A stretch of DNA of 64,000 nt from Acidobacteriota bacterium (lineage in GTDB: Bacteria > Acidobacteriota > Terriglobia > Terriglobales > Acidobacteriaceae). Position 1 is the stretch's first letter; every line of letters begins with the position of its first letter. Location: assembly GCA_021816455.1 (NCBI GenBank), contig JAKAXU010000006.1, positions 1 to 64,000 of the forward strand. The letters are read 5' to 3'. The notes below the pieces were generated by a model that was not told the DNA's origin, ran no database searches, and worked only from the letters and a program-made list of their open reading frames with translations. Below, one piece after another: positions 1-64,000 of this stretch. The position numbers were made by a program, and so were the translations under genes.

Positions 1-45
1 CTCCAGCCTCATCCACTGCTTGTCGGTCAAATCGCTCGGGTACAT
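1..45 (-). CDS. IS5-family transposase, N-terminal 15 codons (runs off window)
   Basis: Reading leftwards from an ATG at 43-45, the first 15 codons give MYPSDLTDKQWMRLE. This is the characteristic opening of IS5-family transposases of the DUF4096 type (MYPSDLTDxQWxxLEPLLP). The rest of the gene lies outside the window, so it cannot be judged intact or broken. The start is fixed by the family motif beginning at Met. Recognition rests on 15 residues only, but the match is distinctive. No other transposase was found in the window. Confidence 0.75.
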   Translation of the reverse strand, partial: MYPSDLTDKQWMRLE

Positions 46-120
46 GCACCTACCCTATCCACCCAAACTCTCTCCGCATATTCCTTCCAAGGTTCCTTCG
101 CTAGTTTCTGGACAGGTTCT
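1..120 (-). mobile_element. Partial IS5-family insertion sequence, transposase-start end
   Basis: The transposase start at 45 implies that the left end of an IS lies just to its right. The stretch 103-120 (agtttctggacaggttct), about 60-75 bases upstream of the start codon, is a plausible terminal inverted repeat. It ends one base before a separate palindromic repeat that begins at 122. The opposite IS end is outside the window, so neither the inverted repeat nor a target duplication can be confirmed. The boundary at about 120 is inference. Confidence 0.4.
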
Positions 121-121
121 A

Positions 122-234
122 AGAGCGTTTTCGCTCATGGTCGATACAGACGGGCAATGGTGAGTGTGGCTTTTCATTAAGGAAAAGCCACGCCGAGAGC
201 GTCTTCATGTAAGCAGTGTGAGCGAAAACGCTTT
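122..234. repeat. 113-bp nested palindromic repeat, copy 1
   Basis: The outer arms are AGAGCGTTTTCGCTCA (122-137) and TGAGCGAAAACGCTTT (219-234), complementary except at one position. Inside lies a perfect hairpin: GTGGCTTTTC (166-175), loop ATTAAG, GAAAAGCCAC (182-191). A second copy at 50075-50188 is about 90% identical with one indel. Homology stops abruptly at both ends. The size, non-coding nature and nested symmetry resemble a MITE or REP/BIME-type element. No transposase family can be assigned. Confidence 0.8.
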
Positions 235-282
235 AGCTGGGACAGCAATCAGGACGGCGGTCCGGAGCGGCTTGGGCAGTGT

Positions 283-1326
283 TCAGAAGAGCGAGGCAGG
301 GCGCTGGGGCATGGCAACCTGGAAGTGCTCATACGCCAGGCGCGTGGCGATTCGTCCGCGTGGGGTGCGGTCGAGGAAGCCAATCTGGATCAGAAATGGC
401 TCGTAGACCTCTTCGAGCGCGCCTTCGTCTTCTGCGAGGATAGCGGCGAGGGTGCCGAGTCCAACCGGTCCGCCATCGTATTTTTCAATAATCGTGAGTA
501 GCAGGCGGCGGTCGATCTCGTCGAAACCGTGGGGATCAACGTCGAGCATGGTGAGCGCGGCGTGGGCGGTTTTGCGGTCGATTTCGCCGTTGCCACGCAC
601 CTGAGCGTAGTCGCGGACGCGGCGCAGGAGGCGGTTGGCGATGCGTGGCGTGCCGCGGGAGCGCAGAGCGATCTCGGCGGCACCGTCGGTGTCGATGGGA
701 ACCTGCAGAACCTCTGCGGAACGCTCGACGATGATGCGCAGCTCCTCCTCGGTGTAGAACTCGAGGCGCAGGAGAATGCCGAAGCGCGAACGCAACGGCG
801 AAGACAACATGCCGAGGCGCGTGGTGGCGGCGACAAAGGTGAACGGACGCAGTTCCATGACGTGGGTGCGCGCCGATGGTCCCTGACCGATGATGATGTC
901 CAGCTTGAGGTCTTCCAGGGCGGTGTAGAGTTTTTCCTCGAGAACGGGCTGGAGACGGTGGATTTCGTCCAGAAAAAGCACCTGGCGCTCGCGCAGATTG
1001 GTGAGGATGGCAGTCATGTCGCCCTGAATCTGAAGCGCCGGACCAGAGGTCTGCTGGAAGCCGACATCGAGTTCGTTGGCGATGATCGAGGCGAGCGTCG
1101 TCTTGCCCAGTCCCGGAGGACCGGAAAGCAGAACGTGGTCGAGTGCTTCGCCGCGAGATTTTGCTGCCTCAAGCGCAATGGCGAGCTGCTCCTTGGCGCG
1201 AGACTGGCCGATAAACTCACCGAGCCAGCGCGGGCGCAGCTTCAGTTCGAAGCCGTCTTCCTCGCCGGCGCGCGAGGCGCTGATGAGCCGTTCGCGAGAA
1301 TCACTGGAGTCTTTGTCGCGTGCCAT
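283..1326 (-). CDS. ruvB: Holliday junction branch migration ATPase RuvB
   Basis: RuvB is the hexameric AAA+ motor that, with RuvA, drives branch migration of Holliday junctions in recombinational repair. The 347-residue product has the usual family length. Walker A is GPPGLGKTT (about residues 69-77), Walker B is VLFLDE (D120, E121), and the sensor/arginine-finger region is SPLRSRFG (about 176-183). The C-terminal winged-helix domain ends with the conserved DRTPRGR segment. The start ATG at 1324-1326 gives an N-terminus typical of the family. ruvA and ruvC are not adjacent, so the gene stands alone. It is convergent with nothing on its 3' side except the palindromic repeat and IS end. Confidence 0.97.
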
Positions 1327-1361
1327 GCTGAAGGCAAGTCTAACGGGTCAGGGACGCAGCT

Positions 1362-2900
1362 TCAAATGCCGGATGCATGCAGAGTGTTTCCAGCAGCATT
1401 CGTCGTCCTGTTTTTGGGGTACTCCAGGTTGAGAACGCTCAGCAAATAACCGGCGTAATCGTTGTAATTCAGCGTGGAAGCATCCTTGGGGGCATGTTTC
1501 GACTCCAGCAGTCGCCACGCTTCGGGAACCTGCCATGGATCGTATCCGGCATCCGACAGTAATCCCATCGCAATTCGACCGCGTTCTTCAAACTGCGCCA
1601 GTAACATTTCCTGTCGCATATGGCTCTCCGTCAATATCGGCACCAGATTGACAAATGGAATCGACTGCAGCATCAGGTTGGCAGCAATCGCTGGGCCAAG
1701 CATCTTCCGGGCTGCATCCACTTGCCGGGCACCCTGACGCTGGATGTTGTAGGCGACGCCGTCGGCCAGAATGGCAGCAATCTGGTCGTCGTTCTGGAGG
1801 CGGCTGACAACCTGAATTGGAATCAGGATGAGCCCCTCGGACGGGTAAGCGACTCCGCGGAGTCGCTTGTCGTCAAAGGCGTAAAACTCAAAGCGAATCT
1901 TTGAAGGGTCCGTTGCCGGCAAAGCCTTTTGATAGGCAGGAACAATACGCTCGCCAATCCTGTGAATGCGCGCCTGAAGCGCCTTGTCCGCCGGAGTGGT
2001 GGCCGGGACGGCGTGCCAGTGATCGAATGCACTTAATCGGATTCCTGCATCCTGCGTGAGATTTCCATCTGCATCAAGAATCTTTTCAAAGTCTTCACGC
2101 CTCCCGGTCTGCGGGTTGATGGTAGGCTCCACAAGCACCGAGGCGTGATTTGGATTCCCGTCCGGGGGAGGTGCAAGCTGTGGCTTTTTGCCGGAGGCGG
2201 GAATCATATTTGGCGCATAGCCCTTCTTTTTTCCAAAGAGGCTGCGATATTGCGATGACTGTGGTGGCAGAAAGACTACCTTCCGGACAAGGATGACTCC
2301 CGATGGATCCTGCTTGCCTTGAAAATTGACCCAATCGTTGGTGGTAATGTCCTGCAAAGATCGGATGCCATCCGGCAGCGTGACCTCCGATGTGGAGGTG
2401 AAATGCAGGAAGTAGCCGTCGGCACGAACCGTCGGTTGAGCTCCTGAATGGATGATCTTATCAATCACTCCGACGCCGGTCAGCGGCTTATCCCAGTCTG
2501 GACGAAAGTAAATGATCGTGGCAGTGACGGTGTTGTGCTTCTTATCCAGATTTCCAGTGACTTTGACAAATGCGCCGGGCTGCATAGCGTTCCGCAAAGG
2601 GCCTGAGGTGGTCGTCGTTTGATCGCCAATGAGGCCGAAGGTAGTCCTGTTGCCGACCAGTACGCGGATGGAGTTGATTTGGAACTCCGATACATCACCG
2701 GTGTGGGCTGGCACGGCGGTGATGTAACCGACAGCGGCGAAGTCCTGTGTTTGCTGACCACGGACTGGAAGCACACAAAGAAGCAGAATCGCCATGGCGA
2801 GAAAGCGCGGAAAACGAGACGAGAGCGATGCGGGGAGCGACCGCAGAAAAAATCGACGAAGCTGGAGTGGGCAAGAACAAAGATCGCTGTTTGCGTGCAA
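1362..2900 (-). CDS. Exported DUF5666-like / M48-like pseudopeptidase
   Basis: About 512 residues. The chosen start is a TTG at 2898-2900 preceded by GGGGAGGAG five bases away. A later ATG at 2793-2795 begins just before the hydrophobic core FLAMAILLLCVLP and is the alternative. A signal peptide (about residues 33-50) is followed by beta-rich repeats resembling DUF5666. The C-terminal half resembles the soluble M48 metalloprotease domain: GLILIPIQVVSRLQNDDQIA aligns with the strand and helix that precede HExxH. At the expected zinc site the sequence reads ADGVAY (about 379-384), with no histidine or glutamate. It is therefore predicted to be catalytically dead in the periplasm. Substrate and partners are unknown. 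It lies 35 bases upstream of ruvB on the same strand, so cotranscription is possible. Confidence 0.7.
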   Translation of the reverse strand: MHANSDLCSCPLQLRRFFLRSLPASLSSRFPRFLAMAILLLCVLPVRGQQTQDFAAVGYITAVPAHTGDVSEFQINSIRVLVGNRTTFGLIGDQTTTTSGPLRNAMQPGAFVKVTGNLDKKHNTVTATIIYFRPDWDKPLTGVGVIDKIIHSGAQPTVRADGYFLHFTSTSEVTLPDGIRSLQDITTNDWVNFQGKQDPSGVILVRKVVFLPPQSSQYRSLFGKKKGYAPNMIPASGKKPQLAPPPDGNPNHASVLVEPTINPQTGRREDFEKILDADGNLTQDAGIRLSAFDHWHAVPATTPADKALQARIHRIGERIVPAYQKALPATDPSKIRFEFYAFDDKRLRGVAYPSEGLILIPIQVVSRLQNDDQIAAILADGVAYNIQRQGARQVDAARKMLGPAIAANLMLQSIPFVNLVPILTESHMRQEMLLAQFEERGRIAMGLLSDAGYDPWQVPEAWRLLESKHAPKDASTLNYNDYAGYLLSVLNLEYPKNRTTNAAGNTLHASGI

Positions 2901-3017
2901 GAAATCTCCTCCCCGTGAGAACGCGCAAAGTATAGCAAAGCGAATGTGGCGGAACGCCAGCGAGCCTGTGACCGTCGCAAAAGTTCCGCGCCGAAAGCTG
3001 GAGGAGGGTTTGGCAGC

Positions 3018-4322
3018 ATGGGCATCCGCGCTCGACCACCTTCCCGACAAAGGAAGAGCGCAGGTCGCTCCAGTAGACTGATAAGGGAGCTGCGCCGAAG
3101 CTTGAAGAACGAATCGGGAATCAGATCGGGAAGCGGAAAGTTTCGGTTTCATACGCCGCAGCGGATAGCCGCCGGGCTGTTGCTGCTTTTTCTGGCGCAG
3201 GGGCTGTGGCTAACCTCGCGGCAGACGCTGAGCGAGCGCGACTACCAGTATGCGCGTTGCGGGCGCGAGATGTGGGAGCATGCGCCGCCGCTGGCTGGCT
3301 ACTTCACAAGCTGTGGCAACATTCATGACGGAGTGCTGGCGTATCGTTTGGCGGGGCTGCCGCTGGCACTCTATGTGGACTGGGAGCGGCTGGCGGATCA
3401 CTTCCGTAAACCGGAAGACCGCGTGCTGCCGACCTCCGACGCGACGGTTTCGGCCTGGGAACTGCGGCACCAGATGACGCATGTGATGATGCTGCTGCGG
3501 GTGCCTTTTCTGGCGGCGGGCATGCTGCTGGGCGGTGTGCTGTGGTGGGTGACGCGGAGGCTGTTTGGCGATGCAGGCGGGTATACGGCGCTAACGCTCT
3601 ACTGCTTTTCGCCGCCGGTGCTGCGGTTGACGGTGATGCCGAATGCGGAGATTCTGACCGCGCTGGGGTTGTTTTCCGCGATCTATACCGCGATTGGAGT
3701 GGCACACGCGATGCAGGGTCCGCGGCGCAAGTGGCGACCCCGGATCGTGTTGCTGACTGCGGCGATGGCGTTGGTGGCAGGCTCACACATTGCGGCGCTG
3801 CCCGTGGCGCTGGGGTTGAGCCTGCTGCTGATGCTGTGGATTGCCGAAGGCCGACGAAGTCTGCTGCTGCCGGTGCTGCTGACGGCCGGCGCGGGCGCGA
3901 TAGCTGTGTTGTTTGCCTGCTACAACTTTTCGCCGGATGCCTTCAGCTATATCTTTCGCTCCGACGCGGGACAGCTCGGACTGGCGGTGGACCCGGCGCG
4001 GCGGCTCTATGAGTCGATGGGGAATGCAGGGCTGACCGTGGCGTTGGTGGCCGCGCTATGGCTGTACGTGGCGCTGAAGCGGACGATCTATTTTGGCAAT
4101 ACGACGCCGTTGCTGACGGCCGTGGTGCTGAGCGCGGTGGTGACAGTGGGTGTGCCGGGCGCGCCGCAGATATGGGCGCTGCCGTTTGTCTGCGCGTTCA
4201 TCGGCGGCGTCTTTGCCGATACTTTTGAGATGCCGAAGGGGCGCGTGGCAATGGCTGCGGCGGTGGCGGTCTGCGGATTGCAGGCGGTCTTTTGCCTGCT
4301 GAGCCTGCCAGGGTTGCTGTGA
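3018..4322 (+). CDS. Polytopic membrane protein, glycosyltransferase-39-like
   Basis: About 434 residues with a basic N-terminus and roughly ten hydrophobic segments. The first is near IAAGLLLLFLAQGLWL; later ones include LLTAAMALVAGSHIAAL and VVLSAVVTVGV. Between helices 1 and 2 is a long extracytoplasmic loop with a DYQYARCGREMWE segment. This layout resembles lipid-linked-sugar glycosyltransferases of the PMT/GT39 fold, but I see no diagnostic acidic pair that settles it, so the family is tentative. The start is uncertain: ATG 3018 has GGAGGAGGG about 10-15 bases upstream, and the reading frame opens earlier. It is divergent from the pseudopeptidase gene and lies upstream of gyrA on the same strand. 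Confidence 0.6.
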   Translation: MGIRARPPSRQRKSAGRSSRLIRELRRSLKNESGIRSGSGKFRFHTPQRIAAGLLLLFLAQGLWLTSRQTLSERDYQYARCGREMWEHAPPLAGYFTSCGNIHDGVLAYRLAGLPLALYVDWERLADHFRKPEDRVLPTSDATVSAWELRHQMTHVMMLLRVPFLAAGMLLGGVLWWVTRRLFGDAGGYTALTLYCFSPPVLRLTVMPNAEILTALGLFSAIYTAIGVAHAMQGPRRKWRPRIVLLTAAMALVAGSHIAALPVALGLSLLLMLWIAEGRRSLLLPVLLTAGAGAIAVLFACYNFSPDAFSYIFRSDAGQLGLAVDPARRLYESMGNAGLTVALVAALWLYVALKRTIYFGNTTPLLTAVVLSAVVTVGVPGAPQIWALPFVCAFIGGVFADTFEMPKGRVAMAAAVAVCGLQAVFCLLSLPGLL

Positions 4323-4497
4323 GGCGCAGACTGAACCAGAAGAAATCGCATAAATAATTGAAAAATATGGCTTTATTTGGGGATTTGCGGCTTGCCGAAA
4401 TACCCCTTGAACGCCTAAAATAGAATTGAAAGCTCGCGAAGCCCAGGCTCAGCATTTCTCCCCGCAGGGAAAGCCCCTTTGCCAGCCCCTATTCCCT

Positions 4498-7068
4498 ATG
4501 GCAGACGAACAGAATCCCAATCTCCCTCTCGAGTCCGGCGGCCCGCCGCAGAATCCGAATATCCAGCCCATCAACATCGAAGAGGAGATGCGCCGGTCTT
4601 ATCTCGACTACTCGATGTCGGTAATCATCGGGCGTGCGTTGCCGGATGTGCGGGACGGCCTGAAGCCGGTACATCGGCGCGTGCTCTACACGATGAGCGA
4701 GATGGGGTTGGAGCACAACAAGAAGTACACGAAGTGCGCCAAGGTGGTGGGACAGACGATGGGCGTCTACCATCCGCACGGGGACTCGGCGATCTATGAC
4801 ACGATGGTTCGCATGGCGCAGCCGTTCTCACTGCGCTATCCGATGGTGGACGGGCAAGGGAACTTCGGCTCGGTGGATGGCGACCCTCCGGCGGCGATGC
4901 GTTACACGGAGTGCAGGCTGACGCGGATTGCCGGAGAGATGCTGGCCGACATCGAGATGGAGACGGTGGATTTCGTCCCCAACTACGATGAATCGACCTC
5001 AGAACCGACGGTGCTGCCGACGCGGATTCCGAACCTGATTGTGAATGGGTCGAACGGCATCGCGGTGGGCATGGCGACGAATATTCCGCCACACAACCTG
5101 ACCGAGGTGGTGAACGCGACGATCGAGATGGTGAACCATCCGCAGACAGGGCTGGCCGAGGTGCTACGGCATATCCAGGGGCCGGACTTTCCGACCGGCG
5201 GATTCATCTTCGGCAAGAGCGGCATCGCGCAGGCGTATACGAACGGACGCGGGCGATTCCTGATGCGCGCGCGGACGGAGATCGAGCAGGTCACGAAGGA
5301 AAAGACGGCGATTGTGGTCTCCGAGATTCCCTACCAGGTGAACAAGGCGAAGCTGATCGAGCGCATCGCCGAGCTGGTGAATGAAAAGATCATCGATGAA
5401 ATCTCCGACGTGCGCGATGAGAGCGACCGCGACGGCATGCGCATCGTGATCGAGCTGAAACGCGGCTCGCAGCCGGAGATTGTGCTGAACCAGCTTTACA
5501 AGCACACGCAGATGCAGGAAAGCTTCTCGATGATCTTTCTCGCGGTGGTGAACGGGCAGCCGCGCGAGTTGGGGATTGTAGATGCGATTCGTTGCTTCAT
5601 CGATCACCGGATCGAGGTGGTGCGCCGGAGGACGGTCTACCTGCTGCGCAAGGCGCGCGAGCGGGAACATGTGCTGGAAGGCTACAAGATTGCGCTGGAC
5701 AATCTGGACAGGGTGATCCGGATCATTCGCGGCTCGGGATCGCGGGCCGAAGCGCGCGAGAACCTCTATGCCTGGAGCAAGGGCACGGAGATTGTCGTTC
5801 GTCTGGATCGCGAACGGCTGTTCGGCGAAGAGACCGGTCTGACGCTGCGCCAGATCGACGCGATTCTGGAGTTGCAACTCTACCGGCTGACGCAGCTTTC
5901 GATCGACGAACTGCTCAAGGAACTGGGCGAGGTACGTCTGCGAATTGCCGAATACGAGCTGATTCTTGGCTCGGAGTCGAAGCTGCGCGCGGTGATTGTG
6001 AAGGAGCTGGAAGAGGTTCGGGACAAGTACGGCGACGCGCGGCGAACGATCATCGTCGACGAGACGGCCGAGCTTCAGATGGAAGACCTGATCGCCGACG
6101 AGCAGGTTGCGGTGACAGTGAGCCATCAGGGCTACCTGAAGCGGACGCCGATCTCGATCTATCGCCAGCAGCGGCGCGGCGGCACGGGCCGCATGGGCAT
6201 GAAGACGCGCGAGGAAGATATTGTCGCGCAGTTGATCGTGGACTCGACACACGCATACCTGCTGTGTTTCACGAATACGGGCCGAGTGTACTGGCTGAAG
6301 GTGTATGAGGTGCCGGATGTAGGCGCGGCTGGCAAGGGCAAGTCGATGCAGAGCCTGCTGAATCTGCAACCTGGCGAGACGGTACGGACGATTTTGCCGG
6401 TGCGCAATCTGGAGGAAGAAGGGAAATTCATCTTCTTCTGCACGCAACGCGGCAAGGTGAAGAAGACTCCTTTGAAGGACTTCAGCAACGTGATGGCGCG
6501 CGGGATTATCGCGATCGGCATCGAGAAGGACGACGAACTGGTGGCGGCGCGTATTACCGATGGCAACCAGATTGTCTTCCTGGCGACGCATCTGGGCATG
6601 GCGATCCGGTTTGACGAGGCCGATGTTCGCTCCATGGGACGACCTGCGGCGGGTGTGCGCGGCATCGACCTGGGCCGAAACGATTATGTGGTCGGCTCGG
6701 CGGTGACGCCGAAGGAGCATGAGCCTGGCGCATGCCTGATTCTGTCGGTGACGGAGAACGGCTTTGGCAAGCGCACGGACGTAGAGGAGTATCGCCTGCA
6801 GACGCGCGGCGGCAAGGGCGTGATCAATGTGAAGACCACGGCGAAGAACGGGCGGGTGAACTGCATTCAACTGGTAGACGAACACTCGGAGTTGATGATT
6901 ATCAGCCGGGCCGGCAAGATGATTCGCATCGACACGAAGACGATTCGCGCCGCCGGGCGTTCGACGCAGGGAGTGAAGCTGCTGAACCTGGAACCAGAGG
7001 ACAAGGTAGCGGCGGCGGTGGTGATTGCTCCCGAGGACGTCAAGGAAGACGAGCCGACGGTGCAGTAG
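4498..7068 (+). CDS. gyrA: DNA gyrase subunit A
   Basis: Catalytic breakage-reunion subunit of DNA gyrase, which introduces negative supercoils with GyrB. 856 residues from ATG 4498 (MADEQNPN). The winged-helix region carries the catalytic tyrosine in AAMRYTECR (Y136). The quinolone-determining region [10 protein letters not shown] has the sensitive-type serine (S97) and aspartate (D101). The GyrA box QRRGGTG starts at about residue 558 and separates gyrase from topoisomerase IV ParC. Six C-terminal beta-propeller blades follow. The upstream 4340-4400 stretch is AT-rich compared with the surroundings and probably contains the promoter. A strong intrinsic terminator follows at 7131. The Shine-Dalgarno sequence is weak, so the exact start is less sure than the identity. 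Confidence 0.97.
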
Positions 7069-7130
7069 AGAAGAGCGGTTGCGCGAAAGCGGATCTGTGC
7101 TGAGTTGCATCCAGTTGAGGCCGATCGATC

Positions 7131-7167
7131 AGAGAGCGGACCGCAGGAATGTGGTCCGCTCTCTTTT
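7131..7167 (+). terminator. Rho-independent terminator of gyrA
   Basis: A perfect 12-base stem pairs AGAGAGCGGACC (7131-7142) with GGTCCGCTCTCT (7153-7164) over a 10-base loop, followed directly by a short T run. It lies 63 bases after the gyrA stop codon. Confidence 0.85.
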
Positions 7168-7307
7168 GGGCGGAACTGAATCGCAAGGAATTCCATGATG
7201 GTCCGAATGAGGAATTTATCAGACACGAAGGGACCTGGAAAGCTAACGCAATCGGTGTCGCAGCACGATACACTAAAGAAGCTCTGGTTTCTCCTCGGAC
7301 TCTTTCT

Positions 7308-8303
7308 ATGCGCCATTTTGCACTGATTGGATTGATTCTGTCTCTCGCCATCGGATATTCCGCAATGGCGAATACGGTGCCTGTGCGGCGGATTCACCGG
7401 CGCACCCACCGTGCGGGCAGTTCCGTGCACAGCAACGGCAAACCCCATACGGACTCAGCGCAAGGCACGACAAGCGCTGCAGCGGCTGAAAGCAAAAGAG
7501 TTACGCGCGGCCAGGGGACGCATTCGGCAAAAGTCCTGCCAGCACAGCTTCACCGGCCGACAAATGGCCATGCAACGACTGTAGCTGCGCGGAAGACAGC
7601 CACGCGAAGACAACACAGCACGACCGTGCAGACGGTGAGAATGAGTCACCGATATCCGGCATACAGGCGGCGAGCCTCGCTGCGCACGGTTTCGTTTCGC
7701 TGGGTTTCGCCGCTGGCCGGGTCGAAAGAGTCGCTGATCCATCAAAATGAGATGGCCGAAGCCGAGGGTCTGGAGCGCATTCAGGACGATGCAGACCTGG
7801 ACAACCGGATTGCGGAAGGCGCGCTGGTGCCGGTTCCGGAAAACGAGGAGTTGCGGGTCAACGAAGACCTGCCGGAGAATCGGCGCTATTGCCGCCCGTG
7901 GACTGCGGATTTCCTGCGTACTCTGGCCGAAGCACACGCAGCAGAGTTTCCACGTTCGCCGCTCGAGGTGACCTCGGCGGTGCGCACGGTGGAGTATCAG
8001 CGAAGGCTGCGAAGGATCAACGGGAATGCCGCGGCCGCCGATGGGGATCTGGCTTCGCCGCACTTGACAGGTGGAACGATCGACCTGGCAAAAAAGGGCA
8101 TGAGCCGAAGAGAGATCGCATGGATGCGCTCGTGGTTGCTGCCGCTGCAGCAGGCAGGCAAGATCGATGTGGAAGAAGAATTTCGTCAGGCATGCTTTCA
8201 CATCTCCGTGTACAAGAGCTTCGTTGGTGCGGATCCGGAGACGAATGCGCCTGCAACGACCGTGGCGAACGGGGATGGCGTGATGGACGCACCCGGGCAT
8301 TGA
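7308..8303 (+). CDS. Exported DUF5715-family protein with M15-like peptidase motifs
   Basis: 331 residues from ATG 7308, starting with a signal peptide (MRHFALIGLILSLAIGYSAM). A basic, low-complexity linker of about 120 residues follows, then a conserved domain. That domain contains SPHLTGGTIDLA (residues 250-261), which fits the SxHxxGxAxD zinc motif of M15 D-Ala-D-Ala peptidases. A further segment, CFHISVY (296-302), supplies a second histidine where M15 enzymes have their third ligand. I therefore infer a periplasmic peptidoglycan-active hydrolase or binding protein, in line with its export. The family itself is uncharacterised as far as I know. The gene is isolated, downstream of the gyrA terminator and convergent with the DUF2071 gene. 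Confidence 0.72.
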   Translation: MRHFALIGLILSLAIGYSAMANTVPVRRIHRRTHRAGSSVHSNGKPHTDSAQGTTSAAAAESKRVTRGQGTHSAKVLPAQLHRPTNGHATTVAARKTATRRQHSTTVQTVRMSHRYPAYRRRASLRTVSFRWVSPLAGSKESLIHQNEMAEAEGLERIQDDADLDNRIAEGALVPVPENEELRVNEDLPENRRYCRPWTADFLRTLAEAHAAEFPRSPLEVTSAVRTVEYQRRLRRINGNAAAADGDLASPHLTGGTIDLAKKGMSRREIAWMRSWLLPLQQAGKIDVEEEFRQACFHISVYKSFVGADPETNAPATTVANGDGVMDAPGH

Positions 8304-8416
8304 TGGCTGTTTACGCCTCCGCAGCAACTCCGGAGACTGCTCTTCCCGGTTCATTGCGGCCCGTTGCCAAGTGCCGGATGTCAGCGCAAATCAACTTGAG
8401 CAGTGGAAACATCGAA

Positions 8417-9223
8417 TCATCCGGCGGCGGGGATGGCCGCTCCGGCCACAGCCGATGTCACGAACTCCGGTTGCCAGACGTAGACAGCAAGATGCCGGGA
8501 GTAGTAGAGCAGCGGCGGCTCATTCCCTAAAGTGAGACCCGCTGCGGCGACCAGATCATTGCAGGTGATCTCGGCTTCGGCCTCTTCGAGAACCCAGGGA
8601 ATATGGCGGATGTTGGTGCGCAGGAGGCGTCCAAGTGGATCCTGTGTGAACAGACAGTAGCGTTCGGCGAGGAAGTGTTCGATGGAACCGGGGCTGCTCT
8701 CGGCGAGAGAACGCGTGGGACCGAGACCCCGATAGCGGGCAGCGAAGCCAACGGAGCGGCGACAGAGCAGACGACAACTGGCAAAGGAAAACTCCCGTTC
8801 CGAGATGGCTGTCATCCGCATACGCGCCCAGAAGTAAGGCAAGTGGAAAAAGCCGCGTGCGATCATGACGGCGATGGGGTTGGCTGCATCGAGCGAGAAG
8901 AAGTAGACTCCTGGAGTTCCTGTGAGCGCGTCGCGGACGTAGGTGCGGAGATTCAACTCCGGAAAACGCTGGAAACCGGGTACGCTGGGCAGACCGCGCA
9001 ACTGAATGCTATCCATGCGAAACGGCACAACGCCCAGCCATGCCGAGCCGGAACAGGTATCCACATCGAGACCATCCGGCAAAGCAGCGGCGATGGAGGC
9101 AGGGGATACCGGCCAATGGGCGAAGAGCAGATCGTCCCAATGCTGGGTCATGACCCAGTTACTACTCGACGGCGCAAGTCCGGCGATCCGACGACCCGTG
9201 GATGAAAGATCCGGATGAGACAT
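8417..9223 (-). CDS. DUF2071 (YqjF-like) protein
   Basis: 268 residues from ATG 9221-9223, which has GGGGGA seven bases upstream. A GTG at 9236-9238 is an in-frame alternative. The family pattern is clear: an N-terminal W-D-x-L-x-F-x-H-W-P segment (HWDDLLFAHWPVSP), then GSAWLGVVPFRM, the NLRTYV strand and GVYFFSLDA. DUF2071 proteins are soluble, single-domain and of unknown biochemical role. No signal peptide or membrane segment is seen. The gene is divergent from the ThyX-like gene with a 138-base shared intergenic region, so the two may share regulatory DNA. Confidence 0.8.
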   Translation of the reverse strand: MSHPDLSSTGRRIAGLAPSSSNWVMTQHWDDLLFAHWPVSPASIAAALPDGLDVDTCSGSAWLGVVPFRMDSIQLRGLPSVPGFQRFPELNLRTYVRDALTGTPGVYFFSLDAANPIAVMIARGFFHLPYFWARMRMTAISEREFSFASCRLLCRRSVGFAARYRGLGPTRSLAESSPGSIEHFLAERYCLFTQDPLGRLLRTNIRHIPWVLEEAEAEITCNDLVAAAGLTLGNEPPLLYYSRHLAVYVWQPEFVTSAVAGAAIPAAG

Positions 9224-9361
9224 GCGCGAGTCCCCCACTTCATGCTAGACGAAGCGGCAGAATTTTGCGTGCAAAGACAAGCAGGTATTTCCACAGAGAA
9301 TTGCTCGGGGCAACCGGGGAGGCGAAGCGCGATGCCGTATGCTGAACGGCAGGGATTGGCG

Positions 9362-10972
9362 ATGAAAACCGAGTATCCACCGCAGCAAGTGAGGGAGCAG
9401 CCCGCAGCGCGGGAGATGGAAGTCTTTGCCGTACATGGCGCGGACCCCGAGGTACTGGCCTATGCGATGGCGAAGTATTCGCGGTCGTCGCTTTCGATGC
9501 GGCAGTCGCTGGCCGAGATCAGCGCGCAGCGGGCGGAACAGTTCCTGAACACATTCTATTTTCAGTACGGTCACCGATCGATTGCCGACCTGGCGCATGT
9601 GGCCTTTGCTGTGGAGCGACTATCTCTGCTGGCGGCGATTGTGCTGGTGGACGAACAGAGATGGGATGGCCAGGAGCGCTCGACGCGCTACCAGAATTTT
9701 CAGAAATCGGGTTGGCACGAGCCGGATTTTGGTGAAACAGAGGACGGCGCTGCTGCGAGCAGGCTCTATCGCACAACCGTGGAGCGGCTCTTCGCGAGCT
9801 ATCAGTCGGTCTCGGCAAAGGTTCTGGAAGCACTGAAGGAGCGGGTTTCGCAGCCGGAGGCGATGAGCGCAGAGGCGTATACGCGCACGCTGAAGGCACG
9901 AGCCTTCGACGTGGCGCGCTACTTGCTGCCGTTGGCGACGAATACCTCTCTGGGACAGATTGTGAATGCGCGCACGCTGGAGACGCAGGTGGCGCGCCTG
10001 CTGACCAGCGAGTATGCGGAGATACGGGCGCTGGGAAGGAAGCTTCGTGAGGCGGCGACCGGACCTGCATGGAATCTGCACGGCGAAGCTGGCGCCGCGC
10101 TGTGCGCACGGATTGCCGCGATGGATGCCGACCTGGGAACCGAAGCGGAGGCACTGCTCACGCGTCCGGTGCATGCGGCTCCGACGCTGGTCAAGTACGC
10201 CGAGGCAAACGCCTATCAGGCGGAGACACTGGCGGCGCTGCGGCAGGTAGCGACGGAGCTATTGGACGGGGTGACGATTGCATCCGCGCCGACGGTCGAT
10301 CTGGTGGAGCGGACGGAGACGCTGGAAATCGAAATTGCCACGACGCTGCTCTATGGCGTAAGCCACCATAGCTATCGACAGATTCGCGAGATTGTGGCTG
10401 CTCTGCCCGAAGCGCGTGTGCAGGAACTGGTCGCGCTTGGACTGCGAGATCGTGGCCGGCACGACGAGCCGCTGCGCGCTTTCCATGCCGGCCAGGCTCT
10501 GCGCTTCGACATCCTGATGGATGTGGGTGGATTTCGAGATATGCATCGGCACCGACGCTGTACTCAGATCGTGCAGGAGTTTACAACGGCGCACGGATGG
10601 GAGACGCCGGACGCGGGCGACCTGGGCGCGGAGGTGCTGCTGCTGAGCGAGGCGGACGCTCGGGAGGAGTATGAGGCTGCGTGCCGCGCGGCGTTCGACG
10701 CGAGTGCTGACATCGCCGCCATGCATCTGCCGGAAGCCAGGCAATCGGCGCTTTATTTGCTGCCGCTTGGAACGCGTATCCGTTCGCTGTTCAAGATGGA
10801 TTTTGCTGAAGCACAATACATCAGCGAGCTGCGCAGCGGGGTAGCTGGACACTTCAGTTATCGGCGTGTGGCTTGGGAGATGTATTGCGCGTTTGAGAAG
10901 CAGCATCCGATGCTTGCGCGGCATTGGCGCGTAACGGACTTTACAGAACCGATCGACCCGCTGAAGCGGTAG
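9362..10972 (+). CDS. Two-domain ThyX-like FAD-dependent thymidylate synthase
   Basis: ThyX makes dTMP from dUMP using FAD and methylenetetrahydrofolate. The product (536 residues from ATG 9362; ATG 9332 is an alternative) is about twice the usual ThyX length and contains two ThyX-like halves. The first half has YGHRSIADLAHVAF followed by ERSTRYQNF. The second has SHHSYRQI, then MHRHRRCTQIVQEF and the C-terminal LPLGTRIRSLFKMDFAEAQY. The signature RHRxxSx4SxR is split. Half one keeps the final S-x-R-Y but reads DEQ in place of RHR. Half two keeps RHR but has E and T in place of the later S and R. A composite active site is inferred. The protein is recognisable as ThyX-related, but activity is unproven. 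No thyA is in the window. Confidence 0.8.
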   Translation: MKTEYPPQQVREQPAAREMEVFAVHGADPEVLAYAMAKYSRSSLSMRQSLAEISAQRAEQFLNTFYFQYGHRSIADLAHVAFAVERLSLLAAIVLVDEQRWDGQERSTRYQNFQKSGWHEPDFGETEDGAAASRLYRTTVERLFASYQSVSAKVLEALKERVSQPEAMSAEAYTRTLKARAFDVARYLLPLATNTSLGQIVNARTLETQVARLLTSEYAEIRALGRKLREAATGPAWNLHGEAGAALCARIAAMDADLGTEAEALLTRPVHAAPTLVKYAEANAYQAETLAALRQVATELLDGVTIASAPTVDLVERTETLEIEIATTLLYGVSHHSYRQIREIVAALPEARVQELVALGLRDRGRHDEPLRAFHAGQALRFDILMDVGGFRDMHRHRRCTQIVQEFTTAHGWETPDAGDLGAEVLLLSEADAREEYEAACRAAFDASADIAAMHLPEARQSALYLLPLGTRIRSLFKMDFAEAQYISELRSGVAGHFSYRRVAWEMYCAFEKQHPMLARHWRVTDFTEPIDPLKR

Positions 10973-11068
10973 ACGCGCGAGGAACGAGGATTCTGTTGGC
11001 AGGCGGAGTAGCTGCCGCTGCCCGGCATCTGGGGCAACCGGTGCTTCCCGAAGCGACGCCACGAGACG

Positions 11069-11179
11069 ATGATCGCAACGAAGACCAAAGAGCGCAGCCG
11101 CGACGCCTCCTGGCGCATGTTGGAGATGTCGCTGAAGCGGATGAAGATCGACCGTAACTTCGATCGCGCAGAAAGCTGA
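11069..11179 (+). CDS. Possible 36-residue basic protein
   Basis: The otherwise unexplained gap between the ThyX-like gene and larB holds an open frame from ATG 11069 to TGA 11177-11179. It encodes a highly charged peptide beginning MIATKTKERSRDASWRML and containing LKRMKIDRNF. The frame is open upstream to a TAG at 11009-11011, so a longer non-ATG version is possible. Amphipathic, lysine- and arginine-rich composition and position support a real small gene. The ribosome site is poor and I recognise no family. Low confidence. Confidence 0.3.
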   Translation: MIATKTKERSRDASWRMLEMSLKRMKIDRNFDRAES

Positions 11180-11201
11180 GCGAATTGCGCACGCGCGGCG
11201 A

Positions 11202-11984
11202 TCAGTCGCGATGCGCAGCGCGCGCGATGAGTGTGGCGGAGTAGGCAGCCCCGAAGCCATTGTCGATGTTGACGACGGAGACGTTCGGTGAGCAGGAGTT
11301 GAGCATGCCAAGCAGTGCTGTGGCCCCTCCGAAACTGGCGCCGTAACCTACGGATGTAGGGACGGCGATGACCGGAACGCCGACCAGGCCGCCGACGACG
11401 GAAGGCAACGCGCCCTCCATGCCGGCGCAGACAATGACCACGTGCGCGGCGGCAAGCTCTTCGCGAACCGCAAGCAGGCGATGGACCCCGGCGACGCCGA
11501 CATCGAAGAGCCGCTTGACCCGGACGCCGAAAAGCTCCGCCGTGACGGCAGCTTCTTCGGCAACCGGCAGATCGCTGGTTCCCGCGCACAGAATCGCAAT
11601 GTGCCCGCGATGCCCTCCTGCTGCCGACTGGCGCAGGGTGAGGCAGCGCGCCAAGGCGTGATGCTGCACGGCGGGAACCGCCATCTGAACTGCCAGAACT
11701 GTCTCCGCATCCGCGCGCGTAGCCAGCACGTCGGCTCCGGAAGCGGCGATGCGGGTGAATATCTCCGCCGTCTGCGCCGGAGTCTTTCCGGCGGCGAAGA
11801 TCACCTCCGGCAGGCCGTGACGCAGTGTGCGGTGGTGGTCGATGCGCGCATGACCAATATCTTCAAAGGGCATGCGCTCAAGCTGCCCGGCAAACTCTTC
11901 GGCGGCCCTGGCGGCCGGGAGTTTGCCGCTCTCGACTGCGGAGAGCAGGGCCAGCAGGGATGCCCGATTGATTGTCTGATTCAT
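11202..11984 (-). CDS. larB: LarB, nickel-pincer cofactor biosynthesis (carboxylase/hydrolase)
   Basis: LarB carboxylates and hydrolyses nicotinic acid adenine dinucleotide, the first step to the nickel-pincer nucleotide cofactor of lactate racemase-type enzymes. 260 residues. The C-terminal half is PurE-like and contains IAILCAGTSDLPVAEEA, VIVCAGMEGALPSVVGGL and GYGASFGGATALLGMLNSC, all typical of LarB. The ATG at 11982-11984 overlaps the larC stop (ATGA), so translation is coupled. It is the last gene of the larE-larC-larB operon. No larA (the racemase) is nearby, so the apoenzyme must be encoded elsewhere. Confidence 0.95.
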   Translation of the reverse strand: MNQTINRASLLALLSAVESGKLPAARAAEEFAGQLERMPFEDIGHARIDHHRTLRHGLPEVIFAAGKTPAQTAEIFTRIAASGADVLATRADAETVLAVQMAVPAVQHHALARCLTLRQSAAGGHRGHIAILCAGTSDLPVAEEAAVTAELFGVRVKRLFDVGVAGVHRLLAVREELAAAHVVIVCAGMEGALPSVVGGLVGVPVIAVPTSVGYGASFGGATALLGMLNSCSPNVSVVNIDNGFGAAYSATLIARAAHRD

Positions 11985-13330
11985 TGCCCAGATCCTTTTG
12001 CGTTTCCGTGCCCGATTCCCTGCCCCGATCCCGCGATCGACTCTGTACCGGCAAAGTCTTCCTGCCGCTGCCGCCAAGCGGCGATGGCCGCCTGATAGAC
12101 GAGCTTGAGCGGTACATTGTGGTTGGCGGCGGCCGCGCGGCAATCCTCGAATTCAGGCGCAGCGTTGACGACTTCGCCATGCAGCAGACCGAGCTTGACG
12201 CGTATCGGCCCGTACGCCGTGTGGACCGATTCGTGACGCCGGTCCAGAGTCCGCCGAGCTTCGCGGCGAACACGCAGGCCAAGGGTGCTGGTCTCGCGGA
12301 AGAGCATGGCTTCCATGCGAGCGGCATCGGCGGGACGCGCAAGCAGCGTGAGCAGCGTGCCGGGACGGCCCTTTTTCATGAGCACGGGTGTCAGCATAAG
12401 ATCGAGCGCGCCCTGAGCCAGCGCCAGTTCGGCGGTATGCGCGAGGATCTGCGGATTCAGATCGTCGAGGGCAGTTTCCAGAACAACGACGTCTTCGCTG
12501 CCGGATGCCGACTCAAGAAAAGCTTCACCAAGCGAGAGGCGCAGCACGTTGGGAAATCCCTTCGGATTGCGCGTTCCCGCGCCGTAGCCGATGGAGGTGA
12601 AAGCGGTGGGTGGTGGCGGCGCTGTCCTCGGAGCAAGCGAGTGCAGAATGGCCGCGCCGGTGGGCGTGGCCAATTCCTTCTGCAGGTGGGCTGAATAAGT
12701 GGGCAGACCGCGCAGAAGCTCTGCCGTGGCGGGAGCTGGAACAGGAAATGTGCCGTGCGCGCACTCAGCCATTCCGCCGCCGACGTTGATCGCCGAGACA
12801 TGCCACTGCAACGGTCCGCTGCGCTCAAGATAGTCGATGGCTGCGCTGGCCGCGACGATATCAACGATGGCGTCCAGCGAGCCGACCTCGTGGAAGTGGA
12901 TTGTATCCACGGGGACGTTGTGGATCTTCGCTTCCGCGGCTCCGAGCAGCTCGAAGATGCGTGTGGCACGCTCGCGGATGGGCTGGTCCAAAGGCGCAGC
13001 TGCGATCAGGCTGCGGATCTGAGCAAGCGAGCGGCCATGTGCATGTTCGTGTTTGTGAGAGTGGTGGGCAAGAGGATGCTCGTGTTCATGAGAATGCTCG
13101 TGCAGGTGCGTCTGCTCGGCGGATTCTGCGGGCTGACCATGGACGAGAACCTGAAATCTGGAGGAGAAAATTCCGCTTCGATCGACTTTTTCGAGGCGAA
13201 GAACAACATCGAGTTGCAGCGCGGCAACAGCCTCCGAGAGGACTTCGAAGGGGACACCCGCATCGACGGCAGCCGCAACGAACATATCTCCGGCGATACC
13301 GGCGAAGCATTCCAGAAATGCAACTCGCAT
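11981..13330 (-). CDS. larC: LarC, nickel insertion into the pincer cofactor
   Basis: LarC is the CTP-dependent cyclometallase that inserts nickel into the pyridinium bis-thiocarboxylate mononucleotide. 449 residues from ATG 13328-13330, opening with the diagnostic MRVAFLECFAGIAGDMF. A histidine-rich stretch follows at about residues 70-95 (repeated H-E and H-S-H), as expected for a nickel-binding loop. In some bacteria larC is two frames joined by programmed frameshifting; here it is one continuous frame. The start is two bases after the larE stop and the stop overlaps larB. The C-terminal tail after AAWRQRQ is low in conservation and rich in Gly and Ser. Confidence 0.96.
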   Translation of the reverse strand: MRVAFLECFAGIAGDMFVAAAVDAGVPFEVLSEAVAALQLDVVLRLEKVDRSGIFSSRFQVLVHGQPAESAEQTHLHEHSHEHEHPLAHHSHKHEHAHGRSLAQIRSLIAAAPLDQPIRERATRIFELLGAAEAKIHNVPVDTIHFHEVGSLDAIVDIVAASAAIDYLERSGPLQWHVSAINVGGGMAECAHGTFPVPAPATAELLRGLPTYSAHLQKELATPTGAAILHSLAPRTAPPPPTAFTSIGYGAGTRNPKGFPNVLRLSLGEAFLESASGSEDVVVLETALDDLNPQILAHTAELALAQGALDLMLTPVLMKKGRPGTLLTLLARPADAARMEAMLFRETSTLGLRVRREARRTLDRRHESVHTAYGPIRVKLGLLHGEVVNAAPEFEDCRAAAANHNVPLKLVYQAAIAAWRQRQEDFAGTESIAGSGQGIGHGNAKGSGQ

Positions 13331-13332
13331 GA

Positions 13333-14175
13333 TCAGGAAATCTCCGGTTGTGCCGAAGCAATCGCCGCAGCAGGAAGAACGGCATTCATCGATCCGGAGC
13401 GATAGCCTTCGGTATCGAGGGTGACATAGGAGAAACCAGCGGAGCGAACGGCACCCGTGATCCGATCGAGAACGTGGAGCGCAAGCGCGCGCGGAATATC
13501 CTCGCGGGCAATTTCGATGCGTGCGAGCGAGCCGTGATGACGAACGCGGACACGTGGAAATCCGAGCCTGTGCAGGGCTTCTTCTGCGTGCTCGACCTGA
13601 GCCAGAGCCTCTGCGGTGACGGGGCGACCATACTCGATGCGCGAAGAAAGGCATGCGGCTGCAGGCTTATCCCAGATGCGCAGACCGGCTGCGTGCGCAA
13701 GGGTGCGAATCTCAGCTTTAGTCAATGCGGTCTCTGCAAGCGGCGCGCGTGCCTTGTGCAAGACGGCCGCCTGCTGACCGGGTCGGAATTCGCCGCGATC
13801 ATCTAGGTTCATGCCATAGGCAAGGTGTGGGTAGCCAATCTCGGCGCGCAGTGCCTCCATGCGCGTGAACAACTCCTGCTTGCAGTGGAAGCAGCGTTGC
13901 GCATCGTTGCGCGCGTAGTCGGGATTGGCGAGTTCGGCGGTGGTGAGAACCCGGATCGGAATTTGGTGCTCGCGGGCGAAGTCGAGCGCGGAGGCCAACT
14001 CGGCACGTGGGAGCGAGGGGGAATCGGCGATAACGGCAAGCATACGTTCGCCGAGAGCCTGATGCGCAGCCCAGGCGAGATACGCGGAATCCGCACCGCC
14101 GGAGTAAGCGACAAGCAGGCCATCGAGATCGGCAAGGATGCGCATCAGCGCGCCGCGTTTGGCTTCCAGTTCCAC
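13333..14175 (-). CDS. larE: LarE, sulfur transferase for the nickel-pincer cofactor
   Basis: LarE adenylates the pincer precursor and delivers sulfur to its carboxylates. The product (280 residues from GTG 14173-14175) has the PP-loop AYSGGADSA (residues 23-31). The conserved sulfur-donor cysteine lies in ACLSSRIEYG (C175). A CxxC pair lies in RCFHCK (C95, C98). Three cysteines at these places match the iron-sulfur class of LarE as I remember it, rather than the single-cysteine sacrificial type; that assignment is inference. The start is uncertain because the Shine-Dalgarno sequence is poor. First gene of the operon; divergent from the GH35 gene. Confidence 0.94.
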   Translation of the reverse strand: MELEAKRGALMRILADLDGLLVAYSGGADSAYLAWAAHQALGERMLAVIADSPSLPRAELASALDFAREHQIPIRVLTTAELANPDYARNDAQRCFHCKQELFTRMEALRAEIGYPHLAYGMNLDDRGEFRPGQQAAVLHKARAPLAETALTKAEIRTLAHAAGLRIWDKPAAACLSSRIEYGRPVTAEALAQVEHAEEALHRLGFPRVRVRHHGSLARIEIAREDIPRALALHVLDRITGAVRSAGFSYVTLDTEGYRSGSMNAVLPAAAIASAQPEIS

Positions 14176-14259
14176 CCCTTTTATGGTACTCCACGAAGAA
14201 AGCGGATTGCGGCTGCGGCAGGCGAGTGAATGGGGGAAAACGGTAGTCAAACGTATTCG

Positions 14260-14271
14260 AAAACGCTTACA
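14260..14271. promoter_or_regulatory. LacI-type operator-like motif upstream of GH35 gene
   Basis: AAAACGCTTACA lies 62 bases before the GH35 start. Its reverse complement TGTAAGCGTTTT resembles LacI/GalR half-symmetric operators with a central CG. The same core CGYTTACA occurs twice upstream of the receptor gene at 23453-23464 and 23530-23541. The role is inferred from sharing between carbohydrate-linked promoters. Confidence 0.45.
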
Positions 14272-14333
14272 ATTAGCCCGCAAAATTATCGGCGCAATCT
14301 TCGGTCGCGCGCCGCAAATCAGGAGGGAATGTG

Positions 14334-15983
14334 ATGATTCGATCCACTCTTCCAAGAGATACCCGACGCGTTTCAGCGAGTGCGCGATGGGCCTTGCCTC
14401 TGCTTGTGCTGCTGGCTACTATTCCGGGTGCCGCCGCGCAATCCAACCCCGACGCATCCGCGCCGCGCATTGTTCGTTCGAATGGTCACTATGCGCTGCT
14501 GGTGGATGGCCAGCCATTTCTGGTGCTGGGCGGACAGATCAACAACTCCAGTGCCTGGCCCGCTACGATGCCTCAGGTGTGGCCGATGATCGCAGCCATT
14601 CACGCTAATACTGTCGAGGCTCCGATCTATTGGGAGCAGATGGAGCCGAAGCCCGGCGTCTTCGATTTCAGCAACGTAGATATGCTGCTGAATCAGGCAC
14701 GAGCGCACAATGTGCATCTGGTGCTGCTCTGGTTTGGGACGTGGAAGAACGGCGAGGATCATTACGTGCCAGAGTGGGTGAAGACTGAGCCGCAGAAGTT
14801 TCCGCGCATGATCGACGAGCGCGGTGAACCTGTGCAGGTGCTGTCGGCAAACTCGGCGGCCAACCTCGACGCGGACCGTACCGCGTTTGTCGCGCTTATG
14901 CATCACCTGGCGCAGATGGACGGAACGCAGCACACGGTGCTGATGGTTCAGGTGGAGAACGAATCCGGAGCCATCGGCGCAGTGCGCGACCACTCTCCGC
15001 AAGCGGAAAAGGAGTTTGACGGACCGGTGCCGCAGACGGTGTTGACGGCGATGCACAAGTCGCCGGGAACGTGGCGTCAGGTCTTCGGTTTCCAGGCGGA
15101 TGAATACTTTCAGGCGTACTCAGTCGCGCGCTATATCAATGCGATTGCGACAGCAGGCAAGCAGGAATTCAACATCCCGATGTATTGCAATGTGTGGATA
15201 GAGTATCCGCGCGGCTACCAGATTCGCGGCTATCTGCTGCCGGGGTTCGACTATCCAAGTGGAGGCCCGGTGCAGACGAACATCGCGATCTGGAAGGCGG
15301 TGGCGCCAGCGCTCGATGCACTGGGGCCAGACATCTACAGCGCTGATCGCGGATTTGAGAAGCAAGTGATGGAAACCTACAACCGGCCGGACAATCCACT
15401 CTGGATTCCGGAGACGGGAAGCAGCGCGGCCTTTGGCGCAGAGTTTTTCTATGCTCTGGGGCGCGGTGCAATTGGTTTTTCTCCCTTCGGCCTCGACCAG
15501 ACGGGGTGGACGTTCAAGCCGGGTGAGATTCCGCAGGAGTTAGCCGACGACTATGGCATGATCGGGCCAATGGATCGCGTGGTGGCTGCGTTGAATGCCC
15601 AGGGCAAGCTGCAAACGGCAGTGGAGGAAGCTGGCGAAACAGAAGAGACACTGCACTTCGGCAAGTGGACGGCGGTGGTGGGATTCGGAACGCGCCAGCC
15701 GGACGGCGAGGCGCACGCACCCGGCACGCCGCACCATGATGCGCATGCACTCGTAGCACAGATCGGACCGGACGATTTTCTGGTTACGGGCACCAACTGT
15801 CGCGTGACGTTTTCGCTGGCCGCAGGGGAAACCGGGCATATGCAGATTCTGCGCGCCGAACAAGGCACATACGACGAGACAACATGGAAGCCGCAACGCA
15901 TTCTGAACGGCGACCAGACAGACCGCGGAGTGAACTTCCGCGCAGACGTACAATACGTTCAGGTGCATCTGGGGACGTACTGA
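14334..15983 (+). CDS. Secreted GH35-like beta-galactosidase (DUF5597 type)
   Basis: Glycoside hydrolase of the GH35 clan, expected to release terminal beta-galactosyl (or related) residues outside the cytoplasm. 549 residues from ATG 14334, seven bases after AGGAGG. A GTG immediately before it at 14331 is less well spaced. A signal peptide ends near GAAAQ (about 36). The TIM barrel includes VEAPIYWEQMEPKPG. Acid/base Glu is in VQVENESG (E210) and the likely nucleophile in WIPETGSS (E360). The C-terminal part fits the DUF5597 beta-domain often attached to these enzymes. A LacI-like motif lies upstream. Divergent from larE. Confidence 0.87.
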   Translation: MIRSTLPRDTRRVSASARWALPLLVLLATIPGAAAQSNPDASAPRIVRSNGHYALLVDGQPFLVLGGQINNSSAWPATMPQVWPMIAAIHANTVEAPIYWEQMEPKPGVFDFSNVDMLLNQARAHNVHLVLLWFGTWKNGEDHYVPEWVKTEPQKFPRMIDERGEPVQVLSANSAANLDADRTAFVALMHHLAQMDGTQHTVLMVQVENESGAIGAVRDHSPQAEKEFDGPVPQTVLTAMHKSPGTWRQVFGFQADEYFQAYSVARYINAIATAGKQEFNIPMYCNVWIEYPRGYQIRGYLLPGFDYPSGGPVQTNIAIWKAVAPALDALGPDIYSADRGFEKQVMETYNRPDNPLWIPETGSSAAFGAEFFYALGRGAIGFSPFGLDQTGWTFKPGEIPQELADDYGMIGPMDRVVAALNAQGKLQTAVEEAGETEETLHFGKWTAVVGFGTRQPDGEAHAPGTPHHDAHALVAQIGPDDFLVTGTNCRVTFSLAAGETGHMQILRAEQGTYDETTWKPQRILNGDQTDRGVNFRADVQYVQVHLGTY

Positions 15984-16041
15984 GAGCCTGGAATGGACTT
16001 GCGCGCGGATGGCGCCGCGAGGGGCGAAACGAGCGCGATTC

Positions 16042-17253
16042 TCAGCTGAGCTGCGCCATCATCTGCTGCATGGTCATGGGTGCACCGGCGGTGGTCTCCC
16101 TGGGCAGAGTCGGTCCGATGAGCACAGCTTGCTTCCGACCCTGAGACCAGGCGAGAAACGTGCTTTGATCGGCGCCAGTCAGCCGCTGTTGGTCGATCCA
16201 CGCGTAGAAAGCCCCCATGTCGGCATCGACGAGCGAGCCGGCAGGATCGGGCGAGTTGCCCTGCGTTTTACCAGAGAGCATCTCATTCATGTTCAGGCTT
16301 CGCTGGCGCGGAGCGAAGCGCAGGATAAGCGTAAGCGGCTGCGCACGACGCAAAGCCTCGCGTGCTGACCATTGCACGAACGTGGTGCTGAAAATCTGTG
16401 TGCCGGAACCCTGGGTAAGCACGTCGAGCTGGAAGTGCTGAAAAACCGGATCGACGGAACGATCAGGCCAGTGGAGCGAATCCGGCTGGATGTCTGCCAT
16501 GGCCGTGCGCAGTTGCTCCGGACCACTGTTGGGGCTGGCAAGAATTACTCCGATCCGCTGGAGCAACTGCTGACGGACGGGAGCCAGACCAGCGTAGGAA
16601 GAGGTGGCGAAATGCGCAGACAACGCAGCGTCAGCCTCGCCACCATCAATATAGATGTGGCCGGATGGCGCAGGATGACTTTGCGCTCGTTTTTGCGCAA
16701 AGGCGACAAGCTCGGACCAGGCGCCGGAGTCGGCAACCTGCGGAACAAAGACGCCATGCGGACGGAGCTTGCGGAAGAGTGGATAACCATCCTGCTCCAA
16801 ACCCGCGCCGAGGACGACAACCGTCATGCGCGGGATGGCAGGGGGCTGCTCTGTACGAGCCTGGAGCAGTCGATCGGCATACAGCTTTGCGCTCTCGCGG
16901 AAGGCGTCGATCTGATGGGTGGACCAGAGGGAAGCTGTCAGCGCGTCGAGAAACTTCTGCGGGTGAGCGATCCAGTCCATGCGCGTAGCGGAGTCCGGAA
17001 GACGGACCGCGGCAAAGCCCTGCAACAGATTAGTGCGCTGTGCATCGGAGAGCGACGCAAGAAACGAGAACTGCTCGGCGATGGCTCGCTGCTCGGCAGG
17101 AAACTTCCAGTCGTAGTCGCGCGCTTCCCGCAGCAGCAGTGCGGCGAAGACAAGCGGAAGCGTGCGAATCATATCCAGATGGGATCGAACAAGCTCACTG
17201 GCCTGAGGCGGATAGGCGGCGAAGGAGGCGGGCGTGAGCTGATTCGGCCGCAT
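16042..17253 (-). CDS. Uncharacterised protein in receptor/TPR operon
   Basis: 403 residues, not recognised. No clear signal peptide or transmembrane segment. It is moderately rich in Ala, Leu and Gln, with a central alpha/beta stretch (MTVVVLGAGLEQDGYPLFRK) and a C-terminus ending in MTMQQMMAQLS. ATG 17251-17253 shares one base with the stop of the upstream Tat-phosphatase gene (TGATG), a coupling arrangement. The location suggests it works with that exported enzyme, perhaps as a cytoplasmic partner or chaperone; that is only context. Last gene of the operon that starts with the TonB-dependent receptor. The start at 17253 is chosen for the overlap. Confidence 0.7.
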   Translation of the reverse strand: MRPNQLTPASFAAYPPQASELVRSHLDMIRTLPLVFAALLLREARDYDWKFPAEQRAIAEQFSFLASLSDAQRTNLLQGFAAVRLPDSATRMDWIAHPQKFLDALTASLWSTHQIDAFRESAKLYADRLLQARTEQPPAIPRMTVVVLGAGLEQDGYPLFRKLRPHGVFVPQVADSGAWSELVAFAQKRAQSHPAPSGHIYIDGGEADAALSAHFATSSYAGLAPVRQQLLQRIGVILASPNSGPEQLRTAMADIQPDSLHWPDRSVDPVFQHFQLDVLTQGSGTQIFSTTFVQWSAREALRRAQPLTLILRFAPRQRSLNMNEMLSGKTQGNSPDPAGSLVDADMGAFYAWIDQQRLTGADQSTFLAWSQGRKQAVLIGPTLPRETTAGAPMTMQQMMAQLS

Positions 17254-18425
17254 CAGAGCACCTCGGTGAGCACGCGGCCATGGCAGCGAGGTGTATCGAA
17301 GCCCATGAGCGTGCCGAGCGTGGGAACCAGATCGATGGACTGCACGGGACGGTCGATCATCGCTCCCTGGCGAACTCCCGGGCCGAGCGCCATTATCCAG
17401 GTGGTGCGCGAAAGCGCATCGCCGGTGCGATGATGCTGGAAGCCGTTGCCGCCGGAGTCGAAGTCGGAGTCGCGGCCAAAGTCCGGCAGGATGAACAGGG
17501 TGGTTTTTCCGGCGTATTCCGGCTCGGACTGAATCATCTGCCATATCTCGGCGCAGAGGCGGTCCGAACGCCGGATACCTTCGACATATAGCGAAAAGGC
17601 TCCCGAATGAGCGACATCCATATCGTGCAGCGTGATCCAGAGCAGACTGGGAGCAAGCTGGCGCATGAGCTGATGCGCGACATAGACGGACAGCTCGTCG
17701 GCGCTGCTGAGGCTGAGGGCGTGCTGCGTAAATTCACGGACAGAGAGCTTGAGAATGGTGTCGAGCTGGCTCAGCTCAAATTCTCCGCCGCGCAGATCCG
17801 GCGTGTAGTAGGGGTCTTCGTAGTTGTCGCGCAGAAGATGGGTAAATGCCGTCTGCTGATGCTGGGGCATGGCGGCGGCAAGCAGATGCTTGGGCAGAAT
17901 AACGCCCGCGCCAAGACCCGGTCCGAAACCATGCGCATCACTTTCGCCTATGCGATTGAAACCGTTGCTTGGCGCGACGACCCAGGCGTCGGTCGCGGGA
18001 CGGTGCAAGGCCTTGCGGTAGTACTCGAAGACGGTTGGGTTGGCTGGAGGCGTGGCGGCGAAGTTGTCAAAGGTCTCATACGCGCCGGTGGCCAGACTCG
18101 CCGTTGCGACGTAGTGACCGAGAATGCCCTGATTCACGACCCTGCTGTAAAACGCGGCCTGCGGCAAGAGAGTTTGTATCAGATGCGGAATGTTCTCCTG
18201 GCCGTCCGGAGCGAAGGTTTCTTCATCGCGTGCACCACCTCCGAAGGTGACAACGACGACTTTGTGTCCGCGCGGAAGTGCGGCAGCGCGCAGCGGCTGG
18301 AATCCGAGCAACGGCGCGCTTGCGCCGATCAGTCCGGCAGCACGAAGAAAATCACGGCGATTGAGCGCGACACGACGGGAGACCATACGGAAGCTGTCGG
18401 AATCGAATTGCGGAAGAGGGGTCAT
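17253..18425 (-). CDS. Tat-exported alkaline-phosphatase-superfamily protein
   Basis: 390 residues. The N-terminus has a twin-arginine signal, NRRDFLRAAGLIGAS (about 22-36). Behind it lies an alkaline phosphatase/sulfatase-type fold: KVVVVTFGGGARDEET for the first metal-binding strand, then LLWITLHDMDVAHSG, TTLFILPDFGRDSD and QHHRTGDALSR for the later ligands. It resembles DUF1501/phosphoglyceromutase-like exported hydrolases. The substrate cannot be read from sequence. The ATG at 18423-18425 overlaps the stop of the TPR gene (ATGA), and its own stop overlaps the next gene. Folded export by Tat fits a metalloenzyme loaded in the cytoplasm. Confidence 0.75.
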   Translation of the reverse strand: MTPLPQFDSDSFRMVSRRVALNRRDFLRAAGLIGASAPLLGFQPLRAAALPRGHKVVVVTFGGGARDEETFAPDGQENIPHLIQTLLPQAAFYSRVVNQGILGHYVATASLATGAYETFDNFAATPPANPTVFEYYRKALHRPATDAWVVAPSNGFNRIGESDAHGFGPGLGAGVILPKHLLAAAMPQHQQTAFTHLLRDNYEDPYYTPDLRGGEFELSQLDTILKLSVREFTQHALSLSSADELSVYVAHQLMRQLAPSLLWITLHDMDVAHSGAFSLYVEGIRRSDRLCAEIWQMIQSEPEYAGKTTLFILPDFGRDSDFDSGGNGFQHHRTGDALSRTTWIMALGPGVRQGAMIDRPVQSIDLVPTLGTLMGFDTPRCHGRVLTEVL

Positions 18426-19819
18426 TGCATCTTCACCAGAAATGTGGTGACCGAACGCAGGCGATTCTCCACCTCTGCGCGATCGGCCTTGCTGTATTTC
18501 AGTTCGAGCGCGATCTGCTCCTGCGCCTTCTGCTTGTCCCCGTTGTGATTGTAGGCAAGCGCGAGTCGATAGTGAGCTGTGGCGTAGTCCGGCTTCAACT
18601 GGATAGCCGTTTCCAGCCGAGGAATGCTTTCACTCCATTGCTTTTCCTGCTGGAGCAGCAGGCCCATGGCAAACTGCGCCTGCGGCATGCGTGGGTTGGC
18701 GCGCAGTGCATGTGCTAAAAGGCTGCGCGCAGTATCCAGCTGCTGCTGACTCTGCGGCTGATGAAGAATGCTGGTAGCTGCGTAGGTGGCGATGATTGCG
18801 TTTCCAGGGTGGCGCTCAGCAAAGGTAACCAGCGAGGCGCACTCCGGACGAATGCCCTCGGTGAGCACCGTGCAGTCGCGTCCCAACAGCTCGGCGTAGA
18901 GCGCATTGTCGGGAGACTTCTTCAGGAGAGCGGCAAAGACCGGGATTGCTTTGTCATAGTAACTTCCCCCGTAGTAGGCAACACCGAGTCCTACCTGCAT
19001 GCGAGTGCTCTTCGGAAAACGCTGCACACCAGCCTCGAACTCCTTGATCGCGGGGTCGAAGGTCCAGTGGCGCAAAAATTCAATCCCCAGCATGAAGACG
19101 TTGGACTCACTGGGATCGAGACGCGCTGCGTTGGCGTAATACTTCGCCGCATCCTCATACTTCCCAAGCGATTCATCCACGTCCCCATACAGCGACTGCG
19201 CTTCGGCAGAGTTCTCCAGTCCTGGCATCCGCGCCAGCAGCGGCTCCGCCTGGGCAGCATTGCCGGCCTGAAACTCCGCCAGGGCCGTGTTATAGAGCAG
19301 ACCAGAGTCTTCCGGATTCAGCTTCAGCGCGGCCTGAAAAGCTGGAACGGCCTTCTGGGGCTGGTGCAGCAGCATGTAAGCCTGAGCAAGAGCAGCTTGC
19401 GTGGAAGCGTTGGAAGGGTCGAGCCGGAGACTGGCTTCCAGCGCATGAACGGCCAAAGCGTTCTGATGGAGCTTCAGATACGCGGTTCCAAGATTGGCTT
19501 GCCCGACAGCCGAGCCAGGATCGTCCTGCGCAGCCTGCTGGAAAGAGAGCAAAGCGGATTTGAGGTCGCCCAGTTGCGCACAGGCCAGTCCCAGCGACTC
19601 ATCGACTGGGAAGTCATGAGGATGCCGGGCACGCAACCCAATCAGGATGCTGCGCGCTCTAGCGAAGCTGCCGGATTGCATCGCGGACATGGCCTGCTGA
19701 AAAAGACTGTCGTCGCTGGCTGCGGAAGGGGGCTGCGCCGCACACAAAAACGCGCCACATGCCAGAAAACCCAGCAAAAGAGCGGCTGAGCGGAGCAACG
19801 GAGTGATGGGAAGAGACAT
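18422..19819 (-). CDS. Exported tetratricopeptide-repeat protein
   Basis: 465 residues with a signal peptide (SAALLLGFLACGAFLCAAQ). About nine consecutive TPR units follow, recognisable from repeated A-x-x-x-L-x-P-x-x motifs such as GQANLGTAYLKLHQNALAVH, AALAQAYMLLHQPQKAVPAF and AHYRLALAYNHNGDKQKAQE. TPR solenoids bind protein partners, so a periplasmic scaffold for the neighbouring receptor or hydrolase is likely (inference). It begins 60 bases after the receptor gene, with a GC hairpin in the gap. Its stop overlaps the start of the Tat-exported enzyme. Confidence 0.88.
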   Translation of the reverse strand: MSLPITPLLRSAALLLGFLACGAFLCAAQPPSAASDDSLFQQAMSAMQSGSFARARSILIGLRARHPHDFPVDESLGLACAQLGDLKSALLSFQQAAQDDPGSAVGQANLGTAYLKLHQNALAVHALEASLRLDPSNASTQAALAQAYMLLHQPQKAVPAFQAALKLNPEDSGLLYNTALAEFQAGNAAQAEPLLARMPGLENSAEAQSLYGDVDESLGKYEDAAKYYANAARLDPSESNVFMLGIEFLRHWTFDPAIKEFEAGVQRFPKSTRMQVGLGVAYYGGSYYDKAIPVFAALLKKSPDNALYAELLGRDCTVLTEGIRPECASLVTFAERHPGNAIIATYAATSILHQPQSQQQLDTARSLLAHALRANPRMPQAQFAMGLLLQQEKQWSESIPRLETAIQLKPDYATAHYRLALAYNHNGDKQKAQEQIALELKYSKADRAEVENRLRSVTTFLVKMQ

Positions 19820-19841
19820 TCCTGTGTGGCTCCTACGATGC

Positions 19842-19861
19842 GGGGCGGCGCAAACCGCCCC
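19842..19861 (-). terminator. Intercistronic GC hairpin between receptor and TPR genes
   Basis: GGGGCGG (19842-19848) pairs with CCGCCCC (19855-19861) over a six-base loop, 17 bases after the receptor stop. There is no T run, so it is more likely a partial terminator or mRNA-stabilising hairpin that sets unequal expression of receptor and downstream genes. Confidence 0.45.
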
Positions 19862-19878
19862 ACACCGTGAAGTCTAAA

Positions 19879-22800
19879 TCAGAACTGATACTTCATCGCG
19901 AACTGGAAGAAGCGCGCGTCTGGAGTGAAGTTCTGGAAGAAGCGGGGAGATGTGATCTGGCCGCCGTTGGAGTTGATGTTTGTGACGCTCGGGATGCCGT
20001 ATGCCGGGGTGTTCAGCACATTGAAGATATCTGCGCGGAACTCCAGATACTGCGTCCGGAAGGTCGGGAACTGCTTGAAGATGGACATGTTGATCCGCTC
20101 GTAGCCGGGGCCGTAAATCTCGTTACGCTTGCCGCCTAGCAACTGGAGAACCTGGCTCTTCGCTGTCACCTGGGCCGGATACAGGTAGCCGGGCTGCGGC
20201 GTGGTGTAGCTGCCGTTATAAGGCCCGGGGCTGATCTCCGTGCCGGAGACCGGATTGGCAAAGGCGCAAGGGTTGTACCAGTTCTGCAACGTCTTCACCT
20301 TGGCCGGGCAGCTAACATTTGGGTTAGTCGGATTGGGCGTGCCACCCCCCTTGAAAGGATCCCCGACGAGAATCGCGCGCGTTCCTCCGCCGGACGGGCC
20401 GGTGTTGTTCGGATAGACGGTGAAGGGATTGCCCGTCTGCGCAAAGAACGTCAGGTTCGTGGACCATTCACCGACGAGCGCATTCAGCACGCCTCCATGA
20501 TTCATGAAGCTACGACCTTTCCCGAAGGGAAGATCGTAATAACCATTGAAGGTGAAGCGCTGACGAACATCAAAGGGCGAGTTGCTGTAGTCGTTCTCAA
20601 TCGGGAGCAGGTTGGTATTGCGATAGCCGCCGTCGCCAGTGCTGCCCAGCGGCGTCGGCGCATCGTCCAGCGAGTGCGCCCAAGTGTAGCTGGCAAGGAA
20701 GTTCAATCCGTTCGACATACGCTTCTGGAGCTTAGCCTGCATCGAGTTGTAGTTGCTTGCGCCCGCGTAATTGGTATAAGCCGTGCCGCCGAAGTCAGGG
20801 AACGGACGATAGATTTGAGAGTTGACCGAAGGATTGGTCAGTGCAAATGGATTGTTGGGGTCTGGGAAGACCTCGAGGTGACGCGATACGTCGCCGACAT
20901 AGGACAGCGTCATCGCCAGATTCGCGTTGAACTCGTGCTGGTACGAAAGGTTGTAGTCCTCCGTATACGGCGTCTGCGTGTTCTGGTCAGAGCCGCGCAG
21001 CGCAGGAGTTGAGATGAAGTTCGCCAGCCCGCCGGCCAACTGCGTCGTGAATCCATTCTCCAGCGAAATGCCGCCGTACGCTGGGTCACTGACGCTCGGG
21101 CAGTTGTTGGCGACACAGTTCGGTGCCGGGAAGGTATCCGTGAACTGGAAGGGATAGTTTTCACCCAGGTTCGGATAGTACCCCGTGCTTTCCAAGCCAC
21201 CATAGAAGATGCCGTATCCGCCACGGATCACATCGTTCTCATCCATCGCGTAGGAGAACCCGATTCGCGGAGCAAAATTGGTCATTTGCCCGTTGATCAG
21301 GGCTGGATTGTTGACGTACTGGAGCGTAATGTTATCTTTCGCCAGCAGGTTGGTAAACAGTGAGTTGATCGGGTAGTTCCGTTGCTGCGAGGGAATCTCA
21401 AAGACTGCCTGTCCGAAGCCGGGTCCAACGGCTCCCGTGATGTAGTAGCTCGCCTGATATCCACCCACGTCCTTGTACGGTTGATAGTAGTCGTAGCGCA
21501 GGCCCAGGTTCAGAGTGAATTTGTCGTTCACGCGCCAATCATCCTCGGCATAGCCAGAGCGGTACCAGTGCGCATCCCCGTTCTTGAACTCGTTGGAAAT
21601 TTGCGCAAAGTTGTTCTGATCGGCGAGGAAGTCGGCTACTCCATAACCGGTAAAGTTCTGATTCAGGTTGCTCGTGTACTGACCACTGAAGCTGTAAGTG
21701 CCGCGCGGAAACGGTGGCTGGAGGGTGGAGAAGCGGATGCTCTGGAAGTCCACGCCCATGCGCAGCGTATGGTTGCCGATCACCTTCGTCACGTTGTCCA
21801 GAACCTGGAAGACGTTCTCATGTTCGTCCGTAACATAAAATGTCGTACTGCCAAAGCTGGAGACGCCTCCAATCGAGACGTTCGGCAAGCCGCCATTCTG
21901 CGGAAAATCCGGACCATACGGAATGCCGCCCAGACCCAGAGTTGCGGCGATATCGGTATTCGCGTTGGGCTGCACATATCCATCATGGAGATAGTTATAG
22001 CCAAAGCGGAACTCGTTGGAGAGCGTCGGCGTAAACACATGCGTCTCGCTCAACACAAAATTTTCACCCAGGTTAATGATGTTTCCATCATTGCCAAAGC
22101 TGCCGCCATCCAGAATCGGGCCTAATGGCGGAAGATAGTTACCCGGCTCGTGATAATAGCTGAAACGCGCAAACATCTGGTCGCTGTTCGTCGCGTTGTA
22201 ATCCATGCGGGTATCCCACTGGAAGGTGTTATCCGAGTCGTTCGTGTTGACGATGTAGTTGTTATACGTCTTGCCGCCGTTGGCGTTTGGCATCGGATAC
22301 AGGTTCAGGAGATTCTGTGCAACCTTGCTGATCTGATTCGAGCAGAAGACGTTTTGCTGGCCGTTGCACTGAAGCAGCGTGCCGTTTTCCTGGTTGGGCT
22401 GGTAGAGATAGATCGGCTGCGCTGATCCGGTGAGCGAGGTGCTCAACAACTCACTGAAATTGCCCTGACGCATCAGAGCCGTAGGCACCGTCATCGTCTG
22501 TGTGTTGCCAAAGATGATACGGTTGGCCTGTGTATCCCCAAAGAAGAAGAGCTTGTTCTTGAGGATCGGGAAACCAAGTGTCGCGCCGAATTGATTTTCG
22601 TGATAATTGGGAATCGTGAGCGCGTTGAAGTTCTTGGAGTCCAACACGGTGTTGCGGAAGTACTCCCACAGGTCGCCGTGTATCTCATTCGTGCCAGACT
22701 TGATCGTCGCGTTCACCACGGCTCCGGCGGAGTGACCAAACTCGGCACTGTAGTCGCCTGTCTGCACCTTGAACTCTGAAAGGGCATCCGGCGGCGGCTG

Positions 22801-23439
22801 CACCACATAGCTCGCTCCGTTCGCGAAGTCCACCACGTTCACGTTGTTGTCCACGCCGTCCAGGATGAAGTTGTTCTGCTCCGCACGCTGCCCGTTGGCC
22901 TCGAAGTCGCCCTTGCCGCCACCGCGTGAACCCTCTGCCGGTGCCGTGCCCGTCGAGAGTTGCGCAATGTAGACCCAGTTGCGACCATTCAACGGGACAT
23001 GGTTGATGGTCTGCGCCGTCATCACCTGACCGACCGACCCGCTCTGCGTCTGAAGCAGCGGCGGCGCCGTGGTGACGGTTACCGTTTCGGTGACTTGGCC
23101 AGGCTTGAGAACGAGATTGACGCTCAGCCGCTCCTGCACCTGAATCGTCACATTCTCCTGCTTGGTGGTCTCAAAGCTGGGAGCACTGGCCGTGACGGTA
23201 TACGAGCCAATGCGGATCGGCGAGAACGTATAAATGCCCGCCGAGTCGCTTGTCCGTTTGCTGACGAAACCAGTGCCGTTGTCGGTGAGCGTGACCGTTG
23301 CTCCGGGGATAATGGCACCGGACGTGTCGGTGACGACACCTGTCAGAGCGCCAGAGTCCTGTTGCGCCCAGGAAGCAAGTGGAAGGAGAAGGAGTGCGAT
23401 CAGAACTAACGATGCGCACACCTGGCGGGGAGAGTCCAT
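19879..23439 (-). CDS. Oar-like TonB-dependent receptor
   Basis: 1186 residues from ATG 23437-23439, with GGAGGT four bases upstream. A signal peptide (LIALLLLPLASWAQ) is followed by a carboxypeptidase-regulatory-like domain (ALTGVVTDTSGAIIPGATVT, about 30-115), then a TonB plug region (PLNGRNWVYIAQLSTG; IKSGTNEIHGDLWEYFRN) and a long outer-membrane beta-barrel ending in KYQF with the typical terminal Phe. Receptors of this Oar type are abundant in acidobacteria and take up large substrates, often glycans. The first gene of a four-gene operon with the TPR, Tat-exported and unknown proteins. Two LacI-like motifs upstream suggest sugar-responsive control. The substrate is unknown. Confidence 0.92.
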   Translation of the reverse strand: MDSPRQVCASLVLIALLLLPLASWAQQDSGALTGVVTDTSGAIIPGATVTLTDNGTGFVSKRTSDSAGIYTFSPIRIGSYTVTASAPSFETTKQENVTIQVQERLSVNLVLKPGQVTETVTVTTAPPLLQTQSGSVGQVMTAQTINHVPLNGRNWVYIAQLSTGTAPAEGSRGGGKGDFEANGQRAEQNNFILDGVDNNVNVVDFANGASYVVQPPPDALSEFKVQTGDYSAEFGHSAGAVVNATIKSGTNEIHGDLWEYFRNTVLDSKNFNALTIPNYHENQFGATLGFPILKNKLFFFGDTQANRIIFGNTQTMTVPTALMRQGNFSELLSTSLTGSAQPIYLYQPNQENGTLLQCNGQQNVFCSNQISKVAQNLLNLYPMPNANGGKTYNNYIVNTNDSDNTFQWDTRMDYNATNSDQMFARFSYYHEPGNYLPPLGPILDGGSFGNDGNIINLGENFVLSETHVFTPTLSNEFRFGYNYLHDGYVQPNANTDIAATLGLGGIPYGPDFPQNGGLPNVSIGGVSSFGSTTFYVTDEHENVFQVLDNVTKVIGNHTLRMGVDFQSIRFSTLQPPFPRGTYSFSGQYTSNLNQNFTGYGVADFLADQNNFAQISNEFKNGDAHWYRSGYAEDDWRVNDKFTLNLGLRYDYYQPYKDVGGYQASYYITGAVGPGFGQAVFEIPSQQRNYPINSLFTNLLAKDNITLQYVNNPALINGQMTNFAPRIGFSYAMDENDVIRGGYGIFYGGLESTGYYPNLGENYPFQFTDTFPAPNCVANNCPSVSDPAYGGISLENGFTTQLAGGLANFISTPALRGSDQNTQTPYTEDYNLSYQHEFNANLAMTLSYVGDVSRHLEVFPDPNNPFALTNPSVNSQIYRPFPDFGGTAYTNYAGASNYNSMQAKLQKRMSNGLNFLASYTWAHSLDDAPTPLGSTGDGGYRNTNLLPIENDYSNSPFDVRQRFTFNGYYDLPFGKGRSFMNHGGVLNALVGEWSTNLTFFAQTGNPFTVYPNNTGPSGGGTRAILVGDPFKGGGTPNPTNPNVSCPAKVKTLQNWYNPCAFANPVSGTEISPGPYNGSYTTPQPGYLYPAQVTAKSQVLQLLGGKRNEIYGPGYERINMSIFKQFPTFRTQYLEFRADIFNVLNTPAYGIPSVTNINSNGGQITSPRFFQNFTPDARFFQFAMKYQF

Positions 23440-23452
23440 GGATACCTCCAGA

Positions 23453-23464
23453 AAAACGTTTACA
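23453..23464. promoter_or_regulatory. LacI-type operator-like motif, receptor-proximal
   Basis: AAAACGTTTACA (reverse complement TGTAAACGTTTT) lies just upstream of the receptor ribosome-binding site, where a bound repressor would block transcription. It differs from the motif at 14260-14271 at one position. Confidence 0.5.
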
Positions 23465-23529
23465 CTCTTGCGGCTAACAATCACTGCCAGCGGTAGCATG
23501 GAATGGCGTCTGTACCGACGCTTTCCATG

Positions 23530-23541
23530 AATGCGTTTACA
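23530..23541. promoter_or_regulatory. LacI-type operator-like motif, distal
   Basis: AATGCGTTTACA (reverse complement TGTAAACGCATT) lies 77 bases from the proximal motif in the same orientation. Paired sites at this spacing are consistent with looping by a tetrameric or paired LacI-family regulator (inference). Confidence 0.45.
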
Positions 23542-23800
23542 TTTGCCTGTCTCTTCGTTCCGGAAACTATGCCTGAACAACGGGCCAGTCATATGTACAA
23601 AAACGGCGTAATCGTTGTCAAGAGTATTTTGGGGGATAAAGGAAGATATTTTTTCAGGCAGATTCGCGATCTCCGTAGGGAGGAAACTTCCTATTCCGCT
23701 AATTCGATTTACTCTGAATCCAACGAACCGACGGGCAGACTTTCTGTCCCCAACGATTTGACTTTCCTGGGGGAGATTTTTCACTCTGTTGGCTGACCGA

Positions 23801-24727
23801 ATGCCGAAATCCGACTCCATTTCCAGCCGTTTCCTCAAGGCGCAGCCCGCGTCTTCCACGACGCCTTCCCTCACCCGCCGGAAGCTGATGCATGCCGGAG
23901 CAGCGACGATTGGCATGACGCTTACCGGATCGACTTCCGGCAGCACGGAATCCATTCGCGCAATGCGCAGTAGCCGCATCCGTCAGTCCGCCTGCCGTTG
24001 GTGCTACGCAAAGATTCCACTCGATGAGCTGTGCGCGGCTGGAGCGGCCATGGGGTTGGCCGGGATCGACCTGCTCCAACCCGAAGAGTATGCCATTCCG
24101 CAACGCTACGGCCTGGTATGCACGATGGGATACGCCGACGCGGGCGAGATTTCGCGCGGGCTGAACCGCGTGGAAAACCATGCCGAGATTGAAGCCGGCC
24201 TGCGAAAGAATCTTCCGCTGGCCCGACGCGCCGGAGTGAAGCGCGTGATTACTTTCTCCGGCAACCGCGACGGCCTATCCGACGAGGAAGGCAAGCGGAA
24301 CACAATTGCGGGGCTGAAGCGGCTGAAGCCAATGATCGAAGACTCTGGCGTTATGCTCTGTATGGAGTTGCTGAACAGCAAAGTAAACCATCCCGGCTAC
24401 ATGGCCGACCGCACGGCGTGGGGCGTAGAGGTGATGCAGCAGGTGGATTCGCCACTCATCCAATTGCTCTACGATATTTATCACATGCAGATCATGGAGG
24501 GGGATTTGATTGCGACGATCCAGGAAAACATCTCCTGGATCGGTCATTTTCACACCGGTGGAGTCCCGGGACGGCACGAGTTGAACGATCACCAGGAAGT
24601 CCAGTGGGATGGCGTAATGCGCGCCATCGCAGCTACTCCATTCGAAGGGTATGTGGCGCATGAGTTTCTGCCTCTCGGGGATCCGCTCGTGAGCCTGGAA
24701 CAGGCGGTACATCTGTGCGCGGTGTGA
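23801..24727 (+). CDS. Exported hydroxypyruvate-isomerase-like TIM-barrel protein
   Basis: 308 residues from ATG 23801; a TTG at 23789 closer to GGGGGAG is an alternative start. The N-terminus has a twin-arginine-like signal, TRRKLMHAGAATIG. The body is an AP-endonuclease-2/xylose-isomerase type TIM barrel: KIPLDELCAAGAAMGLAGID, VMLCMELLNSK with the metal-binding Glu, LLYDIYHMQ with the Asp, HFHTGG, and VAHEFLP with the C-terminal Glu. This pattern fits hydroxypyruvate isomerase and related sugar isomerases or epimerases. The export signal would place it outside the cytoplasm, unusual for a sugar isomerase but common for such proteins in acidobacteria. It precedes a Tat-exported CRTAC1 gene by 52 bases. 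Confidence 0.8.
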   Translation: MPKSDSISSRFLKAQPASSTTPSLTRRKLMHAGAATIGMTLTGSTSGSTESIRAMRSSRIRQSACRWCYAKIPLDELCAAGAAMGLAGIDLLQPEEYAIPQRYGLVCTMGYADAGEISRGLNRVENHAEIEAGLRKNLPLARRAGVKRVITFSGNRDGLSDEEGKRNTIAGLKRLKPMIEDSGVMLCMELLNSKVNHPGYMADRTAWGVEVMQQVDSPLIQLLYDIYHMQIMEGDLIATIQENISWIGHFHTGGVPGRHELNDHQEVQWDGVMRAIAATPFEGYVAHEFLPLGDPLVSLEQAVHLCAV

Positions 24728-24779
24728 GCATGAATGCGACGCGGCAGTTCGAGTTGAATCATGAGAGGGATGGCGGGAG

Positions 24780-26531
24780 ATGCAGCGTCGAAAGTTTTTG
24801 AAGTCCACGGCAGCACTCGGCGGCCTGGTGTCTCTGCCATCAGGATGGAGAGCGATTGCCGAAGGTATTGCGGAGCAGAACGCGTCCGCAACCCCTGCCG
24901 CGACTCCATCTCCGGCCGCAACGGCCAGCCTGCCGGGGAAGTTCGTAGATGTAACCGGTGCGCGCGGAGTCTCCTTCGTCGGCAAGGCTTCGCACACCGC
25001 ACAGAAATATCTGCTGGAGACGATGGGCTCCGGCGTGGCGCTTTTCGATTACGACAACGACGGCAGACTCGATCTTTTTTTCGTCAACGGAGCGCCGCTT
25101 ACGGACCCAACGAAGCCGGGCACCATTCCAAAGAAAACCGGACCGGAGTATTGGAATCGCCTGTATCACCAGCGCTCCGACGGAAGCTTTGAAGACGTGA
25201 CGGAAAAGTCGGGCCTGCAGGGAATTGGCTATGACATGGGCGTAGCCGTGGGAGACTATGACAACGATGGCTTTCAGGATCTCTATGTCACTGGATACGG
25301 TGGAAACCGGCTCTATCACAACAACGGAGACGGAACGTTTACCGACGTGACGGAAGCCAGCGGAACCGGCGGCAGTGGTTGGAGCACGAGTGCAATCTGG
25401 GTGGATCTGGATAATGATGGCCTGCTGGACTTGGTGGTGTTGCGCTATATGCGTTGGGATTTTCCCGATATCTGGTGTGGCGAACACCGCGATGGCTATC
25501 GCAGCTACTGTCACCCGGATCTGTTTCCCACAGTCGCTCCACTCGTGTATCACAACGAAGGCAACGGGCGTTTCACAGAGGTCGCAGCAAAGATCGGACT
25601 GGCGCAGCCGGGCAAAGGTCTGGGCATCTCCGCGGCCGACTATGACGGCGATGGACACATTGATCTCTTTGTCGCCAACGACTCGATGACGGAATTCCTC
25701 TATCACAACAAGGGGAATGGAACCTTCGAAGACGTGGGACTGCTGGCAGAGATTGCCGTCGATGGCATGGGAAACACCTACGCCGGAATGGGAACGGACT
25801 TTCAGGACTATAACAACGACGGGCGACCGGATCTGATTGTGACCAACCTGGCCAATCAGAAGTACGCACTCTACCAGAACAATGGCGACGGCACGTTCAC
25901 CTATGCCAGTTATCTCTCCGGCGTGGGCGGAGCTACACTGTTGCACTCGGGTTGGGGCGTGCGATTTCTGGACTATGACAACGACGGATGGAAAGACATT
26001 CTGGTTACCCAGGGCCACGTCATCGACAACATCAAACTGGCGTTTCCCGAACTGCACTATCGCGAATCGATGATGCTGCTGCGCAATCTTGGAAACGGCA
26101 AATTCGAGGACGTTTCCAGGGATTCCGGCGATGCGTTTCATCAGCTTTGGGTGGGGCGCGGGCTTGCGCGCGGCGACTTCGACAACGATGGCCGACTCGA
26201 TGTGGTCGTGACGACGAACGATGGCCCGGCGTATCTGTTGCGCAATGAAACGGAGACCACAAACCACTGGATTACGCTCTATCTGGTGGGACGCAAGAGC
26301 AATCGCGACGCGATTGGGGCAGTGATTCAACTGACCACCGCTGCGGGTTCGCAATGGTGGACGGTGTCGACGGCGGGCAGTTATTGCTCCTCCAGCGACA
26401 AACGCGCGCACTTTGGTCTGGGCCAGGAGACGGAAGCACGGACGATTGCGATTCGCTGGCCAAGCGGAATCCATCAAACGCTGAACAACGTGAAAGGCGA
26501 CCGCGAGGTACGCATCGAGGAACCAGTGTAA
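24780..26531 (+). CDS. Tat-exported CRTAC1-family protein (FG-GAP/VCBS + ASPIC/UnbV)
   Basis: 583 residues. The N-terminus MQRRKFLKSTAALGG is a twin-arginine signal. Repeated Ca-binding FG-GAP/VCBS blades follow, each marked by YDNDGxxDL (VALFDYDNDGRLDLFFVNG, VGDYDNDGFQDLYVTG, LDYDNDGWKDILVTQG), making a beta-propeller. The C-terminus is an ASPIC/UnbV domain (DAIGAVIQLTTAAGSQW; HFGLGQETEARTIAIRWPSG). These proteins are thought to be extracellular calcium-dependent binding modules; the ligand is unknown. GGCGGGAG precedes the ATG. Probably cotranscribed with the isomerase-like gene upstream. The last codons and stop are tandemly repeated in DNA. It is a distant paralogue of the two genes at 33-37 kb. 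Confidence 0.9.
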   Translation: MQRRKFLKSTAALGGLVSLPSGWRAIAEGIAEQNASATPAATPSPAATASLPGKFVDVTGARGVSFVGKASHTAQKYLLETMGSGVALFDYDNDGRLDLFFVNGAPLTDPTKPGTIPKKTGPEYWNRLYHQRSDGSFEDVTEKSGLQGIGYDMGVAVGDYDNDGFQDLYVTGYGGNRLYHNNGDGTFTDVTEASGTGGSGWSTSAIWVDLDNDGLLDLVVLRYMRWDFPDIWCGEHRDGYRSYCHPDLFPTVAPLVYHNEGNGRFTEVAAKIGLAQPGKGLGISAADYDGDGHIDLFVANDSMTEFLYHNKGNGTFEDVGLLAEIAVDGMGNTYAGMGTDFQDYNNDGRPDLIVTNLANQKYALYQNNGDGTFTYASYLSGVGGATLLHSGWGVRFLDYDNDGWKDILVTQGHVIDNIKLAFPELHYRESMMLLRNLGNGKFEDVSRDSGDAFHQLWVGRGLARGDFDNDGRLDVVVTTNDGPAYLLRNETETTNHWITLYLVGRKSNRDAIGAVIQLTTAAGSQWWTVSTAGSYCSSSDKRAHFGLGQETEARTIAIRWPSGIHQTLNNVKGDREVRIEEPV

Positions 26532-26559
26532 GGGAACCGGTGTAAGGAAACCGGTGTAA
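26517..26559 (+). repeat. Three tandem copies of a 14-15-bp unit over a stop codon
   Basis: GAGGAACCAGTGTAA, GGGAACCGGTGTAA and GGAAACCGGTGTAA follow each other directly. Each contains TAA, and the first TAA is the stop of the CRTAC1 gene. Likely a replication-slippage duplication of the gene end. Confidence 0.75.
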
Positions 26560-26641
26560 AGCGAAGTGAATCTGCCGCATGCGCGCTGCTGAAGTACGAC
26601 GCGCATGGCATCCCTCGTTTCGGTCCTGACTCTCTTTCCAA

Positions 26642-29005
26642 TCAGCGAACGGTCAGTCTTGTGGAACGATCGGCAAGCGAACTGTCGCCAACGAAGACCT
26701 TGTACGTCGTCGGTTCCACTACCTGTTTACTCTGCGCGTTCCAGAAGCTGAGTTCATCAAACCCCAGCGGCAGTGTGACAGTTTTGCTTTCCCCCGGCTG
26801 GAGCGTGACGCGCGCAAAGCCTTTCAGAACCCGCACCGGCTGCTCAACCGAAGCCGCAGTATTCCGGATGTACAGCTGTGCAACCTCCGTCCCCGCGCGG
26901 GAACCGGTGTTGGTCACCGCGAAGCTCACGTTGACCCTTGCGGCATCTCCGGGCTTCAACGAAGCAGCGGCGATCTCAGCCTGGCTCAGGGTGGGCTGAC
27001 TGAAACGGAAGGTTGTATAACTCAGCCCCCAGCCAAAGGGATACTGCGCAGAGTTGTTCACGTCGAGATAGCGCGACATGTACTTTTCTTCGCTGTTGGC
27101 AGGCAGATGGTTCAGGTCGCCGTGAGCCGGACGTCCGGTGGGAAGCTGCGAATAGTAGAGTGGCTCCTGACCGACGGCACGCGGAAAACTTGTCGTCAAT
27201 CGGGCAACTGGATTCACATCGCCGAAGAGAATATCCGCGACAGCGTGCCCTGCCTCGATGCCCGGGAACCAAGCCTGAACGATGGCGGGAATGTGCTCGG
27301 CCGCCCAAGGAATTTCGCTTGGGCGTCCTGTGAACATGACCAGCACAACTGGTTTGCCCGTGGCCGCGACTGCTTCCAGCAGTTGCTCCTGATGGCCTGG
27401 GAGACTCAGATGCGCGCGACTCGTGGCTTCACCCGTCATCCAGACCCCGCTTTCGCCGAGCGCCATCACCACGACATCCGCTTTCTTTGCGGTTGCGACG
27501 GCAGCTGCGATGCCATTGGTGTCATCCCAGACCGGAGTGGTTGGCTGGCCGAGCGCTTCCTGAAGATAGGTCTCGTTGCTGCCGGAAAGAATCTCCACTC
27601 CTTTGGCATAGAGCAGGCGGTTGCCAAGCCGCTCGCTAAGCGCCCGGCGCAGCGTTACGGCATCCTTCGGATTGCCCAGCGCACCCCAGGAGCCGAGCAT
27701 ATCCTGTTGAGAATCGGCGAGCGGGCCAATCAGCGCGACGGTCTTCACGGACTTGCCGAAGGGAAGCACCTTGCCGACGCCTTCGATGGCATCGTTCTTC
27801 AGCAGGACGATCGTCTCATCCGCAGCCTTGCGGGCTTCGGCGCGTTTCTCCGGCGTGGCCACATAGACCGGCGTCGGCGCGATGTAGGGATGATCGAAGA
27901 GACCGAGCGCAAACTTGACGCGAAGAATGCGCCGCGTGGCCTCATCAATCACAGACTCCGGAATCACTCCCGAGCGCACCTGCGCCGCGAGTGTCGTTGA
28001 GTACAGACCACCTTCCATATCCATGTCCACGCCCGCCTCAATAGCCTTGCGCGCAACGGTGCTTCCATTTGCGCCAATCGAGTGATTGAGTAGCTCCGAG
28101 ACCGCGCCCCAGTCCGAGACCACAAAGCCGTCGAAGCCCCACTCACGCCGCAGAATCTGCGTCAGCGTGTAGGGGTTTGCGCTGGCCGGAACTCCGTTAA
28201 TCGAGTTGAAGGAACTCATCACCGTGGCCGCGCCAGCCGCGACTGCGGCATGGTAAGGCGGCAGATACACCTGACGCAGCGTGACGTCGGACATATCCGT
28301 AGCGTTGTAATCGCGCCCGGCGATAGCCGCGCCGTAGGCGGCAAAATGTTTTACGCTGACGGCAACAGAATCCGGCTTGCTCAGGTCGCCCTGCTGATAG
28401 CCCTCGACATAGGCGCGCGCCAGCACCGAGCCGAGATAAGGGTCTTCGCCCGCGGACTCGACAATCCTCCCCCAGCGCGGGTCGCGAGCGATATCGACCA
28501 TGGGGGAAAAAACCCACGGCACTCCCTCGGCGCGGGATTCAACGGCGGCAGTGCGCGCCACGCTGCGAATCAGATCGGGATTCCAGGAACAGGCAAGCGC
28601 AATGGGCACGGGGAAGATGGTATGCATGCCGTGAATCACATCCAGACCGAAGAGCAGTGGAATGTGAAGAGTAGATTTTTCGACGGCGACATGCTGCAGG
28701 CGATTCACCTCATCGGAGCCGTGAACGTTGAGCAGTGAGCCGATCTGCCCGCGTGCAATCAGATCTTCGTAACCCAGGTGCGAGGCGTTCGGACCGGTTG
28801 CCAAGCCATAGGAATACTGCACAAGCTGGCCGATCTCGTCCTCCAACGACATCTTTTTCATGAGCGCATCGACACGATTGTTGATAACCCGGCTGGCGAG
28901 CTGCGGATTGGAAGGCGCGGACTGAGCGCGCGCTGCAGCCCCCATGCAAAGGACGATCACCATCAGGCAGAGAGGGGAAAGAGTGCGAAGCGGGAAATTT
29001 TTCAT
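26642..29005 (-). CDS. Exported GH3 beta-glucosidase (BglX-like)
   Basis: 787 residues with a signal peptide (LCLMVIVLCMGAAARAQ). The GH3 N-domain includes LVQYSYGLATGPN, the KHFAAYG substrate-binding motif (about K219-H220) and the nucleophile GFVVSDWGAV (D298). The second GH3 domain runs from about 400 (VALIGPLADSQQDMLGSW). A C-terminal fibronectin-III-like domain (VNVSFAVTNTGSRAGTEVAQ) completes the BglX layout, and the length fits. It hydrolyses terminal beta-linked glucose or xylose from oligosaccharides in the periplasm. It faces the CRTAC1 gene convergently and lies 54 bases downstream of hemG on the same strand, so read-through is possible. Confidence 0.94.
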   Translation of the reverse strand: MKNFPLRTLSPLCLMVIVLCMGAAARAQSAPSNPQLASRVINNRVDALMKKMSLEDEIGQLVQYSYGLATGPNASHLGYEDLIARGQIGSLLNVHGSDEVNRLQHVAVEKSTLHIPLLFGLDVIHGMHTIFPVPIALACSWNPDLIRSVARTAAVESRAEGVPWVFSPMVDIARDPRWGRIVESAGEDPYLGSVLARAYVEGYQQGDLSKPDSVAVSVKHFAAYGAAIAGRDYNATDMSDVTLRQVYLPPYHAAVAAGAATVMSSFNSINGVPASANPYTLTQILRREWGFDGFVVSDWGAVSELLNHSIGANGSTVARKAIEAGVDMDMEGGLYSTTLAAQVRSGVIPESVIDEATRRILRVKFALGLFDHPYIAPTPVYVATPEKRAEARKAADETIVLLKNDAIEGVGKVLPFGKSVKTVALIGPLADSQQDMLGSWGALGNPKDAVTLRRALSERLGNRLLYAKGVEILSGSNETYLQEALGQPTTPVWDDTNGIAAAVATAKKADVVVMALGESGVWMTGEATSRAHLSLPGHQEQLLEAVAATGKPVVLVMFTGRPSEIPWAAEHIPAIVQAWFPGIEAGHAVADILFGDVNPVARLTTSFPRAVGQEPLYYSQLPTGRPAHGDLNHLPANSEEKYMSRYLDVNNSAQYPFGWGLSYTTFRFSQPTLSQAEIAAASLKPGDAARVNVSFAVTNTGSRAGTEVAQLYIRNTAASVEQPVRVLKGFARVTLQPGESKTVTLPLGFDELSFWNAQSKQVVEPTTYKVFVGDSSLADRSTRLTVR

Positions 29006-29059
29006 TGCGCGACTATTTTACGCTCGGAGGCCGACACGAGACGAATGCAAAGCGATTGC

Positions 29060-30487
29060 TTAATTGTTACCACGTACTGTCTCCGACTGCGCCAGCGCTC
29101 GGGCCGCTTCCAGTCCAAGGCGAATGCAGTCCGAAATTCCTATGCCGTCATAGGCGTTGCCCGCCAGATGGAGGTTGGGCAGAGAGTCGACATGGCAGCG
29201 AATTCTGCTTATACGCTCGGCGTGGCCGACACTGTATTGCGCCATCGAACGAGGCCAGCGACGCACCTCGGCCAGCAGCGGTTCGCTCGCAATGCCAAGA
29301 ATCTGTCGCAACTCTTCGCGCAGCAAACCCGCTATCGTCTCGTCGCCTAAGGCCAGCATGTGTTCCCCGCGCGCGCCGCCGGCAAAGCAGCGGAGGATCA
29401 CTTTGCCCGGCGCAGTCCTCCCAGGAAATTTGCGATGCACGAAGGTGCAGGCAAGCATGGCGCGACGTTCCACTGCGGGAACCAGAAAACCGAATCCCGG
29501 TGGCAGAGCCGGGATTGCCGATTCGTCGTAGATCAGATTCACGGTGATCGAGGAGCTGTAGTGAATCGACGCCAGTTCCTGACTGAGCGGGCCATGAACA
29601 TCGTGCAAAAGTTGCGCCGCAACCCATGCCGGTGTCGCGAGGATCACCGCGTCAAAGCGTTCCGTGGCGCCCGCAGTAAAACGAAGGTGCCAGCCGCCGG
29701 CATCAAGTGCAATGGAGGTCACTGCGGTGTCCGCGTGCAGCCGAACAGGGTCTATCTGCGCCACGAGAGCTTCGATCAACTGCTGCAATCCACCGCGCAG
29801 GGTGGTGAAGATCGTTCGCTGCTTCCTGGATGCATCCGCGGTGCGCGCCTGCGCGCGTTGCTTTTTGCGTACGGCCAGCATGCCGCGTGTGAGCGACCCG
29901 TACTCCGACTCCAGCCGAACCATCGCCGGAAGCACTGACTGCGCGCTCAGATGCTCTGCATCGCCGCCGAAGATGCCCGATAACAGAGGATCGGCAAGGC
30001 GATCCACCACCACCTGACCGTAATGTCGCCGTACAAGGCTTGCAACTGATTCGTCCTGCTGCACCGGGCGCGCTCGTCGAAACCACTCCAGCCCCATGCG
30101 CAGCTTGGTGAACGGATCGAAGAGAGGCGTGAGCAGGGTTGGCGTCAGCCGCGTGGGAACCAGAAACATCAGCCCATCCGGAAGCGCCACAAGTCGATTC
30201 CGGACCAGGATGAAGGTTTTGCGCTGGCTGTCATCGGAGCCGATCAGCGAATCGGTCAGCCCCAGTTCGTGACAGAGGGCAATCGCCGCCGGCTTTTCCG
30301 TGAGGAACGAATCCGGTCCATGCTCGATCACCGTGCCGCCATCGACACGCGAGGAAATCACTCCGCCGAAACGTGCCCCGGATTCAAACAGTTCGTAGTC
30401 AGCGTCTACGCCTTTGCGCCGCGCCTGCTCCAGCTCATACGCCGCTGCCAGTCCAGCGACGCCCCCTCCGACAATTGCAATCCGCAT
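29060..30487 (-). CDS. hemG: Protoporphyrinogen/coproporphyrinogen oxidase
   Basis: FAD-dependent oxidase of the HemY/PPOX type, the late step of heme synthesis that aromatises the porphyrinogen ring. Names differ between hemG and hemY. 475 residues. The N-terminal FAD fold is MRIAIVGGGVAGLAAAYELE, followed by FESGARFGGVISS and GPDSFLTEKP. Near the C-terminus LHLAGNAYDGIGISDCI is the second FAD-contact motif. Whether it uses protoporphyrinogen or coproporphyrinogen cannot be decided here. It lies 37 bases downstream of a heme-type radical SAM gene on the same strand, likely one operon. Confidence 0.95.
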   Translation of the reverse strand: MRIAIVGGGVAGLAAAYELEQARRKGVDADYELFESGARFGGVISSRVDGGTVIEHGPDSFLTEKPAAIALCHELGLTDSLIGSDDSQRKTFILVRNRLVALPDGLMFLVPTRLTPTLLTPLFDPFTKLRMGLEWFRRARPVQQDESVASLVRRHYGQVVVDRLADPLLSGIFGGDAEHLSAQSVLPAMVRLESEYGSLTRGMLAVRKKQRAQARTADASRKQRTIFTTLRGGLQQLIEALVAQIDPVRLHADTAVTSIALDAGGWHLRFTAGATERFDAVILATPAWVAAQLLHDVHGPLSQELASIHYSSSITVNLIYDESAIPALPPGFGFLVPAVERRAMLACTFVHRKFPGRTAPGKVILRCFAGGARGEHMLALGDETIAGLLREELRQILGIASEPLLAEVRRWPRSMAQYSVGHAERISRIRCHVDSLPNLHLAGNAYDGIGISDCIRLGLEAARALAQSETVRGNN

Positions 30488-30524
30488 GCCCAGTCACGCC
30501 TGCTTCCTATCTACGGAGTTCAGT

Positions 30525-31739
30525 TTATGCCAGCGTGATCAAAGACGAAGCAGGCTGGACGCGAAATTCGGAATTTCCTGCGGAAATTCTCTCGCTTGTC
30601 GCTCCGTTCCAGCGCTTTGGCTGATAGACACAACACGGCTCAGAGGCCAGCGGATCTCCGGTGAAAGCATAAGCCCGCGCACGCGACCCGCCGCAAATTT
30701 CGCGATACTCACAGACCCCGCACTTGCCACTGAGTCGATCGGTGTCTCTCAGCGCGCGGAAGATGGCAGCGTCGCGATAGATCTCCGCAAGCGGAGTCTC
30801 CAGAATGCTGCCTGCGCGGATGGGCAGAAAACCGCTGGGAAAGACTTCGCCCCGGTGCGAGATGAAGACAAAGCCGCGGCCGTCATTCACGCGCCGCGTT
30901 GCCCAGCCCATATTCCGCGCGGCTGCCGGAGCGGTCGGCGCTCCGGCCTCATAAGCATGGGCCGGATGACCGCCGTGCGCATGACTTCGTTCCTGGAGAT
31001 TGTGCTGGAGCAGATAGCGGCGATAGTGCATCGCCTCGGTCGTCTTGATCTGAAACGGAGCACGCCGGGAAAGCTCGTAGAGATGCGCAAAGACAGCCTC
31101 GAACTCTTCACCCGAAAGCATGTCGGCAAGCTGCCCACGCCCGACCGGAACCAGAAAGAAAAGATTCCACATGACGACCACCAGTTGCTCCAGCAATGCT
31201 GTCATGGCATCGAGGTCGTGCGCATTGTGGCGGCTGAGCGTGGTATGCACCTGGATGGGGACACCCGCTTCCCCCGCCCATCCGATGGCGTCGATGGTGC
31301 GCTGCCAGGCCCCGGGAAGTCCCCGAAATGCGTCGTGGATCGCCGGGGAAGAGCCATCGAGCGAAATTCCCAGGCGAACGAGGCCTGCGTCGCGCAGCCG
31401 GAAGATGGCATCCCGCGTGAGCAGCGGCGTGGCGCTTGGCGTGAGCGCGACTCGCACCCCGCGCTGCGCCGCGTGCCGGACCAGTTCGAAGATGTCGGCA
31501 CGCTTCAGCGGATCCCCCCCAGTGAGCACAAAAACCGGCACGCGCATCTCGGCGATCTGATCGATGAGTTGCTTGCCCTGCGCAGTGTTGAGCTGCTCCG
31601 GATGAGCGTCGGGTTGCGCAGCAGCGCGACAGTGTTTGCAGGCAAGATCACAGGATTGCGTTACCTCCCAGATCGCCAGAAAGGGAGTTTCGTTGTAGTC
31701 GAGCGCCCCTCGCGCGGGCAGTTCCACCATAGCTTCCAT
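30525..31739 (-). CDS. Radical SAM/SPASM protein (TIGR04053-like, heme-associated)
   Basis: 404 residues from ATG 31737-31739, with GGAGGT six bases upstream. The radical SAM cluster motif is CDLACKHC (C30, C34, C37), followed by VFVLTGGDPLKR and LGISLDGSSPAIHD. A SPASM-type auxiliary cluster region lies near the end (CGVCEYREICGGSRARA ... EPCCVYQP). This layout is that of the TIGR04053/NirJ/AhbC-AhbD group, which modifies tetrapyrroles. Position directly before hemG supports a heme or siroheme-derived substrate. The exact reaction is unknown. A GTGA-N6-TCAC palindrome lies 49 bases before the start. Confidence 0.87.
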   Translation of the reverse strand: MEAMVELPARGALDYNETPFLAIWEVTQSCDLACKHCRAAAQPDAHPEQLNTAQGKQLIDQIAEMRVPVFVLTGGDPLKRADIFELVRHAAQRGVRVALTPSATPLLTRDAIFRLRDAGLVRLGISLDGSSPAIHDAFRGLPGAWQRTIDAIGWAGEAGVPIQVHTTLSRHNAHDLDAMTALLEQLVVVMWNLFFLVPVGRGQLADMLSGEEFEAVFAHLYELSRRAPFQIKTTEAMHYRRYLLQHNLQERSHAHGGHPAHAYEAGAPTAPAAARNMGWATRRVNDGRGFVFISHRGEVFPSGFLPIRAGSILETPLAEIYRDAAIFRALRDTDRLSGKCGVCEYREICGGSRARAYAFTGDPLASEPCCVYQPKRWNGATSERISAGNSEFRVQPASSLITLA

Positions 31740-31787
31740 TGGATGACCTCCATTTAGCCAGAAAACACTCTTTTGGGGGGAATTTCT

Positions 31788-31801
31788 GTGACCGTTGTCA
31801 C
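31788..31801. promoter_or_regulatory. CRP/FNR-type operator-like palindrome near radical SAM gene
   Basis: GTGACCGTTGTCAC is a perfect GTGAC-N4-GTCAC inverted repeat and fits GTGA-N6-TCAC, the consensus core for CRP/FNR-family regulators. It lies 49 bases upstream of the radical SAM start on the minus strand. Confidence 0.55.
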
Positions 31802-31916
31802 GGTGCCCGCCCCAACCCCGGAGGCCGGCCGCGGATCAGCTTCGCCGGGCGTTTTACCCGGCCATCTCCAACCTGCGATGGAGACGGCCGGATGGAGAAA
31901 GATTTTTCCTGCTTCC

Positions 31917-31932
31917 CGTGATCTAGATCACG
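31917..31932. promoter_or_regulatory. CRP/FNR-type operator-like perfect palindrome near usp gene
   Basis: CGTGATCTAGATCACG is a perfect 16-base palindrome containing GTGA-N6-TCAC. It lies 83 bases upstream of the Usp start, a usual distance for activator or repressor binding. The second such site in this intergenic region. Confidence 0.65.
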
Positions 31933-32015
31933 CCAAAGTGCCCGGAAAAGGCGCACAATAGAGTGTCGGCGGGAAGCGGCCGCTTGCCGCCTGCCGCCTG
32001 CGAAAGGGGGCTGCC

Positions 32016-33008
32016 ATGATCGCTCCAACCCGCAACCCTTCCCCCACCTCCTCCATCGAACCCCGCTGGGTCCATCCTTCCCGAATTCTTTTTGCCGCCG
32101 CTTCCAATCCGGACGAACGCGGATTTACCTACGCGCTTACCGCAGCGCAGGAGTACGGCGCGAAGCTGATTCTGCTGTATGTTTTCGATGTTCTGGCCAC
32201 CGCCACCGAGGATGTCTCCGGCGCCATTTACTTTGAAAGCGCGATGCGACGCGCTGCAGAAAAACTCGAACCGCTGAAGAAACGAGCTGAAACGCTGGGC
32301 GTCGAGGCCGAGATCGTCGTACACAGCGGAATCGCAGCGTCTCGGATATTGGAGACTGCGCAGAAGAGTGGCGTAGATCGCATCGTGATGGGAACGCGCG
32401 CGCCGGGACGGATAGGCAAGTTTTTCACCGGCTCCGTTGCCGAGGAGGTTCTGCGCTCGGCTTCGGTTCCGGTGGTCACACTTGGCCCCAACGCGCTGGA
32501 TCCGAAGGTGCACGGGCATACGCTGCGCAGAATTCTCTGCACAGCGTCTCATCTGAATTGTGAACTGCAACCCGTCTTGCTCGCCGGCCGGATCGCCGAA
32601 AAGCACGACGCTGAGCTTACGATCCTGCATCTGATCACTCCGCGCGAGGAATCCCCGCTTGACCCCGGATGCTCGACGGCGACGCTGGAAGCTGAACTGA
32701 AGGCTCTACTGCCCAGATCAGTCGATCGTCAGATTCTGATTCGCTCGCTGTCCACTGCTGGCAGCGTGGGCGACGAGATCGTCTTCCAGACGAGACAACG
32801 CAGGAGCGATCTGGTGATTCTTGGCGCGCATCCGGCGACGACGCTGGAGACGATTGCCCGTCAGGGCATGGTCAATCAGGTGCTGGCGCAGTCGCTTTGC
32901 CCGGTGATGACGCTGAAGCATGCGATTCCGCGCGTGTGGGCTCCGCAGCTTGCAGAACCGGACTTGGATTATTTTTCGGAATCGACGTGGCTGGGGGGCA
33001 TTTTTTGA
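32016..33008 (+). CDS. Tandem universal stress protein
   Basis: 330 residues with two UspA-type alpha/beta domains. The first (about 20-150) has the nucleotide-binding end motif VMGTRAPGRIGKFFTGSVAE, matching the G-x2-G-x9-G-S/T pattern of ATP-binding Usps. The second (about 165-310) is degenerate (VILGAHPATTLETIARQ) and probably does not bind ATP. Usps help cells survive starvation, oxygen limitation or oxidative stress. Divergent from the radical SAM/hemG pair, with GTGA-N6-TCAC palindromes between them, which suggests shared redox- or cAMP-type control (inference). The start codon ATG 32016 follows GAAAGGGGG. Confidence 0.92.
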   Translation: MIAPTRNPSPTSSIEPRWVHPSRILFAAASNPDERGFTYALTAAQEYGAKLILLYVFDVLATATEDVSGAIYFESAMRRAAEKLEPLKKRAETLGVEAEIVVHSGIAASRILETAQKSGVDRIVMGTRAPGRIGKFFTGSVAEEVLRSASVPVVTLGPNALDPKVHGHTLRRILCTASHLNCELQPVLLAGRIAEKHDAELTILHLITPREESPLDPGCSTATLEAELKALLPRSVDRQILIRSLSTAGSVGDEIVFQTRQRRSDLVILGAHPATTLETIARQGMVNQVLAQSLCPVMTLKHAIPRVWAPQLAEPDLDYFSESTWLGGIF

Positions 33009-33039
33009 AACGCAGAAGAGCCGACTGCAAAGACAGGCA

Positions 33040-34920
33040 TCACCGCGACGGGCAGGGTTGGCCCGTGCAAAGCGCTCCGGTGATGCCTTTGCCTTCGGTG
33101 ATCGTGTAAATGCGATCGACGGCAGGAATCTTCACGGTCTCCTGCGCGCCGGAAGGCCAGTGAATCTCCGCTGTGCCTGCGTCTTTCGCATCCCCCAGGC
33201 CAAAGTGGGCGCGCTGGTCGTTGGATGAGATGAAGCTGCCTCCACTGAGAATATCCTCGCGCTGACGCATCCCGTTGGCCGTCAGATAGACGGTCGCTCC
33301 AACGGCGTCGCGCGGACTTTTCGCCCCTCCCACCAGCTTCAACTCCACCCAGTGATGATGATCCGGGTTGACGTTGCGCAAAAGCACGGCCGGTCCATCG
33401 ACCGGACTGATGACTGCGTCGATTTTGCCGTCGTTGAAGAGGTCGCCGAAGGCCGCGCCGCGGCCCGGCGTGACCACGGCCAGCCCACTGCCTTTGACCG
33501 GAGGGATGTATTCAAACTTCTGGCCCTGCAGATTGCGATAAAGCAGCGTACGCTGGGCGTAGCTGGTACCCCAGTCATGCTGATCCACCTGCGGATAGAC
33601 GTGGCCGTTGACCATGAAGATGTCCTTCCAGCCGTCGTTGTCGTAGTCGAACAGGCCAGCGCCCCAGCCTAGAAATGGAATGGGAAGGCTGGCGATGCCG
33701 ACCTCGTCGCTGACATCGCTGAAATTGAGGTCGCCGTCATTGCGGTAGAGCACCTTGTAATCGTCGGAGAAATCGGTGACCAGAATATCGAGCAGTCCGT
33801 TGTTGCGATAGTCTCCGACCGCAAGTCCCATGGAAGCGATCTCGCGACCATCCTTGTTCACGGCAAAGCCGGAGATGTAACTGTCATCCTCGAAGGTGCC
33901 GTCGCCCTTGTTGTGATAGAGATAATTCGGCGTCGAGTCGTTGGCCACCAGCAGATCCTGCCTACCATTGTTCTCCATATCCGCAAAAATTGCCGTGAAT
34001 CCGTAGTAGCCGCCCGGGTCGCTGACGCCGGCCTTGACGCTGACATCCGTGAATGTCCCGTCGCCGTTGTTGTGAAAGAGATGATCCGGCTCGCCCTTCA
34101 ACCCGCGCGGACCGCACATGACGGCCATCCCGCGCAACTGGCAGAATGCGTCCGGCACAGCGGGATCGCCAAACGAAGGTTGGTTATGCGCATCGTAATG
34201 CAGATAGCCGGTGACGAAGAGATCCAGCTTGCCATCCCCGTCATAATCGCCCCAGGCAACGCCGTCGGACCAGTTACCCAGCGTAATGCCCGCTTTCTCG
34301 CCGACATCCGTAAAAGTACCGTCGTGGTTGTTGTGGTAAAGCCGATTCTTTCCATAGTTGGCGACAAAGATATCCGGCCAGCCGTCATTGTCGTAGTCAG
34401 CGATCGCCACGCCAAAGCCCCAACGGTCGTTGGTCACTCCGGCCTGCTCGGCGACATCGGTAAAGGTTCCGTCGTGGTTGTTGTGGAAGAGCGCAGCATG
34501 AGGCGGCGTGGTCTTGCCGTCCAGCGCGTCATAGGTTGAGCCATTGACAAGATAAATATCCAGCCAACCGTCGTTGTCGTAGTCAATCAACCCCACGCCG
34601 GATCCGTCGGTTTCCAGGATGTACTTTTTCTGCGGCGTACCCATCACGTGACGCCAGGACGCCAGGCCGGAGGACTTCGAGACGTCCTTGAAGACGATGG
34701 AGCCGGAGCTGACGAAACCGCCCGCTGTGATAGGCCTGTTCTGCGCGTCGTGCACGGGCTTGGAAGGCGCACCCGAGGCGGAACCTCCCATTCCACTGGG
34801 CTGCTGCGCCAACGCAACAGATTGGCACATGGGAACAAGGAGCAGGGTGATCAGCGTCCGATGAGCGATTCGGAGAGCCGCTCTGTACGCGGCCCGATCT
34901 GCGTTCCGACAGAACTTCAT
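33040..34920 (-). CDS. Secreted CRTAC1-family protein, downstream member of tandem pair
   Basis: 626 residues from ATG 34918-34920, which overlaps the stop of the upstream paralogue (ATGA). A signal peptide (LITLLLVPMCQSVALAQ) is followed by at least eight FG-GAP blades, most with a calcium-loop signature such as YDNDGWLDIY, YDNDGWPDIF or YDGDGKLDLF, and a C-terminal ASPIC/UnbV domain (SPRDAVGATVYLTANG; DAGTAEIHWPSG). It is highly similar along its length to the gene upstream and clearly a tandem duplicate. Expected to act at the cell surface or outside as a calcium-dependent binding protein. Two conserved cysteine regions (FCQLRGMAVMCGPRG and ALCTGQPC) could form disulfides. Confidence 0.92.
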   Translation of the reverse strand: MKFCRNADRAAYRAALRIAHRTLITLLLVPMCQSVALAQQPSGMGGSASGAPSKPVHDAQNRPITAGGFVSSGSIVFKDVSKSSGLASWRHVMGTPQKKYILETDGSGVGLIDYDNDGWLDIYLVNGSTYDALDGKTTPPHAALFHNNHDGTFTDVAEQAGVTNDRWGFGVAIADYDNDGWPDIFVANYGKNRLYHNNHDGTFTDVGEKAGITLGNWSDGVAWGDYDGDGKLDLFVTGYLHYDAHNQPSFGDPAVPDAFCQLRGMAVMCGPRGLKGEPDHLFHNNGDGTFTDVSVKAGVSDPGGYYGFTAIFADMENNGRQDLLVANDSTPNYLYHNKGDGTFEDDSYISGFAVNKDGREIASMGLAVGDYRNNGLLDILVTDFSDDYKVLYRNDGDLNFSDVSDEVGIASLPIPFLGWGAGLFDYDNDGWKDIFMVNGHVYPQVDQHDWGTSYAQRTLLYRNLQGQKFEYIPPVKGSGLAVVTPGRGAAFGDLFNDGKIDAVISPVDGPAVLLRNVNPDHHHWVELKLVGGAKSPRDAVGATVYLTANGMRQREDILSGGSFISSNDQRAHFGLGDAKDAGTAEIHWPSGAQETVKIPAVDRIYTITEGKGITGALCTGQPCPSR

Positions 34921-36821
34921 GGATGAACTCTCGCATGAGCCTGAGCGCGATGCGCCGGAAGTGTGACGCAAGGCATGCCGCCGCAGAGAGCGCCCGTGAT
35001 GCCGCGCCCTTCGGTGATCGTATAAATGCGGTCCACGGCTGGCAGGAGAACGAATTGCTTTGCACCGGAAGGCCAGTGAATCTCCGCAGTACCTGCGCTG
35101 GTTGCATCTCCAAGGCCGAAGTGCAGCCGCTGATCGTTCGACGAGATGTAGCTGCCGCTGCTCATCACATCCTGGCGCTGCCGCATTCCATTCGCTCGCA
35201 GATAGACGGTTGCGCCGATGGCATCGCGCGGACTCTTCAGCCCGCCGACCAGCTTCATTTCGACCCAGTGATGATGGTCTGGATTCACGTTGCGTAACAA
35301 CACTGCCGGCCCGTCGATCGGGTTGATCACCACGTCGATTTTGCCATCGTTGAAGAGGTCGCCGAAGGCAGCGCCGCGACCAGGGATCACATCCGCGAGT
35401 CCGCTTCCTTCGACGGCTGGAACGAGCGCGAACTTTCCATTGCGCAGATTGCGAAACAACAATGGCCGCTCTGCGTAGCTCGTTCCCCAGCCATGCTCGC
35501 CCGCATCCGGATAGACATGGCCGTTGACCATGAAGATATCCTTCCACCCATCGTTGTCATAGTCGATGAAGCCATCGCCCCAGCCCAGGAACGGCCGCGT
35601 CGGCAGCGCGATGCCCGCCGGATAACTGACATCGGTAAACTCCGCGTCGCCGTCGTTGTGGTAGAGCACTTTGTAGTCGTCCGAGAAATCCGAATCGAGG
35701 ATATCCAGTCGGCCGTCATTGTCATAGTCGCCAACGGCCAGTCCCATGGACGCCACTTCTCGACCATCCTTGTTGACGGCAAAACCCGAGGAGTAGCTCT
35801 CGTCCTCAAAAGTACCGTTCCCCTTGTTGATGTAGAGATAACTGGGCACGGAATCGTTGGCCACCAGCAGGTCTGGCTTGCCGTCGTCGTTCAGGTCCAC
35901 AAAGATCGAGGTGAAGCCGTAGTAGTGCGAAGGGTCGCTGACGCCGGCCTTGACGCTGACATCTGTAAACGTGCCATCGCCGTTGTTGTGAAAGAGATGA
36001 TCCGACTCGCCCTTCAGCCCGCGCGGTCCGCACATGCCCACCTCGCCGCGAAACAGGCACTGCGCATAGCCTACCTCGGCGTTGCCGCTGTAAGGCAGAT
36101 GGTTGCGATCGAAGTGAATATAGCCGGAGATGAACAGGTCCAGTCTTCCGTCCCCGTCGTAATCGCCCCACGTGACGCCCGCCGACCAGTTGCCCAGAGT
36201 GATGCCAGCCTTGTCGGCGACATCGGTGAACGTCCCATCGTGGTTGTTATGGTAAAGCCGGTTCCTGCTCCAGTTGGTCACGGCGATATCCGGCCAGCCA
36301 TCGTTGTCGAAGTCGCCAATCGCGACGCCGTAACCCCAGCGGTCGTTGGTAACGCCTGCTTTTGCCGCAACATCGGTAAAGGTGCCATCGTGGTTGTTGT
36401 GAAACAGCGCCGCATGCGGTGGCGTCATCTTGCCGTCCATCGCATCGAAGGTTGAGCCGTTGACCATATAGATGTCCAGCCAGCCATCGTTGTCGTAATC
36501 GATCAAACCCACGCCGGAGCCGTCCGCGTCGATGATGAGCTGTTTGTCTGCGTTGCCCATCACATGGCTCCAGTTCGCCAGTCCGGACTGCTTCGAGATA
36601 TCCCGGAAGATGACCGGGCCAGATTTCACAAAACCGCCCGCCGTGATGGGCCTATGCTGAGCGTCCAGGATGACGGGGGCTGCTTCGCCGGTCGAGTTGC
36701 CGGTCTGTCCTCCCATCCCGCTCGTCGCCTGCTGCGCCCACCCTCTCTGCAACCCGCAGATTGACCCCACGATCAGCAGCGCACTCAGACTCCGCACCGC
36801 GCTTCGACGGGAAATCCTCAA
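34917..36821 (-). CDS. Secreted CRTAC1-family protein, upstream member of tandem pair
   Basis: 634 residues from a TTG at 36819-36821 that has GGAGGG five bases before it. An in-frame TTG at 36837-36839 is less well placed. The signal peptide is VRSLSALLIVGSICGLQRGWA. Domain order is identical to its downstream neighbour: FG-GAP/VCBS blades with YDNDG calcium loops (LIDYDNDGWLDIYMVNG, IGDFDNDGWPDIAVTN), then ASPIC/UnbV (SPRDAIGATVYLRANG). Its stop overlaps the next start, so the two are made in a coupled 1:1 fashion. The DNA between 33 and 37 kb keeps obvious similarity between copies, indicating duplication. Function beyond binding is unknown. Confidence 0.91.
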   Translation of the reverse strand: MRISRRSAVRSLSALLIVGSICGLQRGWAQQATSGMGGQTGNSTGEAAPVILDAQHRPITAGGFVKSGPVIFRDISKQSGLANWSHVMGNADKQLIIDADGSGVGLIDYDNDGWLDIYMVNGSTFDAMDGKMTPPHAALFHNNHDGTFTDVAAKAGVTNDRWGYGVAIGDFDNDGWPDIAVTNWSRNRLYHNNHDGTFTDVADKAGITLGNWSAGVTWGDYDGDGRLDLFISGYIHFDRNHLPYSGNAEVGYAQCLFRGEVGMCGPRGLKGESDHLFHNNGDGTFTDVSVKAGVSDPSHYYGFTSIFVDLNDDGKPDLLVANDSVPSYLYINKGNGTFEDESYSSGFAVNKDGREVASMGLAVGDYDNDGRLDILDSDFSDDYKVLYHNDGDAEFTDVSYPAGIALPTRPFLGWGDGFIDYDNDGWKDIFMVNGHVYPDAGEHGWGTSYAERPLLFRNLRNGKFALVPAVEGSGLADVIPGRGAAFGDLFNDGKIDVVINPIDGPAVLLRNVNPDHHHWVEMKLVGGLKSPRDAIGATVYLRANGMRQRQDVMSSGSYISSNDQRLHFGLGDATSAGTAEIHWPSGAKQFVLLPAVDRIYTITEGRGITGALCGGMPCVTLPAHRAQAHARVHP

Positions 36822-36950
36822 CAGAACCCTCCGACCCAAAGTCTATCGCAGAGAGCCTGGAATCGGCGCGCATGGCGAATTCGCTTATTCCCTTGCGCAG
36901 ACTCGAACAACTCCGGTACCGTGGAGGACACGCCAATCCGGAGGACCGTC

Positions 36951-38114
36951 ATGCACGAGACGCATCATCCACCATCCGCTGTCCTGCCCGCTGCGCATCA
37001 TCGGCTACTCTCGCTCGATGTGCTGCGCGGCATCACCATCGCCTTCATGATCATGGTGAACAACAATGGCGACGGCCATCGCGCGTGGAGCTTCATGAAG
37101 CATGCCGACTGGAACGGCATGACGGCAACTGATCTTGTCTTCCCCACGTTTCTCTTCGTCGTCGGGGCTTCGATCGTCTTTGCCTTTGAAGCGCGCCTGG
37201 CACGCGGCGCCTCGCGTTCGCAGTTGGTTGTGCAGGTGCTGCGGCGTTCGGCTCTTCTCTTTTTGCTTGGCCTGGTCGTCAACGGCTTTCCGCATTTCCC
37301 GCTTGCCACACTGCGCATCTACGGTGTTCTGCAGCGAATTGCAATCTGCTACCTACTGGTCAGCCTGTTCTATCTCTGGGATCGAAGGCCGCTGACCAAA
37401 TTGCTGGTCGCCGTCGCGGCTCTGGTGGGCTACTGGCTGCTGATGACCCACATCCCAGTGCCGGGATTCGGCATGCCGGGGCGCGACATTCCGATACTGG
37501 ACAGGAATGCAAATCTGGTGGCCTGGCTGGATCGCCACATCTTCCCCGGACGGCTCTATGAAGGCGTACGCGACCCCGAAGGTCTGCTGAGCGACCTGCC
37601 TGCGCTGGCCACAACTCTGCTCGGCGTGCTGGCCGGACAATGGCTGCGTACCGTGCACACCAAGGCGCAAAAGGCCGAGGGACTGATCGGAGCGGCGGCC
37701 CTCAGCTTTGCACTCGGCATGCTCTGGGCGGTCTGGTTTCCACTCAACAAAAAACTCTGGACAAGTTCCTACGTCCTGGTCGCAGCGGGAGTCTCCGCTG
37801 GAGCATGGGCGCTGTTTTACTGGATGATCGAGTGCAAGGGGTGGCGCGGAAGATGGACGTGGGCCTGGGTGGTACTTGGCTCCAACGCCATCGCGGCTTA
37901 CATGATCTCGGAACTGCTACCCGGAGCCGTGGGACTGATTCCGGTCACCGTGGCCGGCAAACGGTCCGATGCATTGCGCTGGGTCTTTGTGAACTTCTTC
38001 AGCAGAATCCCGAATCCCGGCCTTGGCTGCTTTGCGTATTCGGCATCTTTCCTGCTGGTCTGTTTTCTGCCGGTCTGGTGGATGTACCGGCGGCGCATCT
38101 TCCTGAAGGTTTGA
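36951..38114 (+). CDS. HGSNAT-like membrane acyltransferase (DUF5009 type)
   Basis: 387 residues from ATG 36951, with GGAGG six bases upstream. About ten transmembrane helices. The N-terminus LLSLDVLRGITIAFMIMVNN and the DLVFPTFLFVVGASIVF loop are hallmarks of heparan-alpha-glucosaminide N-acetyltransferase-like proteins, which move acetyl groups across the membrane to amino sugars. A conserved histidine expected as the acetyl carrier may be in NGFPHFPLATLRIYGVLQRI. In bacteria these enzymes are found with glycan-degradation or cell-wall genes. Divergent from the CRTAC1 pair; its 3' end faces the KH-R3H gene with a 12-base gap. Confidence 0.88.
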   Translation: MHETHHPPSAVLPAAHHRLLSLDVLRGITIAFMIMVNNNGDGHRAWSFMKHADWNGMTATDLVFPTFLFVVGASIVFAFEARLARGASRSQLVVQVLRRSALLFLLGLVVNGFPHFPLATLRIYGVLQRIAICYLLVSLFYLWDRRPLTKLLVAVAALVGYWLLMTHIPVPGFGMPGRDIPILDRNANLVAWLDRHIFPGRLYEGVRDPEGLLSDLPALATTLLGVLAGQWLRTVHTKAQKAEGLIGAAALSFALGMLWAVWFPLNKKLWTSSYVLVAAGVSAGAWALFYWMIECKGWRGRWTWAWVVLGSNAIAAYMISELLPGAVGLIPVTVAGKRSDALRWVFVNFFSRIPNPGLGCFAYSASFLLVCFLPVWWMYRRRIFLKV

Positions 38115-38126
38115 TGGTTCCGCAGC

Positions 38127-38741
38127 TCAGCGGCTGCGGAATCCGCTCGGCCGTCCGCCGGGTCGTCTACCCCGACTGTCACGGTCGGCGCGGGAGTCGC
38201 GATCGGGTCCCCGGCGGGGCATGGCCGGAATCGGCGCTGGCAGATGCGTTTTGCCTTCGGGATAAACCACCAGGTAACGCTCGTTGCCTTCGCCAAGCGA
38301 AGCGGTCTCGACACCGACGATCTCGCGGAAGATCATGTGCATTCTGCGACGTTCGCGGGAGTGCGTGGGCGGAAAGCTGTAGGGCATGCCTGTTTCCAGC
38401 ACGCGCTCCGCCGCGGTTTCGGCAGCCATGCGCAACTCCTGTTCTTCCATGGCTTTGAAGTTCAGCGCATCAAAGCTCAGCAGAGAATGCTCGTGCGGCT
38501 CCAGTCGCAGCGTCTGCGCGCCCAGATGCTCCAGCGCACGCAGCAGTTCTCCCTTGCGCTGGGTTAGCAACGGAGCGTCCAGGCCTACAAACTCGACCAG
38601 GAGCATGGGAGTCCCGGCCTCCTCGGCAGAAGCCTCCCCAGCCATCGCTCGAAACTTCAGCCGGAAGTCTCCATTATGAATAATCGCGTTCAGCAGGCTG
38701 GCGATCTTCTTTGCGGACTCTTGCAGATTCTCAATTGGCAT
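38127..38741 (-). CDS. KH-R3H RNA-binding protein (Jag/KhpB-like)
   Basis: 204 residues from ATG 38739-38741. After a short N-terminal region comes a KH-type domain (about 45-118) in which LDAPLLTQRKGELLRALEHL aligns with the GxxG loop of Jag proteins but reads T-Q-R-K-G. An R3H domain follows (about 119-162) with THSRERRRMHMIF, carrying the R-x3-H pair (R131, H135). The tail (170-204) is rich in Arg, Gly and Asp and probably disordered. The Jag_N domain is missing. Jag/KhpB proteins bind RNA and affect cell shape. The usual yidC/mnmE neighbours are absent here. Confidence 0.8.
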   Translation of the reverse strand: MPIENLQESAKKIASLLNAIIHNGDFRLKFRAMAGEASAEEAGTPMLLVEFVGLDAPLLTQRKGELLRALEHLGAQTLRLEPHEHSLLSFDALNFKAMEEQELRMAAETAAERVLETGMPYSFPPTHSRERRRMHMIFREIVGVETASLGEGNERYLVVYPEGKTHLPAPIPAMPRRGPDRDSRADRDSRGRRPGGRPSGFRSR

Positions 38742-38910
38742 GACAATCCAGTATCGCAAATCCCACAGCGGGCTTCCAATTCCGCGCGGGGTGCTTCCTC
38801 CATGCAAGAGAAAACGCACCGGAGAACTGGTTGGTTCCCGATGCGTGGATTTTTGCGTTTGATGCTCGGATAAGGTTAGCCGGGGCAGCGTATGCCCCGG
38901 CTGAATTTCC

Positions 38911-41571
38911 TCAGAAGTGAAATTGCAGCGAGCCATAGACGGCAACTGGCGCACCCGGATAAGCCAGGATATATCCGGCCTGTTGCGGATTTGCCGTCGG
39001 CCCGAAAATACCAGCCGAGTTTGTTCCATAGTAGCCACCCGAGGATATGAACTCGTAGATGTTGTACTTCGAGTTCACTACGTTTTGTGCGTTCAGGTCG
39101 AACTCCATGAACTTCTTGTACGGTGCCTTGAAGCCGAGGTTGAGCGTGCCGTAGCTGGACATCTGCTGGTTGCTGGGCTGCGGGAACTGGTTCCCCGCCG
39201 AATCCACGCCGTTGTTGTTGAAGATGTACTGCGAGCCGATGAACTGGTACGAGAGCATTGGCTCGATATGAAAGTCCTCACGCAGCTTCTTGTCGTAGAA
39301 GACGCCCATGTTGAAGGTCGAGCTGGGAACGTACGGCACGTGAAGACCGTTGAAATCCTGCTGGGGCGTCGAGGAGTTGATCGCGACGACAGTCGTGTAG
39401 TTGGTGTAGATCGAAGTCTCGATATTCATGTTGGCGAAGATGTGAAGTTTGGCGATTGGATCGTCGTCGAACGATGCGTTGAAGCCCTTGTACTCCGAGG
39501 TTCCGTTGGCTGAAACCGTGTTGCCGTTGGCCAGTGTCGTATCGATCTCCTGGTTGGCCCACCGCTGGTGATAGAACGTGCCGGTAATCAGCATCGAGTT
39601 CAGCACACCCGTGCCTTCGTGATGAATCTTGAATCCGGCCTGGTAGTACTCCTGCCGTGAAAGGTGATAGCTGGCAGGATCAACACTCTGGAAGAGGCCG
39701 CCACCACCACCCATCTGCGGTGAGCGCAGTGCTTCCATGAATCCGCCGTAGATTTGCAGCCAGGGCATAGCGCGTACCGTCGCATTCACGGCCGGCTCCA
39801 TACCGCTACGGTTCTCCAGTCCACCGCACTCGGAACTCTGCACCTTCACGTTGCCCGAGGTGGAAGCGCCTGTCGCCGCGCAATGTGAAGCAAACGTTGC
39901 ATTCGGAGCAAGCTGGAAATCCTCCGGCACCGCCGATGAGTATCCCGTCCGGAAGCCGACATAGCGCAGGCTCGGCGTTAGGCTGACGTAAGAGTTGAAA
40001 CGAATTTCGTCCTGCGCGGTAATCGCAAAATCATCCTGATTGTAGTAGGAGGAGCGAACCTTGCCGCCGATATTGGCGATCCGTTTGGCACCGCCGTCGG
40101 CCGTATTGAAGAAGTTGTTCCGGCTGTTGTAGAGCGCACCCAGATAGTATCCGCCCACCGTGATGAAGTTGTAGGGCAGCCGTTTGGTAACCAGCAACCG
40201 GTCCCCCACCGTGTCCGTATAGGGACTGTTCCATTCCTCGAGCTGCGGGCCTGGGCTGTAAACGTCGTTCTGCCGATAATGCGAGCGCGCGATGTGCATA
40301 AACCAGGAGAGGTTTTCCAGGTTTGTCGTTGAATCAAGCTGCACGTGTTCGCGCCCATAGATCAGGCCCATCTCGTTGGTGTCGTACTTTTCGTAGCTCA
40401 GATACGGCAGCGTGCTGAAGTAGCCGGAGGTCTGCTGGCTATATTGCTGTCCGGTGGGCGTGCCATCCATCGTAATCAGCGGATTGGCGACGGTCGGAAT
40501 TACCTGCGAACGATAGCCGGCTCCGTGCGCATAGTAACCGGCAATCTCAAAGCTGTTCTCCTGGTAGCTCTTGATTGCCTTGCCGAAGAACGCGAGGTCC
40601 TTGCTCGGGTTCTGAAACCCGTCCGGCGCATTGCGGAAGTCGTTGCCATCGCCTACGCCGCCGCCGATGACCGCCGACCACCCTTTGTAAACGCCGCTTG
40701 TGCCCACCACGGCAATATCCTTCTGACTGAAGCTGCCGTAGGTCATCGACACATTCAGGTGCGGCTTCGATGTGGGCTGCACCGGGGTGAATTCCACCAT
40801 GCCTCCGATGTTGTTATACCAGCGTGAATCCGCATCCCCTGGGCCGTAGGTCACATTCGCGTTTTGAATCAGAAACTGCTCCGGCAGCGTTGGAGACTGC
40901 CACAGATCGGTCGCTGGATCCACAATCGGAACGCCATCGAAGGTGATTGCCAGCGCGCCACCACCGGTGTAGCCGCCGTAACCACCCCAACCCTGGCTGA
41001 CACCGTTGACACCCACCGTGTACTTGGTTGCGCCGGTGTCGCCATAGCCGGTCACGTTTGCGCCCGGCGTCTCTGCAATGATTTGAGCAGCACCCGCCCG
41101 CGGACCAACCGCTTCCATCTCTTTGCTGTCCAGGACGCGAATCTGCTGATCGCTCTCAAAAACTTCCTGCTGTGAGGGCTGTTCGGTGACGCCTGGCATT
41201 GAGGCGGTCACGTTGACGGTCTCTCCCGCTGCTGCCACCTTCAGTGCCACGGTTTCCGTCAAAGCCTGACCCGCAGCCAGTTGAAGATCATCCAGGGTCG
41301 CCGTCTGAAATCCCGAACGATTGACGACAACCTTATAGCGTCCCGGTTTCAGTCCCATTGCGCTGAAGCCTCCGTTTGCGTCGGACGCTGCATGCAGGAT
41401 GACCCCCGAGCCAAGATTGGTAATCGCGACGTCGGCTCCTGAAACCACCGCGCCGGAGTTGTCCGTGACGGTTCCGGCGATGCTGCTTGTCGCCTGCGAC
41501 CATGCACATTTGGAAATAAGTGCGAGGCCTACGATCAGCAGCACCATGCTGTGTAGAAGATTGCGTTTCAA
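38911..41571 (-). CDS. TonB-dependent receptor with carboxypeptidase-regulatory domain
   Basis: 886 residues from TTG 41569-41571, nine bases after GGGAGG. ATG 41596-41598 is an alternative with no good ribosome site. The signal peptide is MVLLIVGLALISKCAWSQ. A regulatory domain (SSIAGTVTDNSGAVVSGADV, about 28-110) precedes a plug (VLDSKEMEAVGPRAGAAQII; FDGVPIVDPATDLW) and a 22-strand-type barrel that ends in YGSLQFHF. It is shorter than the receptor at 20-23 kb and has a more conventional plug, closer to siderophore/vitamin-type receptors. No transport partner is adjacent and no riboswitch or Fur-like site was recognised upstream, so the substrate is open. Confidence 0.92.
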   Translation of the reverse strand: MKRNLLHSMVLLIVGLALISKCAWSQATSSIAGTVTDNSGAVVSGADVAITNLGSGVILHAASDANGGFSAMGLKPGRYKVVVNRSGFQTATLDDLQLAAGQALTETVALKVAAAGETVNVTASMPGVTEQPSQQEVFESDQQIRVLDSKEMEAVGPRAGAAQIIAETPGANVTGYGDTGATKYTVGVNGVSQGWGGYGGYTGGGALAITFDGVPIVDPATDLWQSPTLPEQFLIQNANVTYGPGDADSRWYNNIGGMVEFTPVQPTSKPHLNVSMTYGSFSQKDIAVVGTSGVYKGWSAVIGGGVGDGNDFRNAPDGFQNPSKDLAFFGKAIKSYQENSFEIAGYYAHGAGYRSQVIPTVANPLITMDGTPTGQQYSQQTSGYFSTLPYLSYEKYDTNEMGLIYGREHVQLDSTTNLENLSWFMHIARSHYRQNDVYSPGPQLEEWNSPYTDTVGDRLLVTKRLPYNFITVGGYYLGALYNSRNNFFNTADGGAKRIANIGGKVRSSYYNQDDFAITAQDEIRFNSYVSLTPSLRYVGFRTGYSSAVPEDFQLAPNATFASHCAATGASTSGNVKVQSSECGGLENRSGMEPAVNATVRAMPWLQIYGGFMEALRSPQMGGGGGLFQSVDPASYHLSRQEYYQAGFKIHHEGTGVLNSMLITGTFYHQRWANQEIDTTLANGNTVSANGTSEYKGFNASFDDDPIAKLHIFANMNIETSIYTNYTTVVAINSSTPQQDFNGLHVPYVPSSTFNMGVFYDKKLREDFHIEPMLSYQFIGSQYIFNNNGVDSAGNQFPQPSNQQMSSYGTLNLGFKAPYKKFMEFDLNAQNVVNSKYNIYEFISSGGYYGTNSAGIFGPTANPQQAGYILAYPGAPVAVYGSLQFHF

Positions 41572-41827
41572 GCGTCTATTCCTCCCGGAAAAATTCATGA
41601 AAGTCAGAGATGTCGACCGGCGCACATAGATATCCCTGGCCGGCAGACACTGCCTTCAATCTCGCCGAGAAAGATTGACCTCGAATGACGGGATCGTGAA
41701 TGGAGAGAGAATTGTGTGAAGATTCCACAAACGAAGACGATCCCTGCACTCTGTCGAGAAGAGCGCGGAATCGTAAAGCGCACCACAGGGGGCCGTGCGC
41801 AGGTGGGAAGGAAGTACGGTGTGGGAA

Positions 41828-42364
41828 CTACGCGAGATTCTTCGCGTGTGCGCTCTGCGAGAACCAGTGCCGCAGCCCGGCCGGAAGAGCAAAGACCATC
41901 GTCAGCACCAGCGCAGTCGAGATCAGGTCACGGCCATAGAACGGCAAGCCCGCCACAAAGCAGGCAAATAGACCTTCGGCTGTCTTTGGATACAGCGTCT
42001 CGGTTCCCAGCCACACGGCGAAGTTCGACAGCAGGAAAAACGAGGTCGGCCCTAGTAACGCTGCCGCAACACCGCGCAGCAATGTTGCTTTGTCTCGAAG
42101 CAGTCCGCGTCCCAGCGCCATCGCCCCAAGGTACCATGCCCAGGTGACCACATAAGCCTGCCAGATGAAGGGATATCCGTAGACATGCGCCGTCAGATAG
42201 TAGTCTGCTCCGGCCAGCAAGGCCACCGGCACGACCATCTCCACCCAGTTACGTCGCGCTCCGAAGTAAAGCAGCGAACCGCCCACGGCGGTAAATCCAT
42301 ACCAGCCCGCATGCGGCAGAAGATGACTCAAAACAGCGGCCAACAAAAGGAGATAAGCAAACAT
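41828..42364 (-). CDS. DUF6580-like integral membrane protein
   Basis: 178 residues from ATG 42362-42364, with GAGGT upstream. Five to six hydrophobic helices: FAYLLLLAAVLSHLLPHAG, MVVPVALLAGADYYLT, YVVTWAWYLGAMALG, AAALLGPTSFFLLSNFAVWL and DLISTALVLTMVFALPAGL. The arrangement and the NFAVWLGTETLYPKTAEGL loop match the DUF6580 family, which is thought to be related to ECF-transporter S components. The function is unknown. It sits between a receptor and a YdjM-like gene without clear linkage. Confidence 0.8.
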   Translation of the reverse strand: MFAYLLLLAAVLSHLLPHAGWYGFTAVGGSLLYFGARRNWVEMVVPVALLAGADYYLTAHVYGYPFIWQAYVVTWAWYLGAMALGRGLLRDKATLLRGVAAALLGPTSFFLLSNFAVWLGTETLYPKTAEGLFACFVAGLPFYGRDLISTALVLTMVFALPAGLRHWFSQSAHAKNLA

Positions 42365-42463
42365 ACGCACCTCGGAATCCTTTTTAATTGTCCTGCCCTG
42401 CGCTCTGCCGGTCAACAGCAAAGCCATTGATTACGTCAACAATCGAGCGATTCTTTGCTTCTT

Positions 42464-43591
42464 TTACTTCTGCTCCTGCCCACCCAGAATCATCGCCGCC
42501 GGTTCCGATCCATCGACCACGTATACCCAGCCGGAGAGCGGCGACTCCATCAGTTGCTCGCTCAGCCGTCCCTCGGAGCTGCCGGCAATGCGCAAATCCG
42601 TGTAAGAGTAGGCGAAGCGCAGATCGCTGAATTCCACCGTCGTCCAGCGCTGTCCTCCCGGCAATTGCGCGCCGCCAACCCCGCCCACGTCTATGCCTGC
42701 AATCTTAACCGGCCCAAGATCGCGCACCACCGGCCACTGCGACCAGTCCAGATACACTCGGCCCAGCTGCGTCTGTTTCGCCGCTGCAATGGCCGGAGTC
42801 ATGGGCGGCTTGAAGAGCGCGTTGGTCCTGGGATCGCTGTCCACCACTCCAGTACGCGTATCGATCTCCGCCGTCTGCCAGGTAGTCTTCGTCTCTATGA
42901 TCGCGTGCCAACGAAACGGATTCCAGGGATATGGCTCCAGAGCCACGCGCAGAGGTTGCGTCGGCGTCACGTCCGCAGCCAGCAGTCGATTGCGCGCATC
43001 CGCCTGCTCCGCCCAGCGCCAGCACCACAGCAGCACCATCCCACACAAAGCGGCTATCGCCAATCCGCGCCCATGAAATCCCTTTCTCCGCGCGCCGATC
43101 TCCTGGTCCGCAAGGCCAAGAAACGCAGGGATCAGCAGCGCCAGACCCAGCATCAGCAGCAGCGCCGGCTCCACGATGAAAACCAGACTGCCGGCATACC
43201 AGTGTCGATCGAACGGGAAAAACAGGCGGAGTCCGTAGTTATTCGTCCAGTCCAGCAGCAGATGACTCAAATCCGCAGCCAAAGCCGTCAGCCAGACCCA
43301 TCCCCAGCGCACGGTCTGCAACGCGGGGCCGGATCGACGACGCCTGCGCCAGCGGTTCCAGAGCCACACGATACCGGTTGTTATCGCCGCCATCACGGGT
43401 GCGGCAATGAGCGTATGAGTGATGCCGCGATGATGCGCCAACCCGGAGACCGGGCCACGCAAGCCCCACAAGACATCGATATCCGGAGCCTCGGCCGCCA
43501 GCGTCGCCACCAGCGTGGCATACGCTGTCTTGCGATTCCATCCCGCACGCCCTATGCATGCGCCCGTCAGAAAATGTGTAACCGGATCCAT
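42464..43591 (-). CDS. YdjM-like membrane-bound metal-dependent hydrolase
   Basis: 375 residues. It starts MDPVTHFLTGACIGRAGWNR, the hallmark of the YdjM/DUF457 family, with further conserved segments AAEAPDIDVLWGL and HHRGITHTLIAAPVMAA. Together these supply the His/Asp residues (TH, DID, HHRGITH) thought to bind metal at the membrane face. Four to five transmembrane helices follow (about 65-190). The C-terminal 190 residues form a soluble, probably periplasmic domain with an RVYLDWSQWPVV segment. YdjM is SOS-regulated in E. coli; no LexA box was recognised here. Divergent from nadD by 42 bases. Confidence 0.88.
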   Translation of the reverse strand: MDPVTHFLTGACIGRAGWNRKTAYATLVATLAAEAPDIDVLWGLRGPVSGLAHHRGITHTLIAAPVMAAITTGIVWLWNRWRRRRRSGPALQTVRWGWVWLTALAADLSHLLLDWTNNYGLRLFFPFDRHWYAGSLVFIVEPALLLMLGLALLIPAFLGLADQEIGARRKGFHGRGLAIAALCGMVLLWCWRWAEQADARNRLLAADVTPTQPLRVALEPYPWNPFRWHAIIETKTTWQTAEIDTRTGVVDSDPRTNALFKPPMTPAIAAAKQTQLGRVYLDWSQWPVVRDLGPVKIAGIDVGGVGGAQLPGGQRWTTVEFSDLRFAYSYTDLRIAGSSEGRLSEQLMESPLSGWVYVVDGSEPAAMILGGQEQK

Positions 43592-43633
43592 GGTGGACCC
43601 ATTCTACCGACTGACCTTCGCTACGATGAAAGC

Positions 43634-44416
43634 ATGGCAACCGAGGACGAGAAATCCACTTCTGCCGCGCCGTCAGCCGGGAGGCGCCGGATCGCGTTCT
43701 TCGGCGGCAGCTTCGATCCGCCGCACTGCGGTCATCTGGCGATAGCGCGCGCCGCGCAGCGGGCTTTGCATCTCGACACCGTACTGTTTGCGCCTGTTGG
43801 ACGGCAACCGCTGAAGACGGGCACGGGACGCGCCACGGATTTTCTTCACCGCGCTGCTATGACCCAACTCGCCATTGCCGGAGAACCGAATTTCGAGCTT
43901 TCTCTGATCGACGCGCCGAATGCCGAGGGCAAGCCAAATTACACCGTGGATACCCTGGTTCGGCTACGTGACGATCTGCCTGCCGCAGCGGAGCTGTACC
44001 TGCTCATCGGCGCCGATTCGCTCTCCCAGTTCCAGCGCTGGCACCGTGCAGCGGAGCTTCCATTCCTGGCCACGCTGATCGTGGCTTCGCGTCCCGGAGA
44101 ATGCAGCCGGGTGCTCGCGGATCCCGATGCCTGGCTGCCACCGGAGTTACGCGTCGATCCCACGGCAGAGCATCAAGCGGAGGATCAAGGCGATCACCGC
44201 ACTCTGCACCTGGTGGACTCGTCCGGTCGCCGCGCCAGAATCTGCGTCCTAGACGACCTTGCCGTTGCCATCAGCGCCACTGAATTGCGCCAACTGCTGA
44301 GCGAATCATCCAGCGGCTTGCGCCAAACCAGCGTGCAGAACCTCTTGCCCGATGCAGTGCTCGACTATATTTGCGCGCATCACATCTACGTCGATCGCAT
44401 CTGTTCCGATCGCTGA
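43634..44416 (+). CDS. nadD: Nicotinate-nucleotide adenylyltransferase
   Basis: NadD transfers AMP from ATP to nicotinic acid mononucleotide, giving deamido-NAD. 260 residues from ATG 43634, longer than the usual 190-220. The extra length is an N-terminal stretch of about 17 residues and an insertion rich in Asp, His and Glu (about 180-195). The nucleotide-binding motif is FFGGSFDPPHCGH (about 22-34). YLLIGADSLSQFQRWH and the C-terminal ISATELRQLL are diagnostic. It lies 74 bases upstream of rsfS, the common nadD-rsfS order. Its product, deamido-NAD, is the substrate of LarB in the operon at 11-14 kb. Confidence 0.96.
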   Translation: MATEDEKSTSAAPSAGRRRIAFFGGSFDPPHCGHLAIARAAQRALHLDTVLFAPVGRQPLKTGTGRATDFLHRAAMTQLAIAGEPNFELSLIDAPNAEGKPNYTVDTLVRLRDDLPAAAELYLLIGADSLSQFQRWHRAAELPFLATLIVASRPGECSRVLADPDAWLPPELRVDPTAEHQAEDQGDHRTLHLVDSSGRRARICVLDDLAVAISATELRQLLSESSSGLRQTSVQNLLPDAVLDYICAHHIYVDRICSDR

Positions 44417-44490
44417 ACTGCTGAATTCCATCCACTTCCTGCTACCATGAAGCGTGCTCGCCCAACGAGGACAGGAGAAGCTAAACGCAC

Positions 44491-45483
44491 ATGCCAAACA
44501 TGGAAACTCTTCAGCAACTGCTCGTGGCTGTCGCCGCATGTGAAGACAAAAAAGGGGACGACACACGCATCCTCGCTCTCGATCCCATGGACTCCGGTCT
44601 GGCCGATTATTTCCTCATCGCATCCGGCTCCAACGATCGTCAGGTTCTGGCCATCGCCGATGAGATTGAGCTGCAACTGAAGCGCAAATTCGGGCTCTAT
44701 CCGCGCTCCGTCGAAGGACGTCAAAAATCAGAGTGGATTCTGCTCGATTATGTGGATATAGTTGTTCACGTCTTCCTTTCTGAGAAGCGTGCGTACTATG
44801 ACATTGAGCGTCTCCGGAAAAGCGCTCAGTTGCTCACTGGAGACGAAGTGCAGAGGTTGCTGGAACGGGAACAACGCACGCGAAACGAGAAGAAGACACT
44901 GATTAGCGGTGCCAAATCAAAATCCGTGAAGGGAGAATCATCGATGAGTCCATCGCCCAAGAAACCGGCTGCGAAGAAGGCAGCCGCGAAACCAGCAGCA
45001 AAGAAAGCCGCTCCGAAAAAGGTAGTGAAAAAGACCGCGGCAAAACCGGCTGCCAAGAAAGCCGCTCCAAAGAAAGCTGCGGCGAAACCGGCTGCAAAGA
45101 AGGCTGCGGCAAAACCCGCCGCAAAGAAAGCGGCTCCGAAGAAGGTAGTCAAGAAGGCTGCCGCGAAACCGGCTGCCAAGAAAGCCGCTCCAAAGAAAGC
45201 TGCGGCGAAACCAGTAGCCAAGAAAGTCGCTGCTAAGCCTGCGGCCAAGAAGGCTGCTCCTGCCAAGAAAGCTGCTTCGAAGAAAGTTCCAGCGATCAAA
45301 GCTGCTGCAAAACCCGCCGCAAAGAAAGCTGCCGCGCCGGCCAAGGTCGGTACTACTTCGCAGTACCTCACCCAGCCTCGCTCCGGAGCAGAGATGCCGG
45401 ATCAGTTCCTGACCCGTCCGCGAGAAAGCGCTGAGATGCCCGCAAGCATTGCGGCCAGCACGGAACCGAAACCGGAAAACTAA
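44491..45483 (+). CDS. rsfS: Ribosomal silencing factor RsfS fused to histone-H1-like tail
   Basis: RsfS (YbeB/Iojap) binds ribosomal protein uL14 and blocks joining of the subunits. The first 115 residues are a complete RsfS domain: DPMDSGLADYFLIASGSNDR, SVEGRQKSEWILLDYVDIVV and VFLSEKRAYYDIERL. A charged linker follows. From about residue 152 to 300 the protein is almost only Lys, Ala and Pro (KKAAPKK, AAKPAAKK), like bacterial H1-type DNA-binding proteins and AlgP. The end (TSQYLTQPRSGAEMPDQFLT) is ordinary. The usual length is 100-130 residues, so this 330-residue form is extended. An internal ATG at 44944 has a strong ribosome site. Follows nadD; a long terminator comes next. Confidence 0.93.
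   Translation: MPNMETLQQLLVAVAACEDKKGDDTRILALDPMDSGLADYFLIASGSNDRQVLAIADEIELQLKRKFGLYPRSVEGRQKSEWILLDYVDIVVHVFLSEKRAYYDIERLRKSAQLLTGDEVQRLLEREQRTRNEKKTLISGAKSKSVKGESSMSPSPKKPAAKKAAAKPAAKKAAPKKVVKKTAAKPAAKKAAPKKAAAKPAAKKAAAKPAAKKAAPKKVVKKAAAKPAAKKAAPKKAAAKPVAKKVAAKPAAKKAAPAKKAASKKVPAIKAAAKPAAKKAAAPAKVGTTSQYLTQPRSGAEMPDQFLTRPRESAEMPASIAASTEPKPEN
44944..45483 (+). other. Possible nested start giving a separate H1-like protein
   Basis: Within rsfS, in frame, AAGGGAGAA (44929-44937) precedes ATG 44944. The six-base gap to that nine-base stretch leaves eight bases after its GGGAG core. The site falls exactly at the border between the RsfS part and the lysine/alanine-rich part, and would yield a 179-residue basic protein beginning MSPSPKKPAAKK. 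Inferred from sequence only. Confidence 0.4.
45001..45246 (+). repeat. Two 123-bp direct repeats inside the rsfS tail
   Basis: Units 45001-45123 and 45124-45246 each encode 41 residues starting KKAAPKKVVKK and ending AAKPAA. They differ by only a few codons. Shorter KAAPKK and AAKPAAKK periods extend on both sides, showing growth by local duplication. Confidence 0.8.
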
Positions 45484-45503
45484 CCTCCGATCGTTTCAGG
45501 CAA

Positions 45504-45545
45504 AGCAGAAGGGCGGAACCAGACAACTGGCTCCGCCCTTCTGCT
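45504..45545 (+). terminator. Rho-independent-type terminator after rsfS
   Basis: A 19-base stem pairs AGCAGAAGGGCGGAACCAG (45504-45522) with CTGGCTCCGCCCTTCTGCT (45527-45545). It has one mismatch and a four-base loop. The T tract after it is short (gtttgg). It begins 20 bases after the rsfS stop. Confidence 0.75.
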
Positions 45546-45676
45546 GTTTGGGGCCGGACACGATTGCCGGAGCAACGCATGCGTCCGAGTTTCCGGACCC
45601 TTTCTGCTTTCCGTCCCTGCATTCGTCAGGAGAAAATCTATTTCCATTTCAGGGCCATTACTGGTAACAATGACGC

Positions 45677-47467
45677 ATGCCTTCTCATCTCCTGCACGTG
45701 CCCTCTGGCGTCTCTCTTGCCGTGGCGATCGTCCTTGCCCTTGCGTCTCAGCCCTGTCGAGCAGCCTTGCATCCGTCGGCGTCCGGTACCGTTCCTCCCA
45801 CGCTCGACAGTGAACTCTTCGAGGTCACCGTCCCGCAACTGGAAAGCCTCTACACCGCGCATTCAGTCACCGTCACGCAGGTTGTCCAATGGCACCTGGC
45901 GCGGATCGACCGCTACAACCCCATCTATCGCGCCGTGCAGACTGTCGAGCGCAAAGAGGCGCTGGCCCGCGCAGCCGCGCTCGACGCCGAGCTTGCCTCC
46001 GGCCATCTGCCGTCGTGGCCTGCGCGCGGTCTGCTGTGGGGTGTGCCCATCGTCACCAAGGCCAACACCAGCATCGCCGGTCAGGTGACCACCGATGGCT
46101 GGCGTGGGTACATGCTGCCCGGCCATGAACTCACCGCTCCGCGAGACGCCACGATTGCAGCGCGCCTTCGCGCAGCCGGAGCCATCTTTCTCGGCATCAC
46201 CAACATGCCGGATTTTGCCGCCAGCGACACCAACCGTAGCACGGCCTACGGCCGCACCGGCAATGCCTACGATGTGCGTTTCAGCCCGGGCGGCTCCTCC
46301 GGCGGAACGGTCACTGCGGTCACCAGTGACTACGCCGTGCTCGGCAACGGCACCGACACCGGCAACTCGATTCGCATGCCTTCGGCCACCAGCTCCGTCG
46401 TCGGAGTTTTCCCCACACGCGGCCTGGTCAGCATTGCCGGCATCGCGCCACTGGACTGGCTGTTGGACAACACCGGACCGATCGCCCGCACCGTTACCGA
46501 CGCCGCCATCGCGCTCACGGTGATGACTGGCGCCGATCCCACGCCGCAACCCGATCCGCTCGATCCGCGGACAGCCGAGGCGCCGAAACGCGCCCAGCCC
46601 GGACCGTACACGCAATACCTGAAGTCCGGTGCGCTGCACGGCAAGCGATTCGGAGTGCCCGCATTCATTCTGCAAGGCTCCGGCATTCCCTTTCAGGGCA
46701 TCCCGTCCGTTGTTCCGGACGATGTTGCAGCCTCCGAAGAGAAGGATGCGGAGCTGCCGCTGCGCGCCTCCACCCGCAAGGCATTCCTTGCCGCGCTTGA
46801 CGGCCTCCGTGCCGCCGGAGCCACCATCGTCTTCGATGACGCCATACTGCCGCCGTCGTTTGCACGCATTGTCAGCCGCGCTGGAACCATGCCGTACGTC
46901 GAAGAAGGAACCAATCAGTTTCTGAAAGAATTTGGCCCGGCAGAGTACCATTCTGCTGCGGAATACCAGAATGCAACCGGCCACGCGCTGCCAGACACCA
47001 TCGTGAACCCGACGCGACTGCGCAAGGACGAGCCATTGCAGCAACAGCGTCTCATCGAGAGCGATCCTGCTGCACAGGCCAACTATTTTCGTCCACGCCA
47101 GCAGGCACTCGATGAGTACAACGCCACGCTCGACCGCCTCCACCTCGACGGCTACGTTTATCCCGCAACCCAAATGCCGCCGCCCGACGAGACCATGCCC
47201 CAGAACGGCGCAAAGACAGGCGGTGTTTCCGGCACCATCAGTGAAGGTCCGCACAGCGACACCAGCTGGGTCAACATTCTGGGCGTTCCTGCCATCGTTG
47301 TACCTGGCGGTTTCTATCCTTCCGGATTGCCCTTCGGTCTGGAAATTTCCACCCGCCGCTGGCACGACGGCGATTTGCTTGGCTGGGCCTTCGCCTACGA
47401 GCAGATCACGCACCATCGCCGCCCGCCGGTGCTGGTCGAGCAGGGATTGCTGCCCAACGCGCGTTGA
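45677..47467 (+). CDS. Exported amidase-signature-family hydrolase
   Basis: 596 residues with a signal peptide (GVSLAVAIVLALASQPCRA). The amidase signature triad is present with canonical spacing: K128 in VPIVTKAN, cis-Ser S207 in SPGGSSGG and nucleophile S231 in GTDTGNSIRMPS. In the last motif Asn replaces the usual second Gly next to the nucleophile. The rest follows the GatA/peptide-amidase fold, with VGVFPTRGLVSIAG and a C-terminal VNILGVPAIVVPGGF. The product should cleave amide bonds of a periplasmic substrate; peptide amidases of this type are frequent in acidobacteria. Monocistronic by appearance; convergent with hslR. Confidence 0.92.
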   Translation: MPSHLLHVPSGVSLAVAIVLALASQPCRAALHPSASGTVPPTLDSELFEVTVPQLESLYTAHSVTVTQVVQWHLARIDRYNPIYRAVQTVERKEALARAAALDAELASGHLPSWPARGLLWGVPIVTKANTSIAGQVTTDGWRGYMLPGHELTAPRDATIAARLRAAGAIFLGITNMPDFAASDTNRSTAYGRTGNAYDVRFSPGGSSGGTVTAVTSDYAVLGNGTDTGNSIRMPSATSSVVGVFPTRGLVSIAGIAPLDWLLDNTGPIARTVTDAAIALTVMTGADPTPQPDPLDPRTAEAPKRAQPGPYTQYLKSGALHGKRFGVPAFILQGSGIPFQGIPSVVPDDVAASEEKDAELPLRASTRKAFLAALDGLRAAGATIVFDDAILPPSFARIVSRAGTMPYVEEGTNQFLKEFGPAEYHSAAEYQNATGHALPDTIVNPTRLRKDEPLQQQRLIESDPAAQANYFRPRQQALDEYNATLDRLHLDGYVYPATQMPPPDETMPQNGAKTGGVSGTISEGPHSDTSWVNILGVPAIVVPGGFYPSGLPFGLEISTRRWHDGDLLGWAFAYEQITHHRRPPVLVEQGLLPNAR

Positions 47468-47492
47468 CTCCGGTTTCGTCGCCGATGGTCGC

Positions 47493-47870
47493 TCATCGCG
47501 AACGAAGCCGGGTCAGGTCGCGCCGATCTTTTTTCGTGGGGCGTCCACGCTCGACGATGACAATCTGCGGCTCCAGCCGCCTTTGTTCGGCCACCAGTGC
47601 GCGACGCTCGCGGCTGGCTTCGGTTTCGCGATAGAGCGCCTGCGCCACAGAAGCCGGTCCACGCATCTCGCTCAGCCCCACAACGTCTACCTCGAAGTCG
47701 CCACCCTCGGTGCGCACACGCAGCCGGTCGCCAACTTTCACCTCTCGCGCCGGTTTCACCTCCTGTCCGGCCATCTCCACCCGGCCCAGTTCACAGTTTT
47801 TCACGGCCAACTCACGTGTCTTGTAAAACCGCGCCGCCCATAACCATTTGTCGATTCTCACCCGCTCCAT
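47493..47870 (-). CDS. hslR: S4-domain RNA-binding protein, Hsp15 type
   Basis: 125 residues. MERVRIDKWLWAARFYKTRELA is the typical start of Hsp15-family proteins. The S4 fold occupies about 1-60 (NCELGRVEMAGQEVKPAREV). The C-terminus is a basic tail (RRLEPQIVIVERGRPTKKDRR) as in E. coli HslR. Hsp15 binds stalled 50S subunits that carry nascent peptidyl-tRNA and helps recycle them. The single-domain size and short basic extension match. It is divergent from the tRNA-Ser gene by about 110 bases. No heat-shock promoter motif was recognised. Confidence 0.92.
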   Translation of the reverse strand: MERVRIDKWLWAARFYKTRELAVKNCELGRVEMAGQEVKPAREVKVGDRLRVRTEGGDFEVDVVGLSEMRGPASVAQALYRETEASRERRALVAEQRRLEPQIVIVERGRPTKKDRRDLTRLRSR

Positions 47871-47982
47871 CCTTGCTCCTGGCCGCCTCCTTGACTGAGC
47901 TTACCCTGCTACCGCTTCCTGCTGCCCACTCTCGCACATACAGACTCTCACCCACGCTCGCGATACAATCAGAGGCAGACGC

Positions 47983-48072
47983 GGAGAGGTGGCCGAGCGG
48001 TTGATGGCAGCGGTCTTGAAAACCGCCGAACCCGAAAGGGTTTCGTGAGTTCGAATCTCACCCTCTCCGCCA
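47983..48072 (+). tRNA. tRNA-Ser (anticodon UGA)
   Basis: The acceptor stem GGAGAGG (47983-47989) pairs with CCTCTCC (48062-48068), followed by discriminator G and encoded CCA. The anticodon loop is CTTGAAA, giving TGA. A long variable arm (CGAACCCGAAAGGGTTTCG) identifies a class II serine tRNA, and the T-loop GTTCGAATC is standard. Confidence 0.97.
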
Positions 48073-48500
48073 TTAACTTATTTATAGTGAATAATTTAGT
48101 CTAATCATCCGAGCGATGGCGGCTTTTCCCGCAAATACGCGGATTCCGTCCCGCTAGTCAGAGCAATTGGGGACACTTTCCGGCTTGCCCAATCGCCTTG
48201 AAATTCTGCTTTTTCTACCCTCGTGCAATCGGACATTGCTGCTTGAGGATAAAGCAGACTTCTCCTGCGATGATTCTGTAATTGCTGCGTATGACGAGGT
48301 ATACGCACAGGAGTGGAAAATAGCTCCAACCTGCAGCAAGCTATTGCGCGCACAGATGCTGGATTTGACATGACACAAAATTCTGGTATCTTCGCTGTTG
48401 AGAGAGGGTAAGTTAAGCCTCCGCTGATCGATGCTCATCCTGCTGACTCCGCCCGGTTCTTCCCAACGAGAGAAATCAAGTTTCCGAGGAGAAGCACACA
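48073..48500. other. 428-base gap after tRNA-Ser, no gene recognised
   Basis: Between tRNA-Ser and the DUF4382 gene there is no frame with recognisable similarity. The first 40 bases are AT-rich. The rest is of average composition, with scattered short frames. The 3' end of a tRNA is a common integration site, but no integrase fragment or repeat of the tRNA 3' end was seen. The last 20 bases hold the ribosome site of the lipoprotein gene (GAGGAGAAG). Confidence 0.5.
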
Positions 48501-49946
48501 ATGATCCCCCCCAAAACAACCCATTCCATCCTTCTGCCGTCAGCTTTCTTCGCTTGCGGCCTGCTCGTTCTTGCGCTCTGCATCTCCGCCTGCGGCGGAA
48601 GCTCCGGCGCGTCCGTACAATCTTCCAGCATGGGAACGGCCAACGTCTCGCTCAGCGACCCGGCTACCTGCCAGGCGCCCGACGGTCAGTTCTCCCACGT
48701 TTATGTCACCATCACAGACGTTCGAGCCAACACCAGCGCCACAGCTACCAGCACCGATAGCGGCTGGGTCGATCTGGCCCCAAACCTCGCCAGCGCACCC
48801 AAACAGATTGACCTTCTCGGCCAGGCGAATAACCAATGCTTCCTGGCTACGCTCGGTGATAATGTTCAGCTTCAGGCTGGCTCTTACCAGCAGATTCGCC
48901 TCATCCTTGCCGACAACAGTATCAGCCTCAGCAACAACGCCTGCGGCAGTGCCGCCAACTGCGTCGTACTCACCTCGGATGGCAGCGTACACGCGCTGCA
49001 ACTCTCCAGTGAAGCGCAGACCGGCATCAAGATTCCCTCCGGTCAGATATCCTCCGGTGCATTCACCATCGGTGCGGGCCAGACCGAAGACCTCGACATC
49101 GACTTCAACACCTGCGCCTCCATCGTCGAGCAAGGCAACGGCCAGTTCCGTCTGAAGCCCGTCCTCCATGCTGGAGAAGTCTCCACCACCTCCACCTCGA
49201 TCAACGGCAAGGTCTATGACGCAGCTACGGGAAATCCCGTAAATGGCATAGCCACAGTTTCCCTCGAACAGAAGGATTCTGCCGGTATTGATCGCGTCTA
49301 CATGTCCACCATGACCGCCTCCGATGGCTCCTTCGTCTTCTGCCCGCTACCGGCCGGCACCTATGACGTCGTAGTCGTCGCCACGCGCGCGGATGGAACC
49401 ATCTATTCTCCATCCATCATCACCGGTGTTGCCAGCGGCAGCACTACGGGCACCGTCCTTCTCCACGCTCCTTCTGCGGCAGCGCCGACCAGCACGGCAA
49501 CAGTTAACGGGCTGATCACCTCGCAGACCAGCGCCATGGCCGGCACCATCGCGGACATCCAGCTCAGCACTCTGGCGTCCGTCAGCTCCACAATCTACAC
49601 CATCCCACTTCCACCCACCTCCACGCAGCAGGCTGCAACGCTTTCGCTGGAAACCGCTGCTTCCTCCGGAACCACCGTCTGTCCAACAGGCACGGATTGC
49701 TCGGCTTACGCGCTCCAGTTGGCCTCCGGTGGCGCTTACATCGGCGCATGGTCAGCAAGCGGAGCAACGTTGGCACAAAGTTCCCCGCTTGCTTCTTACG
49801 TCCTGGACGCGCAGGCCTTCGTCCAGTCCTCCGGTGGAACTCCGGATTGCTCACCCAGCGAGTTGAAGTCCACGGCCTATGCACTGACTGGCTCCGGGCC
49901 TTACGCCGTAGCAGCCAGCAATCTCGCCTTCACCTCGTGTCAATAG
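48501..49946 (+). CDS. DUF4382 lipoprotein with carboxypeptidase-regulatory domain
   Basis: 481 residues. The N-terminal signal ends in a lipobox, ALCISAC (C31), so the protein is lipid-anchored. A DUF4382 domain (about 43-235) opens with GTANVSLSDPATCQAPDGQF and SHVYVTITDVRANTS, and includes LQAGSYQQIRLIL. After a SINGKVYDAATGNPVNGIAT strand comes a carboxypeptidase-regulatory-like (prealbumin-type) domain (about 240-325), then a Ser/Thr/Ala-rich region with paired cysteines (TVCPTGTDCSAY). DUF4382 proteins are common surface lipoproteins in acidobacteria and Bacteroidota with no known activity. AGGAG nine bases before ATG 48501. A strong terminator follows. Confidence 0.88.
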   Translation: MIPPKTTHSILLPSAFFACGLLVLALCISACGGSSGASVQSSSMGTANVSLSDPATCQAPDGQFSHVYVTITDVRANTSATATSTDSGWVDLAPNLASAPKQIDLLGQANNQCFLATLGDNVQLQAGSYQQIRLILADNSISLSNNACGSAANCVVLTSDGSVHALQLSSEAQTGIKIPSGQISSGAFTIGAGQTEDLDIDFNTCASIVEQGNGQFRLKPVLHAGEVSTTSTSINGKVYDAATGNPVNGIATVSLEQKDSAGIDRVYMSTMTASDGSFVFCPLPAGTYDVVVVATRADGTIYSPSIITGVASGSTTGTVLLHAPSAAAPTSTATVNGLITSQTSAMAGTIADIQLSTLASVSSTIYTIPLPPTSTQQAATLSLETAASSGTTVCPTGTDCSAYALQLASGGAYIGAWSASGATLAQSSPLASYVLDAQAFVQSSGGTPDCSPSELKSTAYALTGSGPYAVAASNLAFTSCQ

Positions 49947-49985
49947 AGCACGGCGCACCCACAACGGACGCGTAAACACAAACCG

Positions 49986-50024
49986 AAGCCCAGACCGGAA
50001 AATCGGTCTGGGCCTTCTTGTTTT
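49986..50024 (+). terminator. Rho-independent terminator after DUF4382 gene
   Basis: GCCCAGACCG (49988-49997) pairs perfectly with CGGTCTGGGC (50004-50013) over a short loop, followed by CTTCTTGTTTT. It starts 40 bases after the stop codon and lies between this gene and the convergent pseudouridine synthase gene. Confidence 0.85.
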
Positions 50025-50074
50025 ACCCGGTGGCCTATGCGATCGACTGCAAATTCGGCGTATTACGCATCTCT

Positions 50075-50188
50075 AGAGCGCTTTCGCTCATTGTCTATAC
50101 AGACGGACAAGGGTGAGTGTGGCTTTTCATTAAGGAAAAGCCACGCCGAGAGCGCCTTCACTGGAAGCAGTGTGAGCGAAAACGCTCT
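50075..50188. repeat. 114-bp nested palindromic repeat, copy 2
   Basis: Second copy of the element at 122-234. The arms are AGAGCGCTTTCGCTCA (50075-50090) and TGAGCGAAAACGCTCT (50173-50188), one mismatch, and the inner GTGGCTTTTC/GAAAAGCCAC hairpin is unchanged. Its right end supplies two bases of the TAG stop codon of the pseudouridine synthase gene. It fills the gap between two convergent genes. Confidence 0.8.
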
Positions 50189-52367
50189 ATTCGCTCTTCC
50201 TGTCGCTCTTCTTGCTCTTCGGCTTGTCTATGTGCTTGCTTGCCCACTTCGGCTTACCTTTGCTTTTGCCCTCGAACGAATCTCGCCAGCGCTTCTTCTC
50301 GCGCGGCTTGCCGTCTGGTCCCACACGCTGCTTTGGCACGCTGTTTCGTCCGCCCGGCTGCGGCTTTTCCTCTTCCGGTCGCCATCGCCCGGTACTCCGC
50401 TGCGGACGAGTCCCAGACTTGGCAAACCCGGGTCTGGAAAAACCCGGCTTCGGATAACGCTGCCCGGCCGAATCCGGTCCAGCAGAATCCGGAGTGGCGA
50501 ATCCCTGCCTGGCAAAACTTTTCTTTGTCCCCGGGCGCCCGGTCACACGACCGGTGCCGGCTGGTCGCGCAAATCCTCCGCTGCGACTTGAACCCTCAGT
50601 TCGCTCACCTCGACCATCCTGTCCAGGTCGCTCGAACCGCTCACCTCTGGCAGAACGACCACTTGGCGCAGGGCGACCACCCTCCGTTCCGCGTCCCGGT
50701 CTGGCTGCCAATTCTGGTCGGGAGTTTCGTCCGACCGGCCGCCTTTCCGGCCTTGCACCCGGTCGTTCGGTCCAGGTGGCGCGGTCGCGCCGCTCGCTTC
50801 GGCCATCCCCATCCGGCGTCCGGCGTTCGCTCCACCTCGGCCGTTCCTGTCGAGGCGCAGCTTCCCGAGAAGCGGTCGGCCCGCTGCGCCGTTCGGCACC
50901 CCGACCAACATTCATCGGTCCGCCTGCGCGATCCTTCCACGCCGACCGACTCCCTTGCATGGGGCGCTCTGCTCCGCGTTGCCCAGTTCCCAGCCCAGCT
51001 CCCAACCCTGGTCGCTGTGCAGGCCTTTGTCCGGGGCGTTGTCCGGGTCGCTCGGCCGCTCGCGTTGCAAATCTCCGTCCATCGTTCGTGCCCGATGCGT
51101 GCCGCACGCTGCGCCCAGCTTCTTTCGGCAGCGCCACCGGTTCGCGTCGTCGCTTTGGCTTCCATTTTCCCTCCGCCGCCAGACGCAGCAGCCGAAGCTC
51201 GTCCTCGGCCAACTCCCTCACCTTGCCCGGCTCCACGTCCAACTCCAGCGGACCATATCCTATGCGCCGAATCTTCTCCACATGATGCCCGATCTCTTCG
51301 AACATCTTCCGAAGCTCGCGATTCCGACCCTCGATCAGCACCACCTCGAACCACGGATTCTCGCCCTGCCGCACCTTGCGAATCTCTGCTGGTGCCGTCC
51401 GTACGCGCCCCTCGCCGCTGCCTGGCCGCCCTCGCTCAATCACCACGCCAGTGCGCAGCGACTCCAGCATCGCCTCATCCGGCTCACCGGCCACCTTCAC
51501 CAGATACCGCTTCTCCACCCCACTAGCCGCACGCGTCAAGCCGTTGGCCAGCGGACCATCGTTGGTGACCAGCAATAGACCTTCGCTCAGATAATCCAGT
51601 CGCCCCACCGGATACACCCGCTCCCGCACACCCGGGAAAAACTCCATCACCGTCGGCCGACCCTCCGGGTCGCTCACCGTCGTCACATACCCCTTGGGCT
51701 TGTTCAGCAGGAAATAGCGCATCCGTTCTGCCGCTTGCACCAGCTTTCCGTCCACGCGCACATGGTCGCGGCCCAGCAGCGCACGCGTGCCCGGCTCGGT
51801 CACCACTTGTCCATTCACCTGAACGCGCCCTTCGGCAATCAGCTCCTCGGCCCTGCGCCGCGAAGCCACTCCGGCACGCGCGAGCAGCTTCTGCAGCCGC
51901 TCACCCACCTGCTCGTCCCGTTCGTCGCTTTTGCCGCGAGCCTCCGGCCGAACTTCATTCTTGCCCTTGCCTGCAACATCCTCGTTCGGAATTGCCTCTG
52001 CAACTTCGGCCTTGCGCGCGTCCGCAGCTTCTGACTGGCTATCCTCCGGCACGTGAGGTCTCTGGCTTGCCTTTCGGCTTTTGCCGCGGCTTTCGGGCTT
52101 GCTGTTTACAGCCTCAGCTCCAGCCTCAGCAACCCTCGTCTTGCTCGCGCGCATACCCTGCGCCTTGGACTTACGGACCACGCTGGGTCGCGCCGCCTTT
52201 CGTTCCGGCTCCGCGTTCACCTCTTCGACCACCAGACCTGTAAACGGCGCCACATCGGACTCAGCCGCGCCTTGCCGTGCTTCCAACTCCTGCCTACTTT
52301 TCCTCGGTACCATCCTGCTTCTCTCTTTTCCGACCGTCTCTCGACCGTCCGTTACGCGCGCCGTCAC
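50187..52367 (-). CDS. RluB/RsuA-family pseudouridine synthase with long disordered tails
   Basis: 726 residues, about three times the usual 240-300. The N-terminal 150 residues are charged and disordered. The S4 domain (about 156-210: RLQKLLARAGVASRRRAEEL) and catalytic domain follow, with YPVGRLDYLSEGLLLVTNDG carrying the catalytic Asp (D258) and EGRNRELRKMF near the C-side. Residues 400-726 are a low-complexity Arg/Gly/Pro/Ser tail (RPGQRPGQ, RPGRG, ERPGQ). The core isomerises a uridine in 23S rRNA; the tail may bind RNA. GTG 52365-52367 overlaps the scpB stop (GTGA); ATG 52311-52313 is an alternative start. The stop overlaps the 114-bp repeat. Confidence 0.9.
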   Translation of the reverse strand: MTARVTDGRETVGKERSRMVPRKSRQELEARQGAAESDVAPFTGLVVEEVNAEPERKAARPSVVRKSKAQGMRASKTRVAEAGAEAVNSKPESRGKSRKASQRPHVPEDSQSEAADARKAEVAEAIPNEDVAGKGKNEVRPEARGKSDERDEQVGERLQKLLARAGVASRRRAEELIAEGRVQVNGQVVTEPGTRALLGRDHVRVDGKLVQAAERMRYFLLNKPKGYVTTVSDPEGRPTVMEFFPGVRERVYPVGRLDYLSEGLLLVTNDGPLANGLTRAASGVEKRYLVKVAGEPDEAMLESLRTGVVIERGRPGSGEGRVRTAPAEIRKVRQGENPWFEVVLIEGRNRELRKMFEEIGHHVEKIRRIGYGPLELDVEPGKVRELAEDELRLLRLAAEGKWKPKRRREPVALPKEAGRSVRHASGTNDGRRFATRAAERPGQRPGQRPAQRPGLGAGLGTGQRGAERPMQGSRSAWKDRAGGPMNVGRGAERRSGPTASREAAPRQERPRWSERRTPDGDGRSERRDRATWTERPGARPERRPVGRNSRPELAARPGRGTEGGRPAPSGRSARGERFERPGQDGRGERTEGSSRSGGFARPAGTGRVTGRPGTKKSFARQGFATPDSAGPDSAGQRYPKPGFSRPGFAKSGTRPQRSTGRWRPEEEKPQPGGRNSVPKQRVGPDGKPREKKRWRDSFEGKSKGKPKWASKHIDKPKSKKSDRKSE

Positions 52368-53194
52368 GCTTCTGCCCCATGCTCCGGCTCTTCCTGACCA
52401 TCCACCTCTACAAACAGCTTCGGTTCTTCGGCCACTTCCTCGCCTTCGTTCAGCTCCTCGGCCGCCATCTTCTCAAACTCCGCCATCGACGGCAGCTCCG
52501 ACAGATCCTTCAGCCCAAACCGCAGCAAAAATTCCTTCGTTGTCTTGTACAGCATCGGTCGGCCCACCACCTGCTTCCGTCCTGCCGTCGCAATCAGCTT
52601 TCGAGCGATCAGCGACCCCAGCACGCCGGCCGAATCCACTCCGCGAATCTCCGCTACCTCCGGCGCGGTCACCGGCTGCTTGTACGCCACCACTGCGAGA
52701 GTCTCCAGCGCCGGCAGGCTCAGCTTCAGCGCCGGCTTCAGGCTCTTCACAAACTGCCGCACCGCATCATGGCACTCCGGCTTGGTCGCAAACCGATACC
52801 CACCTGCAACCTCTCGAATCTCGATCCCGCGCACATCGGCCTGATATTCCTCCATCAACTCATCCAGCATCCCGCGCAACAGTTCGCGCACCATGCGCTC
52901 CTCGCGCCGCCTCTGCTGCTCCCGCTCTTTCGCCTCTGCTTCTTCGGCAGCCGCTTCGGATACATTCTCCACTGCCTGGCCCGCCGGAGCCTCGACTTCT
53001 GCGCTGAACTCCAGTCCTCGCGCTGTCTCCGCCACACTCGCGCCCGCTGCCTCGGCGGCCGTCCTCTTTTCCGCCGCTTCGCGCTCGGCCTTCCACGCCA
53101 GCGCTTCAAAGGAAAACAACTCCGCCAACTGCCCCAGCGTTACCGGCTCTTCCGCCGCATAGATCACCGCTTCCAGTTTTGCCTTCAGGCTCAT
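52364..53194 (-). CDS. scpB: Chromosome segregation protein ScpB
   Basis: ScpB binds ScpA and SMC in the condensin-like complex that compacts and segregates chromosomes. 276 residues from ATG 53192-53194. Winged-helix 1 opens MSLKAKLEAVIYAAEEPVTL. Then comes an acidic, alanine-rich insertion (about 30-95), which the usual 180-200-residue protein lacks. After it, EVAGGYRFATKPE, LSLPALETLAVVAYKQPVT and IRGVDSAGVLGSLIARKLI form winged-helix 2, and GRPMLYKTTKEFL is the diagnostic end. scpA is not adjacent. The stop overlaps the start of the pseudouridine synthase, the conserved scpB-rluB order. Confidence 0.95.
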   Translation of the reverse strand: MSLKAKLEAVIYAAEEPVTLGQLAELFSFEALAWKAEREAAEKRTAAEAAGASVAETARGLEFSAEVEAPAGQAVENVSEAAAEEAEAKEREQQRRREERMVRELLRGMLDELMEEYQADVRGIEIREVAGGYRFATKPECHDAVRQFVKSLKPALKLSLPALETLAVVAYKQPVTAPEVAEIRGVDSAGVLGSLIARKLIATAGRKQVVGRPMLYKTTKEFLLRFGLKDLSELPSMAEFEKMAAEELNEGEEVAEEPKLFVEVDGQEEPEHGAEA

Positions 53195-53471
53195 CCCGCT
53201 TCTCTGCAAAGGCTGGTCACGCGCTTGCTGCCAGCCATCCTTCCGTCCAGATCGTTCGCGCCGCCCGCGCACAGTTGTCCCGCGAGCCAGCAGCCCATCT
53301 TTCCATCCTACCGGAATCCCACCTCGCGCATCGTTCTGCCTGCGCGATTCGGGCACGCATTTCTCCGCGGCCCACGCAGCGCAAGGCGGAAAACAACGAG
53401 GCGCAAAGCAGGTTCTCTGCCGCACGCCTCGTTCACTCGCTGCTCTCCGATTTGGCTCTCTTAAAACAGGA

Positions 53472-53852
53472 CTATGACTTCGCAGCGCTGTCCAGCCACC
53501 GCTCGAGCTGTGCGGCAAGCCGCTTGAAGTCAATGGGCTTCGACGTACAATCATTACAGCCAGCCTGGATGACCCGCTCATGATCCGTTACCATCGCATG
53601 CGCTGTCACAGCAATGACCGGGATATTCTTCAGCTCTGGCTCTCTTCGAATCCATGTTGCAAGGGACAAACCGTCTTCCGATCCAAGCTGTACGTCGAGC
53701 AAGACGGCGTGAGGCGGTTGATTCCTGAAAACGGCAAAAGCCTGTTCCAGGTTCTCGGCAGACGTCACTTCGAACCCTTCGACTTCCAGCCAGTCACAAA
53801 GCAGCTCGCGGTTGGGCAGATTGTCTTCGACCACCAGTATGCGATGCTTCAA
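53472..53852 (-). CDS. Single-domain response regulator
   Basis: 126 residues. The start is a TTG at 53850-53852 that overlaps the stop of the histidine kinase (TTGA) and has GGAG five bases upstream. A longer frame to 53915 would add an unlikely leader. It is a CheY-like receiver only: acidic pair E9-D10, phosphoacceptor D53 in AVLLDVQ, Thr in VIAVTAHAM, and Lys in TSKPID. Without an output domain it must act by protein contact or as a phosphorelay intermediate with the hybrid kinase encoded just before it. Confidence 0.93.
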   Translation of the reverse strand: MKHRILVVEDNLPNRELLCDWLEVEGFEVTSAENLEQAFAVFRNQPPHAVLLDVQLGSEDGLSLATWIRREPELKNIPVIAVTAHAMVTDHERVIQAGCNDCTSKPIDFKRLAAQLERWLDSAAKS

Positions 53853-56806
53853 GATTTCTCCGTGGGTGCCTGGGGTACCACTCGCTGTAACTGCCGGATC
53901 AAGGCCTCCTGCCACCGTTCCTGCTTATGGAAAAGAGCCGCCGCATTCATCTGGAGGTAATGCTTTTCTTCCACAGTAAGATCCTTGCTCGTCAGCACAA
54001 AGATGGGCAAATCCCTGGTGCGCGAATCGGTCCGCCATTCGGCGAGTAACTGAAATCCGCTCACCTCCGGCAGAATAAGATCGAGAATTACAAGTCCGGG
54101 CAAGGAAGCTGCTATCTGAGCGCGGGCCTCGGCTGCGTCGGCGGCAGTGTTCACAACATATTGATTCCTGGACAACAATTCAGCGATGAACTCGCGTGTC
54201 GGACGATCATCGTCCACCACCAAAATCGACCGCGTTTGTCCGCTGTGCCCCCGATGATTCAGGCAGCGCTCCATTGCGGCCAGTAAAGTCCCTTTTGCCA
54301 CGGGCTTTACAACGTATTCATCCGCACCCAGATGCGCTCCCATGTCTGGCTGATCAATGATCGAAACGATGACCACGGGAAGCGCGGCTGTTCGGGGATG
54401 GCTTTTCAAATTCGACAACAAATCCCAACCATTAATGGGTTGCATCATGATGTCCAGTGTGATGGCGTCAGGTTGCAGATCAGCCGCCATATCCACAGCG
54501 CGTCGAGGTTGGTCGCACAACACTACGTCGTAACCCGACGAAACGAGCTGAGACTCAATAAGTTGAGCTGACGCCAAATCGTCTTCGATGACGAGTATCC
54601 GAGTGGATTCTCGCGCGTTGACTCCTGATTCAGTCTTGAAAATCTCTTCTCTTCGGGAAGTGGAAGCGATCGGAAGCGTGAAGTAAAAGCAGCTTCCCGA
54701 GCCAGGTTGGCTTTCAAGGCCCAACTGGCCGCCTTGCAGCTCGACCAGGCGCTGTGAGATGGCCAGTCCCAGGCCTGTTCCCTCCGCCTTATTGCCTGGC
54801 TGTTGCAGCCGATAGAAAGCTTCGAAAATTCGCTTTTGCGCTTCCGGTGAAATGCCTGGTCCCGAGTCGCGAACTTCGACTCGGACAAACTCGCCAAGTG
54901 GTTGGGCAGAGAGTTCAATCTTTCCGCCCTCTGGCGTGAACTTGATGGCGTTTCCAAGCAGGTTCATCAACACTTGTTTGAAGCGGGTGGCATCGGCCCG
55001 GACACTTATATCCGGCGTGTCATGCTGCAAGAAAGATTGTTTTTTCTTATCGGCGAGAGGCCTGAGGGTGTCAAGAATTTCAGCGAATGGCAAGGAAATC
55101 GGTACGCTTTCCATTGTCAGTTGCAGGTGTCCGGCCTCAATCCTGGAGAGGTCGAGGATGTCGTTGATTAATCGGAGAAGGTGCTCACCGCCGGTGTGAA
55201 TGTGGTTTACGTAGCGCTGCTGGCGCTCGTTCAGCGGCCCGTAACGCGCATCGCACAGAAGGTCGGAAAAACCGAGCACCGCATTCAGCGGAGTGCGCAG
55301 CTCATGGCTCATTGTCGAAAGAAACTGGTCCTTGAACTTGTTGGAGCGTTCAGCTTCTTCTTTGGCCCGCACCAGATCCGCCTGCGTCTGCTTGATCTCC
55401 GTGATGTCACGCGCTATCGCGTAGTGGATTTGTTGTTCGGGGTAGGGGGTTGCGCTCCACAAGAGCCACTTATAGGAACCGTCCTTGGTCAGATAGCGGT
55501 TTTCATGGGAAATGGTGTCCAGGCCTTGGATTAACTTTTCGGCCTCTAATATGGTTGACGCACGGTCGTCCGGATGGATGAAATCCAGGTAGGGCTTCGC
55601 CATAAGCTCTTCGATCGAATAGCCAAGCGTTCTGGACCATGCGGGATTAAGCCGCTTGAAGTATCCGTCGTAGCCGATGATCGCTATCATGTCGATCGAA
55701 AGCGTAAAAAACCTGTCTATCTCTTCACGGGTCTTCTTGAGTTCGGTGATGTCCCGAAAAACGAGCACGACTCCCAGGTCTTCTCCTGCGCCAGTAATGA
55801 TGGGCGCTGCACTGTCTTCGATGTCAAACTCTTTGCCGTCTTTGGAAAGCAGAAGCGTGTGATCGGCGAGGCCGACTACCGTTCCCTCTCGGAAGACTTT
55901 CTTGACGGGATTCTCAACCGGGTTCCGTGTCTCCTTGTTGACGATGTCGAAGACTATATCCATGGACTTACCCAGCGCTTCCTCCATGTGCCATCCGGTT
56001 AACGACTGGGCTACAGAATTCATGAAGGTGACCGTGCCGTTCATATCGGTGGCGATAACGGCGTCGCCGATGCTGCCAAGAGTAGTAGAGAACCATTTTT
56101 CGCTTTTTCCTAGAGCTTCCTGCGCTCGTTTGCGTTCCGACAGCTCGCGGGTCAGCAGGCCGAAACACAGTGCCAGTAGCGAAATGCTCCCAAGAGTGCC
56201 GGCGGCAATTGTGCGAACGGACCGCATCATACTGTCGTTCGCTCTTTGCGTACGAGCCTTCAGCAGAGATTGTTCCTCGCTTGCCATTGCCGCAGCCAGA
56301 GCGCGAATCTGCTCCATTGAGCGTATTCCGGACCCTTGCAGGACAAGCATGGTTGCTTCTTCTGTTTTTCCATTTCTGCGCAGGTCGATTGTTGTTTGAA
56401 GCTCGGCTAATTTCTTCTCAATGAGGAGATCCATGGCCTGGATTCGCTTCTGTTGATCGGAATTGTCTGAAGTCAGATTCTTCAGATGGCGGATTTCCCG
56501 ATCGAGGTTCCGGATTGCCTCGTTATATGGCTGGAGATATGCCGCATCCCCGGTGAGAAGATAACCGCGTTGCCCGGTTTCCGCGTCAACGAGCAGTGTC
56601 AAGGTGCCATCAATAGCCCCCAATACGTCGTCGCTGTGCCGTTGCCGCTCGGCGCTTTCGTTGAACCGCATCGTATTCCGGTAGGATTCCCAGCCACCGA
56701 AGAGCAGAACAATCACGGCGATAATGAAACCCCACCCAATCAGGTGTCGCTCAATTTTCAGTCTCACAGCTTCGCCATCCGGTAACGGATCCTGGAGGGT
56801 AGTCAT
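53849..56806 (-). CDS. Hybrid histidine kinase: CHASE3, two PAS, two receiver domains
   Basis: 985 residues from ATG 56804-56806, which overlaps the HD-GYP gene stop (ATGA). Layout: transmembrane helix 1 (IGWGFIIAVIVLLFGGW, about 25-40); CHASE3 sensor (about 45-195, with LLVDAETGQRGYLLTGD); helix 2 (TLGSISLLALCFGLLT); PAS 1 (about 236-355); PAS 2 (about 362-480); HisKA with the autophosphorylated His in MSHELRTPLN (H501); HATPase (GTGLGLAISQRLVEL); receiver 1 (VIEDD, TLDIMMQP, VVKPV); receiver 2 (VVDDD, ILDLILPEV, with LFHKQE replacing the usual KP). A membrane sensor with a multistep relay. Partners are the flanking HD-GYP and receiver proteins. Confidence 0.94.
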   Translation of the reverse strand: MTTLQDPLPDGEAVRLKIERHLIGWGFIIAVIVLLFGGWESYRNTMRFNESAERQRHSDDVLGAIDGTLTLLVDAETGQRGYLLTGDAAYLQPYNEAIRNLDREIRHLKNLTSDNSDQQKRIQAMDLLIEKKLAELQTTIDLRRNGKTEEATMLVLQGSGIRSMEQIRALAAAMASEEQSLLKARTQRANDSMMRSVRTIAAGTLGSISLLALCFGLLTRELSERKRAQEALGKSEKWFSTTLGSIGDAVIATDMNGTVTFMNSVAQSLTGWHMEEALGKSMDIVFDIVNKETRNPVENPVKKVFREGTVVGLADHTLLLSKDGKEFDIEDSAAPIITGAGEDLGVVLVFRDITELKKTREEIDRFFTLSIDMIAIIGYDGYFKRLNPAWSRTLGYSIEELMAKPYLDFIHPDDRASTILEAEKLIQGLDTISHENRYLTKDGSYKWLLWSATPYPEQQIHYAIARDITEIKQTQADLVRAKEEAERSNKFKDQFLSTMSHELRTPLNAVLGFSDLLCDARYGPLNERQQRYVNHIHTGGEHLLRLINDILDLSRIEAGHLQLTMESVPISLPFAEILDTLRPLADKKKQSFLQHDTPDISVRADATRFKQVLMNLLGNAIKFTPEGGKIELSAQPLGEFVRVEVRDSGPGISPEAQKRIFEAFYRLQQPGNKAEGTGLGLAISQRLVELQGGQLGLESQPGSGSCFYFTLPIASTSRREEIFKTESGVNARESTRILVIEDDLASAQLIESQLVSSGYDVVLCDQPRRAVDMAADLQPDAITLDIMMQPINGWDLLSNLKSHPRTAALPVVIVSIIDQPDMGAHLGADEYVVKPVAKGTLLAAMERCLNHRGHSGQTRSILVVDDDRPTREFIAELLSRNQYVVNTAADAAEARAQIAASLPGLVILDLILPEVSGFQLLAEWRTDSRTRDLPIFVLTSKDLTVEEKHYLQMNAAALFHKQERWQEALIRQLQRVVPQAPTEKS

Positions 56807-57801
56807 TCCCTGCCGGACCTTGCCGGTTGCAGGGGGGCGCAACCAAGAACCATAGCTTCAAATTCGTCCAGAACGGAAGCATCCCACCATCCGCGTTCCG
56901 CCTCCGCTCGCATGATCGAAAACGCTTCCTCAGGCGGGAGAGACTTCCGGTAGGGTCGCTCCGTGGTGAGCGCGTCATAGATATCCACGATCTGGAGGAT
57001 GCGCACGGTTATCGGGATCTGTTCACCTTTCAGCCCGTCCGGATATCCCGATCCGTCCATTTTTTCGTGGTGGTGTCGGATGACTGGTAACACCAGACGA
57101 AAGGACTTCAATGGCGAACATATCCGTTCCCCGATGACCGGATGCTGCTTCATGATGGCCCACTCTTCGTCCGTCAGCGGGCCGCGCTTGAGCAGGATAT
57201 CTTCCGGCACAGCTATCTTGCCGATGTCGTGAACGATTCCGGATCGACGCAGGGCTACTTTCAATTCCTCTGACAAGCCAAGTCGCTCAGCAATCGCCAC
57301 GCAGTATTTCGACAAACGGTCACAGTGCCCCTGGGTGGAGGGATCTTTGGCTTCGATACTCAACGCAAGACTGAACAAAACCATCTCTGCGTTCTCAAGT
57401 TCATCGGTGAAATGTTTCAACCGAAGAAGAGAATGGACGCGGGCCAGCAATTCATGTCTGTTGACTGGTTTGCTCAGAAAGTCGTCCGCGCCACACTTGA
57501 TCCCCAGAACGCGATCATCGGAGCTTGTCAGACCAGTGACCAGGATGACAGGTACAAAACGTGTATTCGGCTGCGATTTAATCGCCTGGCACACGGCGAA
57601 CCCGGTCTTGCCAGGCATCATCACGTCCAGTAAAGCCAAGTCCACGGAACCTTCCTGAACAGCTCGCAGTGCTTGTTCTCCGTCTGCCGCGCTGATGACG
57701 TTATAACCCTCCCCAAGAAGTAGTACCGAGAGCAGATCCCGATTCGCGTCAGCATCATCGGCTACCAAGATGGTGGCTTTGTTATTACCAGAGTCAGACA
57801 T
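56803..57801 (-). CDS. RpfG-like response regulator with HD-GYP c-di-GMP phosphodiesterase
   Basis: 332 residues. The receiver domain (about 10-125) has the phosphoacceptor D59 in ALLDVMMPGKTG and Lys in LSKPVN. The HD-GYP domain (about 135-320) has the catalytic HD in IVHDIGK (H191-D192), HHHEKMDGSGYPDGLKGE with the GYP, and IVDIYDALTTERPYRK. All key residues of an active cyclic-di-GMP hydrolase are present. Phosphorylation by the hybrid kinase encoded next probably switches this activity. First gene of a three-gene operon joined by ATGA and TTGA overlaps; the AT-rich region upstream likely holds the promoter. Confidence 0.95.
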   Translation of the reverse strand: MSDSGNNKATILVADDADANRDLLSVLLLGEGYNVISAADGEQALRAVQEGSVDLALLDVMMPGKTGFAVCQAIKSQPNTRFVPVILVTGLTSSDDRVLGIKCGADDFLSKPVNRHELLARVHSLLRLKHFTDELENAEMVLFSLALSIEAKDPSTQGHCDRLSKYCVAIAERLGLSEELKVALRRSGIVHDIGKIAVPEDILLKRGPLTDEEWAIMKQHPVIGERICSPLKSFRLVLPVIRHHHEKMDGSGYPDGLKGEQIPITVRILQIVDIYDALTTERPYRKSLPPEEAFSIMRAEAERGWWDASVLDEFEAMVLGCAPLQPARSGRE

Positions 57802-58210
57802 GCTTCCCCTCCACCGGCATCAACAAAAGATGCAAACGAAATACGTCGTGCGAAAAACATTCTCCGATTGTGGATACGAGCGATCGATATTCACTGACAC
57901 AGTATGCTTACGAGCTATAAGCTATTTTGTCAATTATTTCTACTTACGATGTTACTCTTATTACTGATAAGTAACCGCCTGTCTGGACCGGTTGAAAGTC
58001 CGTGCGCGCGGTCGCGTTTGGATACGCAATCCGTCTCCCCGGGTTGCCTCCTCAGTAGAAAATTTGACCGCTTTTCGTGACTTGTCTTCAGACGCGCTTG
58101 CCCTAACAAACCTCTTGCATAGGCTACGGAGCCTCTGGACAATCGCTTGGACTCCAGGAAGGCTCTGCACAAGTCCCCCTGAAGTTCATGCAACAGAAGT
58201 ATCTTCTGGT
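57802..58210. other. 409-base gap between HD-GYP operon and FAD oxidoreductase gene
   Basis: No gene seen. The 57880-57970 stretch is strikingly AT-rich for this genome (ctattttgtcaattatttct) and is the probable promoter region for the minus-strand HD-GYP operon. The remaining 240 bases are of normal composition, with no hairpin, RNA gene or repeat recognised. Confidence 0.5.
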
Positions 58211-59464
58211 TCAGGCCATCTCAGCGGGCAGAATTATTGCGGACGCAACCAGCCGCCACGCAAGCTCCGGTCCACGCGTCGCCACGAAATGTTCCAACGA
58301 CTCTGCGCCCACATGCACGCCGAGCATCCGCGCGAAGAGATGCGGTTCAGCAGCCAGCATCCGGATCGTCCGGCTGCGAAATCCCGGCCATCGATCCATG
58401 AGTAGCATGACGCGTGCCATCCGCTGGGGCAGCCGCAGAATTCTCGGATGTTCGCGGTTGTAGCGTGCAAGCGCCCGATCCACCGGCAGCTTTGCCAGCG
58501 CATCTGCAAGCAGCAGCGCCTGACGAAAAGCCATCGCCATACCCTCGCCGGTGATGGCATCGGCTGAACCGGAGGCATCGCCCACCAGAGCGACGCGCCC
58601 GGTGGCCACACGCCTCAGCCGCCGCGTCGTCGTCAGCGCTCCTCGCTCGCGATCCGTGCGCAACAGCGCCGTCGTTCCTGCCAGCTTTCGCCGCAGCCAC
58701 GGCATCTCCTCCAGCAGCGCCTCCACGCGGCAGTGCGGGTCGCGCGCGATCGTCGCCACACATACCTCGTCGGCTCCAACCGGCGTCACATACGCCTGGC
58801 CTCTCCTGCACCAGTGCACTTCCACCGTATCGTTCCACGGCCGCACGCGATAGTGCTGGCGAAATCCAAACCGGCTGCTCAGCACCTGGCCCGCATCCAG
58901 TCCCGCCCAGCGCCGCAGTCGCGATCCCTGGCCATCGGCGCCGATCAGGCAGCCATAGTGGCAATCTTCGCCCGCCACGCGCACCGTTCCGTCTGGCAGC
59001 AAGCGCACCAGCGTATTCCATCGCAGTTCGACGCCCGCATCCTCGGCGGCACGCACCAGCCGCTCGTGCAATAGCGGCCGCTTCACGCCCAGCCCATCCT
59101 GAGGCCCGAGCGCGAAGACCGATCGTTCACCCTCTTCGCCAATCGCCGGGAAACGCGCCTCGGCCTGCGCTTCGATCTCCTCGTCGATCTTCACCCGGCG
59201 CACCGCAGCGCGGCTTGCCTTGCCTTGGCCGTGGCTCACAAAGCGAATCCCGCGAAAGATTCCTCCGTCGACCGCGTCCAGATGCACACCAAGCCGCCGC
59301 AGTTCGCGTACTGAATCCGGCATCAGTCCTTCCCCGCAGGCTTTGTCGATCGGCGGGCGTCCGGCGTCGGCCACTGTCACCCTCGCACCCCGCTGCCGCA
59401 GCGCAAGCGCCGCAGTAAGCCCCGCGGGACCACCCCCCACAATCAGTGCATCCACACCGTTCAT
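58211..59464 (-). CDS. FAD-dependent oxidoreductase (geranylgeranyl-reductase-like) of PKS operon
   Basis: 417 residues from ATG 59462-59464, which overlaps the polyketide synthase stop (ATGA) and has GGAG five bases upstream. The N-terminus DALIVGGGPAGLTAALALRQ is an FAD-binding Rossmann fold. Next come PIDKACGEGLMPDS, the GCLIGADGQGSRLRRW segment and RVALVGDASGSADAITGEGM, the second FAD motif of the PHBH/geranylgeranyl-reductase group. Such enzymes hydroxylate aromatics or reduce polyprenyl double bonds. Beside a type III polyketide synthase it most likely oxidises an aromatic or pyrone product (inference). No NAD(P)H-specific signature was read. Confidence 0.87.
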   Translation of the reverse strand: MNGVDALIVGGGPAGLTAALALRQRGARVTVADAGRPPIDKACGEGLMPDSVRELRRLGVHLDAVDGGIFRGIRFVSHGQGKASRAAVRRVKIDEEIEAQAEARFPAIGEEGERSVFALGPQDGLGVKRPLLHERLVRAAEDAGVELRWNTLVRLLPDGTVRVAGEDCHYGCLIGADGQGSRLRRWAGLDAGQVLSSRFGFRQHYRVRPWNDTVEVHWCRRGQAYVTPVGADEVCVATIARDPHCRVEALLEEMPWLRRKLAGTTALLRTDRERGALTTTRRLRRVATGRVALVGDASGSADAITGEGMAMAFRQALLLADALAKLPVDRALARYNREHPRILRLPQRMARVMLLMDRWPGFRSRTIRMLAAEPHLFARMLGVHVGAESLEHFVATRGPELAWRLVASAIILPAEMA

Positions 59465-60552
59465 GACCACTCCAGCAACAGCATCTCGGAACAGAATCCC
59501 GGACCCATCGCGACCAGCAGGCTGTGTGTACCGGGCTTCGGTCGATGCTCCCTCATCACGTCGTTGAGCACCATCAGCACCGAAGCAGAAGAGAGATTTC
59601 CCGCGCGTCGCAGCGCCTCCCAGCTCAGATGGAAGTCCTCCCGAGTCAATCCAAGCGCCTCTGCATTGGCTTCCAGCACCTTCGGTCCGCCGGTATGCAT
59701 GATCCAGGAACCAATCCCGGCGCGCGTCAGCCCATGCCGGGCCAAAAAGCCATCTACATTCGCACCCAGATGCTGCCTGACCACCGCCGGCACATCCGCG
59801 GAGAGAATGATCCGGAATCCTTTCTCAGAGATCGCCCAGCCCATGACTTCTTCGCTGTCGGGATAGAAGGTTGCCAGGCTGTCGACCACGCGCGGCCCCA
59901 GCTTCGCGGCGTCGCCGGATGTCCTTCGGTCGGCCATCTCTGCAGCCAGACGCTCGCCCACCACCAGAACCGCCGCGCATCCATCCCCGAACAGCCCCGA
60001 GGAGATCAGGTTCGGCACGCTCAGATTGTCCCGCTGCCAGGTCAGCGAGCACAACTCCACGCTCAACAGGATGGCCGCCTGATCCGGATACGCCTTCACG
60101 TAATCGGCCGCGCGAGCCAGTCCGGAAGCGCCTGCTACGCAGCCCAGCCCGAAGATCGGCGTCCGCTTGATGTGCACCGGCAACTTCATCCGGTTGATCA
60201 GACGCGCCTCCACCGAAGGACAGCCAATCCCGGTCACCGAGACGCTGAAGATCGTGCCGATCTTCTCCGGCGGCAGGCCGGTCTCGGCCAGCAATCCTCC
60301 GATCGCTTCCTCGCCCAGCCGCACTGCCGTTTCGATCCACACATCATTCGTCTTGCCCCAGGTATCGAGCGCCTGATACTCCTCCAGGCGCCGACTGAAA
60401 TAGCGGCCCTCCACTCCGGTGCGGGCGTGCAACCGCTCCAGCACGGCGGCGTTTTCCATCCCCTTGTCCCAATAGCTCTTCAGCGCCGCCAGCACCTCGT
60501 CCTGACCGAAGTAATGCGGCGGAAACGCCATCCTCGTGCCTGCAATCCTCAT
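59461..60552 (-). CDS. Type III polyketide synthase (chalcone/stilbene synthase family)
   Basis: 363 residues. It condenses a starter acyl-CoA with malonyl-CoA units without a carrier protein, giving alkylpyrones, resorcinols or similar rings. Catalytic triad: Cys in PIFGLGCVAGASG (C138), His in WIMHTGGPKV (H286), Asn in RRAGNLSSASV (N319). The SLTWQRD motif is typical of bacterial members. Start ATG 60550-60552; ATG 60531 is an alternative. It lies 47 bases after the aminotransferase gene and overlaps the oxidoreductase, forming a three-gene operon. The chemical product cannot be predicted from sequence alone. Confidence 0.93.
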   Translation of the reverse strand: MRIAGTRMAFPPHYFGQDEVLAALKSYWDKGMENAAVLERLHARTGVEGRYFSRRLEEYQALDTWGKTNDVWIETAVRLGEEAIGGLLAETGLPPEKIGTIFSVSVTGIGCPSVEARLINRMKLPVHIKRTPIFGLGCVAGASGLARAADYVKAYPDQAAILLSVELCSLTWQRDNLSVPNLISSGLFGDGCAAVLVVGERLAAEMADRRTSGDAAKLGPRVVDSLATFYPDSEEVMGWAISEKGFRIILSADVPAVVRQHLGANVDGFLARHGLTRAGIGSWIMHTGGPKVLEANAEALGLTREDFHLSWEALRRAGNLSSASVLMVLNDVMREHRPKPGTHSLLVAMGPGFCSEMLLLEWS

Positions 60553-60599
60553 CCGTGTTCTACTTTCTTCTGTTTATCATTGTCCTCGCAGCGGCACCG

Positions 60600-61985
60600 T
60601 CAGATGCGCACCGCGCGCGCCACAAGCCGCAACGCATCCGTCCAGAAGCTGCGCGAACTGTGGATCGACTCCATCGTCTCGGCCATCGCCTCGACAAAGC
60701 GTTCGAGAGATTCCTCGTCGACCACCAGCGGAGGGGTAGCCTTGAGCACCAGAAAATTGTTCCCACAAATCTGCGTCAGGATTCCATGCTCCCGATACAA
60801 CCGCATCACCAGCATCTGGCCGAACATCGCCGGATGCACCCGCGCAAAGGCTTCATAACTCAGACGCAGAGTCATCGATCGCGGCGCGCAAAACTCAATC
60901 CCGCTGAACAATCCCATCCCACGCACCGCGCGCACCATCTCATAACCCGCCAGCCGGTTGCGCAGCCGACCGCGAAACCATTCCCCCAGCCGCAGCGCAC
61001 GCTCCGCCAGTCCTTCGTCTTCGATCACCTCCAGCGTGGCCACCCCAGCGCGCATCGCCAGCCCATTCTCCGAGTAAGTCGAGGTATGCACGATGGCGCG
61101 TCGTAGCGATGGATAGACGCTCTCGTAGATTGCCTCGGTCATCAGCACTGCGCCGACCGGAACCAGTCCTCCGCTCAGCGCCTTGGCCAGAATCACCATA
61201 TCCGGCCGTAGTCCCCAGTGGTGCGCCGCCAGCATCGCGCCGGTTCGCCCCAGGCCCGTCTGTACCTCGTCCAGCACAAACACCGTTTCATACTTCCGAC
61301 AGAGCGCCTGCGCGCGCTCCAGATATCCCTGCGGCGGCAGCACAATGCCCGCTTCGCCCTGGATCGGCTCCAGGATCAACGCCGCAAACCGCCCCGTCTC
61401 CAGTGCCCGCTCCAGTTGCTCCACGTCTCCAAAGTCCACAAACTCCACGCCAGGGATCAGCTCGCCGAATCCCTCCCGCCAGAATGGCGCATCCATCAGC
61501 GCCAGGGCGCCGCAGGTCAGCCCATGGAACGCGCCGCGCGCCGCCAGCAGTCCGCCACGCCCGGTGTGCGCACGGGCAAATTTGATCGCCGTCTCCACAC
61601 CCTCCGCTCCGGAGGAAGAAAAATAAACCTTGCTCAGATGACCGCTGCCAGAGTGGTCCGCCAACCGCAGCAACCGCACGGCCAGCTCCGCCGCCGTCGC
61701 GCTCAAGTGGCTTTGCAGCATCTGCGGCCCATTTGCGTCCAGTTCGCGATGCAGCGCGCTCACAATGGCCGGATGGTTGTGTCCCGTGTTGTAGACACAA
61801 TAGCCGCTCAGAAAGTCGTCGATCCGTCGTCCGTCTGCGGTTTCGAGTGTCCCGCCTTCACACCGCGTATACTCAGCGTCCATCTCCAGCAGGCGCAGCA
61901 GATGCGCCCACTGCGGATTCACATTCCGCTCATACTGCTCGCGCGTAGCCGCACCGCGCTCCGTCCCCACATTTGCCGTTGTCAT
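60600..61985 (-). CDS. Class III aminotransferase of PKS operon
   Basis: 461 residues from ATG 61983-61985 with GAGGA upstream. PLP-dependent enzyme of the ornithine/acetylornithine/4-aminobutyrate group: FSSSGAEGVETAIKFAR for the phosphate site, VFVLDEVQTGLGRTG with the Asp (D239) that contacts the pyridine ring, and ILAKALSGG with the Schiff-base Lys (K268). Substrate specificity is not readable. First gene of the operon with the type III polyketide synthase, so it may supply an amino-derived starter or aminate the product. It could equally be a housekeeping transaminase placed there by chance. Confidence 0.92.
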   Translation of the reverse strand: MTTANVGTERGAATREQYERNVNPQWAHLLRLLEMDAEYTRCEGGTLETADGRRIDDFLSGYCVYNTGHNHPAIVSALHRELDANGPQMLQSHLSATAAELAVRLLRLADHSGSGHLSKVYFSSSGAEGVETAIKFARAHTGRGGLLAARGAFHGLTCGALALMDAPFWREGFGELIPGVEFVDFGDVEQLERALETGRFAALILEPIQGEAGIVLPPQGYLERAQALCRKYETVFVLDEVQTGLGRTGAMLAAHHWGLRPDMVILAKALSGGLVPVGAVLMTEAIYESVYPSLRRAIVHTSTYSENGLAMRAGVATLEVIEDEGLAERALRLGEWFRGRLRNRLAGYEMVRAVRGMGLFSGIEFCAPRSMTLRLSYEAFARVHPAMFGQMLVMRLYREHGILTQICGNNFLVLKATPPLVVDEESLERFVEAMAETMESIHSSRSFWTDALRLVARAVRI

Positions 61986-62185
61986 TCGTCCTCATGAGAC
62001 CAGCGCTCGACGCGCCATGCAAGGCAGTTCCCGTCTGCCCGCACCTCGCGTCCGTTTCCACTTAACCTCAGCGGTTGTACCCTTTATTGGACGTTGTTAG
62101 CAGCAGATTGGCTCAACGCATCCCTGCGCGTTTTGAGCAAACGCAAAATTTCATGAATGCGTCATCTTCGCATGGCTTCTGATCT

Positions 62186-62857
62186 TCAGTCCGAGGCAAG
62201 ACTCAGAGAATGACGCACATCCGCGCCGCGGATCCAGAAGATGACATCGGTCGCGATATTCGTCGCATGATCTGCGATTCGCTCCAGATTGCGCGAGATC
62301 AGCAACGCATGCAGCGCCTGCGGCGTGACCTCCGGCCTCTGCTGGATCAGCGCCAGCAAATCGGCCTGCGCCAAGCGGTTCATGCGGTCGATCTCGTCAT
62401 CCATCTCCCGGACGGATTCGGCCACCTGCGCGTCGCCATCCAACAACGCTTGAAGCGCTGTGCGAATCATCCGGCTGGCATATTCGCCCATCGCCTCGAA
62501 GTCCACCGGTAGCTCAACCTCAGCCATTCCCATCACGTCCTGCGCGCGAATTGCGATACTCATCGACTGGTCGCCGATACGCTCCAGATCGGCATTCATC
62601 TTGATCACGGCCAGAATGAAGCGCAGATCGATCGCCATCGGCTGCTCCTTGGCCAACAGTTCATAAGCCATCTCGTCCAGCTCACGCTGCGCCGTGTTGA
62701 TCGCCGTCTCGTTGTCTCTTACATACGTGCACAGCGCCTCGTCGCGCTGCAGATACGCTTCCACCGCGGTTTGCACTGCCTGCTGGGCCAGCGCCGCCAT
62801 GGCCAGGATTTTGTCCTTCAGCTCGGCCAGTTGTTGTTGAAAGTGGATGCGCGGCAC
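62186..62857 (-). CDS. phoU: Phosphate signalling regulator PhoU
   Basis: 223 residues from GTG 62855-62857, seven bases after GGAG. PhoU links the Pst phosphate transporter to the PhoR kinase and represses the Pho regulon when phosphate is plentiful. Two three-helix repeats are visible, each with the E/D-x-x-x-D metal-binding pattern: MNADLERIGDQSMSIAIRA in the first and SRNLERIADHATNIATDVIF in the second. Length and start (PRIHFQQQLAELKDKIL) fit the family. The pst transporter and phoB/phoR are not in the window; the gene seems alone. Confidence 0.95.
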   Translation of the reverse strand: MPRIHFQQQLAELKDKILAMAALAQQAVQTAVEAYLQRDEALCTYVRDNETAINTAQRELDEMAYELLAKEQPMAIDLRFILAVIKMNADLERIGDQSMSIAIRAQDVMGMAEVELPVDFEAMGEYASRMIRTALQALLDGDAQVAESVREMDDEIDRMNRLAQADLLALIQQRPEVTPQALHALLISRNLERIADHATNIATDVIFWIRGADVRHSLSLASD

Positions 62858-63032
62858 GGTACAACTCCTTATTAAACTATTGTGCCTCAAACTTTGTTAC
62901 CGCAGTGCAAATATCCGCGCGGCCGTATTCCTTCCACGCGCCAAAGCCGTCATCCGAAGCGAAATTTTCCCGCTATGGAAACTCTCTTCGGCTCGAGCGC
63001 CGCGTTCGGGCCTCGCGATTTATCCTGCTGCC

Positions 63033-63698
63033 ATGGCCTATTCCACACAACTCCATTCGCCGCATCTCTCGCTTGATCCGGCGCGGCTCCAGGTGCTCGA
63101 ATGCTACAAGCTGATGACCGGTCTGATCGTTCCGCGGCCGGTCGCGCTGGTCTCCACCATCGATGCGGCCGGTGTGCGCAACCTCGCGCCGTTCAGCTTC
63201 TTCTCCGGCGTCGGCTCCAACCCACCCACCGTGCTCTTCTGCCCTTCGCTGACCGCCGTACCAGCCACACCCACTCCGGATCGTCCCGACGACCGCAAAG
63301 ACACCCTGCGCAACGTCGAGCAGACCGGTGAATTCGTCATCAACATCGTCTCTGAAGCCATTGCGCACGCTGCCAATCTGACCGCAGCCAGCGTCCCGCC
63401 ATCGGTCGATGAGTTCTCGCTCGCCGGCCTCACCGCCATTCCGAGCGAAGTCGTCCGCGCGCCGCGCGTCGCCGAGTCACCTGCGCAACTGGAGTGCAAA
63501 CTCCTGCAGATCGTCTTTACCGGTGAGGGTCATGCCGCCGGCGTCGTGGTCCTGGGAGAGATTGTCCGCTTCCACATCCGACCGGACCTCATCGACAACT
63601 TCCGCATCGATCCGGAGCTGCTCGATGCGGTGGGACGCATGGCCGGCAACACCTGGGCCACCACACGCGACCGCTTTGACTTGATTCGCCCCAAGTGA
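63033..63698 (+). CDS. Flavin reductase-like FMN-binding protein
   Basis: 221 residues from ATG 63033. The family signature LMTGLIVPRPVALVSTIDAAG, with the following NLAPFSFFSGVGSNPPTVLF, is the FMN-binding split barrel. KDTLRNVEQTGEFVINIVSE and GVVVLGEIVRFHI are further conserved parts. Such proteins reduce flavin or act as FMN oxidoreductases of unknown physiological partner. It is divergent from phoU with about 175 bases between them. The ribosome site is poor, and the frame is open upstream to 62847, but similarity begins at this Met. Confidence 0.9.
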   Translation: MAYSTQLHSPHLSLDPARLQVLECYKLMTGLIVPRPVALVSTIDAAGVRNLAPFSFFSGVGSNPPTVLFCPSLTAVPATPTPDRPDDRKDTLRNVEQTGEFVINIVSEAIAHAANLTAASVPPSVDEFSLAGLTAIPSEVVRAPRVAESPAQLECKLLQIVFTGEGHAAGVVVLGEIVRFHIRPDLIDNFRIDPELLDAVGRMAGNTWATTRDRFDLIRPK

Positions 63699-63779
63699 TA
63701 CGCACACAGGCAAGACGCGACGCCGCGGAAGAGTCGGCGGCGAATCAGCGCAATGAGTGCCAGTATCGCGTCGAAGCGT

Positions 63780-64000
63780 TCACTCGGCACCGATCCTGAC
63801 CCCGCGGCTTTCGCGACCGAACGCTGTGACTGTCGCCAGCGCCAGCCCGGTTACCACTACTGTCGCCGCCAGCACCGGGCGATAGCTGCCCAGACGCTCG
63901 GCCAGCCGAGTCTGGAGCACCAGGTTTCGCGACGTCACCAGATTCCCAAGCTGATACGCCAGGCCAGGCAACACCGCTCGCAGCGCTCCCGGCGCCAGCT
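63780..64000 (-). CDS. MFS transporter, C-terminal fragment (runs off window)
   Basis: The frame continues without a start past the right edge and ends at 63780. The visible 72 residues begin LAPGALRAVLPGLAYQLGNL, a loop and helix typical of sugar/organic-acid transporters of the major facilitator superfamily (NELxPxxxRGxxPGxxYQLG). One more transmembrane helix (VLAATVVVTGLALATVTAF) and a short cytoplasmic tail follow. The rest of the protein is outside the window, so substrate class is not resolvable. Confidence 0.75.
   Translation of the reverse strand, partial: LAPGALRAVLPGLAYQLGNLVTSRNLVLQTRLAERLGSYRPVLAATVVVTGLALATVTAFGRESRGVRIGAE

Follow-up and report, generated by a model that had tools for sequence, protein, structure and literature searches.

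An rsfS gene of Acidobacteriaceae with a histone H1-like tail and a conserved putative internal start site

In the window (the whole stretch of acidobacterial DNA analysed here, 64,000 nt), a gene for the ribosome silencer RsfS runs in frame into a histone H1-like tail, and a Shine-Dalgarno (SD) sequence with a start codon is conserved at the head of the tail module across the genus. Sequence comparison suggests that this gene, rsfS-H1, is probably a two-product gene, one mRNA giving both a basic-tailed RsfS and an H1-like polycation on its own. Initiation at 44491 would yield a 35 kDa RsfS with a basic tail which, judging from its family, would dock on uL14 of the 50S subunit. Initiation at the internal SD and the ATG at 44944 would yield a free 18 kDa H1-like polycation from the same mRNA. 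This proposal supposes that ribosomes use the internal site, that the short product may bind nucleic acid or polyphosphate, and that the tail would add nucleic-acid affinity to full-length RsfS.

The rsfS-H1 open reading frame

The locus comprises the following features.

43697-44149, forward strand: CTP_transf_like domain of the gene upstream (domain match)
44473-44477, forward strand: AGGAG 5' of the rsfS start; SD energy at the gene's own start -6.4
44491-45483, forward strand: rsfS-H1 fusion ORF, 330 aa, open frame
44527-44814, forward strand: RsfS domain PF02410, with W82, D86 and R100 present
44815-44943, forward strand: linker of 43 residues (aa 109-151) from the RsfS domain to the putative internal start (from the frame)
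44929-44937, forward strand: internal SD AAGGGAGAA, energy -7.7 kcal/mol (from the sequence)
44944-44946, forward strand: putative internal start ATG; each of the 14 congeners has ATG or GTG here
44944-45483, forward strand: H1-like module, 179 aa, 17.9 kDa, pI 10.9; HC2 match at aa 154-292 (44950-45366)
45349-45480, forward strand: non-basic C-terminal segment of 44 residues with a motif present twice, QYLTQPRSGAEMP and QFLTRPRESAEMP (from the sequence)
45504-45545, forward strand: strong hairpin 3' of the stop codon, possible terminator (from the sequence)

The frame is open from 44491 to 45483, coordinates that include the stop codon, and its RsfS domain is complete: PF02410 matched aa 13-108 at 97.9 bits (Pfam cut-off 21.6) and TIGR00090 matched at 91.5 bits (NCBIfam cut-off 56.9). 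The first-pass annotation had described a complete RsfS domain in frame with an H1-like tail, and these matches and the open frame bear it out. The upstream gene carrying the CTP_transf_like domain is, by motif and place, what we take to be nadD; the downstream neighbour is an amidase gene. The hairpin at 45504-45545 received no call from the terminator scan. A promoter within rsfS was considered and rejected, as scanning 43500-46000 for sites of the sigma-70-like type alone revealed none. W82, D86 and R100, matched by motif and by eye, correspond to W77, D81 and R95, which the accessible text of PMC3400551 gives as the most conserved residues of E. coli RsfA.

The two parts of the protein differ in charge. 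The N-terminal portion (aa 1-151) has a pI of 5.9, and the tail (aa 152-330) consists of 35% Ala, 26% Lys and 13% Pro with a pI of 10.9. H1-like repeats do follow in frame, as first annotated, but the tail is about 180 rather than about 150 residues long, and its last 44 residues are non-basic. Similarly, the ATG at 44944 is indeed preceded by AAGGGAGAA, yet the RsfS domain ends earlier, at aa 108, and the 43-residue linker separates the two. The likeness of the tail to bacterial H1 proteins was upheld in part: HC2 (PF07382) scored 41.2 bits with the full protein and 39.7 bits with the tail alone against a cut-off of 40, a borderline result, and the histone H1-like model NF038053 scored 53.1 bits at full length and 53.8 bits with the tail alone, under its cut-off of 80. 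Two shuffled tails gave no Pfam match, which indicates that the order of the repeats counts and not composition alone. A PF07382 search of the source genome listed two other places and did not list the rsfS-H1 tail, and a profile search of seven genomes with NF038053 returned nothing above its cut-off. By profile the tail appears H1-like, and its assignment to HC2 is borderline.

Related ends are present in the tails of congeners (L009-L015), several of which carry GAKPPVVK-like repeats. The short repeats of the non-basic tail end are possibly a binding motif. Elsewhere in the source genome, a 358-aa ORF that is ATP-grasp-like by eye (L044, approximately G000:C56:19612-19764) has a Lys-rich end and a weak HC2 match.

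Conservation of the internal start site

Internal sites of this strength are not rare. Among 38 ORFs picked mechanically from the window (17,886 codons), we counted 14 in-frame internal NTG codons with an SD of -7.7 kcal/mol or stronger, the 44944 site itself included. An SD and ATG of this strength are unremarkable within one genome and prove nothing alone; the internal site exceeds chance by its conservation, not by its single-genome count.

The genus sample comprised 15 genomes including that of the source, 14 of them with an rsfS match; G005 (84% complete) had none. G008 and G012 share an identical rsfS protein, so that the 14 genomes represent 13 different proteins, and six genomes present in two collections (L003-L008 and L032-L037) were counted once. 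In all 14 congeners the Lys-rich tail continues the rsfS frame and an in-frame internal start is present at codon 150-195, ATG in nine and GTG in five. Its SD energy is -7.7 to -10.9, compared with -4.1 to -6.9 at the gene's own start, and the site is the best in-frame site in 12 of the 14 and the second best in G013 and G014. The first-pass annotation had made conservation in close relatives a test of its proposal, and an SD with a start codon was found in every congener with an rsfS match.

The site reads AAGGGAGAA[TA]CATCGATG in seven near genomes, AAAGGAG[AG][CT]TC[CA]nnn[AG]TG in six other congeners and GGGGGAGGAACGACTGTG in G006; the seven nearest genomes are almost identical here and weigh little more than one. 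The peptide KG[DEG][ST] is encoded at the site in 13 of 14 congeners. The loss of KG[DE][ST] in G006, where SD and GTG are nonetheless retained, suggests that the DNA itself is constrained. Moreover, all 14 congeners use GGA for the junction Gly, with GGAG in one register, whereas at each of the 14 invariant four-fold codons in the RsfS domain the third base varies among them; the Gly codon was chosen for this comparison after the SD had been seen. Except for the true start, no column of the RsfS domain has NTG in all 14. Where Val occupies the internal start position, it is always encoded by GTG (5/5). With the peptide held fixed, codon use alone produced such an SD in 13-28% of draws; when GTG for Val was also required, the proportion was 4-5%. 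The SD and start are conserved in the genus, with signs of constraint on the DNA itself.

Predicted mRNA folding was examined in the same congeners. In 13 of 14, the 46 bases around the internal start fold more weakly than the gene's median; the predicted pairing of the start codon itself is nearly complete in nine of 14 (unpaired probability at most 0.09), and openness of the mRNA there was accordingly rejected as supporting evidence. Among the near genomes, the start codon lies inside a small self-complementary stretch (44940-44961, CGATG AGTC CATCG) and is predicted to be mostly paired.

Controls outside the genus and in another gene

We compared 69 rsfS genes from 50 other genera of Acidobacteriaceae, 29 from 10 near genera and 40 from 40 further genera, one each, picked from the listed matches and not at random. 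None reached -7.7 past codon 100, the best value being -7.2; many of the 40 further-genera genes have short tails, leaving little room for an internal site, and L073 was counted although a contig end cuts its tail.

As a control in another gene, we followed the internal site of a glycosidase-like gene (window 14331-15980, codon ~314, SD -9.3) through its 13 best matches (L177-L189), leaving out paralogues and weak matches in G004 and G012. The strong SD is present in 5 of the 13 orthologues, the remaining eight having a weak one (-5.0 to -5.5), and the GTG is present in all 13. A protein can therefore preserve part of such a pattern. A second control gene was left out; it matched 10 of 15 genomes, many of the matches being partial or carrying internal stops.

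A second gene of the same design

The source genome contains a second gene (G000:C88:69423-70079, L143) in which an unrelated acidic N-terminal part with its own start (-9.3) is followed by STKRGKTVAAPKAAKK and then by an H1-like module (HC2 38.0 bits, below the cut-off of 40). Searches with this single sequence matched all 15 genus genomes and none of 10 other genera of the family. With a profile, 66 genomes out of 100 matched at E ≤ 0.001, many other genera among them; many of the weak matches probably reflect Lys-rich regions in genes other than this one, including rsfS. For analysis we used 41 loci, the 15 of the genus (L143-L157) and the 26 belonging to other genera among 30 loci from the profile search (L213-L242), omitting weaker profile matches, a partial copy in G005 (L162) and a match to another gene (L158).

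In 37 of these 41 loci, from 16 genera, an SD and a possible start directly precede the last Lys-rich module (for example, AAACGAGGTACTCCTTTGGCAGT); the box is missing from L232, L233, L239 and L242. The box finder accepted only Val, Leu or Met at the start position, took the strongest SD among its matches and applied no selection of codons. Nevertheless, all 28 loci with Leu at the start position encode it by TTG (11% of Leu codons in the window), and all nine with Val use GTG (39% of Val codons). Within the box, Gly is GGT in 36 of 37 (18% in the window) and Arg is AGA or CGA in 34 of 35 (17%). All but one of the 37 boxes have an SD energy of -7.1 to -8.5, the exception being that of G006 (-3.9). 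The single g13 locus encodes KKG, with AAGGGG, instead of KRG, and in both g18 loci (L226 and L238) an additional codon separates the SD from TTG. The box is conserved over more than 15 bases, on through bases past the start codon (TTGGCAGT), and shares only the SD and start with the rsfS box. The second gene independently supports the view that such borders are internal start sites, and it suggests a habit of the family rather than one accident.

Origin of the tail and of the internal start

In a tree of 56 RsfS domains, the 14 congeners fall on one side of a branch with support of 99/97, and the internal start fits one origin in the source genus. Basic tails are more widespread. Outside Acidobacteriaceae (order and class), 18 of 20 rsfS genes encode at most 18 residues past the domain, and the other two encode basic tails of 56 and 77 residues. 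Within the family, all 40 rsfS genes from the further genera encode at least 17 residues past aa 118, with 23-50% Lys plus Arg, and the near outgroup genera have longer Lys-rich tails. The basic RsfS tail as such is family-wide, and the long module with its own start appears, among the genomes sampled, only in the source genus. The two products that the first-pass annotation had proposed from one gene gain support from the 14/14 conservation and the apparent constraint at the DNA level, but a basic tail alone does not distinguish this rsfS within the family.

The sequences would fit a stepwise course: RsfS of the family at large acquired a short basic tail first, and a long H1-like module with its own start came later in the genus. 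Two donors of the module were sought and rejected. Within up to 1.5 kb after rsfS, the 28 outgroup loci that extend past the gene (L073 is cut short by its contig end) showed no same-strand Lys-rich open stretch of at least 60 residues and no H1-like ORF, so that an ancestral neighbour gene was not seen. Searching 61 genomes for a stand-alone homologue with the G011 module matched only G011, G002 and, weakly, the uL22-like tail of G031. The tail may have grown, or a module may have been inserted.

KAAAKK-type basic tails are also present in other genera on L102 (G031), L173 (G033) and L175 (G084), ORFs that we take to be like the ribosomal protein uL22. Basic tails are accordingly not special to RsfS.

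Discussion

Several readings compete with two products from rsfS-H1. The gene may make one product only, its tail being an RNA- or ribosome-binding extension of RsfS and the internal SD an unused by-product of the KG[DE]S linker or a relic of fusion. Across the family, RsfS generally has a basic tail with no internal start, the uL22-like ORFs of G031, G033 and G084 end in KAAAKK tails as well, and the KG[DEG][ST] peptide of 13 of 14 congeners by itself yields an SD in 13-28% of draws. We nonetheless regard a single product as improbable, given that G006 has the SD and GTG without the peptide, that GGA is present in 14 of 14 congeners and GTG encodes Val at the start position in 5 of 5, and that the second gene is under equal constraint on its DNA across 16 genera.

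Two further readings keep the conserved bases and dispense with initiation. One is that the internal SD slows ribosomes so that RsfS folds before its unstructured tail is made, with no second product; an SD 35-80 codons beyond the domain would suit folding outside the exit tunnel. However, pausing needs no start codon at a fixed spacing, and ATG or GTG stands there in 14 of 14 congeners, as does TTG or GTG in all 37 second-gene loci that have the box, where the finder required Val, Leu or Met and not a particular codon. Pausing alone has only a slight chance of being the explanation. The other reading, which we rate a shade lower again, is that a binding protein recognises the boxes, as DNA or as RNA, and that they merely resemble start sites. 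It would account for the conservation of the second-gene box over more than 15 bases, beyond its start codon. Yet L226 and L238 carry an extra codon between SD and TTG, which is tolerable for an SD and speaks against a rigid binding site, and the rsfS and second-gene boxes are alike only in SD and start. Two products from one mRNA is the reading that we favour.

RsfS, H1-like proteins and internal in-frame starts are each known, and their combination appears to be a new variant. Our search of the open-access literature, which covered titles and the beginnings of abstracts and had most subscription papers outside it, returned no RsfS with such a tail and no H1-like proteins of Acidobacteria. 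RsfS/RsfA silences ribosomes in stationary phase via L14, according to the accessible text of PMC3400551 and PMC7125091. Like the RsfS/RsfA/YbeB family (PF02410), the protein has the complete domain with W82, D86 and R100, and its gene adjoins a presumably nadD-like gene. Unlike known RsfS, it has about 220 residues past the domain, 179 of them forming the H1-like module with its own SD and putative start; the solved bacterial RsfS chains among the matches listed, including S. aureus RsfS (6sj5 and 6sj6), have 105-152 residues.

The tail resembles that of AlgP of Pseudomonas aeruginosa and other bacterial H1-like KPAA-repeat proteins, in which C-terminal Lys/Ala/Pro repeats follow an unrelated N-terminal part; the repeat part of AlgP, at 154 residues, is similar in length to the rsfS-H1 module (PMC9239181, accessible text). 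Unlike AlgP, rsfS-H1 has RsfS as its N-terminal part and a conserved putative internal start that could free the repeats; the accessible text of PMC9239181 does not mention an internal start in AlgP. Like chlamydial HC2/HctB (PF07382), the tail matches that profile, borderline at the cut-off, but the module lies within another gene and passes the curated threshold as part of the full-length protein, not by itself. SpaO offers a parallel for the proposed expression, a single frame giving a full-length protein and a C-terminal short form (PMC13059759, accessible text). Unlike that of SpaO, the predicted short form of rsfS-H1 is a low-complexity polycation, and its host gene encodes a translation silencer.

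The first-pass annotation had tied translation shut-off to chromosome compaction, and such a tie is possible. AlgP, with its H1-like KPAA domain, is described as a DNA-binding protein that starving cells need to space their polyphosphate granules evenly (PMC9239181, accessible text), which makes polyphosphate as plausible a ligand as DNA. More tentatively, and with rather less confidence than we place in the two products of rsfS-H1, we suggest that H1-like polycations in the family may be internally started C-terminal products of host genes. In the genus the host would be a ribosome silencer, one mRNA giving a ribosome lock and a packer of chromosome or polyphosphate; in the second gene the acidic N-terminus of the full-length form may shield the basic module, which internal initiation would release unmasked.

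If the proposal is true, one gene would set the ratio of a translation silencer to a polycationic packing protein, and a physical link between ribosome silencing and the organisation of nucleoid or polyphosphate would become testable. Annotation that allows one start per frame would then be overlooking a class of basic proteins.
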